DNA of 64,000 nucleotides, from the NCBI RefSeq assembly GCF_025854275.1, contig NZ_CP107567.1, positions 1,302,001-1,366,000 of the forward strand. The letters run 5' to 3'. This DNA comes from Streptomyces peucetius (GTDB taxonomy: Bacteria > Actinomycetota > Actinomycetes > Streptomycetales > Streptomycetaceae). Made by a program: the position numbers and the translations under genes. Under the pieces are notes generated by a model. The model had not been told where the DNA came from. It searched no databases and was given only the letters and a program-made list of their open reading frames with translations. The number at the start of each line of letters is the position of its first letter. Within the stretch, counting starts at the first letter, position 1. This document shows, in pieces, positions 1 to 64,000 of the stretch.

Positions 1-460
1 TCTCCGCGTAGTGCGACTCGCCCTTGAGGTCGACGACGGTCGACGGCGTCGAGGGGGCGAGCGGGTTGGGGAACGGCGCCGTGGTCAGGCCCACCAGGTC
101 GATGTAGTGCTGGAGCGCCGTGGAGGAGGGCGGAAAGCGCATCGCGCCCATCTCGGCGGTGAGCCCGTCCGTGCCGGTGCCCTCGAAGCCGACGGTGCGC
201 AGCCGGCCGCCGATCCGGTCGGCCTCGTAGACGACGGGCTTCAGGCCCATCTTCATCAGCTCGTACGCGGCGACGATGCCGGAGAGGCCGCCGCCGATGA
301 CGGCGACCTCGGCGCCGTGCTCGGTCGCCGGTATCTGTCCCAGACCAGCGGGGTTGGCCAGATAGTCGTCGTAGGCGTACGGGAAGTCCGGACCGAACAT
401 GGTGATCGGGGGCTGCGCGTCGCTGTGCTGGACGGCGGTGGTGGGCACCGTGGACGTCAT
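1..460 (-). CDS. FAD-dependent amine oxidase, DavB-like L-lysine (or other L-amino acid) 2-monooxygenase, N-terminal part
   Basis: Only the first 153 codons are in the window; the gene runs off the left edge. The ATG at 460 was chosen because it gives a full N-terminus ahead of the FAD-binding fold. Residues 54-61 read VIGGGLSG, the dinucleotide-binding GxGxxG turn, and an acidic residue at the end of the second strand (VVYEA, about residue 79) fits FAD ribose binding. The pre-domain segment with FGPDFP and HPAGLG-like NPAGLG resembles, from my memory of the family, the bacterial amino-acid 2-monooxygenases that oxidatively decarboxylate an L-amino acid to an amide (DavB for lysine, IaaM for tryptophan). 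The gene directly upstream encodes the matching amidase, 55 bp away in the same direction. Lysine as substrate is inferred from that pairing, not proved. Confidence 0.75.
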   Translation of the reverse strand, partial: MTSTVPTTAVQHSDAQPPITMFGPDFPYAYDDYLANPAGLGQIPATEHGAEVAVIGGGLSGIVAAYELMKMGLKPVVYEADRIGGRLRTVGFEGTGTDGLTAEMGAMRFPPSSTALQHYIDLVGLTTAPFPNPLAPSTPSTVVDLKGESHYAE

Positions 461-515
461 GGGGTACGGACTCCTTGCACGGAACTCGATGAAGCGGGGG
501 AAGGCAGGGGCGGCG

Positions 516-1316
516 TCAGCTCAGGGAGCCGTACAGCCCGGGACGGCGGTCGCGCAGATACGGGTTGGTCTCGCGGGAGGCGCCGAGGAGCACGGGGTCG
601 ACGTCGCCGATCACGAGCTCCTCCCCGCGTCCGGCACGGGCGCGGGTCGTGCCGTCGGGGCCGGCGAGACAACTGAGGCCGGTGAACTCGAACACGCCCT
701 CGTGCCCGGTCCGGTTCGCGTACGCGACGTAGAGCTGGCTCTCGAACGCCCGCGCCGGGACGAGGGATTCCGCCACGAAGGGGAAGGGGTGCATCAGCGC
801 GGTGGGCACCAGCAGCAGGTCGGTGCCGGCCAGCGCGTGGGCCCGGACGTTCTCCGGGAACTCCACGTCGTAGCAGATCAGCATGCCGATGCGGATGCCG
901 TCGAGCTCGGCCTGGACGACGGGCTCGTCGCCGGGGGTGAACCACTGCTGCTCGAAGCAGCCGAAGAGGTGCGTCTTGCGGTAGTTCGCGAGGCGGCCGC
1001 CGGACGCGTCGATCAGCTGGGCGGAGTTGTGGATCAGCTCGCCCGCGCGTTCGGGGTAGCCGTAGTGCACCGCGATGCCGTGGCGTACGGCGATCTCGGC
1101 GACGGCGTCCGCACCCGGCCCGTTCGCGGGCTCGGCCAGCACCGGCACGTCGTCCCCGATCGCGTATCCGGTCAGGAACAGCTCGGGGCAGACGAGCAGC
1201 CCCGCCCCGGCCCCGGCGGCCCTGCCCGCGGCCTCGTCCAGCACCTTCAGGTTCTCGGCGACCGAGCCCGGCCGGCCGGAACTCTGAAGCAGCGCGGTGC
1301 GCAGGGGCAGGGGCAT
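516..1316 (-). CDS. Carbon-nitrogen hydrolase (nitrilase family), DavA-like 5-aminovaleramide amidase
   Basis: 266 aa, the usual length for single-domain nitrilase-superfamily amidases. The catalytic triad is visible: Glu45 in CPELF, Lys114 in YRKTHLF and Cys148 in LICYDVEFPE. The segments LLVCPELFLTGYAIG and YGYPER are, from memory, close to Pseudomonas DavA, which hydrolyses 5-aminopentanamide to 5-aminovalerate. The ATG at 1316 follows GAGG at a good distance; the longer open frame upstream has no better start. With the 2-monooxygenase downstream it would turn an L-amino acid into the acid one carbon shorter. Family assignment is firm; the exact amide is inferred. Confidence 0.85.
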   Translation of the reverse strand: MPLPLRTALLQSSGRPGSVAENLKVLDEAAGRAAGAGAGLLVCPELFLTGYAIGDDVPVLAEPANGPGADAVAEIAVRHGIAVHYGYPERAGELIHNSAQLIDASGGRLANYRKTHLFGCFEQQWFTPGDEPVVQAELDGIRIGMLICYDVEFPENVRAHALAGTDLLLVPTALMHPFPFVAESLVPARAFESQLYVAYANRTGHEGVFEFTGLSCLAGPDGTTRARAGRGEELVIGDVDPVLLGASRETNPYLRDRRPGLYGSLS

Positions 1317-1396
1317 GGGTGACCTCGGGCGGGGGGGTGTGAACGGGAGACGCCTATGACGGTACGGTCCGGCGATCGAGCGGGACAAGGCGCGAG

Positions 1397-1457
1397 TGTT
1401 GCGCACGGATGGGCGATCTGTTGCGTCGTCGACGGGGGCGCGGCGATTCGTTGCACG
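1397..1457. promoter_or_regulatory. Triple TTGCG-type half-site cluster upstream of the amidase gene (candidate Lrp/AsnC operator)
   Basis: Three half-sites on the plus strand: TGTTGCGCA at 1397-1405, TGTTGCGTC at 1419-1427 and CGTTGCACG at 1449-1457. Their starts are 22 and 30 bp apart. The last two share the flank GCGAT. They lie 81-141 bp before the amidase start. A near-identical arrangement stands before the permease gene at 4231-4290. That the neighbouring AsnC-type regulator binds them is inference. Confidence 0.5.
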
Positions 1458-1703
1458 GGCTCACCCCCACCCCGCCCGAACCCGTTTCCGGGGGCTCCGC
1501 GCCCCCGCGCCTCTCCCCCTACGGCCCGGCGGCCGTGGGAGGTACCAGCGAGGCTGATCTCGCCGGTCCCTCCTCCGCCCCGAACCCCGCGCCTCAAACG
1601 CCGGCGGGGCTGAAAAGCAGCCCGACTCGGGGACACCTCCCTGCGCCCGGCGGCGTGGGAGGTCCCCCCACCCACGGCCGCCAGGCCGTAGGGGGAGAGC
1701 GGG

Positions 1704-1783
1704 GCCACCCCGCGAAGCACGGCACCGGAGCCTGGGGCGCAGCCCCCAACACCGCCCGCAAGGCAGCACAGGCCCGGCGAAGC
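1704..1783. repeat. 80-bp direct repeat, copy 1
   Basis: Matches 1868-1947 over the same 80-bp length. The first 29 bases are identical and the remainder differs at scattered positions without gaps. The two copies begin 164 bp apart. Confidence 0.85.
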
Positions 1784-1867
1784 ACGACGCCCGGAAGACG
1801 GACCGATACCCGAGACCTGGGACGAAGCCGGCGTTCAAGAGCACATCAAGCCCGGCCGGCGATCGAA

Positions 1868-1947
1868 GCCACCCCGCGAAGCACGGCACCGGAGCCCGGG
1901 CATCAGCCCCCAACACCGCCCACAGGGCGGCACACGCCCGGCGAAGC
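1868..1947. repeat. 80-bp direct repeat, copy 2
   Basis: Second copy of the repeat at 1704-1783, aligned gap-free. It contains no open frame of its own. Confidence 0.85.
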
Positions 1948-2064
1948 CAGCGTTCGGGGCCCCGGGATCCGGGGCGGGGCCCCGCGTCCCCCGACCCGCG
2001 CCTGCGGGGGCGCGGGGCCGGGTCCGGGCGGAGTCCGGTTTCGGGAAGGGGCGGGGGAGGGGGG

Positions 2065-2517
2065 CTACGCCGGCGCGCCCGACGTGAAGCGTCGCAGCAG
2101 CGGCGAAAGCACCAGCACCGACTTCGTCCGCTCCACGAACGGCTCGCCCGCGATGCGCTCGAGCACCCGCTCGAAGTGCCGCATGTCCGACGCGAAGACC
2201 TGGACGATCGCGTCCGCCTCACCGGTCACGGTGGACGCGGACGCGATCTCCGGGTAGCGCTTCAGACCGCGCTCGATCGCCTCCGGCGATGTGTTGCGGC
2301 TGCAGTAGATCTCGATGAACCCCTCGGTCGCCCAGCCGAGCGCCTTGGGGTCGACCCGTACGGTGAAGCCCGTGATGGCGCCTTCCGCCCGCAGCCGGTC
2401 CACCCTCCGCTTCACCGCCGGGGCGGACAGCCCCACCATCGAGCCGATGTCGGCGTAGGAACGGCGGGCATCCTCCGCCAGGGCGTGGACGATGCGCTCG
2501 TCGAGGTCGTTCAGCAA
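2065..2517 (-). CDS. Lrp/AsnC family transcriptional regulator
   Basis: 150 aa, the standard size. An N-terminal helix-turn-helix spans about residues 18-45 (YADIGSMVGLSAPAVKRRVD), followed by an AsnC/RAM ligand-binding domain with the TVTGEADAIVQV core. The start is TTG at 2517; an in-frame stop lies two codons upstream, so no longer start exists. Lrp-family proteins usually sense amino acids and control adjacent transport and catabolism. Here the gene sits between the permease and the amidase-monooxygenase pair in the same orientation, so an amino acid, plausibly lysine, is the likely effector. Candidate operators are the triple half-sites at 1397-1457 and 4231-4290; none is obvious before its own start. 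Confidence 0.92.
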   Translation of the reverse strand: MLNDLDERIVHALAEDARRSYADIGSMVGLSAPAVKRRVDRLRAEGAITGFTVRVDPKALGWATEGFIEIYCSRNTSPEAIERGLKRYPEIASASTVTGEADAIVQVFASDMRHFERVLERIAGEPFVERTKSVLVLSPLLRRFTSGAPA

Positions 2518-2541
2518 CTTTCACACCATGCTCGGTCCGGC

Positions 2542-2563
2542 CCGGGGAGCGACGGCTCCCCGG
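2542..2563 (-). terminator. Small GC hairpin after the permease gene
   Basis: A 9-bp perfect stem (CCGGGGAGC/GCTCCCCGG) with a 4-nt loop lies between the permease stop and the regulator start. It lacks a U-tract, so it may weaken rather than stop readthrough. Confidence 0.4.
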
Positions 2564-2608
2564 TCAGGACAGTATCCATCAGGGACACGGAGGGACGTTC
2601 TCCCCGTG

Positions 2609-4060
2609 TCACCGCAGGGCGGACCTGCGCATGCCGTAGGCGAAGTAGAGCGCGAGGCCCACCGCCATCCACACGCCGAACACGATCCAGGTGACGGTGT
2701 CGAGGCTGAACATCATCCACACGCAGAACCCGAAGCCGATCACCGGGAACAGCGGCGACAGCGGCACCCGGAAGGTCCGCTTCATCTCGGGCCGGGTCCG
2801 GCGCAGCACGACGACGGCCACGTTGACCAGGGCGAACGCGAACAGAGTGCCGATGCTGGTGGCGTCGGCCAGCTGGCCGAGGGGGACCGCTGCGGCGAGC
2901 ACGCCGCAGAACAGCGAGACGATCACCGTGTTGGCGCGCGGCGCACCGCTCTTCTTGTGGACCCGGGAGAACACCTTGGGCACCAGCCCGTCGCGGGACA
3001 TCGCGAACAGGATGCGCGTCTGCCCGTACAGCACGGTCAGCACGACACTGGCGATGGCGATGACGGCACCGGCGGCGAGGAGCACGGCCCAGAAGCTCTG
3101 GCCGGTGACGTCCTCCATGATTCCGGCCAGCGCGGCCTCCGACTCGCCGAAGCCCTTCCAGGGGCGGGCCCCGACGGCGACGGCCGCGACGAGGACGTAG
3201 AGCGTGGTGACGATCAGCAGGGAGAGCATGATGGCGCGCGGCAGGTCCCGCTGCGGGTTCTTCGCCTCCTCGCCGGCCGTGGAGGCGGCGTCGAAGCCGA
3301 TGTACGAGAAGAACAGCGAGGCGCCGGCGGCGCTGACGCCCGCCATGCCGAGCGGCATGAAGTTCTCGTAGTTGCCGCTGCGGAAGCCCTGGACGCCGAC
3401 GGCGCAGAAGAGCACCAGCGCGGCGATCTTCACCACGACCATGATGGTGTTGGCGCGGGCGCTCTCGCGGGCCCCGCCGAGCAGGAAGACCATGGCGAGC
3501 AGCACCACGATCAGCGCGGGCAGGTTGAAGAAGCCGCCGTCGCCGGGCGGGGCGGAGATCGCGTCGGGGATGGTGACGCCGATGGTGCCGGCGAGGAGTT
3601 CGTTGACGTACTCGCCCCAGCCCACGGCCACTGCGGCGACGGAGACCCCGTACTCGAGGATGAGACACCAGCCGCAGACCCAGGCGACGAGCTCGCCCAT
3701 GGTGGCGTAGGCGTACGAGTAGGAGGAGCCGGCGACCGGGATGGTGCCGGCCAGCTCCGCGTACGAGAGGGCGGAGAACAGTGCGGTCAGGCCGGCGATC
3801 ACGAACGAGACCGTGACGGCGGGGCCGGCCTCGGGGACCGCTTCGCCGAGGACGACGAAGATGCCGGTGCCGAGCGTCGCACCGATGCTGATCATGGTCA
3901 GCTGCCACATGGACAGCGAGCGGCGCAGCGCACCGCCTTCTCCCTGTCCGCCCTCCGCGACCAGGCGTTCGACCGGCTTGCGCCGCATCAGGCGGGCGCC
4001 GGCCCCTTGGGGCTTCGGCGACGGCTCGGTCGTGGGTGGCGCTGCGCCGTGGTCCAGCAC
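2609..4060 (-). CDS. APC superfamily amino acid permease, cationic amino acid transporter type
   Basis: 483 aa with about 12 hydrophobic segments, the first near residue 55 (ISIGATLGTGIF), which is the conserved GTGIF-type TM1 signature of APC transporters. SYAELAGTIPVAGSSYSY and SYIGFDAASTAGEEAKNPQ are typical of the CAT subgroup that moves arginine, lysine or ornithine. The first 45 residues are a hydrophilic, proline-containing cytoplasmic tail. It is the most upstream member of the catabolic cluster and would bring in the substrate. Substrate identity is inferred from subfamily and neighbours. Confidence 0.88.
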   Translation of the reverse strand: MLDHGAAPPTTEPSPKPQGAGARLMRRKPVERLVAEGGQGEGGALRRSLSMWQLTMISIGATLGTGIFVVLGEAVPEAGPAVTVSFVIAGLTALFSALSYAELAGTIPVAGSSYSYAYATMGELVAWVCGWCLILEYGVSVAAVAVGWGEYVNELLAGTIGVTIPDAISAPPGDGGFFNLPALIVVLLAMVFLLGGARESARANTIMVVVKIAALVLFCAVGVQGFRSGNYENFMPLGMAGVSAAGASLFFSYIGFDAASTAGEEAKNPQRDLPRAIMLSLLIVTTLYVLVAAVAVGARPWKGFGESEAALAGIMEDVTGQSFWAVLLAAGAVIAIASVVLTVLYGQTRILFAMSRDGLVPKVFSRVHKKSGAPRANTVIVSLFCGVLAAAVPLGQLADATSIGTLFAFALVNVAVVVLRRTRPEMKRTFRVPLSPLFPVIGFGFCVWMMFSLDTVTWIVFGVWMAVGLALYFAYGMRRSALR

Positions 4061-4437
4061 GTCGGGGCTCCTTCATCGCTGAGGGTCGGCGGGGGCGGCC
4101 CCGCGGCGGCCCGCAGGCAGGCAGAAGAAGCCCGCGCATGGGTGAGGGAACCGCCGAGCAGACGGTCACCGCCACTCCTGGTACGGGGGTCGAGCCTACG
4201 AGTCCGCAGCTCACAGCCGTAATGCATCGTTGTTGCGCATCAGCGGACAATCGTTGCGCGCTGGCGGGAGCCACGGGGAAACATTGCGCTCCGGTGAACG
4301 AGAGCCTTCATCACCGCCTCGGGCGGGCGTGCTCCGGGCGCCGGGCGGGGCGGGACACGTCGGGGCTGTCCGGACACGTCAGGACACTCGTGCCACAGGG
4401 CCGGTTCGCGAGGTTGATACTTCGGCGACTTCTGGGT
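4061..4437. other. Divergent intergenic region between the permease and the anti-sigma-like gene
   Basis: 377 bp without a supported gene. It holds the half-site cluster at 4231-4290 on the permease side and a GGGTAT element at 4434-4439 next to the plus-strand gene. Confidence 0.6.
4231..4290. promoter_or_regulatory. Triple TTGCG-type half-site cluster upstream of the permease gene (candidate Lrp/AsnC operator)
   Basis: Three plus-strand half-sites: TGTTGCGCA at 4231-4239, CGTTGCGCG at 4252-4260 and CATTGCGCT at 4282-4290. Their starts are 21 and 30 bp apart, against 22 and 30 bp in the cluster before the amidase gene. Spacing near whole helical turns fits an oligomeric Lrp-type protein. 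Binding is inferred. Confidence 0.5.
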
Positions 4438-4860
4438 ATGCGAGCCGTGATGAACGCACAGCCGCAGGTGGTGATCGAGGAATCGCCGCACAAGGAGAGC
4501 AGACACAGCGCGGGCGCCCGTACGGCCACTGCGGAGTTTCTGCTGCAGCACTGCCCCTGGGTCGACCCGGACGCGGTGCTGCTGGTCGTCTCGGAACTGG
4601 TCACCAACGCCGTGCGTCACACCGCCGCCGGCTGGTGGCGGCTGCGCCTGACGGCCGGACACGACACCCTGCTCGTCCAGCTGGACGACTCCAGTCCGCT
4701 GCCGCCGATCGCCCGGGAGCCGGACTTCACGGGCGGCGGCGGGTTCGGCTGGCACATGGTGCAGCGGCTCGCAGGCTGCGTCGAGGTCCGTCAGCTCCCT
4801 TACGGCAAGAGCATCCGGGCGACCTGGGTGCGCCCGGCCACGGCGCCGGCCGGCTACTGA
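4438..4860 (+). CDS. RsbW-like ATP-binding protein (HATPase_c_2, anti-sigma factor type)
   Basis: About 140 aa. It has a single GHKL ATPase domain with N-box SELVTNAVRHT near residue 58 and G-box GGGGFGWHMVQRL near residue 100, as in the small Streptomyces serine-kinase/anti-sigma family. The start is uncertain: ATG 4438, GTG 4447 and ATG 4450 are in frame and none has a Shine-Dalgarno. A GGGTAT element at 4434-4439 would place transcription start near 4447, giving a leaderless message from GTG 4447 or ATG 4450. It is convergent with a SigB/SigF-type sigma gene, a possible partner, but such ATPases are numerous in Streptomyces and the pairing is only inferred. Confidence 0.85.
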   Translation: MRAVMNAQPQVVIEESPHKESRHSAGARTATAEFLLQHCPWVDPDAVLLVVSELVTNAVRHTAAGWWRLRLTAGHDTLLVQLDDSSPLPPIAREPDFTGGGGFGWHMVQRLAGCVEVRQLPYGKSIRATWVRPATAPAGY

Positions 4861-4975
4861 GCGACCGGCCCCTGCGCAGAGGCCCCGCACGGACCCCCTG
4901 ACTCGTACGGTCTCGCACGGCCTCACATCGCGGACAACGCCCGCACAGGTGACCGCCGGTACTGCGGCCCGACAC

Positions 4976-5012
4976 AGAAGCGGCGTCCTGACGTACGCGG
5001 GACGCCGCTTCT
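4976..5012. terminator. Bidirectional terminator hairpin between convergent genes
   Basis: A perfect 13-bp stem (AGAAGCGGCGTCC/GGACGCCGCTTCT) with an 11-nt loop lies between the ATPase gene and the sigma factor gene, which end toward each other. Confidence 0.8.
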
Positions 5013-5102
5013 GCCCGTGGGGGGCTTCGGTCTCGATGTGCTGCTGCTTCCGCTGCGCTCGCGTCGCGTGAGCGGTTCCGGTGGCCGGCGGAGCCGCCCG
5101 GG

Positions 5103-5978
5103 TCACTCCACCGCGAGCAGCCCTTCACGCAGCCGTCCGGTGATCCGCGACAGCAGCCGCGACACATGCATCTGGGACACGCCGAGCTCGTCGCCGATCT
5201 CCGACTGCGTCATCTCCTCGCCGAACCTCATCTGCAGGATCCGCCGGTCGCGGTCGTCGAGCTCCTCGATCAGCGGCTTGAGGGCCTGCACGTTCTCCGC
5301 GGTTTCCAGCTCGGCGTCCGGCTCGCCCAGCCGGTCGGACAGCGGCACCGCCGCGTGGTCGGACGCGTCGTCCATGGGCATGTCGATGGAACCGGCCGTG
5401 TAGCCGTTGCTCGCGACCACACCCTCGATGACCTCTTCCTCGTCCAGGCCGAGGTGCTCCGCGAGTTCCGCGGTGGTGGGTGTGTGGTCCAGCTTCTGGG
5501 AGAGCTCGTCCACGGCCTTGGCCAGGTCGATCCGCAGCTCCTGGAGCCTGCGCGGCACATGCACGGCCCAGCTCGTGTCGCGGAAGAACCGCTTGATCTC
5601 TCCGACGATGTACGGGACGGCGAACGTCGCGAACTCCACCTCGCGGCTCAGCTCGAACCGGTCGATCGCCTTGATCAGGCCGATCGTGCCGACCTGGACG
5701 ATGTCCTCCATCTGTTCCGCGCGGTTGCGGAAACGGCCCGCCGCGTACTTCACCAGGGCCAGATTGAGCTCGATAAGGGTGTTGCGCACGTACTGGTACT
5801 CGTGGGTGCCCTCGTCGAGGGAGGCCAGCCGCACGAAGAAGACTTTGGAAATTTCACGTGCGTCCTTGGGTGCAACCTCCCCCGGGTTCTCCACGTCCGG
5901 GAGGTCCAGCGCCGCCATGTCGGGGCGCTGCACTCCAGGCTGCGTGAGTTCGGTCGGGACCGTGCTCGCCGTGGACAC
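5103..5978 (-). CDS. RNA polymerase sigma factor, SigB/SigF/SigG family
   Basis: 291 aa. Region 2 (about residues 45-125) holds LALVKYAAGRF, EDIVQVGTIGLIKAIDRF and FATFAVPYIVGEIKRFFRD. Region 3 (about 135-210) contains VPRRLQELR. Region 4 (about 235-287) ends with the HTH TQSEIGDELGVSQMHVSRLL. This layout is that of the stress and sporulation SigB/SigF group. The first 40 residues are a variable acidic leader. Streptomyces has many paralogues, so I do not assign a letter. On the minus strand upstream, GGGTAA with a GNNT 15 bp earlier (6018-6042) weakly resembles a SigB-class promoter and could mean autoregulation. Confidence 0.93.
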   Translation of the reverse strand: MSTASTVPTELTQPGVQRPDMAALDLPDVENPGEVAPKDAREISKVFFVRLASLDEGTHEYQYVRNTLIELNLALVKYAAGRFRNRAEQMEDIVQVGTIGLIKAIDRFELSREVEFATFAVPYIVGEIKRFFRDTSWAVHVPRRLQELRIDLAKAVDELSQKLDHTPTTAELAEHLGLDEEEVIEGVVASNGYTAGSIDMPMDDASDHAAVPLSDRLGEPDAELETAENVQALKPLIEELDDRDRRILQMRFGEEMTQSEIGDELGVSQMHVSRLLSRITGRLREGLLAVE

Positions 5979-6119
5979 TTCGTCCTCCCCTGCTCCGATG
6001 TCAGTGCGAAGGGGCGCTTACCCCGGTTCCCGAGCCACATGCGCAGGAAGTGCAGTTGGCCGAAAACGACGAGGTCCGGCCCCCCGCATCTGTGGAGGGC
6101 CGGACGGGGTGACGAACTG

Positions 6120-8778
<2,659 letters not shown>

Positions 8779-8911
8779 CGCGATCTCCTCACTGCTGTTC
8801 GTGCCGTACACACGCAACCCTGTACACACTCCGGATCTGCCATCCTGTCAGATCCGGCCCTTCTTGATCAGCCCTGCTGGGCCAACATCGGTTGAACAAG
8901 CGCCGCCGGCC

Positions 8912-9598
8912 TCAATGGGCGCACGCCCAGGGCGCGGAGGCGGTCACCGCGGCCGCCTGGTCACGCAGCTTCCGCACCGCACCCGCGGGGTCGTCCGCGC
9001 CGTAGACCGCGGAACCGGCCACGAACACGTCGGCGCCGGCCTCGGCGCACCGCTCGATGGTCGATGCCGACACCCCGCCGTCGACCTGCAGCCACAGCTG
9101 GAGGCCGTGCTTGGAGATCAGCTCCCGGGTGCGCCGGATCTTCGGCAGCATGATGTCGAGGAACGCCTGGCCGCCGAAGCCCGGCTCCACGGTCATGATC
9201 AGGAGCATGTCGAGCTCGGGAAGCAGGTCCTCGTACGGCTCGATCGGGGTGGCCGGCTTGAGCGCCATCGAGGCGCGCGCGCCCTTGGCCCGGATCTCGC
9301 GCGCCAGCCGCACGGGAGCGGCGGCGGCCTCGACGTGGAAGGTGACGGACCCTGCCCCGGCCTCGACGTACCGAGGAGCCCAGCGGTCGGGGTCCTCGAT
9401 CATCAGATGGCAGTCCAGCGGGGTGTCCGTCGCCTTGGCGAGTGATTCCACGACGGGCACACCCAGAGTGAGGTTGGGCACGAAGTGGTTGTCCATCACG
9501 TCGACGTGGAGCCAGTCGGCCCCGTCGACGGCCTGGGCCTCTTCCGCCAGGCGGGAGAAGTCCGCGGAGAGAATGCTGGGATTGATCTGAACGGCCAT
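8912..9598 (-). CDS. rpe: Ribulose-phosphate 3-epimerase
   Basis: 228 aa TIM-barrel enzyme that interconverts ribulose 5-phosphate and xylulose 5-phosphate in the pentose phosphate pathway. The signatures are [13 protein letters not shown] at the N-terminus, [16 protein letters not shown] (metal-binding His and catalytic Asp), [10 protein letters not shown] and QVDGGVSA with the phosphate-binding AGSAVYG. The ATG at 9598 matches the family N-terminus. It lies downstream of rsmB on the same strand, after a strong hairpin, so it probably has its own promoter in the 274-bp gap. Confidence 0.97.
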
Positions 9599-9841
9599 GC
9601 GCCAAGACTGCCATGCCTTCGGCCGCTTACCGGCTCCGGGACAGCACTCGGTCCGGACCAAGAGGGCACCGGACCACGTCGTCCTACCGCATTCCGGACG
9701 ATTCCACCCGCGTCCGTCGCGGCCTCCCGGCCCTTCGACGCGGCCGAGGCGGTCGCGCACGACACGACCGCCTCCTTTCCCCTTCCGCGAGGCCGGCGCC
9801 CTTCGCGCCTTTCGAAGCCGTGGAGCGCCCGGCGGTCTCGG

Positions 9842-9880
9842 CCGGCTGAGGCCGCGCCCGGCGGTCGCGGCCTCAGCCGG
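9842..9880 (-). terminator. Terminator hairpin overlapping the rsmB stop codon
   Basis: A perfect 15-bp stem (CCGGCTGAGGCCGCG/CGCGGCCTCAGCCGG) with a 9-nt loop. Its upstream arm includes the rsmB stop codon (9873-9875). Confidence 0.75.
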
Positions 9881-11306
9881 TGCGGCGCAGCAGGGCCAGG
9901 TACATGGCGTCCGTGCCGTGCAGGTGCGGCCACAGCTGTACGTCGGGGCCGTCGCCGAGCGCCGGTACGCCCGGCATCAGCGGGCGGGCGTCCAGCAGTT
10001 CCGCGTCGGCCGCCGGGCCACCGCGGCCCCGCAGCACGTCGTCCACGACGACGCGGGTCTCCGCGAGGTGCGGGGAGCAGGTCGCGTAGCCGACCACGCC
10101 GCCGACCCGTACGGCGTTCAACGCCTCGCGCAGCAGGCCGCGCTGGAGCGGGGCGAAGCCCTCCAGGTCCTCCGGGCGCCGCCGCCAGCGGGCCTCCGGG
10201 CGGCGGCGGAGCGCCCCCAGGCCCGAGCACGGCACGTCGACGAGCACCCGGTCGAAGACCCTCTCGCGCCACGGCGGGCGCGTGCCGTCGGCCGCGATCA
10301 CCTGGTACGGGCCCGGATTGCCCGCCAGCGCCCGCTCGACCAGCCTGGCACGGTGCGGCTGCTTCTCCGAGGCCAGCAGCGAGGCGCCGCGGCCCGCGGC
10401 CAGGGCGCCGAGCAGCGCCGCCTTGCCGCCGGGACCGGCGCATCCGTCGAGCCAGCGCTCGTCGCGGCCTTCCAGCGGCGCGTTCGCCAGCGCGATCGCC
10501 ACGAGCTGACTGCCCTCGTCCTGGACGCCTGCCCGTCCCTCCCGCACGGCCTCGATGGCGCCCGGCTCGCCGCCCTCGGCGAGCCGGACGGCGTACGGGG
10601 ACCAGCGGCCGGGCAGGCCGGAGTCCTCGCCGAGGACGTCGAGCAGCTCGTCGGGGGTCGAGCGCCCCGGCCGGGCGACCAGGGTGACCTCCGGCCTCTC
10701 GTTGTCGGCCTCCAGCAGGTCCTCGATGCCCGCCCGGCCGCCGCCGAGCGAGTCCCACAGCGCCGAGACGACCCACCTGGGGTGCGAGTGGACGACCGCG
10801 AGATGGTCCTCGGCGTCCTCTTCGTACGGCGGCGCGACCCGCTCCAGCCAGGCGTCCAGGTCGTGCTGCGAGATCCTGCGGAGCACGGCGTTCACGAACT
10901 TCGCACGCCCGTCGCCGAGCACCACCCGCGCCAGCTCCACGCTCGCGGAGACCGCGGCGTGGGTCGGGATGCGCGTGCCCAGCAGCTGGTGCGCGCCGAG
11001 CGCGAGTACGTCCAGCACCGGCGGGTCGACCTCGCGCAGCGGCCGGTCGATGCAGGCCGCGATGATCGCGTCGTAGGTGCCCTGGCGGCGCAGCGTCCCG
11101 TACACCAGCTCGGTGGCCAGCGCCGCGTCCCGGCCGTCGAAGTCCTTCTTCTCCCGCGCCTTCTTCAGCAGTGGCGGCAGGACGAGGTTGGCGTACGCGT
11201 CCCTCTCGTCGACGGCCCGCAGCGCCTCGAAGGCCAGGATCCGCACAGGGTCCTTCTTCGGGCGGCGGTGCGGCTTGGGGGGACGCTGACGGGACTGCTC
11301 GCTCAA
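9873..11306 (-). CDS. rsmB: 16S rRNA (cytosine-967-C5)-methyltransferase RsmB (Sun)
   Basis: 477 aa. An N-terminal NusB-like RNA-binding domain (about residues 20-155) is fused to a Rossmann methyltransferase. The SAM-binding [16 protein letters not shown] and the two cysteines of RNA m5C enzymes, [15 protein letters not shown] and [11 protein letters not shown], are present. The start is TTG at 11306, preceded by GGAG at 6 nt. It follows fmt by 32 bp on the same strand, a common fmt-rsmB arrangement, so the two are probably cotranscribed. Confidence 0.95.
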
Positions 11307-11338
11307 AAGGTGCTCCGCGTTCGAAGGTCTGATCCCTC

Positions 11339-12283
11339 TCAGCCTACGACCGGTGCGCCGACGCTCTCACCATGGGCGATCCGCACACCGCGCGCCCAGT
11401 CGGCCGCACGCATCGGCTTCTTGCCCTGCGGCTGGACCCACACGAGCTCGACGGCGTGCGACCCGGTGCCGACGTGGACATGGTTCTTGCCCGCGTCGAG
11501 CTCGCCGGGCCCGAGGTCCGTGCGGTCCGGCAGCAGACCGACCTGGACGAGCTTGAGCCGCTCACCGCGGAAGACCGTCCAGGCACCCGGCGCCGGCGTG
11601 CAGCCCCGGACGACCCGGTCGACGCGGAGCGCGGGGGCGGCCCAGTCGACGTGGGCGTCCTCGACGGTGATCTTCGGCGCGAGCGTGACGCCGTCGGCCG
11701 GCTGCGGTACGGCGTGCAGCGTGCCGTCCTCGATTCCGTCCATGGTCGCCGCGAGCAGCCCGGCCCCGGCGAAGGCCAGCCGGGTCAGCAGGTCTCCGCT
11801 GGTGTCCGTCGGGCGGACGGGCTCGGTGATCACCCCGTAGACGGGCCCGGAGTCGAGCCCCTCCTCGATCTGGAACGTCGACGCGCCCGTCATCTCGTCG
11901 CCCGCCAGGATCGAGTGCTGCACGGGGGCGGCGCCGCGCCACGCCGGCAGCAGCGAGAAGTGGAGGTTCACCCAGCCACGGGCCGGTACGTCGAGGGCCA
12001 CCTTGGGCAGCAGGGCGCCGTAGGCGACGACCGGGCAGCAGTCGGGGGCGATCTCGCGCAGCCGCGCCAGGAACTCCTCGTCCCGCGGCCTCACCGGCTT
12101 CAGCACCTCGATCCCGGCGTCGGCCGCGCGCTGGGCGACGGGGCTGGCGACCAGCCGCCGGCCGCGGCCCGCGGGTGCGTCGGGCCGGGTGACGACCGCG
12201 GCCACCTCGTGCCGGTCGGAGGCGATCAGGGCGTCCAGGGCGGGGACGGCGACCTCGGGTGTACCTGCGAAGACGAGCTTCAT
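11339..12283 (-). CDS. fmt: Methionyl-tRNA formyltransferase
   Basis: 314 aa. It transfers formyl from 10-formyl-THF to initiator Met-tRNA. The N-terminus [19 protein letters not shown] and the active-site segment [20 protein letters not shown] are diagnostic, with DSGPVYG later. The C-terminal tRNA-binding domain is complete. The ATG at 12283 fits the family start; the longer frame adds unrelated residues. First gene of a two-gene operon with rsmB. Confidence 0.97.
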
Positions 12284-12482
12284 CTGTGGCTGACTGCCTC
12301 TCAGGCGGGTGTGTGCGGTGACGAGCAGCACACCAGTCTATGAGCCGTGACCGCAGGGGGCGTACGGGAGACCGTGCGCCCCGCGCATATGCGCATACGC
12401 TCCGAAGCGTGACCAGACCGGGCGCCGACGCGTTGGTCAAGAGAGATTGACCCTTTTAATCGCCGGTTCGAGAGGCTTGTCA

Positions 12483-12992
12483 ATGGCCGACCACGCAACC
12501 CACGACGCCCAAGCCAGGGCCAGCCTGCACCTGTTGGTGCGGGACATCGAGCGGGTCCGCCGGCAGGTGGACGCGTTGCGCACGCTCACCGCCCAGCTGG
12601 GGAACGTCTACCGCCCGCGCCGCTCCGGCCCGTCCACGGGCTTCGTCGTCTACGGCAGGGCCCCCGCCCCGACCGTCCGCCTCGCCCAGGAGCTACGGGA
12701 CAGCGTCGAAACCCTCGTGACCGCGGCCGTGGACTTCGACCGCTCTCTCGGCTTCTCCTGGGACGCCGTCGGCTCGGCGCTCGGGGTCACCAAGCAGGCG
12801 GTGCACCGCCGCTACGGCTCGCGGCGGCAGGCCGCGGCGGCGGCTGCCGCCGCGCCGGCGGAGGGGGAGGCGCCCGCGGCGACCCGGACGCTCCCGCCGC
12901 CCGGGCTGACCGCGGTCCCCGCGGCGCGCTCCATGCCACCCCAGCCGGCGGACACCCGCCCGAACGCCTTCCCGGGCCCCCGCAACGGCTGA
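12483..12992 (+). CDS. Conserved actinobacterial hypothetical protein with HTH-like segment
   Basis: 169 aa, function not known to me. The N-terminal half is helical with an RxxDALR-type coiled segment. Near residues 95-117, [22 protein letters not shown] looks like a helix-turn-helix of the resolvase or MerR-like kind ([14 protein letters not shown]). The last third is alanine- and proline-rich and probably disordered. The ATG at 12483 has GAGAGG 8 nt upstream. It stands alone, divergent from fmt and convergent with priA. DNA binding is inferred from the HTH pattern only. Confidence 0.75.
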
Positions 12993-13140
12993 CCCCTCTC
13001 CACCTCCGACGGGGCCCCACCTCCCCACGAGCGTGTCCGGGCCCATGTCCGCGCCCTGCTCGGCGGGTATTACCGGGCCGGGCCGGGCCCGTGCGGCTCC
13101 GCCGGTGGGTGGTGCCGGGGGCCTCCGGAGCGCGGCACCC

Positions 13141-13192
13141 GGACTGCTTTCCCGTACCTGCCCCGCCCCAACTCACGACGCCTTACGTCCGG
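13141..13192. repeat. Long inverted repeat, left arm
   Basis: Pairs with the reverse complement of 13585-13636: 46 of 52 positions are identical without gaps. The arms enclose 392 bp. Confidence 0.85.
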
Positions 13193-13417
13193 GCACCCCA
13201 CTCCTCCGACCCCACCCCCCTCCCGCCCCGGCGCCTGTTCCGGCCAGGGGCCGCCGCCCGCGCAGGAGCCCATTCCGGCCGGGGACGGGCTCTCCCGCAC
13301 GGGGGGCGCCTCCCCTTCCCGGGTCGGGAGGAGGGGGCGGAGCCCCTTCCGGCCGGGCCCGCGCGCGTGCGCGGGGCGACTCCCCGTCCCGGGCCGGGAG
13401 GTGAGGGCGGAGCCCCG

Positions 13418-13453
13418 CCGGGGCAGGTCCCCGTGCACGGGGACCTGCCCCGG
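13418..13453. repeat. 36-bp perfect palindrome
   Basis: CCGGGGCAGGTCCCCGTG is followed directly by its reverse complement, with no loop. It lies inside the larger inverted repeat. Confidence 0.9.
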
Positions 13454-13467
13454 GGTCCAGGGGTCTG

Positions 13468-13498
13468 GGGCGGAGCCCCGGTTTCGGGAAGGGGCGGG
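13468..13498. repeat. Dispersed GC-rich intergenic repeat
   Basis: The tract GGGCGGAGCCCCGGTTTCGG plus 11 further bases recurs at 2026-2055 with one base missing and one changed. I recognise it as a frequent Streptomyces intergenic motif. Confidence 0.75.
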
Positions 13499-13584
13499 GT
13501 GGGGCTTCTCCCTGCCCCGCACCGGCGCACCGGTGGGGGCGACGGCGTCGGCCCGGGGGCAGGGGGACGCGCAGGGGGCGTGTT

Positions 13585-13636
13585 CGGGACGTAAAGCGTC
13601 GTGAGACAGGGCGAGGCAGGTACGGGAAAGCAGTCC
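13585..13636. repeat. Long inverted repeat, right arm
   Basis: Complementary to 13141-13192 at 46 of 52 positions. Confidence 0.85.
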
Positions 13637-13727
13637 TGGACATGCCCCCGGAGCGGCACCCGGACGCCACGCAACACGGACCGGGCCCCGCCCGAGAAGC
13701 ACACGGAGCCGGTCACGCCCGGCGGTG

Positions 13728-15872
13728 TCAGCCGATGTCCGGGGGGTCTATGCGGAGGCGGACCTGGTCCGGGCCGCCGCGGGCCAGGCGGGACGCCTGG
13801 GCCGACTTGAGCGCGGCCGCCAGCGCCGCGCCCTTCCCCGGCGGCACCCGGACCAGCGCCCGCTCCCACTGCTCCCCCACGGGCGGCTCCCCCGGCCTCC
13901 GCGCCCGCCCCGGCCCGGGCACCGGCAGGGCCACCGGTCCCAGTACCTCCGCCTCCTCCGGGAGCTCCGCGCCCGCGAGGAAGGCGGTCACGGTCGACGC
14001 GCGCCCCGTCACTTCCGCCATCCGCGAGACCGGCGGGAAGCCGAGCTCCGCCCGCTCCGCGAGCTCCCGCAGCGCGTGCCCCACCGGGTCCCAGCGCACC
14101 AGTGCCTGCACGGGACGCAGCGTCGGTTCGGCGACGACGACCACGACGCCTCCTTCGGTCTGCGGCCGCACCAGCGCTCCCGCCGCGATCCAGCGGCGCA
14201 GCGCCTCCTCGCCGGCCCGCAGGTCGGGCCGGCCGAGCATGGCCCAGCCGTCGAGGAGCAATGCCGCCGCGTATCCGCCGTCGGCGACGGGCTCGGCGCC
14301 GGGCGTGGAGACGACGAGCGCGGGCCGTGAGGGCACCGAGTCGAGGATGTGGTCCCGCCCGGAGGTCCGTACCGGCACGGCCGGGAACGCGCGTCCGAGT
14401 TCCTCGGCCGTGCGCCGGGCGCCCACGATCTGCGCCCGCAGCCGTACGGACCCGCACGCGGCGCAGTGCCACGCGGGTTCGCCGCGTCCGCACCAGGCGC
14501 ACCGGAGGTCGTGTTCGTCGGGTGCTTCGAGGGGGCCGGCGCACTGGCGGCAGCGGGCAGGCGTGCGACAGCGCTCGCAGGCGAGCCTGGGGGCGTAGCC
14601 GCGCCGCGGCACCTGTACGAGCACAGGGCCGTGTGCGAGGCCGTCGCGCGCGGCCTGCCAGGCGATGCTGGGCAGCCGTGCGGCGCGGGCGGCCTCGTCA
14701 CGGGCCAGGTCGTGGTCGCCGACGGTCCGCACCAGGGGCGCGAGGTCGCGGACCTGCGGCCGGTCGGCGACGAGCGGCGCCGCCCAGCCGCTCTGCACGA
14801 GCTGGGCGGCCTCGACGGTGCAGCTCGTGCTGCCCAGCAGGAAGGCGCATCTGTCGTGGGCGGCCCGCAGCTCGAGGACCTCGCGGACGTGCGGGAAGGG
14901 TGCGTTGTCGTCGCTGTGGCTGGCGTCCCCGTCGTCCCAGACGACGACGAGCCCCGGATCCCGCACGGGCGCGAACATCGCGGCCCTGGTGCCGACCACC
15001 GCGCGGACGGAGCCCCGGCGCACGGCGAGCCACTGGCGGTACCGCTTCTGGGGCCCTGACTCCGCGGTCAGCAGGGCGTGGTGGCCTGCGCCGAGCAGCG
15101 CGGTGAGCGCGGCGTCGACCCGGGCGGCGCGCCGGCCGTCGGGGACGACGACGACCGCGCCCCGCCCGGAGGCGAGGGTCGCGGCGACGGCGCGGGCGAG
15201 TTCGTCGGGCCAGTGGGGCCCGGGCAGCGCGGTCCACACGGCACGCGGTGCTCCGCCGGCGGCGAGCGATTCGATGAAGGCGGGGCCGCGTCCGTACCGC
15301 TCCCAGGTGCCGGGGGCGGGCGGGGGCGGCGGCGGCAGGGGCTCGGGCGAGGGTTCGGCCTCGGCCCGGCCGTTCCTGGGCGGTACGGCGAGCTGGAGGA
15401 CGTCGGCGAGGCTGCCCGCGTACCGGTCGGCGACAGCGCGGGCGAGGCCGAGGATCTCCGGGCTGAGCACCGGCTCGGGCGAGACGACGTAGGCGAGCGC
15501 GGCGAGCGCGCCCGGGTAGTCGGATTCGGCGCGGCGCTCGATGAGGAAGCCGTCCACCAGTCCGCCGCCCTCGCGGCGTCCGTCGCGGACCCGGTGCGCT
15601 CCGGCGCCGAAGCGCACCCGCACCCGCACTCCGGGGCGGGCGTCGGCGTCGAGCTCCTCGGGGACGGCGTAGTCGAAGAACTGGTCGAGGTGGAGCACGC
15701 CCTTGTTGACCATGACGCGCGCGACGGGCAGTTCCTTGGCGAGCGCGGCCCCCCGCCAGGTGCGCGGCTTGGCCTTGGGCACCTTCGCCTTGCGGACGCT
15801 CTCGCGGATGAGCGCAAGCTGCTCCGGCCCGTCACCTGCGGGCTCCGAGGGCTGCTTGTCTTCGCTGCTCAC
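13728..15872 (-). CDS. priA: Primosomal protein N' (PriA), helicase-motif-deficient actinobacterial form
   Basis: 714 aa. The N-terminal 3'-DNA-binding domain (about residues 45-150, with VMVNKGVLHLDQFFDYAVP) and the zinc region are intact: eight cysteines in CxxC-type pairs between CERCRTPARCRQC and WHCAACGS. The Walker A Lys motif expected of E. coli PriA is absent; the corresponding stretch reads WTALPGPHWPDELARAV. The DEAH box is replaced by WDDGDASH. Mycobacterial PriA is known to share this loss, so the protein probably loads replisome factors without unwinding. The GTG at 15872 follows AGGA. It is preceded by metK in the same direction but separated from it by a strong hairpin. Confidence 0.9.
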   Translation of the reverse strand: MSSEDKQPSEPAGDGPEQLALIRESVRKAKVPKAKPRTWRGAALAKELPVARVMVNKGVLHLDQFFDYAVPEELDADARPGVRVRVRFGAGAHRVRDGRREGGGLVDGFLIERRAESDYPGALAALAYVVSPEPVLSPEILGLARAVADRYAGSLADVLQLAVPPRNGRAEAEPSPEPLPPPPPPAPGTWERYGRGPAFIESLAAGGAPRAVWTALPGPHWPDELARAVAATLASGRGAVVVVPDGRRAARVDAALTALLGAGHHALLTAESGPQKRYRQWLAVRRGSVRAVVGTRAAMFAPVRDPGLVVVWDDGDASHSDDNAPFPHVREVLELRAAHDRCAFLLGSTSCTVEAAQLVQSGWAAPLVADRPQVRDLAPLVRTVGDHDLARDEAARAARLPSIAWQAARDGLAHGPVLVQVPRRGYAPRLACERCRTPARCRQCAGPLEAPDEHDLRCAWCGRGEPAWHCAACGSVRLRAQIVGARRTAEELGRAFPAVPVRTSGRDHILDSVPSRPALVVSTPGAEPVADGGYAAALLLDGWAMLGRPDLRAGEEALRRWIAAGALVRPQTEGGVVVVVAEPTLRPVQALVRWDPVGHALRELAERAELGFPPVSRMAEVTGRASTVTAFLAGAELPEEAEVLGPVALPVPGPGRARRPGEPPVGEQWERALVRVPPGKGAALAAALKSAQASRLARGGPDQVRLRIDPPDIG

Positions 15873-15939
15873 AGAAAGATCCTGCCAGAGGCCACTGACA
15901 GCGCCGCCCCCGGACGCCGGTCCTGCCGGGCACACGCCG

Positions 15940-15969
15940 GGGCCCCGGACCGTTCCCGGTCCGGGGCCC
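15940..15969 (-). terminator. Terminator hairpin downstream of metK
   Basis: A perfect 13-bp stem (GGGCCCCGGACCG/CGGTCCGGGGCCC) with a TTCC tetraloop, 26 bp after the metK stop. Confidence 0.85.
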
Positions 15970-15994
15970 TGAGCGATGCTTGGGTGCGTGCGGC

Positions 15995-17203
15995 CTAGAG
16001 GCCCGCCGCCGCGCGCAGCGCGTCGACGCGGTCGGTGCGCTCCCAGGTGAAGTCGGGCAGCTCGCGGCCGAAGTGGCCGTACGCCGCGGTCTGGGCGTAG
16101 ATCGGGCGCAGCAGGTCGAGGTCGCGGATGATCGCGGCCGGGCGCAGGTCGAAGACCTGGGCGATGGCCTGCTCGATCTTGTCGACGTCGACGGTCGCGG
16201 TGCCGAAGGTCTCGACGAACAGACCCACCGGCTCGGCCTTGCCGATCGCGTACGCGACCTGGACCTCGCAGCGCGCGGCGAGGCCGGCGGCCACCACGTT
16301 CTTCGCGACCCAGCGCATGGCGTACGCGGCCGAGCGGTCGACCTTGGACGGGTCCTTGCCGGAGAACGCGCCGCCGCCGTGGCGGGCCATGCCGCCGTAC
16401 GTGTCGATGATGATCTTCCGGCCGGTCAGTCCGGCGTCACCCATCGGGCCGCCGATCTCGAAACGTCCGGTCGGGTTCACCAGGAGGCGGTAGCCGTCGG
16501 TGTCCAGCTTGATGCCGTCCTCGACCAGCTGCTTCAGCACGTGCTCGACGACGAACTCGCGGATGTCGGGCGCGAGCAGCGAGTCGAGGTCGATGTCGGA
16601 GGCGTGCTGCGAGGAGACGACCACGGTGTCGAGGCGGACGGCCTTGTCGCCGTCGTACTCGATGGTGACCTGCGTCTTGCCGTCCGGGCGCAGGTAGGGG
16701 ATGGTCCCGTTCTTGCGGACCTCGGACAGGCGGCGCGAGAGCCGGTGCGCGAGGTTGATCGGCAGCGGCATCAGCTCGGGCGTCTCGTCGCACGCGTACC
16801 CGAACATCAGGCCCTGGTCGCCGGCGCCCTGCTTGTCGAGCTCGTCCTCGTCGCCCTCGACGCGCTTCTCGTAGGCCGTGTCGACGCCCTGCGCGATGTC
16901 CGGCGACTGGGCGCCGATGGAGACGGAGACACCGCAGGAGGCGCCGTCGAAGCCCTTCTTGGAGGAGTCGTAGCCGATCTCGAGGATCTTGTTCCGCACG
17001 AGGGTGGGGATGTCGGCGTACGCCTTGGTGGTCACTTCACCGGCGACGTGCACGAGGCCGGTGGTGATCAAGGTCTCCACGGCTACCCGGGACGTCGGGT
17101 CCTCCCGGAGGAGGGCGTCGAGAATGGTGTCGCTGATCTGATCGGCGATCTTGTCGGGGTGACCCTCGGTCACGGACTCCGAGGTGAAGAGACGGCGGGA
17201 CAC
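15995..17203 (-). CDS. metK: S-adenosylmethionine synthase
   Basis: 402 aa, full length. It makes AdoMet from methionine and ATP. The signatures are [20 protein letters not shown] at the N-terminus, a [12 protein letters not shown] loop (methionine/ATP binding) and [19 protein letters not shown] (P-loop-like phosphate binding). ATG start at 17203. The 259-bp leader shows no recognisable SAM riboswitch. A strong hairpin closes the gene, so it is probably monocistronic. Confidence 0.98.
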
Positions 17204-17284
17204 ATCGCTCCCTGGGGTTGCAGCGGCTGCTGGCTGATCATTGGCGGACCGGCAGGGGGCTGCGCCCCGCGACGTTCCGCGACC

Positions 17285-17315
17285 AGTTTATCGGTCCGAC
17301 TCCGGCACCGGACAA
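17285..17315 (-). promoter_or_regulatory. Possible metK promoter
   Basis: On the minus strand, TTGTCC is followed after 19 bp by TAAACT (or after 17 bp by GATAAA). It lies about 80-110 bp before the metK start, in the most AT-rich patch of this gap. Weak match, sequence only. Confidence 0.3.
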
Positions 17316-17462
17316 CCCGTCTCGCAGGCTGGGAGTCCGCTGACCTGGGGTCACGGCCGTGGTCGGTACGACGATAGCGCCTGAAGCCGAGCGATTCGCC
17401 ACATTCCGCGGGTTTCCGTGGCCGAGCCGTCGCCCAGCCTCGCTTCCTTCGGGGCGAGCTTC

Positions 17463-18689
17463 TCAGCGCAGCCGCGGGTCGACCAGGTCCCAGACGGTGT
17501 CGGCGAGGGCTTCCTTGGGGCCGTGCGGCACCGGCGTCTCGGCGCCGTCGGCGGCCAGTACGACGGCCTCGTTCTCCTCCGAGCCGAATGTCCTGCCCTC
17601 CCCCACCTCATTGACGACGAGCAGGTCACAGCCCTTGCGGCGCAGCTTTTCGCGGCCGTTGGCGAGGACGTTGTCGGTCTCCGCGGCGAAGCCGACGATC
17701 ACCTGGCCGGGGCGGGCGCGGTCGGCCGAGATCTCGGCGAGGATGTCGGGATTGCGCACCAGCGGGACGGTCGGCGCCTCGACGCCGTCCTTCTTCTTGA
17801 TCTTTCCCTCGGCGTACGCGGCGGGGCGGAAGTCGGCGACCGCGGCCGCCATGACCACGGCGTCGGCGTCCGCGGCGGCCTTGAGTACGGCTTCGCGGAG
17901 CTGCACCGCCGTACCGACGTGGACGACGTCGACGCCGGCGGGGTCCGGCAGCCCGGTGTTCGCCTCGACGAGCGTGACCCTGGCGCCGCGGGCGGCGGCC
18001 GTGCGGGCCAGTGCGTAGCCCTGCTTCCCGGAGGAGCGGTTGCCCAGGTAGCGGACCGGGTCGAGAGGTTCGCGGGTGCCGCCGGCGCTGACGACGACAT
18101 GCCGTCCGGCCAGGTCGGGCGCCTGGACACCACGGGCGAGGACCCGCCGGCAGATCTCGAAGATCTCGTCCGGGTCGGGCAGCCTGCCCTTGCCCGTGTC
18201 GACGCCGGTGAGCCGGCCGACGGCGGGTTCGACGACGACGGCCCCGCGGCGGCGCAGCGTGGCGACGTTCTCCTGCGTGGCGGGGTGCTCCCACATCTCG
18301 GTGTGCATGGCCGGGGCGAACACGACCGGGCAGCGGGCGGTGAGGAGGGTGTTGGTCAGCAGGTCGTCGGCGAGGCCGTGGGCGGCCTTGGCGAGCATGT
18401 CGGCGGTGGCGGGGGCGACCACGACGAGGTCGGCGTGCTGCCCGATGCGTACGTGCGGCACCTCGTGGACGTCGGACCACACCTCGGTGGAGACGGGATG
18501 GCCGGACAGCGCCGACCATGTCGCCGCGCCGACGAAGTGCAGGGCCGACGCGGTCGGCACGACCCGGACGTCATGAGCGGACTCGGTCAGTCTGCGCAGC
18601 AGTTCGCACGCCTTGTAGGCGGCGATGCCGCCGCTGACTCCGAGAACGACCTTCGGCCTGTTCGCCGCCCGGCCCACTGCCTGATCCAC
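17463..18689 (-). CDS. coaBC: Bifunctional phosphopantothenoylcysteine decarboxylase / phosphopantothenate-cysteine ligase
   Basis: 408 aa. It makes 4'-phosphopantetheine for coenzyme A. The CoaC half (about residues 1-185) has GVSGGIAAYKACELLRRL and the FMN-site segment VVVAPATADMLAK. The CoaB half has VSAGGTREPLDPVRYLGNRSSGKQGYALA (split here as the AGGTREP dinucleotide site and the SSGKQG loop). The GTG at 18689 was chosen for GGAG at 5 nt; a GTG at 18704 is an alternative. Downstream of rpoZ, which ends in a hairpin. Confidence 0.95.
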   Translation of the reverse strand: MDQAVGRAANRPKVVLGVSGGIAAYKACELLRRLTESAHDVRVVPTASALHFVGAATWSALSGHPVSTEVWSDVHEVPHVRIGQHADLVVVAPATADMLAKAAHGLADDLLTNTLLTARCPVVFAPAMHTEMWEHPATQENVATLRRRGAVVVEPAVGRLTGVDTGKGRLPDPDEIFEICRRVLARGVQAPDLAGRHVVVSAGGTREPLDPVRYLGNRSSGKQGYALARTAAARGARVTLVEANTGLPDPAGVDVVHVGTAVQLREAVLKAAADADAVVMAAAVADFRPAAYAEGKIKKKDGVEAPTVPLVRNPDILAEISADRARPGQVIVGFAAETDNVLANGREKLRRKGCDLLVVNEVGEGRTFGSEENEAVVLAADGAETPVPHGPKEALADTVWDLVDPRLR

Positions 18690-18724
18690 TGCGTCTCCCC
18701 GCACTCGGCTATTCCTTCATGACA

Positions 18725-18763
18725 CACCACAGGCCCGGCAGCTGCTGCGCCGGGCCTGTGGTG
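18725..18763 (-). terminator. Terminator hairpin downstream of rpoZ
   Basis: A perfect 15-bp stem (CACCACAGGCCCGGC/GCCGGGCCTGTGGTG) with a 9-nt loop, 15 bp after the rpoZ stop. Confidence 0.85.
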
Positions 18764-18778
18764 AAGGACTTCTCGCGA

Positions 18779-19051
18779 CTACTGCGCCGGGCCCTCGATG
18801 GCCTCGGACGTCAGCAGACCCGCGTTGATCTCGCGCAGGGCGATCGAGAGCGGCTTCTCGTGGACGTGGGTGTCCACCAGCGGCCCGACGTACTCGAGCA
18901 GGCCCTCACCGAGCTGCGAGTAGTACGCGTTGATCTGACGGGCACGCTTGGCCGCGTAGATCACGAGGCTGTACTTCGAGTCGGTGGCCTCGAGCAGCTC
19001 GTCGATCGGAGGGTTGATGATGCCCTCGGGCGCGGTGATGGAAGAGGACAC
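18779..19051 (-). CDS. rpoZ: DNA-directed RNA polymerase omega subunit
   Basis: 90 aa, standard for actinobacterial omega. [31 protein letters not shown] spans the beta-prime clamp contact region (IDELLE and [13 protein letters not shown] are the key segments). It helps fold and hold the beta-prime subunit. In the order mihF-gmk-rpoZ on the minus strand, 42 bp after gmk, so probably cotranscribed with it. Confidence 0.97.
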
Positions 19052-19093
19052 GCTATGCCTTCCGAAGAACTTGCAGAAAGATCGGACAAAAGA

Positions 19094-19657
19094 TCAAACA
19101 ACTGCCATCAAGGCTAGCAGCTCACGCGCCACGTCCTCGACGGAGGTGTTGACCAGGGTGGTGTCGAACTCCGACTCGGCCGCCAGTTCCACCCTGGCGA
19201 CGGCGAGACGGCGCTCGATGACCTCGGGGGACTCGGTGCCGCGGCCGGTGAGGCGGCGGACCAGTTCCTCCCAGCTCGGCGGGGCCAGGAAGACCAGCTG
19301 CGCCTGAGGCATGGACTCCTTGACCTGACGGGCGCCCTGGAGATCGATCTCCAGCAGCACGGGCTCGCCCGCCTCGATGCGGTCGAGGACCGCACGGCGG
19401 GGCGTGCCGTAGCGGTTGCCCGCGAACTCGGCCCACTCCAGCAGCTCGCCGTTGGCGACCAGCTTGTCGAACTCCTCGTCACCGACGAAGAAGTACTGGA
19501 CGCCGTGCTTCTCGCCGGGGCGCGGCTTCCGGGTCGTTGCCGACACCGAGAGCCAGACGTCGGGGTGGACCTTGCGCATATGAGCGACGACCGTGCTCTT
19601 GCCGACCCCGGAGGGGCCGGAGAGCACGGTCAGCCGCGGACGTACCTCTGCTGCCAT
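19094..19657 (-). CDS. gmk: Guanylate kinase
   Basis: 187 aa. It phosphorylates GMP to GDP. P-loop GPSGVGKST at about residues 14-22, GMP-binding [13 protein letters not shown] and YGTPRRAV, lid region [21 protein letters not shown] at 19657. It lies between mihF and rpoZ as in other streptomycetes, 38 bp after mihF. Confidence 0.97.
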
Positions 19658-19695
19658 GCAGCGATTATCCAGCTTCTCGGGAGTGCCCGGGAACG

Positions 19696-20019
19696 TCAGG
19701 CGGCGCCACCGCCGAACTCGCGCTCCAGGGAGGCGATCTGGTTGGAGCCGAGACCTCGCACCCGGCGGCTCTCGGAGATGCCGAGCCTTTCCATGATCTG
19801 CTTGGCGCGGACCTTGCCCACGCCCGGCAGGGACTCGAGGAGGGCGGAGACCTTCATCTTGCCGATGACGTCGTTCTCCTGGCCCTGCTTGATGACCTCG
19901 TGGAGCGAGGCGCCGGAGTGCTTGAGTCGATTCTTGACCTCGGCCCGCTCCCGGCGAGCCGCGGCGGCCTTTTCGAGCGCGGCTGCGCGCTGTTCAGGGG
20001 TAAGGGGCGGAAGAGCCAC
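19696..20019 (-). CDS. mihF: Integration host factor, actinobacterial type (sIHF/MihF)
   Basis: 107 aa. A nucleoid-associated protein of the sIHF family with a helix-two-turn-helix ([18 protein letters not shown]) near the middle. The first 30 residues form a charged helix ([19 protein letters not shown]). The GTG at 20019 was chosen because GAGGTGA lies 7 nt upstream and the product then begins [14 protein letters not shown] as in the family. In Streptomyces, sIHF affects nucleoid compaction, sporulation and antibiotic production. First gene of the mihF-gmk-rpoZ group, 344 bp after pyrF. Confidence 0.95.
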
Positions 20020-20363
20020 GCCTACGTCACCTCGGATGTCGAACTGTCGGATACGGACCGGTGAGGAACCTAGTCGCCCCACACCAGGCGAGCAACGAGC
20101 AACGCAGTGCGTCTGCCCTGCACGTTCTCTCTCCGACGGAGACTAGCGGCCATGACCGCTCCAGTCAGCGAGAACAGACGAAAAGTCCTGGTCAGCATCG
20201 ACCGACCAGGACATTTCCGGCATATCGACCGGGTTTTGCGTGAAGAAAATGTCAAGGCAGCCTCCGGCAGGACCCTGACTCCGCTCCGGCACCGCTCCGC
20301 CACCCGTCAGCCGCCGGTGCGCCGCCGGTCCCGCGCGGGTCCCGCACCGGTCCGCGGACGCCG
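20020..20363. other. 344-bp gap between pyrF and mihF
   Basis: Contains the pyrF terminator hairpin (20185-20212) and presumably the mihF promoter; I see no gene. The part from 20260 to 20360 is very GC-rich. Confidence 0.6.
20180..20212 (-). terminator. Rho-independent terminator at the end of the pyrimidine operon
   Basis: A 9-bp perfect stem (GTCCTGGTC/GACCAGGAC, 20185-20212) with a 10-nt loop is followed on the minus strand by TTTT. The U-tract is rare in this GC-rich sequence, which makes it a convincing intrinsic terminator. Confidence 0.8.
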
Positions 20364-21202
20364 CTACGCGCCCGCCACGGCCTCGCGCACCTCGTCGGCG
20401 AACCGTTCCGCCGCCGACCGCAGCCCCGCCACATCCGGTCCCTGCCTCAGGACGCCGCGGCTCACGCTCGGCACCACGTTGCGCACCGCCGCGCCGAAGA
20501 CCCGCGGGAGGTCGGCCGGCGTCGCGCCCTGCGCCCCGATACCGGGGGCGAGCAGCGGTCCGTTGATGTCGAGATCCGCGCCGGCGTCCCCGAGGGTCGC
20601 GCCCACGACGGCGCCGACCGGGCCGAGGGGCTGCGCGCCCGCGTTCTCGGCGGCCATGTGGTCGAGCATCACCTGGGCCAGCGACCTGCCGCCGGCCGCA
20701 GTGGAGCGCTGGACCTCCGCACCCTCCGGGTTGGAGGTGAGCGCGAGGACGAAGACACCGCAGCCGCTCAGCACGGCCTGGTCCAGCGCGGGCCGCAGAG
20801 AGCCGAAGCCCAGGTACGGGGAGACCGTGACCGCGTCGGAGAAGAGCGGGGAGTCCTTGCGCAGGTACGTCTCTGCGTACGCGCCCATGGTGGAGCCGAT
20901 GTCGCCGCGCTTGGCGTCCATCAGCACCAGCGCACCGGCCGCGCGCGCCTCCGCCACCGCCTTCTCCAGCACGGCGATGCCGCGCGACCCGAAGCGCTCG
21001 AAGAACGCCGACTGCGGCTTGAGCACGGCGACCCGGTCGGCCAGCGCCTCGACCGTCGTGCGGGTGAACCGTTCCAGACCGGCCACGTCGTCGTTCAGGC
21101 CCCACGCGGTGAGCAGCGAGGCGTGCGGGTCGATGCCGACGCACAGCGGGCCACGGGTGTCCATGGCGTGGCGCAGCCGTGCGCCGAAGGTCTCAGGGAG
21201 GG

Positions 21203-21206
<4 letters not shown>
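20364..21206 (-). CDS. pyrF: Orotidine 5'-phosphate decarboxylase
   Basis: 280 aa, the longer type 2 form found in actinobacteria. The catalytic segment DAKRGDIGST (Asp-Lys-Asp) is at about residues 95-104, with LKPQSAFFERFG before it and LAPGIGAQG late. It makes UMP, the last step of the pathway. The ATG at 21206 overlaps the pyrD stop by 4 bp, so translation is coupled. Last gene of the pyr operon. Confidence 0.97.
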
Positions 21207-22309
<1,103 letters not shown>

Positions 22310-22367
22310 GGGAAGTGGTGTCCTCATGAGGAGGGGGACACCGTTTCCGGTGTCCCCCTCGTGGTGG

Positions 22368-25668
<3,301 letters not shown>

Positions 25669-25676
<8 letters not shown>

Positions 25677-26805
25677 GCTCGGCCTCCATCAGGGATACGA
25701 AGCGGTCGAAGAGGTACGCGGCGTCGTGCGGGCCGGCGGCCGCCTCGGGGTGGTACTGGACGCTGAAGGCCGGCTGGTCGAGCAGCTGGAGGCCCTCCAC
25801 CACGTTGTCGTTGAGGCAGACGTGGGAGACCTCGGCGCGGCCGTACGGCGTGTCGGAGACCTTGTCGAGCGGGGCCTCGACGGCGAATCCGTGGTTGTGC
25901 GCGGTGACCTCGACCTTGCCGGTCGTGCGGTCCTGCACGGGCTGGTTGATGCCGCGGTGGCCGTACTTCAGCTTGTACGTGCCGAAGCCGAGGGCGCGGC
26001 CGAGCAGCTGGTTGCCGAAGCAGATGCCGAACAGCGGGGTCCTGCGCTCCAGCACCGCCTTGATGACGGTCAGGTCGGCGGTGGCGGGGTCGCCGGGGCC
26101 GTTGGAGAGGAAGACGCCGTCGGGGTTCACGGCGTACACCTCCTCGGCGGTGGCGGTGGAGGGCAGGACGTGGACCTCGATGCCGCGCTCGGCCATCCGG
26201 TGCGGGGTCATGCCCTTGATGCCGAGGTCGAGGGCGGCGACGGTGAACTTCTTCTCGCCGATCGCCGGGACGACGTACGCCTCGGTGGTGGCGACCTCAA
26301 AGGAGAGGTCGGCGCCCTTCATCTCGGGGGCCTGCTGGACCCGGGCGAGCAGTGCGGCGTCGTCGGCCAGTGCCTCGCCGGAGAAGATGCCGACGCGCAT
26401 CGCGCCGCGCTCACGCAGGTGGCGGGTGAGGGCGCGGGTGTCGATGCCGCTGATGCCGACGATGCCCTGGGACTCCAGTTCGTCGTCGAGCGTGCGGCGC
26501 GAGCGCCAGTTCGAGGGGATGCGGGCGGGGTCGCGTACGACGTACCCGGCGACCCAGATCTTCCTCGACTCGTCGTCCTCGTCGTTGACGCCGGTGTTGC
26601 CGACGTGCGGCGCGGTCATCACGACCACCTGGCGGTGGTACGAGGGGTCGGTGAGGGTCTCCTGGTAGCCGGTCATGCCGGTGTTGAACACCGCCTCGCC
26701 GAAGGTCTCCCCCACGGCCCCGTAGGCACGGCCGCGGAACGTGCGGCCGTCCTCCAGGACGAGTACGGCGGGAGCTTGTGCGGCTCCCCGGGTGGAGATC
26801 GTCAT
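25669..26805 (-). CDS. carA: Carbamoyl-phosphate synthase small subunit (glutamine amidotransferase)
   Basis: 378 aa. The N-terminal small-subunit domain ([22 protein letters not shown]) is followed by a class I amidotransferase with nucleophile Cys in [10 protein letters not shown], then HNHGFAV and the His-Glu pair in [10 protein letters not shown]. It supplies ammonia to CarB. The ATG at 26805 overlaps the preceding membrane-protein gene by 4 bp. Confidence 0.97.
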
Positions 26806-27368
26806 CGTGCGGTGCCTTCCGTCGTGTTGATCATGTTGTTGAGGGTCTCGACCCACTCGCTCTGCTCGGCCGCGTGGTCGGAGCGGAAGCCGGAGTCGAT
26901 CAGCTTGCCGCCGTGCGCCCAGGTGACGATCAGCAGACCGCCCTCGGCGAGGACCTTGCCGGCGATGCCCTTGTCGAGCCGGGCCTCGCGCAGCGCCGCC
27001 GCCGGTACGAAGAAGTCCTGCGCACCGGGACGCTCCACCGCCAGTCCCGCGTCGGTGAGCGTGAGCTCGGCGCGGCTGCGGGTCCCGAGCCCGTGGGCGA
27101 CGATCCGGTCGAGCCACTGCCCGGCGGTGGTGGAGCCGTGGTAGCGGCCGGTCATCGTCAGTTTCGCGTCACTGGGCGCGGTCGGCGCAGTGGGCAGCTC
27201 GGGCAGGTCGGACTGCAGCGAGCCGCGCCACTTCCAGCCCTGGCGCATCAGCCAGTAGACGAACGCGATGAACAGCAGCAGGCCGACGACCCAGCCGATG
27301 CGCGCGGCCCAGTCGGTCACCTCCGCCGACTTCTGTTCCACGGCCATGGTGATGAGTGCAGGTGTCAC
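26802..27368 (-). CDS. Single-pass membrane protein of the pyr operon, PH-like soluble domain, function unknown
   Basis: 188 aa. One N-terminal transmembrane segment (about residues 24-41, [18 protein letters not shown]), a basic juxtamembrane stretch, then a soluble beta-rich domain of about 130 aa with [11 protein letters not shown] and [12 protein letters not shown], which looks like the PH-like proteins annotated in this operon of actinomycetes. The GTG at 27368 overlaps the pyrC stop (GTGA) and the stop overlaps carA, so it is translationally embedded between pyrC and carA. ATG 27347 is an alternative start. Its link to pyrimidine synthesis is positional only. Confidence 0.8.
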
Positions 27369-28651
27369 GCCAGCTTCCCGTCCACGAGCGTCGCCCGGCC
27401 CCGCAGGAAGGTGTGGGTGACGCGTCCCGGCAGCTCGCGGCCCTCGTAGGGGGTGTTGCGGCTGCGGGAGGCGAAGCCCGCGGGGTCCACCTCACCACGG
27501 TATGCCGGATCGACCAGGGTGAGGTTCGCGGGCTCACCAGCCGAGACGGGCCGACCGTGTCCCTTGGCCTGTCCGATCTGCGCGGGCTTGAACGACATCC
27601 GGTCGGCGACGCCCGCCCAGTCGAGCAGACCGGTCTCGACCATCGTCTGCTGGACGACGGAGAGCGCCGTCTCCAGGCCGACCATGCCCATGGCGGCCGC
27701 GGCCCACTCGCAGTCCTTGTCCTCGTGCGGGTGCGGGGCGTGGTCGGTGGCGACGATGTCGATCGTGCCGTCGGCGAGGGCCTCGCGCAGGGCCATGACG
27801 TCCCGCTCGGTGCGCAGCGGCGGGTTGACCTTGTAGACCGGGTTGTAGGAGCGGACCAGCTCGTCGGTGAGGAGCAGGTGGTGCGGGGTTACCTCGGCGG
27901 TGACGTCGATGCCGCGGGACTTGGCCCAGCGCACGATCTCGACGGAGCCGGCGGTGGAGAGGTGGCAGATGTGGACCCGGGAGCCGACGTGCTCGGCGAG
28001 CAGCACGTCGCGCGCGATGATCGACTCCTCGGCGACGGCGGGCCAGCCGCCGAGCCCGAGCTCGGCGGAGACGATGCCCTCGTTCATCTGGGCGCCCTCG
28101 GTGAGCCGCGGCTCCTGGGCGTGCTGGGCGACGACACCGCCGAACGCCTTCACGTACTCCAGCGCCCGGCGCATCATCACGGCGTCGTCGACGCACTTGC
28201 CGTCGTCGGAGAAGACGGTTACGCCGGCCGCGGACTCGTGCATGGCGCCGAGTTCGGCGAGCTTCTTGCCCTCGAGGCCCACGGTGACGGCGCCGATGGG
28301 CTGGACGTCGCAGTAACCGGACTCCTTGCCGAGCCGGTAGACCTGCTCGACGACACCGGCGGTGTCGGCGACGGGGAAGGTGTTGGCCATGGCGAACACG
28401 GCCGTGTAGCCGCCGCTCGCGGCGGCGCGGGTGCCGGTGAGGACGGTCTCGGAGTCCTCCCGGCCGGGCTCGCGCAGGTGGGTGTGCAGGTCGACGAGGC
28501 CCGGCAGCAGGATCTGTCCCTGGGCCTCGATCACGGTCGCACCCTCGGCCTCGAGGCCGGTGCCGACCCGGGCGACGGTGCCGTCCTCGATCAGGACGTC
28601 CTGGGCCTCGCCGCCGAGTACCTTCGCACCGCGGATCAGGGTCTTGCTCAT
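27365..28651 (-). CDS. pyrC: Dihydroorotase
   Basis: 428 aa, class I type. Zinc ligands DLHTHLREPG near residue 57, HICHLSTAGS (His) and ATDHAPHPHEDK (catalytic Asp) are all present. It closes carbamoyl aspartate to dihydroorotate. The ATG at 28651 is 4 bp past the pyrB stop, so the genes are coupled. Confidence 0.97.
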   Translation of the reverse strand: MSKTLIRGAKVLGGEAQDVLIEDGTVARVGTGLEAEGATVIEAQGQILLPGLVDLHTHLREPGREDSETVLTGTRAAASGGYTAVFAMANTFPVADTAGVVEQVYRLGKESGYCDVQPIGAVTVGLEGKKLAELGAMHESAAGVTVFSDDGKCVDDAVMMRRALEYVKAFGGVVAQHAQEPRLTEGAQMNEGIVSAELGLGGWPAVAEESIIARDVLLAEHVGSRVHICHLSTAGSVEIVRWAKSRGIDVTAEVTPHHLLLTDELVRSYNPVYKVNPPLRTERDVMALREALADGTIDIVATDHAPHPHEDKDCEWAAAAMGMVGLETALSVVQQTMVETGLLDWAGVADRMSFKPAQIGQAKGHGRPVSAGEPANLTLVDPAYRGEVDPAGFASRSRNTPYEGRELPGRVTHTFLRGRATLVDGKLA

Positions 28652-28655
28652 GGTC

Positions 28656-29633
28656 TTACTTCTCCTCGGTACGGGTGGTGGGGGCGTCGGATTCGTTGCC
28701 GCCGAGCAGCAGGTACAGCACGGCCATGCGGATGGAGACGCCGTTGGCGACCTGCTCGACGACCGTGCAGCGGTCGGAGTCGGCGACCTCGGCGGTGATC
28801 TCCATGCCGCGGACCATCGGGCCGGGGTGCATCACGATCGCGTGCCCCGGCATCTTCGCCATCCGCTCGCCGTCCAGGCCGTAGCGCCGTGAGTACTCGC
28901 GCTCGGTCGGGAAGAAGGCGGCGTTCATCCGCTCGCGCTGGACGCGCAGCATCATCACGGCGTCGGATTTGGTGAGGGTGGAGTCCAGGTCGTACGAGAC
29001 CTCGCAGGGCCAGGTCTGAACGCCGACGGGCACCAGGGTCGGCGGGGCGACGAGGGTGACCTCGGCGCCGAGGGTGTGCAGCAGGTCGACGTTGGAGCGG
29101 GCGACCCGGCTGTGCAGCACGTCGCCGACGATCGTGATGCGCCGGCCGGCCAGGTCCTGGCCGATCCCGGCGTCCTTGCCGACGAGGCGGCGGCGCATGG
29201 TGAAGGCGTCGAGCAGGGCCTGCGTGGGGTGCTGGTGGGTGCCGTCGCCGGCGTTGATGACGGGCGCGTCGATCCAGCCGGAGTTGGCGAGGCGGTAGGG
29301 GGCGCCGGACGCCCCGTGCCGGATGACGACGGCGTCGACGCCCATCGCCTCCAGCGTCTGCGCCGTGTCCTTGAGGGACTCGCCCTTGGAAACGCTCGAG
29401 CCTTTGGCGGCGAAGTTGATGACGTCGGCGGAGAGGCGCTTCTCCGCCGCTTCGAAGGAGATCCGGGTCCGGGTGGAGTCCTCGAAGAAGAGGTTGCACA
29501 CGGTGCGGCCGCGCAGGGCCGGCAGCTTCTTGATCGGCCGGTCGGCGACCCGGGCCATCTCCTCAGCGGTGTCGAGGATGAGGACGGCTTCGTCGCGGGT
29601 GAGGTCGGCGGCCGAGATGAGGTGGCGCATCAT
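28656..29633 (-). CDS. pyrB: Aspartate carbamoyltransferase catalytic subunit
   Basis: 325 aa. Carbamoyl-phosphate site [13 protein letters not shown] (about residues 50-62), [13 protein letters not shown] and [11 protein letters not shown]. No pyrI regulatory-chain gene is nearby, as in other actinomycetes. Two adjacent ATG codons (29633 and 29630) are possible starts. 90 bp after pyrR. Confidence 0.97.
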
Positions 29634-29723
29634 CGGGGGTTTTCTCCAGGTCTGTGGAGGTTTTCGAGACATGCGGGCGCACGGAAGGGCACGCCGTACG
29701 AAGGGGTGGGCCGTACGGGGGTG

Positions 29724-30481
<758 letters not shown>

Positions 30482-30528
30482 CAGTCGCGCGGCGGAGCCG
30501 CACGTTGTCACAGCGTCCGGGGAGCTAT

Positions 30529-31029
30529 ATGTCCAGCGAATACGCAAAGCAGCTCGGGGCCAAGCTCCGCGCCATCCGCACCCAGCAGGGGCTGTCCCTC
30601 CATGGTGTCGAGGAGAAGTCCCAGGGCCGCTGGAAGGCCGTCGTCGTCGGCTCGTACGAGCGCGGCGACCGTGCCGTGACGGTGCAGCGCCTCGCCGAGC
30701 TGGCGGACTTCTACGGCGTCCCGGTCCAGGAGCTGCTCCCGGGCACGACGCCGGGCGGGGCCGCCGAGCCGCCGCCGAAGCTCGTCCTCGACCTCGAGCG
30801 CCTGGCCCACGTCCCCCAGGAGAAGGCCGGCCCGCTGCAGCGGTACGCGGCGACGATCCAGTCGCAGCGCGGGGACTACAACGGCAAGGTGCTGTCGATC
30901 CGCCAGGACGACCTGCGCACCCTGGCCGTGATCTACGACCAGTCGCCGTCGGTGCTGACCGAGCAGCTCATCAGCTGGGGCGTGCTGGACGCGGACGCGC
31001 GCCGTGCGGTCGCGCACGAGGAGAGCTGA
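30529..31029 (+). CDS. bldD: Developmental master regulator BldD
   Basis: 166 aa. XRE-type HTH at about residues 8-66 (LRAIRTQQGLSLHGVEEKS) and a C-terminal c-di-GMP domain. The signature RGD-X8-RQDD is complete at residues 114-128, so the protein should dimerise on tetrameric c-di-GMP and repress sporulation genes during vegetative growth. The ATG at 30529 follows GGGGAGC. It is the only plus-strand gene between pyrR and nusB, as in other streptomycetes. Confidence 0.98.
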   Translation: MSSEYAKQLGAKLRAIRTQQGLSLHGVEEKSQGRWKAVVVGSYERGDRAVTVQRLAELADFYGVPVQELLPGTTPGGAAEPPPKLVLDLERLAHVPQEKAGPLQRYAATIQSQRGDYNGKVLSIRQDDLRTLAVIYDQSPSVLTEQLISWGVLDADARRAVAHEES

Positions 31030-31053
31030 CCGCGGCTGAGCAGAAAAAACGTC

Positions 31054-31099
31054 ACGCCGGAGGGCGGGACCGGTCCGGACCGGTCCCGCCCTCCGGCGT
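31054..31099. terminator. 46-bp perfect palindrome, terminator for nusB-efp and bldD
   Basis: ACGCCGGAGGGCGGGACCGGTCC is followed directly by its reverse complement. On the minus strand it is followed by TTTTTT (complement of 31044-31049), making it a classical intrinsic terminator for the nusB direction. It lies 25 bp after the bldD stop. Confidence 0.85.
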
Positions 31100-31132
31100 C
31101 CCCGCCCGCTCCCTCACACGTCCGGGCAGACG

Positions 31133-31176
31133 TCAGGCCCGGGGCGGAAGACCATGGTCTTCCGCCCCGGGCCTGA
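31133..31176. terminator. 44-bp perfect palindrome between bldD and nusB
   Basis: TCAGGCCCGGGGCGGAAGACC-AT-GGTCTTCC and so on: both arms are perfectly complementary, including the central AT. It stands 22 bp downstream of the nusB stop on the minus strand. Confidence 0.85.
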
Positions 31177-31197
31177 TGCAACCGGTACCGGCTCGCG

Positions 31198-31626
31198 TCA
31201 GTCGCGGCGCAGGCTCGGCTTGAGGTCCTTGAAACGGCCCAGCAGGCCGTTCACGAACGCCGGGGACTCGTCCGTGGAGAACTCCTTGGCGAGCTGGACC
31301 GCCTCGTCGATCACCACCGCGTCCGGAGTCTCGTCCTTCCAGACCAGCTCGTAGGCCCCGAGCCGGAGGATGTTCCGGTCGACGACCGGCATGCGGTCGA
31401 TCGTCCAGCCGACGGCGTAGGTGGCGATGAGCTCGTCGATACGGTCCGCGTGCTCCGCGTACCCCTCGACGAGGTCCATCGTGTACTCGGCGACCGGCGG
31501 CTGCCGCTCGTCGGTACGGGCGTGCCGGACCCAGTCCGCGAGGACGCTCTGCACGGACGCCCCGCGCTGGTCGGCCTCGAAGAGGATCTGGAAGGCGCGC
31601 TTGCGGGCCTTGTTACGGGCAGCCAC
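31198..31626 (-). CDS. nusB: Transcription antitermination factor NusB
   Basis: 142 aa. All-helical NusB fold with ARKRAFQILFEADQRG at the N-terminus and DRMPVVDRNILRLGAYEL in the core. It binds boxA RNA with S10 for rRNA antitermination. Directly downstream of efp (2 bp between stop and start), so cotranscribed. Confidence 0.97.
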   Translation of the reverse strand: MAARNKARKRAFQILFEADQRGASVQSVLADWVRHARTDERQPPVAEYTMDLVEGYAEHADRIDELIATYAVGWTIDRMPVVDRNILRLGAYELVWKDETPDAVVIDEAVQLAKEFSTDESPAFVNGLLGRFKDLKPSLRRD

Positions 31627-31628
31627 GG

Positions 31629-32195
31629 TTAGCTGTTCACCCGGCCGAGGTAGTCGCCGGAACGGGTGTCGACCTTGATCTTCTCGCCCGTCGTGATGAA
31701 GAGCGGGACCTGGATCTCGTAGCCGGTCTCGAGGGTGGCCGGCTTGGAGCCACCGGTGGAACGGTCACCCTGCACGCCGGGCTCGGTGTGCTGGATGGTC
31801 AGCTCGACGGCGGCCGGCAGCTCCACGTAGAGCACCTCGCCCTCGTGCTGGGCGACGCTGGCGGTGAAGCCCTCGACGAGGAAGTTCGCGGCGTCGCCGA
31901 CCTGCTTGCGGTCGACCATCAGCTGGTCGTACGTCTGCATGTCCATGAAGACGAAGTACTCGCCGTCCATGTACGAGAACTGCATGTCGCGCCGGTCGAC
32001 GGTGGCCGTCTCGACCTTCACGCCGGCGTTGAAGGTCTTGTCGACGACCTTGCCGGAGAGCACGTTCTTGAGCTTGGTGCGCACGAAGGCAGGGCCCTTG
32101 CCGGGCTTGACGTGCTGGAACTCGACGACGGACCAGAGCTGGCCTCCGTCGAGCTTGAGCACCATGCCGTTCTTGAGGTCGTTCGTGGAAGCCAC
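31629..32195 (-). CDS. efp: Translation elongation factor P
   Basis: 188 aa, three beta-barrel domains. Domain I carries the loop [15 protein letters not shown] that reaches the peptidyl-transferase centre, and domain III ends with the [20 protein letters not shown] signature. It relieves stalling at polyproline, which is relevant in this proline-rich proteome (MltG, RelA and the P-loop protein nearby have such runs). ATG at 32195. Middle of the pepP-efp-nusB group. Confidence 0.97.
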
Positions 32196-32257
32196 GGTTG
32201 CGGAATCTCCTGGACTGACGCTGGGTGGACGACCAAGGCTTTCGCACCGCAGCTCGG

Positions 32258-33367
32258 CTACAGCGCGAGCAGCTCCTTGGTCGTGATGGTGAGTAGCTCG
32301 GGTCCGCCGTCCGCCTCCTGGCGCACGACGAGCGTGTCATCGATCCGGACCCCGCCCCGGCCCGGGAGGTGGACCCCCGGTTCGACGGTGACCGGCACAC
32401 AAGCGTCCAGTTTACCCATGGCCGCAGGGGCGAGCTGCGGGTCCTCGTCGATTTCGAGCCCGACACCGTGGCCCGTACGCCGCGCGAGCTCCTCCCCGTG
32501 GCCCGCGGCGTCCAGGATCTGCCGGGCCGCGTGATCGACCTCCCGGTACGCGGTCCCGGGCACCAGGGCCTCCCGGCCGGCCCGCTGAGCGGCGAAGACG
32601 AGATCGTACAGCTCGATCTGCCAGCCGGCCGGGGACGTGCCGATCACAAAGGTCCGGCCGATCTCGCAGCGGTAGCCGCGGTAGTTCGCGCCGAGGCACA
32701 CGGAGAGGAAATCCCCCTCCTCGACCCGGCGGTCGCCCGGACGGTGGTCCACGCGGCCCGAGTTGGGACCGGTGGCGACGGAGGTCGCGAACGCGGGGCC
32801 GTCGGCGCCGTGGTCGACGAGCCGGCGCTCCAGCTCGAGGGCGAGATGCCGCTCGGTGCGGCCCACCAGGATGGACTCCAGCAGCTCGCCGAGGGCCTGG
32901 TCGGTGATCTCGGCCGCGATCCGCAGACAGGCGATCTCGTCCTCGTCCTTGACGATCCGCTGCTGCTCGACCGCGAGCCCCAGATCGGCGAGGCGCAGGC
33001 GGGGTGCGACGGAGCCGAGCGCGCGGTGTCTGGCGACGGTCAGATGGTGCTCCTCGACCGCGAGCGACTCCACACCGTCCGTGCGTGCCAGCTCCGCGGC
33101 CGCGACCGCGGCGTCGCCCGCGGACGTCGGCAGTACGACGAGCCGCAGCCCGTCGTCCGGCCGGCCGTCGGCGGGGTCGCCGGCGGCGGGCGTGCGGGGG
33201 CAGAGCAGCACGTCGTCGTCGGGCCCGAGGAGCAGTACGGCGCCGGGCGGGGCGCCGCCCGCGAGATAGCGGACGTTGGCGGGCCGGGAGATCAGGGCTG
33301 CCGCGCTGCCGGTCGCGGCACAGCGGTCCCGCAGTAGGCCGCGGCGGACGCCATACACCTCAGACAT
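32258..33367 (-). CDS. Aminopeptidase P-like (M24 family) protein with altered metal ligands
   Basis: 369 aa: creatinase-like N-terminal domain (about 1-135) and pita-bread catalytic domain (about 140-369). In canonical enzymes the dinuclear metal is held by Asp, Asp, His, Glu, Glu. Here the aligned positions are Cys224 (SVCLGA), Glu235 (YRCEIGRTF), His300 (TGHGVG), Glu329 (TVEPGV) and Asp343 (RIDD); the HE dipeptide after the GHGVG helix is also DE (Asp307). Three ligands therefore differ. The gene heads the efp-nusB group as pepP does elsewhere. It may be a modified peptidase or a pseudo-enzyme; I believe related Streptomyces proteins share the changes. Confidence 0.88.
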
Positions 33368-33466
33368 TCTCCGAGCGTACGAGTGCGGGGGGCCGGGGGC
33401 CCGGTGACACGGCCGAGCGGCTCCGCCACGTGGGTCGCGGGCGCGGGTCGCCGTGCGGGCGGGCGC

Positions 33467-33505
33467 GGCGCCTGCGGCGGGGAGGGGAGAAGGCTCCGCG
33501 CAGCG
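33467..33505. repeat. Dispersed 38-39-bp intergenic repeat, copy 1
   Basis: GGCGCCTGCGGCGGGGAGGG followed by an AAGGCTCCGCGCAGCG-type tail. It recurs at 63694-63731 between ruvA and ruvB with one indel and minor change. Confidence 0.8.
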
Positions 33506-33520
33506 GGCACCGCACGGTCC

Positions 33521-34393
33521 CTACCAGCTCGGCGGGCTCGCGATCGCCCGTGCCAGGACGTCGTCCAGCACCCGCGCCGTCGTCTCCACGTCGTACTTCG
33601 AGTTGTCGATGATCGGCAGGCCCGATCCGTACCACCCGGCCATCCGGCCGTGGATGCCGGCGACCTCCTCGTCGGACAGGCGGCGGTTGCCGCTGCGCTC
33701 CGCGTTGCGCTCGAGGACGATCTCGAGGCCGGGCAGGAGCACCACGGGCAGCAGACCGGGGCCGACGTGGCGCTTCCAGCCGCCGAGGCCGACGGCGGGG
33801 CGGTCGGGAAAGACGGCGTCGTCGAGGATGCAGGAGATGCCGTTCGCCAGGAAGTTGCGGGCGGCGAAGCCGCAGGTGCGGCGGGCGAGGCGGTACTGGG
33901 CCTCGGAGTTGTCGTTCCAGCCCGACTGGGGATCGGCGAAGCCAGAGCAGACCCATTCGCGTACGTCGTCGAGGCTGATGTGCGCCGTGGGCACCCGGCG
34001 GTTGTTGGCCCAGTGGCGTGCCACCGTGGTCTTGCCCGCTCCGGCCGGGCCGATGAGCAGCACGGCCAGCATGGCCGCGCCCGTGCCGCTGTCCGCCGGG
34101 GGCGGGGCGGGTATGGGAACGGGCCCGCCGGGCGGGAGCTGGACGTGGCCGGTCGACTCACGCGGAGGCTGCTGCGACGGCGCCGGTCCGGTCCAGCCGG
34201 GAGGCGGCGGCCCTGCGGGGGCCCCGGGCGGCGCGGAGGGCGGTGGGGGACCGGCCGGGGCCGCGGGCGGCGGTGGCGGCCCCGGGGGCAGACCCGGGCC
34301 GGGGCCCGGGTGCTGTGCGCTGTGTATCCATCCGGCCGGTCCCTGCCCCGGTCCGTGGGGCGGCGGCAGCGGAGCCCCCACTGCGTCCTGCAT
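33521..34393 (-). CDS. P-loop ATPase/kinase-like protein with proline-rich N-terminus
   Basis: 290 aa. Residues 1-105 are a disordered Pro/Gly-rich tract. A P-loop kinase-type domain follows: Walker A GPAGAGKTT (115-123), SLDDVREWVCSG and a C-terminal NRRLSDEEV segment with an RxxxR-like lid (RNAERSGNRR). This resembles AAA_33/T4 polynucleotide-kinase-like proteins; substrate unknown. The ATG at 34393 was chosen because upstream codons have no ribosome site and unrelated composition. It stands between aroQ and pepP, reading in the same direction, without obvious functional link. Confidence 0.8.
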   Translation of the reverse strand: MQDAVGAPLPPPHGPGQGPAGWIHSAQHPGPGPGLPPGPPPPPAAPAGPPPPSAPPGAPAGPPPPGWTGPAPSQQPPRESTGHVQLPPGGPVPIPAPPPADSGTGAAMLAVLLIGPAGAGKTTVARHWANNRRVPTAHISLDDVREWVCSGFADPQSGWNDNSEAQYRLARRTCGFAARNFLANGISCILDDAVFPDRPAVGLGGWKRHVGPGLLPVVLLPGLEIVLERNAERSGNRRLSDEEVAGIHGRMAGWYGSGLPIIDNSKYDVETTARVLDDVLARAIASPPSW

Positions 34394-34569
34394 CCGGTGC
34401 CACTCCGTCTCGTGCGACTGACGCTTGATCGGACGGCCGATGGCCGTCGCGCTACCGAACGGTACCTTCCTGGTGCCGCTCGGATGTGCCGCCGGCCCGG
34501 CCGCCGTAGCGTCAACGGCCGGGAACGGCGTGAAGTGCCCTCGTGCAGGGCGGCCCGGCACGGGGCGGT

Positions 34570-37794
<3,225 letters not shown>

Positions 37795-37966
37795 CGGTGC
37801 TCCTCATGCTCGCGCCTCGAACTGCGACGGCGCGACCGGGTGCGCGGCCCTGGCCCGCCTGCTCCGATCCTCCCACGTCCCGGGCCACAACTCGGTCGCC
37901 GGTCCAGCAGGCGGACGTCGGACGGACAGCCGACGGACGGCCGACGGAGCCCGCGAAGGACGCTGG

Positions 37967-38296
37967 TCAGTCGCCGTCGCGGCGCTGCGCCGGGGCGTAC
38001 GGGCCGAGGAAGTCCGCCCCGCTCGGCGTGTGCGGCGTGGGCTGGGCGGCGGTGGGGGCGTACGGACCGAGGTGGTCGGCGCCACGTCCCTGGCCGCCCG
38101 GCGGCGGGGGAACGGGCTGCGGGGCCCTGGCGGCACGCCGCCGGGCGACCCTCCCCCGGATCGACTGCACCCACCCGAACAGGATCACCGCGAGGAGCAG
38201 GCACAGGAGCGGGATCTCCAGCCAGTCGGGCAGGAACTGGATCAGCCCCTCGAAGACGTTCTTCAGGATCGACGCCTGCGGCGTGCCGGTGTCCAT
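37967..38296 (-). CDS. Small single-pass membrane protein with repeated GAD-x-LGPYAP motif
   Basis: 109 aa, no family known to me. One transmembrane helix at about residues 26-46 (LEIPLLCLLLAVILFGWVQS), then a basic stretch (GRVARRRAARA) that predicts a cytoplasmic tail. The tail is proline-rich and contains GADHLGPYAP and GADFLGPYAP about 27 residues apart. It sits between aroE and aroC on the same strand, 39 bp after aroE. A short linear motif repeated in a tail suggests a docking peptide, but that is inference. Confidence 0.7.
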   Translation of the reverse strand: MDTGTPQASILKNVFEGLIQFLPDWLEIPLLCLLLAVILFGWVQSIRGRVARRRAARAPQPVPPPPGGQGRGADHLGPYAPTAAQPTPHTPSGADFLGPYAPAQRRDGD

Positions 38297-38335
38297 GACT
38301 GCTCTCCCCCAGCGCTCTGTCGGAACCAGGAGATC

Positions 38336-39166
38336 CTAGCGGGAACCGAGCGCCTGTTCGCCTGCTGCCCGCATCTCCCGCAAAGGTGCCGGTGAGCGGC
38401 CCGTCATCCGCTCGACCTGGAACACCGCCTGGTGGACGAGGAGGTCGAGTCCTCCCACGACCCTGCCGCCGTTGCCCGACCAGGCCGCCGCGAGGGCCGT
38501 CGGCCACGGTTCGTACAGCACGTCGAAGAGGGTGCCGGGAGCGGCTGGGATCTGGTCGGCGAGGGCGTCCGTCGTACCGGCGGGCGTCGTGGCGATCACC
38601 AGCGGGGCGCGCAGCGCCTCGGGCGCGTCCGACCAGTCCGCGATGCGCACGTCCACCCCGAGGCGCTCGCCCCAGCCGCGCATCTCGGCGGCCCGGGCCT
38701 CACTGCGCACATACGCGGTGACGGGGCCGGTGCAGACACGGGCGAGGGCGGCGAGCGCAGAGGACGCGGTGGCGCCGGCGCCGAGGATCCCGGCGGAGTC
38801 CACCTTCTCGACGCCGCGCTCCCGCAGCGCGGCGATCATCCCGGGGATGTCGGTGTTGTCGCCGAGACGGCGGCCGTCCTCGGTGAACACCACCGTGTTG
38901 ACGGCCTCGACGGAGGCCGCCGTGTCGCTGATCCCGTCGAGCAGCGGGATGATCGCCCGCTTCAGCGGCATGGTCAGCGACAGTCCGGCCCAGGTCGCGT
39001 CCAGCCCGGCGACGAACCCGGGCAGCGCGGCCTCGTCGACCTCGAACCGGTCGTAGGACCAGGCGGTCAGGCCGAGCGCGGCATAAGCGGCGCGGTGCAG
39101 CACCGGGGAGAGAGAGTGCGCGATGGGCGAGCCGAGCACCGCTGCGCGGTTGCGGGACGGAGTCAT
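38336..39166 (-). CDS. aroE: Shikimate dehydrogenase
   Basis: 276 aa. Substrate site LGSPIAHSLSPVLHRAAY and LTMPLKRAI (catalytic Lys), NTDIPG (Asp), and NADP-binding GAGATASSALAAL. It reduces 3-dehydroshikimate. The ATG shares one base with the mltG stop (TGATG), so translation is coupled to mltG. Confidence 0.95.
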   Translation of the reverse strand: MTPSRNRAAVLGSPIAHSLSPVLHRAAYAALGLTAWSYDRFEVDEAALPGFVAGLDATWAGLSLTMPLKRAIIPLLDGISDTAASVEAVNTVVFTEDGRRLGDNTDIPGMIAALRERGVEKVDSAGILGAGATASSALAALARVCTGPVTAYVRSEARAAEMRGWGERLGVDVRIADWSDAPEALRAPLVIATTPAGTTDALADQIPAAPGTLFDVLYEPWPTALAAAWSGNGGRVVGGLDLLVHQAVFQVERMTGRSPAPLREMRAAGEQALGSR

Positions 39167-40914
39167 CAGTTGCCCCGCGAGTCGTTGAACTTGTCCACCA
39201 GCTTCTGGTGTTCGGCGAGCGTCTTGGCGAACTCGGTCTTCTTCATCCCGTCGGTCGCCACGAAGTAGAGCCAGCCGTCGTCCGTCGGATTGAGGGCCGC
39301 CGTCAGGGCCTCGTTGCCGGGGTTGCTGATGGGCCCCGGGGTCAGACCCCTCTGGGTGTACGTGTTGTACGGGTCCTGGTTGCTGTTGATCTCGTCCTCA
39401 GAGATGTCGATCTTGCTCTGACCCTTGAGGTAGTTGAACGCGGAGTCGAACTGCAGCAGCTGGTTCGTCTCCGTGTTGTCGGGCTTGAGACGGTTGTAGA
39501 TGACCTCGGACATCTTGCGGAAGTCGTCGTGCGTCTTCCCCTCGACCTGGACCAGGCTGGCGAGCGTGAGCAGCTGCCAGGGGCCTTCGAGACCGAGACC
39601 CTCGGCCTTCGACTCGAGGTCGACCTTCTCGTACTCCGCGTCGGCGCGGGCGACCATCTTCTTGAGGACCGACTCGGGCTTGTCGTCCTTGGAGACCGGG
39701 TACGCGGCGGGGAAGAGGAAGCCTTCCAGGGGGTCCTTGACGTCCTCATGGTTCTTGGCCCAGTCAGGCAGGCCGAGGCTGTCCGCCTTCTCCTCCGCGA
39801 CCTTCTCGGTGGTGCCTGCCTTGAGTTCGAGGCGCTTGTCGATCCGCTCGTAGACCTTCGCGTTCCGCCAGCCCTCGGGAATCGTCAGGTTGTTGCGGCT
39901 GGCCGGGTTCAGCATCGACTCGACCGCGCTCTTCGCCGACTGCTCCTTCTTCAGGAGGTAGACGCCGTCCTGAATGGTGCCGCCCTTGGGGTTCTTGATC
40001 TGGGCGGAGATGAACGCGTCGACGCTCTTGACCACGCCGTGCTTCTTGAGGATGTTGCCGATCTCGCTGCCGGTGGCGCCCTTGGGGATCGTCACCTCGA
40101 CGGTCGTGGCGATGCCGGTGCCCTCGTAGTCCTCAGGCTCGCCGAACTGGCCCTGGACGAACTGGTAGCCGAAGTAGCCGACGGCCCCGAGGCCGCCCAC
40201 GAGGACCGCGGCGACCACCAGGCAGGCCAGGCCGTTGCGGCCGCCCTTCTTCTTGGTCTTGCCCTTGCCGCGGCGGTCGCGGCCGTCGCCGCCACCGCGC
40301 GGCTCGCGCGGGTCGTCGTCGGGGTCGTCGCGGTCGTCACGGGTTTGGTCATCGTCGTCCGCGCCGGTGAAGAAGGGGTGGGTCTCCTCCTGCCGGGCCT
40401 CGGCCTCCCAGTCGGTGGCCGGTTCCGGCTCGGCCTGCCGCCGGCCCGGGGGCTGCGGCGGCGGGTAGGCCTCGGACGTGCCGTAGTAGTCGGCCTGCTG
40501 CTGGGGCGCGTAGCCGTCCGGCTGGCCGCCGTAGGTGGCCGACGGGTCGTCCCCGTACGGAACGGGCGCCTGCCGGCCGGTCTCCCAGCCGCCGTCGTAG
40601 TGCTGCTGCTGGTACTGCTGCTGTCCGCCCTGCTGCTGGTACGGATCGTGGTACTGCTGCTGTCCGCCGGGCTGCTGATACGGGTCCTGGTACTGCTCTC
40701 CGCCCAGTTGCTGTCCGCCCTGCTGGTGGCCGTACTGCGCCTGGGCGTACTGCTCCTGGGCGTACGGGTCCTGCTGCGGATACTGCTGCTGGGCCTGGTC
40801 GCCGTACTGAGCGTGGCCGGCCGCGGCCTGCTGTCCTCCCCATCCCTGGTCCCCGTAGAGGGGGTCCTCGGGGTGCCACGGTTCGGAGCCGGGGCCCCGG
40901 CCATACTCAGTCAT
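39166..40914 (-). CDS. mltG: Endolytic murein transglycosylase MltG with long glutamine-rich cytoplasmic tail
   Basis: 582 aa against roughly 340 in E. coli. Residues 1-225 are cytoplasmic, rich in Gln, Tyr, Gly, then acidic (DDDDQTRDDRDDPDD) and basic. One transmembrane helix spans about 228-250. A LysM-like subdomain (VTIPKGATGSEIGNILKKHG) precedes the YceG catalytic domain with the catalytic Glu in SLVQVEGKT. It cuts nascent glycan strands and fixes their length. The start ATG at 40914 precedes the tail. Within the tail, DPYQQPGGQQQYH and DPYQQQGGQQQYQ are tandem repeats. Confidence 0.93.
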   Translation of the reverse strand: MTEYGRGPGSEPWHPEDPLYGDQGWGGQQAAAGHAQYGDQAQQQYPQQDPYAQEQYAQAQYGHQQGGQQLGGEQYQDPYQQPGGQQQYHDPYQQQGGQQQYQQQHYDGGWETGRQAPVPYGDDPSATYGGQPDGYAPQQQADYYGTSEAYPPPQPPGRRQAEPEPATDWEAEARQEETHPFFTGADDDDQTRDDRDDPDDDPREPRGGGDGRDRRGKGKTKKKGGRNGLACLVVAAVLVGGLGAVGYFGYQFVQGQFGEPEDYEGTGIATTVEVTIPKGATGSEIGNILKKHGVVKSVDAFISAQIKNPKGGTIQDGVYLLKKEQSAKSAVESMLNPASRNNLTIPEGWRNAKVYERIDKRLELKAGTTEKVAEEKADSLGLPDWAKNHEDVKDPLEGFLFPAAYPVSKDDKPESVLKKMVARADAEYEKVDLESKAEGLGLEGPWQLLTLASLVQVEGKTHDDFRKMSEVIYNRLKPDNTETNQLLQFDSAFNYLKGQSKIDISEDEINSNQDPYNTYTQRGLTPGPISNPGNEALTAALNPTDDGWLYFVATDGMKKTEFAKTLAEHQKLVDKFNDSRGN

Positions 40915-41016
40915 CGATCCCCTAGGGCCGCGAGACGGTGCGAAACGATCCGCCTCTTCTCTGTGCGGCGGCTGTTCGAACACCGCCGCATCGCGCGGAA
41001 CGTTACCGTATCGCGA

Positions 41017-41487
41017 TCAGACAATCGGTTCGACGCCCTCGCCCGGGGCAGTGCCTGACGCCCGTTCGGACTCCAGAGCGTTCTGAAGGATCACCACAGC
41101 GGCAGCCTGGTCGATGACGGACCTCCCCTTTTTGGACTTCACGCCCGAAGCGCGCAGCCCCTGAGTGGCCGTCACTGTGGTCATCCTCTCGTCGACGAGG
41201 CGGACCGGTACCGGTTTGACGCCCTGGGCGAGCGTCTGTGCGAAGCTCCGGATCTTCTTCGCCGCCGGCCCTTCCCGTCCGCTGAGCGAGCGGGGCAGAC
41301 CGACCACGATCTCGATCGGCTCGTACTCCTCGACGAGTTGGCGCAGCCGCCGGTGGGCGGCCGGGACGTCGCGTCCCGGCACGGTCTCCACCGGTGTGGC
41401 GAGGAGCCCGTCGGGGTCGCACGAGGCGACCCCGATCCGGGCGTCCCCGACGTCGATCGCGAGCCGACGCCCTCTGCGCATGGTCAT
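41017..41487 (-). CDS. ruvX: Putative pre-16S rRNA nuclease RuvX/YqgF
   Basis: 156 aa RNase H-like fold with AIDVGDARIGVASCD (first catalytic Asp) near the N-terminus, VVGLPRSLSGREG and DERMTT. The family processes the 5' end of 16S rRNA or resolves recombination intermediates. Its start shares a base with the alaS stop (TGATG). Confidence 0.95.
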   Translation of the reverse strand: MTMRRGRRLAIDVGDARIGVASCDPDGLLATPVETVPGRDVPAAHRRLRQLVEEYEPIEIVVGLPRSLSGREGPAAKKIRSFAQTLAQGVKPVPVRLVDERMTTVTATQGLRASGVKSKKGRSVIDQAAAVVILQNALESERASGTAPGEGVEPIV

Positions 41488-44156
41488 CAGGCGGTCTCGG
41501 CGACGAGGCGCTCGACGGCGGCCACGGCGTCGCCGATGGCGTCCGGGTTCTGGCCGCCGCCCTGGGCGACGTCCGGCTTGCCGCCTCCGCCGCCGCCGAG
41601 GGTCTTGGCGGCGGTACGGACCAGGTCGCCGGCCTTGAGACCGCGCTCGCGGGCGGCCTCGTTGGTGGCGATGACGGTCAGCGGACGCCCGTTCGCCGTG
41701 GTGAACACGGCGACGACGGCCGGACGGTCACCCGGAATGCGGCCGCGGACGTCGAGGACCAGCTTGCGCAGGTCGTCGGCGGAGGTGCCGTCCGGCACCG
41801 TGCCCGTCACCAGGGCGACGCCGCGGACGTCCTTGGCGCCCTGGGCGAGACCGGCGGCGGCGCCGAGCACCTTCTCCGCGCGGAACTTCTCGATCTCCTT
41901 CTCGGCGTCCTTCAGCTTGCCGAGCATGGCGGCGATCTTCTCCGGCAGTTCCTCGGAACGGCCCTTGACCAGCTCCTGGAGCTGGGCGACGACCGTGTGC
42001 TCCTTGGCGAGGAAGTTGTACGCGTCGACGCCGACCAGGGCCTCGACACGGCGGACACCGGAGCCGATGGACGACTCGCCGAGCAGCTTCACCAGACCCA
42101 GCTGGGCGGTGTTGTGGACGTGCGTGCCGCCGCACAGCTCCTTGGAGAAGTCGCCGATGGTCACGACGCGCACCCGCTCGCCGTACTTCTCGCCGAACTC
42201 GGCGATGGCGCCCTGCTTCTTGGCCTCGTCGATGCTCATCACCTCGGCGTGCACGTCGAGTTCGCGGGCGAGGACTTCGTTGATCTTCTGCTCGACGTCG
42301 GTGAGTACCGTGCCGGGGACGGCGTTCGGCGAGCCGAAGTCGAAGCGGAAGCGGCCCGGGGAGTTCTCCGAGCCGGCCTGGGCGGCCGTCGGGCCGAGGG
42401 CGTCGCGCAGCGCCTGGTGGGTCAGGTGGGTGGCGCTGTGGGCGCGGGCGATGGCCCGGCGGCGGCGTACGTCGATGACGGCGTAGGCGGAGGCGCCGAC
42501 GGTCACCTCGCCGACCTGGACGACACCCTTGTGGACGCTGACGCCGGGGACGGGCTGCTGCACGTCGCGGACCTGGATGACGGCCCCGGAGTGCAGCTTG
42601 ATCCGGCCCTGGTCGGCGAGCTGGCCGCCGCCCTCGGCGTAGAAGGGGGTGCGGTCGAGGACGACCTCGACCTCGTCGCCCTCGGAGGCGGCCGGGGAGG
42701 AGACGCCGTCGACGAGCAGGCCGACGACGGTGGACTCGCCCTCGGTTGAGGTGTAGCCCGTGAACTCGGTGTTGCCCGAGCTGTCGGCGATCTCGCGGTA
42801 GGCGGTGAGGTTGGCGTGGCCGGTCTTCTTGGCCTTGGCGTCGGCCTTGGCCCGGTCCCGCTGCTCCTTCATCAGGCGGCGGAAGCCGTCCTCGTCCACG
42901 GACAGGCCCTGCTCGGCGGCCATCTCGAGGGTGAGGTCGATCGGGAAGCCCCAGGTGTCGTGGAGCAGGAACGCCTTGTCGCCGGAGAGGACGGTGCCGC
43001 CGGCGGCCTTGGTCTCCGTGACGGCGGTGTCCAGGATGTTGGTGCCGCCCTTGAGGGCCTTGAGGAAGGCGGCCTCCTCGGCGAGCGCGACGGTCTCGAT
43101 CCGCTTGCGGTCGGTGATCAGCTCCGGGTACTGCTGCCCCATGGTGTCGATGACGACGTCGACGAGGTCCTTCACGACCGGGCCGTTGGCGCCCATCAGA
43201 CGCATGTTGCGGATGGCACGGCGCATGATGCGGCGCAGCACGTAGCCGCGGCCCTCGTTGCCGGGGGTGACGCCGTCGCCGATGAGCATCGTGGACGTGC
43301 GGATGTGGTCGGCGACCACGCGCAGGGAGACGTCGGAGTCGTGCTTGTCGCCGTAGCGGACGCCGGTCAGCTCCGTGGCCTTGTCCATGACGACGCGCAG
43401 GGTGTCGGTCTCGTACATGTTCTGCACGCCCTGCAGGATCATGGCGAGGCGCTCGAGGCCGAGACCGGTGTCGATGTTCTTCGACGGCAGGTCGCCGAGG
43501 ATCGGGAAGTCCTCCTTGCCGTCGCCGGCGCCGCGCTCGTACTGCATGAAGACCAGGTTCCAGATCTCCACGTAGCGCTCGTCGTTGACGGCGGGGCCGC
43601 CCTCCTCACCGAACTCCGGGCCGCGGTCGTAGTTGATCTCGGAGCACGGGCCGCAGGGGCCGGGGACGCCCATGGACCAGAAGTTGTCCTTCTTGCCGAG
43701 GCGCTGGATGCGCTCGGCGGGGACACCGATCTTCTCGCGCCAGATCTGCTCGGCCTCGTCGTCGTCCAGGTAGACGGTGATCCAGAGCTTCTCCGGGTCG
43801 AGGCCGTAACCGCCCTTGTCCTGGGGGCTGGTGAGCAGCTCCCAGGCGAGCTCGATGGCGCCTTCCTTGAAGTAGTCGCCGAACGAGAAGTTGCCGCACA
43901 TCTGGAAGAACGTGCCGTGCCGGGTGGTCTTGCCGACCTCTTCGATGTCGGGCGTGCGCACGCACTTCTGCACGCTGGTCACGCGCGGGGCGGGCGGCTT
44001 GACCTCGCCGAGGAAGTACGGCTTGAACGGGACCATGCCCGCGGGGACGAGGAGCAGAGTCGGGTCGTCCGCGATGACCGACGCCGAAGGGACGACGGTG
44101 TGCCCGCGCTCCTCGAAGAAGCTCAGCCAGCGGCGGCGGATTTCAGCCGACTCCAT
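41487..44156 (-). CDS. alaS: Alanyl-tRNA synthetase
   Basis: 889 aa, all domains: aminoacylation (about 1-350, [19 protein letters not shown]), tRNA-binding, editing domain with the HSATHLTH and CGGTHVHNT zinc motifs, and C-Ala ([15 protein letters not shown]). No T-box precedes it; the start shares a base with the stop of the preceding gene. Confidence 0.98.
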
Positions 44157-44575
44157 CAGTGGTCCTCATTCCGGTTGTACGAGTGGTCGTCGTAGGGCTC
44201 TTCGCCGTGCGACGGCTCGGTGTTCGAACGCCTGTCGTGCTGCGCAGGCTTGTGGTGTGACGTCTTGCTGTGCAGGTAGGTGATCTGCGCGGGCTCACCC
44301 CGCCCGATCGCCGCCTTTCCCCGCTGCGCGGGGAGTCCGGGGTCCGCGGACGCGCGCAGCCCCAGCACCTCGGCGAGTTCGCCTTCGCGCTGGACCATGC
44401 CCGACCTGACGTCGAGGGCGAAGTCCTTCAGCCGGTGGCCGGCGTCGACCGCCTTGTTCGCGGCCTGTGCGGCGAGGCTCTCGGGGGTGAGCTGCTTGAG
44501 CTTGCGGTTCACCTTGGTGGTGGCCCACACACCGGCTGCGGCGCCGGCGGTGAACCAGAAAGTGCGGCGGAACAT
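44156..44575 (-). CDS. DUF6167-type conserved actinobacterial protein
   Basis: 139 aa. An N-terminal hydrophobic helix ([17 protein letters not shown], residues 6-22) is followed by a helical segment and a hydrophilic, histidine-rich tail ([15 protein letters not shown]). Function unknown. It is conserved beside alaS in Streptomyces and overlaps it by one base, and follows the DUF948 protein after 3 bp. The family name is from memory. Confidence 0.8.
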
Positions 44576-44578
44576 GCC

Positions 44579-45010
44579 TCAGCCCTTCCGGTCCTTGCGC
44601 CGGGCACCCGGCACGGTACGGCCGACGATCACGGCTCGGCGCGACGGCCCGGCCGGCTTGTCGTCGTCCTTGCGGCTCATGGCGCGGCGGACGCCGTAAC
44701 CGAACGCGGCGACCTTGACCAGCGGGCCGCCGAAGGTGGAGGCCACCGTCGTGGAGAGCGCGGAGGCGTTGGAGGTGACCTCCTGGACGTCCGTCGCGAT
44801 GGCGTCCACCCGGTCGAGCTGGGTCTGCGCGGAGCGGACCGTCGCGGAGGCGTCGGCCAGCAGGGGCACGGCCTGTTCGGTCACGTCCGCCACGAGTTCG
44901 GTGGTCGCCCTGAGCGTCTGGGCCAGCCTCACCAGCACCACGGCGAGGAAGGAGACCAAGATCGCCCAGAAGACGGCCACCAGAATTCCGGCAACCTCTC
45001 CACCGGTCAC
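44579..45010 (-). CDS. DUF948-type membrane protein
   Basis: 143 aa. One N-terminal transmembrane helix (about residues 6-28, AGILVAVFWAILVSFLAVVLV) and a long amphipathic helix (TLRATTELVADVTEQAVPLLADASATVRSAQ region) as in DUF948 proteins, which resemble methyl-accepting coiled coils. Basic C-terminus. Starts the group DUF948-DUF6167-alaS-ruvX-mltG-aroE. Confidence 0.82.
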   Translation of the reverse strand: MTGGEVAGILVAVFWAILVSFLAVVLVRLAQTLRATTELVADVTEQAVPLLADASATVRSAQTQLDRVDAIATDVQEVTSNASALSTTVASTFGGPLVKVAAFGYGVRRAMSRKDDDKPAGPSRRAVIVGRTVPGARRKDRKG

Positions 45011-45165
45011 TGCGCACCGCTCTCTGCTCGTCTACGGGTACTCGGAAATCGTCCTCCGAGCCTATCGCGCCCCAGGCGGCGGGCCGCACCGCATTACCGG
45101 TGCACAGGGGGAGTCACCCGGAGCGATTGTACGCACTGCTTACGCACGAGTACGCTGCGTGTTCC

Positions 45166-47316
45166 ATGCGACGCCGTCATCACACTCTTCCCGCGGAACT
45201 GAACCGGTTCGTGGGCCGCAGCAGCGAGTTGACCGCGCTGACCGCAGCGCTCGAGGACTCCCGGCTGGTCACTGTCGTCGGGGTCGGCGGTGTCGGCAAG
45301 TCACGCCTGGTGTCGCACGCGGCGGCGACCGTGCAGAATCGGTACACCGACGGGATCCGGCTCTGCGAACTGTCACCGCTGCGCGATCCGGGCCTGCTCG
45401 CCCACGCCCTCGCCGAGTCGCTCGGCATCACCGACCACACCAGCAGGCCGCCTCACGAGGTCCTGCTGGACGAACTGTCCGACAGCCGCATGCTGCTCGT
45501 CCTGGACGGCTTCGAGCACCTCGTCGACGCGTGCGCCCGGCTCGTACGGGACCTGCTGCGCCACGCGCCGGGTGTGCGGGTGCTCGCGGCCGGCCGCCGG
45601 CCGCTGCGGGTCGACGGGGAGCAGGTTTTCGACCTGGCCCCGATGACGGAAGGCGATGCCGCGAAGCTGTTCACGGCCAGGGCGGCGGCGGTGGTCCCGG
45701 GCTTCCGCGGCGGTGACGCCGACCGGGCCTCGGTTCTCGAGGTGTGCCGCCGGCTCGAGGGCATTCCGCTGGCGCTCGAACTCGCCGCCGGACGCATGCC
45801 CGTGCTCTGCCTCGACCAGTTGCTGCGCCGGCTCGACGACCGTTTCGACCTGCTCACCGGGGGCTGCCGGGGCTCCCTGCCGCGCCACCGGACCCTGCGC
45901 ACCGCCATCGGCTGGAGCCATGAACTGTGCACGCCCGAGGAGCGGCTCCTGTGGGCCCGGCTGTCCGTCTTCGCCGGACAGTTCGACCTGGACGCGGTCG
46001 AGTACATCTGCAGTGGCCCCGAACTGCCCGTCGACAGCATCCTGGACGTCCTGGCGGAGCTGGTCGCCCAGTCGGTGGTCCGCCGCGAGGAGTCGCCCGC
46101 GGGTCTGCGCTACCGCTTGCTGGACACGGTCCGCGCGTACGGTGCCGAGTGGCTGGAGGCGATCGGCGACGCCGAGCGGCTGCGCAGACGTCACCGCGAC
46201 TGGTACATGGGGCTCGCCACCTGGTGCGAGCTCGAATGGTTCAGCCCCCGCCAGGCCGAGGTGGCGGCCTGCGCCGACAGTGCGCTCCCCGATCTGCGGG
46301 CAGCGCTGGAGCTGTGTCTGGACAACCCGCGGGAGGCGCATCTGGGCCGGCACCTGGCCGGCACGCTGTGGTTCTACTGGGTCGGCTGCGGCCGGCTGGC
46401 GGAAGGCAGGCACTGGCTGGACCGGTGTCTGGCCCAGGAGTCGGATCCGGGCCACGCGGACGCGAGGCTCAAGGCGCTGTGGGTGCTCGGCTATGTGGCG
46501 ATCCTGCAGGGCGACTTCACGGCGGCCGCGGGTGCGCTGCACGAGTGCGCCGAGGGGGCGGACCGCGCCGGCAACCGGCTCGCCGCCGCCTATGCCACGC
46601 ACCGCAAGGGCTGTCTGGCGCTGCTCTCCGGTGAGCCGGGCCGCGCCGAGGAGCTGCTGCGCTCGGCACTCGCCTCGTACGAGGCGGTGGGCGAACTCAA
46701 CAGCAACGTCCTGATGGCCAGGGTCGAACTGGCCATGGCGCTCGTCTTCCAGGACCGGCTGGACGTGGCGGTGGGGCTGTGCGAGGACGTCGGCCGGGTC
46801 TGCGAGGAACACGGCGAGCGCTGGACCCGTGCGTACGCGCTGTACGTGCTGGCGTACGCGGCCTGGACGGCGGGCGAGCACCGGCGGGCGCGTGCGCTGC
46901 TGTGCGAGTGCATCACCATCGACCACCGGTTCAACGACCTGGTGGGACTGGTCCTCGCCTTGGAGCTGCTGGCCCTGGTGACGGCGAGCGAGGGGAACCC
47001 GGCGGAGGCGGCGGTGCTCCAGGGCGCGGCCGCCCCGGTCTGGGGCTCGGTGGGCCCGGCACTGTTGGGTTCCGGCCACCTCGGCGCGCCCCGGGCACTG
47101 TGCGAGGAGCAGGCCGTCGCGCTGCTGGGTGCCGAGCGTTACGAGGCCTGTGTACGGGAGGGGGCCGCGCTCGGTGTCGATGCGGCGGTGCGGCGGGCCC
47201 TGTCGGCGCCGGAGCCACCGCGGCCCCGGCCGGTGGTTCCGCAGCAGGTGCAGCCTCCGGAAACGCGGGAGCCCGCCGGCTCCCCCGCCGGGAACGGCGG
47301 GGGAGCGGCGGGCTGA
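45166..47316 (+). CDS. Orphan NB-ARC/TPR ATPase (STAND family) without DNA-binding domain
   Basis: 716 aa. Residues 17-300 are a STAND ATPase: FVGR sensor start, Walker A VGVGGVGKS (38-46), Walker B LLVLDGFEHLVDA, and GIPLALELAAGRM. Residues 300-400 form the winged-helix linker, and the rest is a TPR-like superhelix. AfsR or LuxR relatives add a DNA-binding domain at one end; none is visible here. The C-terminus is a proline-rich tail. ATG 45166 lacks a Shine-Dalgarno; GTG 45100 is an upstream alternative. It is a lone plus-strand gene and may be a signal-transduction ATPase whose partner is elsewhere. Confidence 0.82.
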   Translation: MRRRHHTLPAELNRFVGRSSELTALTAALEDSRLVTVVGVGGVGKSRLVSHAAATVQNRYTDGIRLCELSPLRDPGLLAHALAESLGITDHTSRPPHEVLLDELSDSRMLLVLDGFEHLVDACARLVRDLLRHAPGVRVLAAGRRPLRVDGEQVFDLAPMTEGDAAKLFTARAAAVVPGFRGGDADRASVLEVCRRLEGIPLALELAAGRMPVLCLDQLLRRLDDRFDLLTGGCRGSLPRHRTLRTAIGWSHELCTPEERLLWARLSVFAGQFDLDAVEYICSGPELPVDSILDVLAELVAQSVVRREESPAGLRYRLLDTVRAYGAEWLEAIGDAERLRRRHRDWYMGLATWCELEWFSPRQAEVAACADSALPDLRAALELCLDNPREAHLGRHLAGTLWFYWVGCGRLAEGRHWLDRCLAQESDPGHADARLKALWVLGYVAILQGDFTAAAGALHECAEGADRAGNRLAAAYATHRKGCLALLSGEPGRAEELLRSALASYEAVGELNSNVLMARVELAMALVFQDRLDVAVGLCEDVGRVCEEHGERWTRAYALYVLAYAAWTAGEHRRARALLCECITIDHRFNDLVGLVLALELLALVTASEGNPAEAAVLQGAAAPVWGSVGPALLGSGHLGAPRALCEEQAVALLGAERYEACVREGAALGVDAAVRRALSAPEPPRPRPVVPQQVQPPETREPAGSPAGNGGGAAG
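47271..47313 (+). terminator. Hairpin overlapping the end of the NB-ARC/TPR gene
   Basis: Left arm GCCCGCCGGCTCCCCCGCC pairs with GGCGGGGGAGCGGCGGGC, with one bulged base. It lies within the last codons, so the proline/glycine-rich tail may be shaped by this structure. Confidence 0.5.
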
Positions 47317-47368
47317 CGCGCTGTGAGCGGCTACTCCCCCAGCGCTGCCGCTGGAAGAGGCCCCCGGA

Positions 47369-47983
47369 TCAGCGGGCGTAGTACTCGACGACCAGCTGCT
47401 CGTCGCAGATGACCGGAACTTCCTTGCGCTGCGGGTCACGGTCCAGGCGGAACGCCAGGGCCTTGAGGTTGACCTGCAGGTAGCGCGGGGTCTCACCGTC
47501 GGCGGCGAAGCCACCCTCGCGAGCGACCTGGAACAGGGCCTTCTCACGGGAGCGCTCGCGGACCATCACGACATCGTCGGGGCGCACGCGGAACGACGGC
47601 TTGTCGACCTTGCCACCGTTGACCTCGATGTGGCCGTGGACGACCATCTGACGGGCCTGGTAGATGGTGCGGGCGATGCCGGAACGCAGGACCAGGGCGT
47701 CGAGACGACGCTCGAGCTCGATGACCAGGGCCTCGCCCGTCTTGCCCTCGGCCTTGCGGGCGCGGTCGTAGGCGCGGGCCATCTGCTTCTCGCTGATGTC
47801 GTACTGCGCGCGCAGGCGCTGCTTCTCGAGCAGACGCACCTTGTAGTCCGAGTTCTGCTTGCGGCCACGGCCGTGCTCGCCCGGCGGGTAGGGGCGGGCT
47901 TCGAAGTACTTGACAGCCTTCGGCGTCAGCGCAATACCGAGCGCACGCGACTTCTTGACCTTGGGACGCGACTGGTTAGGCAC
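47369..47983 (-). CDS. rpsD: 30S ribosomal protein S4, zinc-free form
   Basis: 204 aa. S4 domain with [16 protein letters not shown] and the C-terminal [18 protein letters not shown]. The N-terminus begins [20 protein letters not shown] and lacks the CxxC pairs of zinc-binding S4. The start is GTG at 47983 with CGGAGG upstream. It is divergent from the HugZ-like gene, and an iron box lies 24 bp before its start. Confidence 0.95.
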
Positions 47984-48006
47984 GTTCTCCAGACCTCCGT
48001 TGTAGG

Positions 48007-48025
48007 TTAGGTTAGGCTCACCTTA
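48007..48025. promoter_or_regulatory. DmdR/IdeR-type iron box between rpsD and the HugZ-like gene
   Basis: TTAGGTTAGGCTCACCTTA matches the actinobacterial iron-box consensus TTAGGTTAGSCTAACCTAA at 17 of 19 positions. Extra TAGG units precede it. Its right edge is 15 bp before the ATG of the heme-iron gene, so a bound Fe2+-repressor would block transcription or initiation there. Binding is inferred from the motif. Confidence 0.75.
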
Positions 48026-48039
48026 CTCAAGGAGATCGC

Positions 48040-48867
48040 ATGTCTCGCCCTGGGAACACCAAGCGCATCACGGACAGCACGAAGAACACCGACGCTTCTG
48101 CGAGCGTCGAAGTGACGGAGGTCCGATCAGCTCATGGTCAGCCGCGTCCCAGCGGGCTTGAAATCACTCGGATGCCGTCAGCAGCCGAGCGCACACGAAC
48201 TCTCGTACAGAGTACATGCTCAAGTGTGCTGCTCGTGCCCGGCCTCGAAGGGGCCCGGCCGGAGCAGCTGAGCCCGCAGGCCCGGGCCGTCGGCACCGAC
48301 GGCGAGGTCTTCCTGCTGTTCCCGGCCGACTCCCCCGCCGTACGGGCCGCGACCCACGCCCAGGACGACGAGCTCTCCGCCGTGCTGGAGATCACCGACG
48401 TGGCGCCGGTCGCCGTGCCCAACCGTATCCGGGGGCGCGCCTGGGTCTCCGGCCGGCTGACCAGCGTGCCGGGCCTCGCCACCGAACCCGGGTACATGAT
48501 GCTCCGGCTGGAGGTAGGCGAAGCGGAGGTCGACGACCTGTGGGGCGCCTCGCACGTGGAGCCCGAGGCGTTCGCGAGCGCGTCCGCCGATCCTCTCGTG
48601 GCCCACGAGACCGAGCTGCTGCAGCACCTCGCCTCGGCCCACAGCGACCAGGTGCAGGCGCTCGGCTCCCTGCTCGGCGAGCGGGGACGACTTCAGGAAG
48701 CGGCCGGGCGGCGGGCCGTGCCGCTGGCGCTGGACCGCTTCGGGCTCCGGGTGCGGTTCACCGGCGAACGCTGCTTCGACGCACGCTTCGACTTCCCCGC
48801 GCCGGTGGCGGACATCACGGAGCTGCGCCGCGCCATGCACACCCTCTTCGAGGCCGCGGCCGCCTGA
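48040..48867 (+). CDS. HugZ-like heme/iron utilisation protein (PNPOx-like split barrel, DUF2470)
   Basis: 275 aa. Residues about 45-175 look like a pyridoxamine-phosphate-oxidase-type split barrel, and 185-275 like DUF2470 (LLQHLASAHSDQVQAL), the pair found in HugZ heme-degrading proteins. The first 40 residues are polar and disordered. ATG at 48040 with AAGGAG 7 nt upstream. An iron box directly before the gene supports an iron or heme role; heme oxygenase activity is not proved by sequence. Confidence 0.8.
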   Translation: MSRPGNTKRITDSTKNTDASASVEVTEVRSAHGQPRPSGLEITRMPSAAERTRTLVQSTCSSVLLVPGLEGARPEQLSPQARAVGTDGEVFLLFPADSPAVRAATHAQDDELSAVLEITDVAPVAVPNRIRGRAWVSGRLTSVPGLATEPGYMMLRLEVGEAEVDDLWGASHVEPEAFASASADPLVAHETELLQHLASAHSDQVQALGSLLGERGRLQEAAGRRAVPLALDRFGLRVRFTGERCFDARFDFPAPVADITELRRAMHTLFEAAAA

Positions 48868-48907
48868 CACGGGACGGCGGGGCGCGCGCCCGACCGGCCG
48901 GCGCCGG

Positions 48908-50266
48908 TCAGTCGCCGTCGCCGCGCAGGTGCTCGCGCACCTTCTCCACCACGTCCGCGTACCGCGCCTCCGCGCCGTAGCGCGTCGGCTCGTAGTACCG
49001 CCGGCCGTGCACGGCGTCAGGGGCGTACTGCTGGGCGGCGATGGCGCCCGGGACGTCGTGCGGATACACATAGCCCTGGGCGTGGCCGAGCTTGGCCGCA
49101 CCCTTGTAGTGGCCGTCGCGCAGATGCGGCGGCACCGGGCCCGCGAGGCCGTCGCGCACGTCCTGCCGGGCGGCGGAGATCGCCGTCGTCGCCGCGTTCG
49201 ACTTCGGGGCGAGCGCCAGGGCGATGGTGGCATGGCTGAGGGTCAGGGCCGCCTCGGGGAAGCCGATCATGGCGACGGCCTGGGCCGCCGCCACCGCCGT
49301 CGGCAGAGCGGTCGGGTCGGCCAGTCCGATGTCCTCGCTCGCCGAGATCATCAGCCTCCGGGCGATGAACCGCGGGTCCTCCCCCGCCTCGATCATCCGG
49401 GCCAGATAGTGCAGCGCCGCGTCCACGTCGGAGCCGCGAATCGACTTGATGAGCGCACTGGCGACGTCGTAGTGCTGATCGCCGTCGCGGTCGTACTTCA
49501 CGGCCGCCCGGTCGACGGTCTCCTCCACGGTCAGGAGGCTGACGGCGCCCTCGCCCTTGTCCAGGGCCGCGCCCGCCGCGGCCTCCAGGGCGGTCAGCGC
49601 CCTGCGGGCGTCGCCGCCCGCGATGCGCAGCAGATGCGCCTCCGCCTCCTCGGGAAGCGAGACGGTGCCGCCGAGACCGCGGTCCTCCGTGAGCGCACGG
49701 CGCAGCAGACCTCGGACGTCGTCGTCGGTGAGGGACTCCAGCGTGAGGAGCAACGAGCGGGAGAGCAGGGGCGAGATCACCGAGAAGTACGGATTCTCCG
49801 TGGTGGCCGCGATCAGCGTGACCCATCGGTTCTCGACGGCCGGCAGCAGGGAGTCCTGCTGGGCCTTGGAGAAACGGTGGATCTCGTCGAGGAAGAGGAC
49901 CGTCTCCTTGCCGAAGCCGCCTGCGGCGCGCTTCGCGCCCTCGATGACCGCGCGGACCTCCTTGACACCCGCGGTGATCGCGGAGAGTTCGACGAAGCGC
50001 TTGTTGGTCGCCCTGGAGACGACATAGGCGAGCGTGGTCTTGCCGGTGCCGGGCGGGCCCCAGAGGATCACCGACGAGACGCCGGCCGGCCCTCCTCCCC
50101 CGCCCTCGCCGACCAGGCGGCGCAGCGGTGATCCGGGCTTGAGCAGATGCTGCTGGCCGACCACCTCGTCCAGGGTGCGCGGACGCATCCGGACCGCCAG
50201 CGGGCTGCTGGTCGGGTCCTTCTCCTGGCGTTCTTCGGCTGCGGCGGTAAAGAGGTCGGGCTCCAC
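48908..50266 (-). CDS. rarA: Replication-associated recombination protein RarA (MgsA)
   Basis: 452 aa. AAA+ clamp-loader-like ATPase: Walker [10 protein letters not shown] (near residue 75), Walker [11 protein letters not shown], sensor ATTENP, then the tetramerisation C-terminal domain ([16 protein letters not shown]). It acts at stalled forks. GTG at 50266 gives the family-like [12 protein letters not shown] start. Confidence 0.95.
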
Positions 50267-50336
50267 GCTGTGAAGCCTATGCCAGCCCACTGACAGCGCC
50301 GGTCCCGGTCACGGGTCCCGGCAGGCCTGGTCCCGG

Positions 50337-50984
50337 TCAGCTGGTCCAGAAGTCCCACCAGCGGGTCAGGATCAGCATCCCGATCACGCCGATGTGCAGG
50401 ACCGGCACCACCCAGGTGAACTCGTCGAGGAAGCCGCGCACCCACGTGGGGGCGGGCAGCAGCCCGTGGCGGACGTTGTGCGAGGTCACGTACCAGAACA
50501 TGAGGATCGTGGCGACCCAGGCCAGGCAGCACCACAGGCAGAGAGCGTTGATCTCGTACAGCGACTGCTGCATCAGCCAGGTGCAGAAGCCGACGCCGAA
50601 GAGCGTGCCCGCGTTGAACGTCAGCCAGTACCAGCGGGGGAACCGCGCCCCGGCCAGCAGGCTCATGCCGACGCAGATGACGATGCCGTAGGTGACGAGC
50701 CCCAGCATCGGGTTGGGGAAGCCGAAGACGGACGCCTGGTCGCTCTCCATGACGCTGCCGCAGGAGACCACCGGGTTGAGGCTGCAGCCGGGCGTGAAGG
50801 TGGTCCCGGCGACCTTCGCCTCGAGGATCTTGAACTTGTCGATCGTGATGACCCACGCGGCCAGCACCCCGGCGGCGCCCGTGACGACGAGCAGCCAGGC
50901 AAGCCCGCGGCTGCCGCCGACGCGGCGGACGCCGTCGGGCACACCGTGGTCGGAGGACACGCCGTCAACTGCTGCAGTCGTCAT
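50337..50984 (-). CDS. Vitamin K epoxide reductase (VKOR) family membrane protein
   Basis: 215 aa, four to five transmembrane helices. The loop pair Cys67/Cys75 (GCSLNPVVSCGSVM) and the active-site CXXC at 149-152 (CLWC) are present. Bacterial VKORs reoxidise DsbA-type oxidases with menaquinone. No thioredoxin-like partner gene is adjacent. ATG at 50984 was chosen; upstream residues are poorly conserved in character. Confidence 0.92.
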   Translation of the reverse strand: MTTAAVDGVSSDHGVPDGVRRVGGSRGLAWLLVVTGAAGVLAAWVITIDKFKILEAKVAGTTFTPGCSLNPVVSCGSVMESDQASVFGFPNPMLGLVTYGIVICVGMSLLAGARFPRWYWLTFNAGTLFGVGFCTWLMQQSLYEINALCLWCCLAWVATILMFWYVTSHNVRHGLLPAPTWVRGFLDEFTWVVPVLHIGVIGMLILTRWWDFWTS

Positions 50985-51108
50985 ATCGCTGTTCCGTCGC
51001 TCGCTGGTCCGTCGGGCAGGGTCATTGTGCCGTACCGGGGCGGCCTTCCTCCGTTCGATCCGCATAAGGGCATCCGAAGGAGGAGGCTGCTTCGGCGCAC
51101 AACACAGC

Positions 51109-51142
51109 GGGGGCCCGGGGCAGTTGCCCGCCCCGGGCCCCC
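51109..51142 (-). terminator. Terminator hairpin downstream of hisS
   Basis: A perfect 13-bp stem (GGGGGCCCGGGGC/GCCCCGGGCCCCC) with an 8-nt loop, 15 bp after the hisS stop. Confidence 0.8.
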
Positions 51143-51156
51143 GCACGCGCAGTGCG

Positions 51157-52419
51157 TCAGCCGAGCCTGGCCCGCAGCTGGGTCACCAGTTCGGCGAGCG
51201 CCACCGGCTCCTGCTCGCCGGACTCCATGTCCTTGAGCTGGACCACGCCCTCGGCGAGGTCGCGCTCGCCGGCGACGATCGTGTAGCGGGCGCCGCTGCG
51301 GTTGGCGTTCTTCATCGCGCCCTTGAGGCCCTTCCCGCCGTACGAGAAGTCGGTCGCGACACCCGCCTTGCGCAGCTCGGTCACGACGCCGAACAGCACG
51401 CGCCGCGCCTCGTCGCCCAACGGCACCGCGAACACGCTGGTGGCAGCCGGGATGTCGAGCTCGACGCCCTCCGCCTCCAGGGCCAGGACCGTGCGGTCCA
51501 CACCGAGGGCCCAGCCGACGGACGGGAGCGCGGGGCCGCCGATCATCTCGGACAGTCCGTCGTAGCGGCCGCCGCCGCCCACCGCGGACTGCGAGCCGAG
51601 ACCGTCGTGGACGAACTCGAAGGTCGTACGGGTGTAGTAGTCGAGGCCGCGCACCAGCTTCTCGTCGTCCTCGAAGACCACGCCCGCCGCGGTCAGCAGT
51701 TCCCGCACCTGCTCGTGGTACGTCTTGCACGCGTCGCACAGGTAGTCGCGCAGCATCGGCGCGCCGACCAGCTGCTTCTGCACCGCGTCGCGCTTGTCGT
51801 CGAGGACCCGCAGCGGGTTGATCTCGATACGCCGACGGGTGTCCTCGTCCAGGTCGAGGTCGCGCAGGAAGGTCTGGAGCGCCTCGCGGTACACGGGCCG
51901 GCAGGTGCTGTCCCCGAGCGAGTTGAGCAGGATGCGGAAGTTGCGCAGTCCCAGCGTGCGGTACGCCTGGTCGGCCAGGATGATCAACTCGGCGTCCAGC
52001 GCCGGGTCCTCGGCGCCGATCGCCTCGGCGCCGACCTGGGAGAAGTGCCGGTAGCGGCCGGCCTGCGGGCGCTCGTAGCGGTAGTACGAGCCCGAGTACC
52101 AAAGCTTCACCGGAAGGTTCCCGGCCTTGTGCAGGTTGGCCTCGAGCGCCGCGCGCAGCACGGACGCGGTGCCCTCGGGGCGCAGGGCCAGCTGATCGCC
52201 GCCCTTGGTGGTGAGCGTGTACATCTCCTTGGTGACGATGTCGGTCGACTCACCGACACCGCGCGCGAACAGCTCGACGCTCTCGAAACCGGGGGTCTCG
52301 ATGTAGCCGTAGCCGGAGTTCTTCAGCGGGGCCGAGATCGCCTCGCGCACCGCGAGGTACACCGCGGAGCGCGGCGGGATCAGGTCGTACGTGCCCTTGG
52401 GGGCCTTGAAGGTGCTCAC
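51157..52419 (-). CDS. hisS: Histidyl-tRNA synthetase
   Basis: 420 aa class II enzyme. Motif 2 ([19 protein letters not shown]), the His-binding RGLDYYTRT and GGGRYDGL are present, plus the C-terminal anticodon domain. The GTG at 52419 gives the family start [12 protein letters not shown]. 13 bp after the metallo-hydrolase gene, so cotranscribed. Confidence 0.97.
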
Positions 52420-52432
52420 GGGGATTCTCTCG

Positions 52433-53140
52433 TCACATTCCTCGTCGGGGAGCGTCCATGCTCCCGAGGCCGGCGGCCACCTCGCGCAGATACGGGTTGG
52501 TGGCGCGCTCACGGCCGATGGTCGTCTGGGGGCCGTGGCCGGACAGCACCACGGTCGAGTCGTCGAGCGGCAGGCACACCCGTGCCAGCGACTCGAGCAT
52601 CTCTTCCATGTCGCCGCCGGGCAGGTCCGTGCGTCCGATGGAGCCGGCGAACAGCAGGTCGCCCGAGAAGAAGACGGACGGGACGTCCGCGGACTCGGGC
52701 ATCTTGAAGGTCACCGACCCCTTGGTATGGCCGGGCGCATGGGAGACGGAGAATTCGAGGCCGGCCAGGTTCAGCGCGGCACCGTCGGTCAGCTCCTTGA
52801 CGTCGTCCGGTTCGCCCACGGTGAGCTCGCCCATCAGAGGCATCCCGATGGAGCGCCCGAGGGCCTTCTCCGGGTCGCTCATCATGTAGCGGTCCTCGGG
52901 GTGGATCCAGGCCGGTACGTCGTGGGCACCGCAGACGGGGACGACGGAGGCCACGTGGTCGATGTGGCCATGGGTGAGGACGACCGCGACGGGCTTGAGC
53001 CGATGCTTCTTCAGCGCTTCCTCGACACCCTCGGTGGCCTGGTGGCCCGGGTCGATGATCACGCACTCCTCGCCTGCGGCCGGGGCGACCAGGTAGCAGT
53101 TGGTCCCCCAGGCCCCGGCGGGGAACCCGGCAATAAGCAC
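52433..53140 (-). CDS. Metallo-beta-lactamase fold hydrolase (glyoxalase II-like)
   Basis: 235 aa. Zinc motif THGHIDH near residue 56, APGHTKGS (His), FSGDLLF (Asp) and the final GHGPQT. It resembles YcbL/glyoxalase II-type thioesterases; the substrate may be a bacillithiol- or mycothiol-type adduct, which is inference. Upstream partner of hisS in one transcript. Confidence 0.9.
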
Positions 53141-53324
53141 GATCGTCCTCAGTTCGGTCGTCGTCGGACAGCTAAGGCGGTGGATTGCAGCAGATCAGAG
53201 CCTACCGGCGCTGCTCATCGCACAGCCAACCCGTATACGGTACGGGGCAAGCTCGGCGGTCGTGACTACGCGACGTGATGACGCGACGTATCCAGACGGA
53301 CAAGACGCACAAGGAGAAGACCCG

Positions 53325-54104
53325 GTGGTCAGCAGCGATCAGCGGCGGCGGCAGCTCGCCAGGGAGAAGTTCGAGCGCCAGCAGCAGCGTCGGGAGCAGG
53401 CGCGGCGGAAGGCCAAGGTGCGCAACTCCGCCATCGCGGCGGCGGTGGCCGTGGTGCTCTGCGCCGGCGGCGGCGTCTACGCCATGGGCCTCACCGGTGA
53501 CGAGAAGGACGACGCCGCGTCGCCCGGCGCCTCGCCGAGCCCCTCCGCCTCGGAGACGAGCAACCCCGAGCCGGCGATGGCGATCGACCAGAAGGCGAAG
53601 TACTCGTTCTCGATCGCAACCAGCGCGGGCGACATCAAGATCGCCATGGACGCCGCGAAGACGCCGCACACGGTGAACTCGTTCAAGTCGCTGGCGGACA
53701 AGGGTTACTTCGACGGCACGAAGTGTCACCGTCTGACCACGGAGAACATCTTCGTGCTGCAGTGCGGCGACCCGAAGGGCGACGGCACCGGCGGTCCCGG
53801 CTACACCATCCCCGACGAGAACCTCGACGCTCTCGGCAAGGCGGCCGCGGACGGCACGGTCACCTTCCCGGCGGGCACGGTCGCGATGGCGAACACCGGC
53901 CAGCCGGGCTCGGGCGGCAGCCAGTTCTTCCTCGTCTACAAGGACACCAAACTGCCGCCCGCCTACACGCCCTTCGGGACCATGGACGACAAGGGCCTGA
54001 AGGCCGTGAAGGACGTGGCGAAGGCCGGAGTCGAGGGCGGCGGCGCCGACGGTCCCCCGAAGAAGGCCGTCACTGTCGAGAAGGCCACGGTCACGAAGGT
54101 GTGA
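53325..54104 (+). CDS. Membrane-anchored cyclophilin-type peptidyl-prolyl isomerase
   Basis: 259 aa. A basic N-terminus (LAREKFERQQQRREQ), a transmembrane or signal-anchor helix (about residues 33-55), a Ser/Pro linker, then a cyclophilin domain (about 90-255) with FDGTKCHRLT and GSGGSQFFLVYKD. The cyclophilin Phe-Gln site is divergent (TENIFVLQCGDP). The GTG at 53325 has AAGGAGA 7 nt upstream. It probably folds extracytoplasmic proteins. Confidence 0.92.
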   Translation: MVSSDQRRRQLAREKFERQQQRREQARRKAKVRNSAIAAAVAVVLCAGGGVYAMGLTGDEKDDAASPGASPSPSASETSNPEPAMAIDQKAKYSFSIATSAGDIKIAMDAAKTPHTVNSFKSLADKGYFDGTKCHRLTTENIFVLQCGDPKGDGTGGPGYTIPDENLDALGKAAADGTVTFPAGTVAMANTGQPGSGGSQFFLVYKDTKLPPAYTPFGTMDDKGLKAVKDVAKAGVEGGGADGPPKKAVTVEKATVTKV

Positions 54105-54278
54105 GCGGCGTAATTTCGGTCGCGCTGAGTGCGGACAGCCGGGCGGCCGGTCGCCTAGATTGGGCGTTGTGCAGCGTGCGCTGACGCGCGTTGTGGAGGG
54201 CGGGCGAGGCCCGTCCAGGAAACTGTGGACGATGCCCGGGGGGACGAACCCTCGTCGGCATCAGGTTGAGGAGGCGCT

Positions 54279-55508
54279 GTGAGCAGCGACCCGTGGGGCC
54301 GCGTCGACGAGACGGGCACCGTGTACGTGCGTACTGCCGAGGGCGAGCAGGTCGTCGGATCGTGGCAGGCCGGGAGTCCAGAGGAGGCTCTGGCCTACTT
54401 CGAGCGCAAGTACGAGGGCCTGGTGGTCGAGATCGGCCTCCTCGAGCGGCGGGTGAAGACGACCGACCTGTCGGCCAAGGACGCCCAGGCCGCCATCGAC
54501 CATCTGCGTCAGCAGGTGGACGAGCACCACGCGGTGGGCGACCTGCAGGCGCTCCGGGTGCGGCTCGACGCGCTGGTGGAGACGGTCGAGAAGCGTCGCG
54601 AGGAGCGCAAGGCCCAGAGGGCGAAGCAGACCGACGAGGCACGCCGGGCCAAGGAGGCCCTGGTCACCGAGGCGGAGGAGCTGGCGCAGAGCGAGCAGTG
54701 GCGGGCGGCGGGCGAGCGGCTGCGTGCACTGGTGGACACCTGGAAGGGCCTGCCCAGGCTCGACCGGAAGTCCGACGACGAGCTGTGGCACCGCTTCTCA
54801 CACGCGCGTTCCGCGTTCTCCAAGCGCCGCAAGGCGCACTTCGCGTCGCTGGACGCGCAGCGCGAGGAGGCCCGCCAGGTCAAGGAGCGGCTGGTCGCGG
54901 AGGCCGAGGCGCTCTCCGGTTCCAAGGACTGGGGCCCCACCGCGGCCCGCTACCGGGACCTGATGGCGCAGTGGAAGGCCGCGGGCCGTGCCCAGCGCGA
55001 GGCGGAGGACGACCTGTGGAACCGTTTCCGCGGTGCGCAGGACGTCTTCTTCGCCGCGCGCAGCGGTGTGTTCGCCGAGCGTGACGCGGAGCAGGCGGAG
55101 AACCTCAAGCTGAAGGAGGAGCTCGCCGCCGAGGCCGAGAAGCTGGTGCCGGTGACCGACCTGAAGGCCGCGCGTGCCGCCTTCCGTTCGATCAACGAGC
55201 GCTGGGAGGCCATCGGCCATGTGCCGCGCGACGCCCGTCCCAAGGTCGAGGGCCGGATGCACGCGGTGGAGCGGGCCCTTCAGGAGTCCGAGGAGAACGA
55301 GTGGCGCCGGACGAACCCGGAGGCGCGTGCGCGTGCCGAGGGTCTGACCGGTCAGCTCCAGGCGGCCGTCGACAAGCTGCGCGGGCAGATCGACGCGGCC
55401 CGCGCCTCGGGCAACAACGCCAGGGCGGACAAGCTCGCCAAGGAGCTCGAGGGCCGTCAGGCGCTGCTGGACCAGGCGCTGAAGGGTCTGCAGGAGTTCG
55501 GGGGCTGA
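54279..55508 (+). CDS. DUF349 domain-containing coiled-coil protein
   Basis: 409 aa, strongly helical, with three DUF349 repeats (WRAAGERLRALVDTWKGLPR, WGPTAARYRDLMAQWKAAGR and AFRSINERWEAIGHVPRD as landmarks). The GTG at 54279 follows GAGGAGG. Convergent with relA. In this position in streptomycetes; function unknown, possibly RNA- or ribosome-linked. Confidence 0.9.
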   Translation: MSSDPWGRVDETGTVYVRTAEGEQVVGSWQAGSPEEALAYFERKYEGLVVEIGLLERRVKTTDLSAKDAQAAIDHLRQQVDEHHAVGDLQALRVRLDALVETVEKRREERKAQRAKQTDEARRAKEALVTEAEELAQSEQWRAAGERLRALVDTWKGLPRLDRKSDDELWHRFSHARSAFSKRRKAHFASLDAQREEARQVKERLVAEAEALSGSKDWGPTAARYRDLMAQWKAAGRAQREAEDDLWNRFRGAQDVFFAARSGVFAERDAEQAENLKLKEELAAEAEKLVPVTDLKAARAAFRSINERWEAIGHVPRDARPKVEGRMHAVERALQESEENEWRRTNPEARARAEGLTGQLQAAVDKLRGQIDAARASGNNARADKLAKELEGRQALLDQALKGLQEFGG

Positions 55509-55519
55509 GACAGTCGGCC

Positions 55520-55575
55520 GCACACGAAAGGGGCCCGGTACGGATGCGTAATGCGTACCGGGCCCTTTCGTGTGC
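55520..55575. terminator. Bidirectional terminator between the DUF349 gene and relA
   Basis: A 21-bp stem with one bulge (GCACACGAAAGGGGCCCGGT with AC continuing, against GTACCGGGCCCTTTCGTGTG with C continuing) and a 13-nt loop. A TTTC run follows the top of the stem on either strand. Confidence 0.85.
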
Positions 55576-55587
55576 CGAGTCCGCCGG

Positions 55588-58071
<2,484 letters not shown>

Positions 58072-58175
58072 GAGCGCTCCTCGTGCGGTTCCGGGTCCCC
58101 CGGTCAGGCCCGGAAAGGCCATGGTATCGACCTCGGCGTCCCCGATCGCGCGGGGACCAGGGCCTCTCACAACGC

Positions 58176-58211
58176 GAGACGGGCGCCCAGGTGTTCCCGG
58201 GCGCCCGTCTC
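58176..58211 (-). terminator. Hairpin between apt and relA
   Basis: A perfect 13-bp stem (GAGACGGGCGCCC/GGGCGCCCGTCTC) with a 10-nt loop, 50 bp after the apt stop. It may separate stringent-response expression from the sec-apt operon. Confidence 0.8.
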
Positions 58212-58260
58212 GGCGGGACGCTCTGTGAGCGAGGCGGAGAATCCGCAGCTCACAGGCGTG

Positions 58261-58806
58261 TCACAGGGTGATCAGTGCCTCCAGCGGCGCACCGGCCAGC
58301 GCCGGCTCGAGCCGGGCACGGCCGCCCAGGAATCCCAGCTCCATCAGGACCACGACGCCGACGACGTCCGCCCCGGCGCGTCGGATCAGCTCCAGCGACG
58401 CCTCGGCGGTGCCGCCGGTGGCGAGCACGTCGTCGATGACCACGACACGGTCTCCCGCGCTGAGGTCCTCGGCGTGCACCTCGATCTCGGCGCTGCCGTA
58501 CTCCAGCTCGTACGCCTGGGAGAGCGTCGCTCCGGGGAGCTTGCCCGCCTTGCGCACCGGGATGAACCCGATGCCGGCGCGCACGGCGACCGGGGCGGCG
58601 AGGATGAAGCCGCGCGCCTCGAGGCCGATGATCTTCGTCGCGCCGTGGCGCACACAGAACTCGCTCAGCGCGTCCGTCAGCGCCGTGAACGCGACCGGGT
58701 CGGCGAGCAGCGGCGTGATGTCCTTGAAGACCACGCCCGGCTTCGGATGGTCCGCGACGTCACGGATGCGGCTGAGCAGCAGCTCCTGGGTGGCGTTCAC
58801 CGTCAT
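58261..58806 (-). CDS. apt: Adenine phosphoribosyltransferase
   Basis: 181 aa. PRPP site VVVIDDVLATGGTAEA, N-terminal hood KPGVVFKDITPLLAD. It salvages adenine to AMP. The ATG overlaps the secF stop by 4 bp. The secDF-apt-relA order links secretion and purine salvage to the stringent response in this group. Confidence 0.96.
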   Translation of the reverse strand: MTVNATQELLLSRIRDVADHPKPGVVFKDITPLLADPVAFTALTDALSEFCVRHGATKIIGLEARGFILAAPVAVRAGIGFIPVRKAGKLPGATLSQAYELEYGSAEIEVHAEDLSAGDRVVVIDDVLATGGTAEASLELIRRAGADVVGVVVLMELGFLGGRARLEPALAGAPLEALITL

Positions 58807-59912
58807 CGACGCCTGCCCGAAGGACGGCCCCGGCCGCGGCCGCGCGGTCCGACGACCGCTCCGGCGGCCGCCGCCTCGGCGGGCGCCAGGTCGGCCGGCC
58901 CGTCCTGCTCGTCCGCCTCGTCCTGCCCGGTCTCGCCCTTGGCCTCGGCGGCCGCGCGCTTGGCGAGCACCCGCTTCTTCAGGGCCTTGATCTGCGGGTC
59001 GCGTTCCTTGAGGTCGGCGACGAGCGGTGTGGCGATGAAGATCGAGGAGTAGGCACCGGCCGCGAGACCGACGAACAGCGACAGCGAGATGTCGTTGAGC
59101 ATGCCCGCGCCGAGGAAACCGCCGCCGATGAACAGCAGACCGGCTACCGGCAGCAGCGCGACGACCGTGGTGTTGATGGAACGCACCAGGGTGCTGTTGA
59201 TGCTGCGGTTGGCGATCTCGCTGTAGGTGAAGCGGGTCTGCTTGGTGATGCCCTTCTGCCCCTCCTTCAGGCTGTCGAAGACGACCACCGTGTCGTACAG
59301 CGAGTAACCGAGGATCGTCAGCAGACCGATGACCGTACCGACGGTGACCTCGAAGCCGACGAGGGAGTAGATGCCGACCGTGATGGTGATGTCGTGGATC
59401 AGCGCGACCAGGGCCGCCACGGCCATCCGCCACTCGAAGGCGATGGCCAGGTAGACCACGACGAGGAGCATGAAGACGGCGAGGCCGGTCCATGCCTTGT
59501 TGGCGATCTGCTCACCCCAGCTGGGTCCGACCAGATCGGCGTTGATCTGCTCGGCCGGGATGTTGAGTTCCTGGGCGAGGTCCTTCTGGACACGGTCGGC
59601 CTCGGCCGTGTCCACACCGCTGATCTGGATGCGCAGACCGCCGGTGCCCAGCTCCTGCACGATCGGGATGTGGTCGGAGACCGCTTCCGCCGCCTCGGTG
59701 GCCTGGCTGACGCTGACGTCCGCCTTGGGCGTCGTGAAGACGGCGCCGCCCTTGAACTCGATGCCCATGTTCAGGCCCTGAACGGCGAGGGCGACGACCG
59801 CGGTGATCGTGATCAGGATGGAGACGCCGTACCAGAGCATGCGCTTGCCGACGAAGTCGTACCCGACCTCGCCCTGGTAGAGCCTGGCGCCGAGATTGCC
59901 GAGTCGGGACAT
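58803..59912 (-). CDS. secF: Protein-export membrane protein SecF
   Basis: 369 aa, six transmembrane helices. MGIEFKGGAVF in the first loop, GYSLYDTVVVFD and FIGGGFLGAGMLNDISLSL in the core. The C-terminus is a basic, Arg/Gly-rich cytoplasmic tail. Only 1 bp separates it from secD. With SecD it uses the proton motive force to help Sec export. Confidence 0.95.
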   Translation of the reverse strand: MSRLGNLGARLYQGEVGYDFVGKRMLWYGVSILITITAVVALAVQGLNMGIEFKGGAVFTTPKADVSVSQATEAAEAVSDHIPIVQELGTGGLRIQISGVDTAEADRVQKDLAQELNIPAEQINADLVGPSWGEQIANKAWTGLAVFMLLVVVYLAIAFEWRMAVAALVALIHDITITVGIYSLVGFEVTVGTVIGLLTILGYSLYDTVVVFDSLKEGQKGITKQTRFTYSEIANRSINSTLVRSINTTVVALLPVAGLLFIGGGFLGAGMLNDISLSLFVGLAAGAYSSIFIATPLVADLKERDPQIKALKKRVLAKRAAAEAKGETGQDEADEQDGPADLAPAEAAAAGAVVGPRGRGRGRPSGRRR

Positions 59913-59913
59913 C

Positions 59914-61689
59914 TCACGCCTCCTTCGGGTCGGTCGTCGGGGCGGTGGTGCGGCGCGAACGCCGCAGCGGCGGCTTGGCGCCGAGCCGCTTCGGGTCGAG
60001 TCCGGACCACGGGTGGCCGTCGGCGAAGAACTTCCTGCGGGCCAGCAGCGTCATCACCGGCTTGGTGAAGAGGAACACCACGACCACGTCGAGGAGGGTG
60101 GTCAGGCCCAGCGTGAACGCGAAGCCCTTGACCTTGCCGACGGTGACCGCGAACAGCACCGCGGCGGCGAGGAACGACACGAAGTCGGAGACGAGGACGG
60201 TGCGGCGGGCACGCGGCCAGGCGCGCTCGACCGCCGGCCGCAGGGTGCGGCCTTCCCTGATCTCGTCCCGGATGCGTTCGAAGTAGACGATGAACGAGTC
60301 GGCGGTGATACCGATGGCGACGATGGCGCCGCAGACGGCCGGCAGGTTCAGCGCGAAGCCGATGGCCGGGCCGAGCAGAGTCATCAGCGTGTACGTCAGG
60401 ATCGCCGAGGCGGCGAGGCTCAGCAGGGCGATCAGTGACAGGCCCCGGTAGTAGACGACCAGGTAGATGACGACGAGGGCGAGGCCGATCGCACCGGCGA
60501 TCAGGCCGGCCCTGAGCTGCTCACCACCGAGGGCGGCCGTGACGGTGGTGACGCTGTCCTCCTCGAAGGACAGCGGCAGCGCGCCGTACGACAGGATGTT
60601 GCCCAGGTTCTGGGCGGACTCCTGATCGAAGTCGCCGGTGATCTCGGCGCTGGCGCTCAGCGTCTGGTTCACCTGCGGGGCGGAGACCACTTCACCGTCG
60701 AGGACGATGGCGAACTGGTTCATCGGGGGCTGCTGCTGGGAAAGACGGCTGGTGATCTTCTGGAACTTCTTGGCACCGGTGTCGGTGAAGTCCATCGTGA
60801 CGATCCACATGCCGCGCGTCTGGTCGAGCTGGCCCTTGGCCTCGTCGACGTCCCGGCCGTCCACCTCGGCGGGGCCGAGGATGTACTTCTCCCACTGGCC
60901 GGCGCTGTTCTTGCCGCAGGCGATGGCCGTGTCGGACGGCTTGACGTTGTCGCCGAGCTTGCCGCGGGCCTTCGGGTCGGTGCAGTCCAGAGCGGTGAAC
61001 TGCTTCTCGAGCGCGCCGGTGGCCGGGTCGGACGGCTTCGGCTCGGGGCTCTCACCGGGCTTGGGGCTCTCGGATGCCTTCGGCTCACCGGAGCCGGAAG
61101 GGCTCGGGCTCGCGGCGGGCGCCTTGAGGCCGTCGGTGACCGCGCGGCCCTGGGCGGTGGTGCTGGGCGAGGGGCTGGAGGACGGGGAGCCCGACGGCGT
61201 GGTGCCCGCCTTGTCCTTGTCCTCCTTCGCCTTGTCGCTCGACGAGGCGCTGGGCGAGGGCTCCGGGGCGGCGGGACCGCCGGCGGCGACCGTCAGAACG
61301 GGCCGGAAGAACAGCTGGGCGGTGGTGCCGACCTGCTGACGGGCCTGCTCCGAGTTCGTGCCCTTGGGGATGTTCACAATGATGTGATTGTCGCCCTGGG
61401 TCTGAACCTCGGCCTCGGAGACACCGAGACCGTTGACACGGCGCTCGAGGATCCCGACCGCCGTGTTCATGTTGGTCTCGTTGACGGCGTCCTTCTGGCC
61501 GGGCAGGCTCTTGGCCTGGAGCGTGATGGACGTACCGCCCGCCAGGTCGATGCCCAGACGTGGCGTGAACTCGCCCGCTGCGAACATCCCGCCCGTGAGC
61601 GCGACCATGGCGATCAGGATCAGAGCCAGGGCACGCCCCGGCTTGCCCTGAGCCCCCGCGGGCCTTCGGCCCCTGTTCGGTGCTGCCAC
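59914..61689 (-). CDS. secD: Protein-export membrane protein SecD with low-complexity insertion
   Basis: 591 aa. TM1 near residues 20-38, the GIDLAGGTSITL start of the P1 domain, and five C-terminal helices (NLPAVCGAIVAIGITADSFIV). A Ser/Pro/Lys/Glu-rich insertion occupies about residues 137-225 within the extracytoplasmic domain. The GTG at 61689 follows GGGAGA. It is 149 bp after yajC. Confidence 0.95.
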   Translation of the reverse strand: MAAPNRGRRPAGAQGKPGRALALILIAMVALTGGMFAAGEFTPRLGIDLAGGTSITLQAKSLPGQKDAVNETNMNTAVGILERRVNGLGVSEAEVQTQGDNHIIVNIPKGTNSEQARQQVGTTAQLFFRPVLTVAAGGPAAPEPSPSASSSDKAKEDKDKAGTTPSGSPSSSPSPSTTAQGRAVTDGLKAPAASPSPSGSGEPKASESPKPGESPEPKPSDPATGALEKQFTALDCTDPKARGKLGDNVKPSDTAIACGKNSAGQWEKYILGPAEVDGRDVDEAKGQLDQTRGMWIVTMDFTDTGAKKFQKITSRLSQQQPPMNQFAIVLDGEVVSAPQVNQTLSASAEITGDFDQESAQNLGNILSYGALPLSFEEDSVTTVTAALGGEQLRAGLIAGAIGLALVVIYLVVYYRGLSLIALLSLAASAILTYTLMTLLGPAIGFALNLPAVCGAIVAIGITADSFIVYFERIRDEIREGRTLRPAVERAWPRARRTVLVSDFVSFLAAAVLFAVTVGKVKGFAFTLGLTTLLDVVVVFLFTKPVMTLLARRKFFADGHPWSGLDPKRLGAKPPLRRSRRTTAPTTDPKEA

Positions 61690-61838
61690 CTTCTCGTTTC
61701 TCCCTGTCCAACCGCCCACGGCGCCGGGTGTGCGCCCGTGGCGGCCACGAAGTGTTGTGGGGACCTGCCCCCGCGATCAGTCGACACGCCGCGGGACCGC
61801 CCGACGCCTGCCGGCGTCATCGCGGTCCCCGATCGTGG

Positions 61839-62312
61839 CTACTTCGCGTCGGCCTCGCCGTCGGCCTTGCCGTCCTTCGGCCGGGCGTCGTCGGACGCGG
61901 CCTGCTCCGGCTCCCCGCCGTCCTCGGCCTTCTTGCCGAGGTCGACCTTGGCGTCGTCCGCCTCGGCGTCGTCGGCCTCGATCAGCGAGGACGCGTCGTC
62001 CGGGACGACGTGCGTGTCGGCCTCGGGGTCGTCGCCGTGGACGATGCGGTTGTACTCCTCGTCGGAGAGCACGGCGCCGATCGCGTTCTTCGCGAACATC
62101 AGGTGGACGCCGGGAGCCGCCTCGAGGAGGACCGTGTCGTCTGTGACCTCCTTGACGGTGCCGTAAAGGCCACCAATGGTTCGCACTCCGGTGCCGGGCT
62201 GCATCTGGTCGCGCATGTTGGCGGCCGCCTGCTGCTTCTTCTTGGCGGAGCGGGTCATCAGGAACATGGCCCCGATGAGCACGATGAAGGGGAGGAGGGT
62301 CAAGATATCCAC
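61839..62312 (-). CDS. yajC: Preprotein translocase subunit YajC
   Basis: 157 aa. One transmembrane helix (DILTLLPFIVLIGAMFLM) at the N-terminus, then the YajC SH3-like fold (GTGVRTIGGLYGTVKEV) and an acidic Asp/Glu/Ala tail. The GTG at 62312 has GAAGGA 8 nt upstream; the ATG at 62330 does not. Upstream of secDF as usual. Confidence 0.93.
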   Translation of the reverse strand: MDILTLLPFIVLIGAMFLMTRSAKKKQQAAANMRDQMQPGTGVRTIGGLYGTVKEVTDDTVLLEAAPGVHLMFAKNAIGAVLSDEEYNRIVHGDDPEADTHVVPDDASSLIEADDAEADDAKVDLGKKAEDGGEPEQAASDDARPKDGKADGEADAK

Positions 62313-62578
62313 GGGGGAATTCCTTCGCATGACCGCGCTGAGCGAGCGGCCGATCTACGGGGGTGGGCACGCCGACCTGTAAGGGCGGCATCGGCGGAGT
62401 CTAAGCGAGTCCGCACCGATGGAACAACGCTCAGCATGGCACCGTAGTTCCTCCGATGCCATTGTCCTCGTCGTGTCCCTCCGGCGAGGACATAGCAGGC
62501 ACCCGTTGAGTCCTGGTTCAGGCCGGGACGTCCAGAGGTCCCGCCCGCAGCGCCACGCCGTTGATCGGTCCCCGGACG

Positions 62579-63640
62579 TCAGAACGCGGCCTGCTGCCCC
62601 CCGCCGGAGGCCGGCGGGGGCACCAGACCGAGATGTGCCCAGGCCGCGGGGGTCGCGACCCGCCCTCGCGGGGTGCGGGCCAGCAGGCCCTCCCGTACGA
62701 GGAACGGCTCGGCGACCTCCTCGACGGTCTCGCGCTCCTCGCCGACGGCCACAGCGAGCGTCGACAGGCCCACGGGACCGCCGCCGAACAGTTTGAGCAG
62801 CGCCTGGAGCACGGCACGGTCGAGCCGGTCCAGGCCGCGGTCGTCGACCTCGTACACCTTCAGCGCCGCTGCGGCCACCTCACGGTCGACCCACCCGTCG
62901 GCCTCCACCTGCGCGTAGTCGCGGACCCGGCGCAGCAGACGGTTGGCGATACGGGGGGTGCCGCGGGAGCGGCCGGCGATCTCGGCGGCGCCGTCGGTGT
63001 CGATCTCGACGTCGAGAAGCTGTGCGGATCGGTGGATGACGCGTTCCAGCTCGGACGGCTCGTAGAACTCCATGTGCGCGGTGAAGCCGAAGCGGTCGCG
63101 CAGCGGTGGCGGCAGCAGACCCGCCCGCGTCGTCGCGCCGACCAGGGTGAACGGAGGGAGCTCCAGCGGGATGGCGGTGGCGCCCGGGCCCTTGCCGACG
63201 ATGACGTCGACCCGGAAGTCCTCCATCGCCATGTACAGCATCTCCTCGGCGGGCCGGGACATCCGGTGGATCTCGTCGAGGAAGAGCACCTCGCCCTCCT
63301 GGAGGGAGGAGAGGATGGCCGCGAGATCACCGGCGTGCTGGATGGCGGGGCCGGAGGTGATACGGATCGGCGCGTTCATCTCGGACGCGATGATCATGGA
63401 CAGAGTGGTCTTGCCGAGGCCGGGCGCGCCGGACAGCAGGACGTGGTCGGCGGTGGCGCCGCGCTGACGGGCCGCCCTCAGCACGAGGTCGAGCTGCTGG
63501 CGGACCCTCTCCTGGCCGACGAACTCGTCGAGGCTCTTGGGGCGCAGGGCCGCCTCGACGGCGCTGTCCTCACCGTCGGCCAAGGGCGCGACCAGCCGCG
63601 CGTCCGCGGAGTGGGTGGTCGTCTCGTCGTCCCGGTTCAC
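62579..63640 (-). CDS. ruvB: Holliday junction branch migration ATPase RuvB
   Basis: 353 aa. Walker [10 protein letters not shown], Walker [10 protein letters not shown], sensor 1 GATTRAG and the arginine finger region. Winged helix at the C-terminus ([13 protein letters not shown]). It drives branch migration with RuvA. 266 bp before yajC. Confidence 0.97.
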
Positions 63641-63693
63641 GTGGTGTCTGCCTTTGTGGTGGTGGTCTGTGCGGTTGGTGGGGCGGGTGCGAG

Positions 63694-63731
63694 GGCGCCT
63701 GCGGCGGGGAGGGGAACGGCTCCGCGCAGCG
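63694..63731. repeat. Dispersed 38-39-bp intergenic repeat, copy 2
   Basis: Same element as 33467-33505, here in the 99-bp ruvA-ruvB gap, which is unusually wide for this operon. Confidence 0.8.
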
Positions 63732-63739
63732 CGCGGGGG

Positions 63740-64000
63740 TCATCGCGCGCGGCTCAGGGACTGGAGCGCCGCCCGCAGCAGCGGGCCCACCTGCGGCGCG
63801 TCCCCCATCGCCGCCGCCTGCGGAGCCACCGTCGCGACCGCCTCGTCCGCCTCCCGCGTCGCATAGCCGAGGCCGATCAGCGCCGCGTGCAGCTGGTCGC
63901 GCCACGACTGGCCGGCCGGGGAGCCGACGGGCGGGGCGGAGCCCACCGGCTCGCCGAGCCGGTCCTTCAGCTCGAGCAGCAGCTTCTGCGCACCCTTCTT
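63740..64000 (-). CDS. ruvA: Holliday junction DNA helicase subunit RuvA, C-terminal part
   Basis: The last 86 codons are in the window; the gene continues past the right edge. The segment starting KKGAQKLLLELKDRLG is the end of the HhH domain 2, followed by a linker and the RuvB-binding domain III (ALIGLGYATREADEAV). Followed by ruvB on the same strand, as in most actinomycetes. Confidence 0.9.
   Translation of the reverse strand, partial: KKGAQKLLLELKDRLGEPVGSAPPVGSPAGQSWRDQLHAALIGLGYATREADEAVATVAPQAAAMGDAPQVGPLLRAALQSLSRAR

Follow-up and report, generated by a model that had tools for sequence, protein, structure and literature searches.

Do the three TTGCG-type half-sites that recur upstream of an amidase gene and of a permease gene in Streptomyces peucetius constitute a single operator, which protein would bind it, and would binding switch the two genes on or off? 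We addressed these questions in a 64,000-nucleotide window (the whole stretch of DNA that was analysed) and in comparable loci from Streptomyces and other genomes.

Genes of the locus

The candidate binding protein is encoded by an AsnC/Lrp-type regulator gene (2065..2517, minus strand, as are all genes and promoter elements described below) and is predicted to bind both operators. It matches PF13404 with 59.8 bits (cut-off 27) and PF01037 with 56.3 bits (cut-off 25), and corresponds to none of the named equivalogs considered (Lrp, AsnC, LysM and LrpA), the best NCBIfam match, LysM, reaching 63 bits where the cut-off is 180. The amidase gene (516..1316) encodes a DavA-like enzyme of the CN-hydrolase family (PF00795) and is followed on the same strand by a lysine 2-monooxygenase-like (DavB) gene, whose 5' part occupies positions 1..460 of the window (whole gene, L003:5763-7460). 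The monooxygenase is colinear from end to end, over 550 residues, with a characterised L-amino acid oxidase/monooxygenase (3we0, E 3e-238), which we take to be an enzyme acting on lysine, and its DavB activity is predicted from this similarity. The pair recalls the lysine 2-monooxygenase and amidase of pseudomonads (DavB/DavA); the best PDB matches of the amidase of this locus are, however, other amidases, and its putative substrate, 5-aminovaleramide, is proposed from the neighbouring monooxygenase gene. The permease (2609..4060) belongs to the APC amino-acid family and is predicted to take up cationic amino acids. Across 150 genomes of the genus, the regulator and monooxygenase genes agree in 148, with both present in 143 and neither in 5.

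Two promoters share a conserved triple half-site

Upstream of the amidase gene, the plus strand carries a proximal TTGCG (1399..1403, read as CGCAA on the gene strand), a middle TTGCG (1421..1425) and a distal TTGCA (1451..1455; TGCAACGAATCGCCG on the gene strand, where the genus consensus is CGCAACGAATCGCCG). Upstream of the permease gene, TTGCG stands at all three places (proximal, 4233..4237; middle, 4254..4258; distal, 4284..4288; plus strand). The preliminary description had reported the spacings correctly, as 22/30 bp for the amidase operator and 21/30 bp for the permease operator, with all start positions 2 bp too low, and its designation of the half-sites as TTGCG-type fits five of the six, the exception being the TTGCA at 1451. 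Since the window contains fewer copies of the pentamer than expected (76 counted, 108 expected), the signal lies in the arrangement of the half-sites, and enrichment of single half-sites was discarded as its source. The distances found here and across the genus (21-22 and 30-31 bp) are those of Lrp-type operators: they correspond to two and three turns of the helix, respectively, which places all three sites on one face.

A strict pattern (TTGCRY-N15-17-TTGCRY-N24-25-TTGCRY) was then compared with the same pattern read backwards as a control. In the 8.05-Mb genome it matched twice, at the amidase and permease promoters of this locus, and the control did not match. A loose version (TTGC only, with wider gaps) barely exceeded its control in the same genome (17 matches versus 12, six of the 17 within one tandem repeat), indicating that the last letters of the half-site matter; no additional member of a wider regulon can be claimed from it. 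Across the genus, the triple was present in 133 of 150 genomes and the backwards control in 5. Conservation at orthologous loci, a check that had been set beforehand, was pursued in 80 named Streptomyces loci, where the triple stands upstream of 64/64 amidase and 63/64 permease genes. The spacing is 22/31 in all 64 amidase operators, so that the amidase operator of the window is 1 bp short, and 21/30 in 62 of the 63 permease operators. The full triple was not found in four genus loci (L101, L108, L110 and L111), the first of which retains two of the three sites.

A pentamer as common as TTGCG in the window might be thought to fall into such patterns by chance, or to be conserved without function. 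Both genome matches nevertheless lie at this locus, the named loci yield 130 matches against none for the reversed control, and the spacing stays fixed while the sequence between the half-sites diverges; at the sequence level this explanation is refuted, and we regard its probability as negligible. Comparison of the sequences supports the earlier reading of a shared operator, of the AsnC-type protein as its putative user and of a small regulon, and this reading passes both comparative checks set for it, conservation at orthologous loci and rarity of chance matches.

The operator is phased to the predicted promoters

The predicted -35 element of the amidase promoter (TTGTCC, 1383..1388) begins 10 bp downstream of the proximal CGCAA and is accompanied by a predicted -10 element TACCGT (1359..1364). 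The predicted permease promoter has its -35 element (TTACGG, 4217..4222) at the same 10-bp distance and its -10 element (TAGGCT) at 4193..4198. Transcription would accordingly start at about 1352 and 4186, respectively. This phasing is general: a TTG lies 10 bp past the proximal CGCAA in 40/40 amidase promoters of one set and in 64/64 of the named-loci set, and a TANNNT lies at +33/34 from the operator in 64/64 amidase and 61/63 permease promoters (all of them predicted). Both promoter sets show an activator-type layout, that is, a site at constant distance upstream of the predicted -35 element. A proximal half-site 10 bp above the -35 element and locked to the -10 element suggests activation, and the sign that we propose, activation of both promoters by the operator, is read from this geometry on predicted promoters.

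The same protein on the same operator could instead repress, with an assembly near the -35 element hindering the polymerase until lysine releases it. The proximal half-site does end just 10 bp above the -35 element, so that a dimer bound there could contact it; up to 8 of 65 amidase promoters and 1 of 63 permease promoters have a further TTGCG or CGCAA no more than 50 bp below the proximal half-site; and effectors of the Lrp family may either strengthen or weaken binding, as stated in PMC2995911. Against repression, the triple lies entirely above the predicted -35 element in every operator found (64/64 amidase, 63/63 permease). The DDAH promoters that carry the operator (see below) are moreover poor at the -35 position (TTG in 16/38) and good at the -10 position (TANNNT in 32/38), a pattern expected of activator-dependent promoters. 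The arginine induction of a related cluster together with its regulator gene, described in an excerpt of PMC4569260, is compatible with either sign. We consider repression unlikely, and activation is what the geometry suggests.

Close to where the permease mRNA is predicted to begin, its leader additionally contains a conserved hairpin (4146..4170, minus strand), in which 88% of cells are paired versus at most 63.5% when the alignment is slid. Covariation is small (both sides changed in one of ten pairs), and the fold of the leader in the window has z = -1.1. A search of window positions 400-4600 against Rfam gave two matches, which lie outside the leader and score far under the gathering threshold. 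The conserved GTGGAGTGGCGG block was also considered as a small ORF of the leader, a reading that was rejected because the reading frames are not conserved.

The triple accompanies one AsnC-type clade outside Streptomyces

Among genomes from outside the genus, 24 carry the strict triple. In 19 of these it lies beside an AsnC homologue, upstream of a DDAH arginine gene, and the remaining five have no AsnC match at E<=1e-33. These genomes bear on the alternative that the triple belongs to another regulator, unlinked to the locus, and that the AsnC gene simply lies nearby, as its distance of ~5 kb from the amidase operator in locus L116 might suggest. Such a regulator would have to account for the AsnC homologue being the only gene that the Streptomyces loci share with the non-genus triple loci, despite the different enzymes of the lysine and arginine types (a permease homologue is shared in part, e.g. 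L080, L166 and L172). It would also have to account for the strict triple occurring in 19/85 non-genus genomes with an AsnC homologue versus 5/~183 without one (p = 7e-7; the two counts come from two draws differing by a few genomes). The two- and three-turn spacing is, in addition, that of Lrp-type assemblies (PMC2995911, in part), and an unlinked regulator appears very improbable.

With up to one mismatch, the triple was found at 37 of the 79 non-genus AsnC homologues examined and was absent in 42; when the pentamer was permuted, 62 loci from outside the genus gave 3.0 chance matches on average, against 21 for the actual pentamer, and in the arginine loci of the genus the reversed control matched once. 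No triple was found at the AsnC loci of family f17 that carry davAB. In family f4, which from its gene order we take to be the mycobacteria, DDAH-roc-type loci have the strict triple (L079 and L080) or the triple at up to one mismatch (L158, L160, L162, L166, L171 and L172), and it was not found at that tolerance in L159, L167, L168 and L169.

Streptomyces itself possesses a paralogous operator upstream of DDAH-rocD, in which the geometry of the triple is kept and the half-sites mostly read CTGCG. Its middle site in the genus forms an almost perfect dyad of 15 bp around a 5-bp spacer (four or five of the five letters of the second arm matched in 19/19), which is, judged by its letters, the kind of site used by an Lrp-type dimer. 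In the lysine operators, the second arm at this spacer matches on average 1.2-1.9 of five letters upstream of the amidase gene (a weak dyad) and 2.1-2.9 upstream of the permease gene (a partial one); a clear dyad at every lysine-operator site was not upheld by this count, which slightly lowered our confidence in the model proposed below. The arginine middle site reads TTGCG in G120 and G121, two genomes without the lysine-type regulator. Absence of the lysine circuit as the sole explanation of which half-site is used is opposed by G028, which reads CTGCG there and in which the lysine-type regulator was not found although the monooxygenase gene is present, and the regulators of G120 and G121 branch early among the arginine-type regulators of the genus; the association remains a hint.

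It is quite possible, as a tentative reading, that the triple represents an ancient operator grammar, locked to the promoter, by which Actinomycetes control the catabolism of basic amino acids. It would go with one AsnC-type clade, whose usual target would be the arginine set DDAH-rocD. On two or more occasions (in Streptomyces and in family f17) this clade would have been redirected to lysine davAB. In Streptomyces, where both paralogous circuits coexist, the geometry and promoter distance would have been kept and the arginine half-site mostly changed from TTGCG to CTGCG, plausibly against cross-talk.

Discussion

The genomes establish a triple operator that is conserved, fixed in spacing, phased to the predicted promoters and tied to one AsnC-type clade. 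We think it probable that lysine uptake and breakdown are activated by the AsnC-type protein, which probably responds to lysine, from three binding sites that share one face of the DNA. The protein (2065-2517) would occupy the three sites of each operator, probably as one dimer per site, each site comprising one strong arm (CGCAA on the gene strand) and a degenerate second arm. On a shared helix face immediately above the -35 element, the assembly would recruit RNA polymerase from a fixed distance to both promoters, such that an abundance of lysine would turn on the amino-acid permease as well as the operon of the DavA-like amidase and the lysine 2-monooxygenase; the permease transcript may include the regulator gene, providing positive feedback. 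We propose lysine as the ligand because the target is lysine 2-monooxygenase-like.

Comparative support is strong for viewing the triple as one more Lrp-type multi-site operator, a known class. The archaeal operators of this type described in part of PMC2995911 likewise have regular dimer sites on one face, two or three turns apart, and lysine is listed as the effector of FL11, LysM and TvFL3. In contrast to these, the present operator mixes two-turn and three-turn distances in a triple, and both this triple and its -10 distance are fixed genus-wide, in a layout that is found again in further families and upstream of the genes of a second pathway. A functional likeness exists to PutR of Caulobacter and its relatives, a locally encoded Lrp-like protein that activates the catabolism of an amino acid and requires that amino acid to do so (PMC6168545, in part), with the difference that PutR responds to proline and targets putA; that part of the paper gives no operator. 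A further likeness is to Rv2324 of M. tuberculosis, an AsnC-type gene adjoining DDAH-rocD-rocE (Rv2319c-rocDE-Rv2323c). That cluster answers to arginine, not lysine, and an excerpt of PMC4569260 states that arginine induces it >20-fold and names a role that Rv2324 may play, with no operator described there. A search of full-text literature (mostly not subscription journals) returned, among the matches listed, no paper on the triple operator and no functional study of this AsnC-type clade in Streptomyces, and SCO gene numbers brought up one listed paper, on reference genes.

A likely role can now be assigned to this AsnC-type clade, and the locus would represent a testable regulon of two promoters, nearly universal in Streptomyces, serving the uptake and breakdown of lysine. 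Its layout (two turns plus three turns, 10 bp, then the -35 element) provides a search rule for targets in other Actinomycetes. The lysine and arginine circuits housed in one genome would make it possible to examine which protein and DNA letters separate sister regulators and, if the evolutionary reading is true, would form a natural series of duplicated regulators diverging under a frozen operator layout.

The triple operator occurs twice in the genome, beside a putative lysine pathway

Scanning the whole genome (8.05 Mb) with the strict pattern TTGCRY-N15-17-TTGCRY-N24-25-TTGCRY returned exactly two triples of half-sites, both in the window, and none when the pattern was read backwards; with one mismatch allowed, the window still yielded just these two. 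Read from the sequence, the plus-strand half-sites of the amidase operator are TTGCG at 1399, TTGCG at 1421 and TTGCA at 1451, and those of the permease operator are TTGCG at 4233, 4254 and 4284 (the preliminary description had placed them 2 bp too low and had given the spacings, 22/30 and 21/30, correctly). Single TTGCG pentamers are rarer in the window than expected (76 seen vs 108 expected). The window's amidase operator (1399–1455), with its TTGCA distal site, is one base short of the 22/31 norm at 22/30. Elsewhere in this genome, a 54-bp tandem repeat (G000, contig C1, 4265769–4266096) holds six TTGC triples of wider spacing and is probably unrelated.

The four genes described here lie on the minus strand. 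The amidase (516–1316) is a CN-hydrolase by domain assignment, and behind it on the same strand a monooxygenase gene starts at 460; the latter, whole in locus L003, aligns colinearly with PDB 3we0 along 550 residues. This enzyme, an L-amino acid oxidase/monooxygenase, we take to be a lysine 2-monooxygenase. Because of these two assignments, the pair reads as a putative DavB with a DavA-like amidase, which would convert lysine to 5-aminovaleramide and then 5-aminovalerate. The AsnC-type regulator (2065–2517) has both Lrp/AsnC domains and falls under the cut-off of every NCBIfam equivalog it matched; the permease (2609–4060) is an APC carrier exceeding the TIGR00909 cut-off. A long GC-rich stretch (1500–2060), with no gene assigned to it, separates the amidase operator from the AsnC gene, and the regulator–amidase distance is greater here than in loci L018 or L022.

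Conservation within Streptomyces

Across 150 genomes of the genus, presence of the regulator (better than E 1e-60) and the monooxygenase (E ≤ 1e-150) was concordant in 148, with both in 143 and neither in five (G037, G050, G079, G120 and G121, of which G050 is 82% and G079 78% complete). The discordant genomes, G028 and G073, are drafts of more than 1100 contigs, and in G073 a partial monooxygenase lies at the end of a contig. A second monooxygenase homologue (61–63% identity) lies elsewhere in G031, G035, G055, G058, G096 and G148; G064 and G106 were likewise counted with two matches.

Proteins from 80 named genomes (the best 80 of more; 79 bear Streptomyces names and the other is '[Kitasatospora] papulosa') share 87–94% identity with the regulator, and the loci of these genomes were selected by AsnC similarity alone. 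Allowing at most one mismatch within 400 bp, the triple precedes the amidase gene in all 64 loci with enough sequence and the permease gene in 63 of 64, the miss being L262. All 64 amidase operators are spaced 22/31; of the 63 permease operators, 62 are spaced 21/30 and one 21/31. In 1.31 million strand-bases, these loci gave 130 triple matches and no match to the reversed control. A target was assigned to 128 of the matches; the unassigned two lie 324 bp before the amidase gene of L248 and directly after AsnC in L305. The strict triple was found in 133 of the 150 genus genomes, which may share some strains with the named loci, and the backwards control in 5. A harder set of 21 loci (L101–L121) was composed entirely of those with no match (13) or one (8) in that scan: 17 carry a triple, none was found in L101, L108, L110 and L111, and all 21 matches precede a target. 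In L114, L117 and L118, each with one strict match, relaxing the sixth letter reveals the second operator. The earlier proposal of one operator shared by the targets of the adjacent AsnC-type protein, defining a small regulon, holds more strongly than stated, and we consider the operator and its link to this regulator clade very likely to be real.

Triples beyond the genus and a putative arginine sister circuit

Beyond the genus, 268 genomes of the class yielded the strict triple in 24 and a control match in 11. An AsnC homologue (E ≤ 1e-33) is present in 19 of the 24, and in 19/19 the triple adjoins it; the other five have no AsnC homologue among the matches listed and no queried gene beside their triples, as background would give. 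The strict triple occurs in 19/85 genomes with the homologue vs 5/about 183 without (p = 7e-7; the two genome draws combined here differ by a few genomes). Behind all 19 operators lies a dimethylarginine dimethylaminohydrolase/deiminase-like gene (DDAH), followed within the fetched stretch by an ornithine aminotransferase in 18 (the exception, L080, has a permease in its stretch); their target, by predicted gene function, is an arginine route. Of another 59 AsnC loci that lack a strict match, 18 carry the triple with up to one mismatch; one additional locus, in G243, gave no match in the scan. Overall the triple is present in 37 of the 79 loci examined (of 85) and absent in 42, several of which have half-sites arranged otherwise and others no visible half-sites. 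On these loci (L095, L096 and L122 included), chance matches averaged 3.0 across six permuted pentamers, vs 21 for the true pattern.

Streptomyces itself has a paralogue of the regulator, about 48–57% identical and mostly upstream of DDAH-rocD. With TTGCG or CTGCG allowed, 12 of 25 paralogue loci carry the exact triple, 12/12 before DDAH and 12/12 at 21/31; at this fixed spacing and up to one mismatch, it is found in 19 of 22 loci with DDAH and missed in L094, L187 and L195, the first of which is in the S. peucetius genome and retains two CTGCG sites. In the 19 operators the middle site is CTGCG (16), TTGCG (2) or GTGCG (1) and forms a dyad with a 5-bp spacer, matching in five of five letters in 12 and four of five in 7. 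In 19/19, TTGTC stands 10 bp beyond the proximal site. Both TTGCG middle sites (L099 in G121, L100 in G120) belong to genomes without the lysine circuit; L309 has CTGCG, and the lysine-type regulator was not found in its genome, G028. The middle-site letters hint at insulation between the paralogues.

Operator geometry and predicted promoters

Read on the gene strand, every site has the strong arm CGCAA, and a second arm (nnnCG, 5-bp spacer) is visible in the distal sites and the permease middle site. Since this arm matches only 2.1–2.9 of 5 letters in permease operators and 1.2–1.9 in amidase operators of the named loci, the dyad is degenerate in the lysine operators. Neighbouring sites are separated by 21–22 and 30–31 bp, equivalent to two and almost three turns; the accessible part of one account of archaeal Lrp proteins describes two- and three-turn spacing, and activators whose dimer site lies just upstream of the promoter (PMC2995911).

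Ten bp after the proximal CGCAA (+10), TTG starts in 64/64 amidase operators of the named loci and in 40/40 of another set (many found by the pattern itself); permease operators have TTA there in 60/63, otherwise TTT or TTC. TANNNT starts at +33/34 in 64/64 amidase and 61/63 permease promoters, and at +32 to +34 in 32/38 DDAH promoters, just 16/38 of which have TTG at +10. The predicted minus-strand promoters in the window are TTGTCC (1383–1388) with TACCGT (1359–1364) for the amidase and TTACGG (4217–4222) with TAGGCT (4193–4198) for the permease. For three target genes, the triple thus lies upstream of the predicted −35 at a single distance, which fits the need of a polymerase-touching activator, although extra half-sites within 50 bp below the triple (up to 8/65 amidase and 1/63 permease promoters) count against it. 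On balance, the regulator probably activates rather than represses, and lysine is a reasonably good candidate for its signal. Right after the predicted permease mRNA start, the leader contains a GC-rich hairpin (4146–4170, minus strand), kept in 22 Streptomyces leaders with 88% of cells paired and little covariation; it is possibly an attenuator or mRNA stabiliser.

The kind of system is already known. For the mechanism, the published evidence is indirect. In the available portions of the respective reports, putA is activated by PutR with proline (PMC6168545), and M. tuberculosis responds to arginine with an over 20-fold induction of its DDAH-roc cluster and a 6-fold induction of Rv2324 (PMC4569260). 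The portion available of an ArgR study of S. coelicolor makes no mention of such a system (PMC3293853), and the literature matches listed contain nothing on this member, its promoter locking or the arginine sister circuit.

Proposed recruitment to lysine

Family f17 has nine AsnC loci (L145–L153), with a monooxygenase nearby in eight and a permease alone in L149; the triple occurs in 0/9. For eight of the nine, the permease upstream region was read (L202–L209): seven of these regions contain TTGCG, and one has CGCAA alone. Another fixed arrangement, a TTGCG...CGCAA pair 41–42 bp apart, stands before the permease of davAB-type loci in L205, L206, L208 and L209.

A midpoint-rooted tree built from 106 regulators over 144 columns, with many of its forks open, groups the Streptomyces lysine-type regulator with those of arginine type from families f19 and f15 (99/95), apart from both the Streptomyces paralogue and the f17 lysine-type group. 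The simplest reading would be that regulators of this kind were recruited to lysine at least twice.
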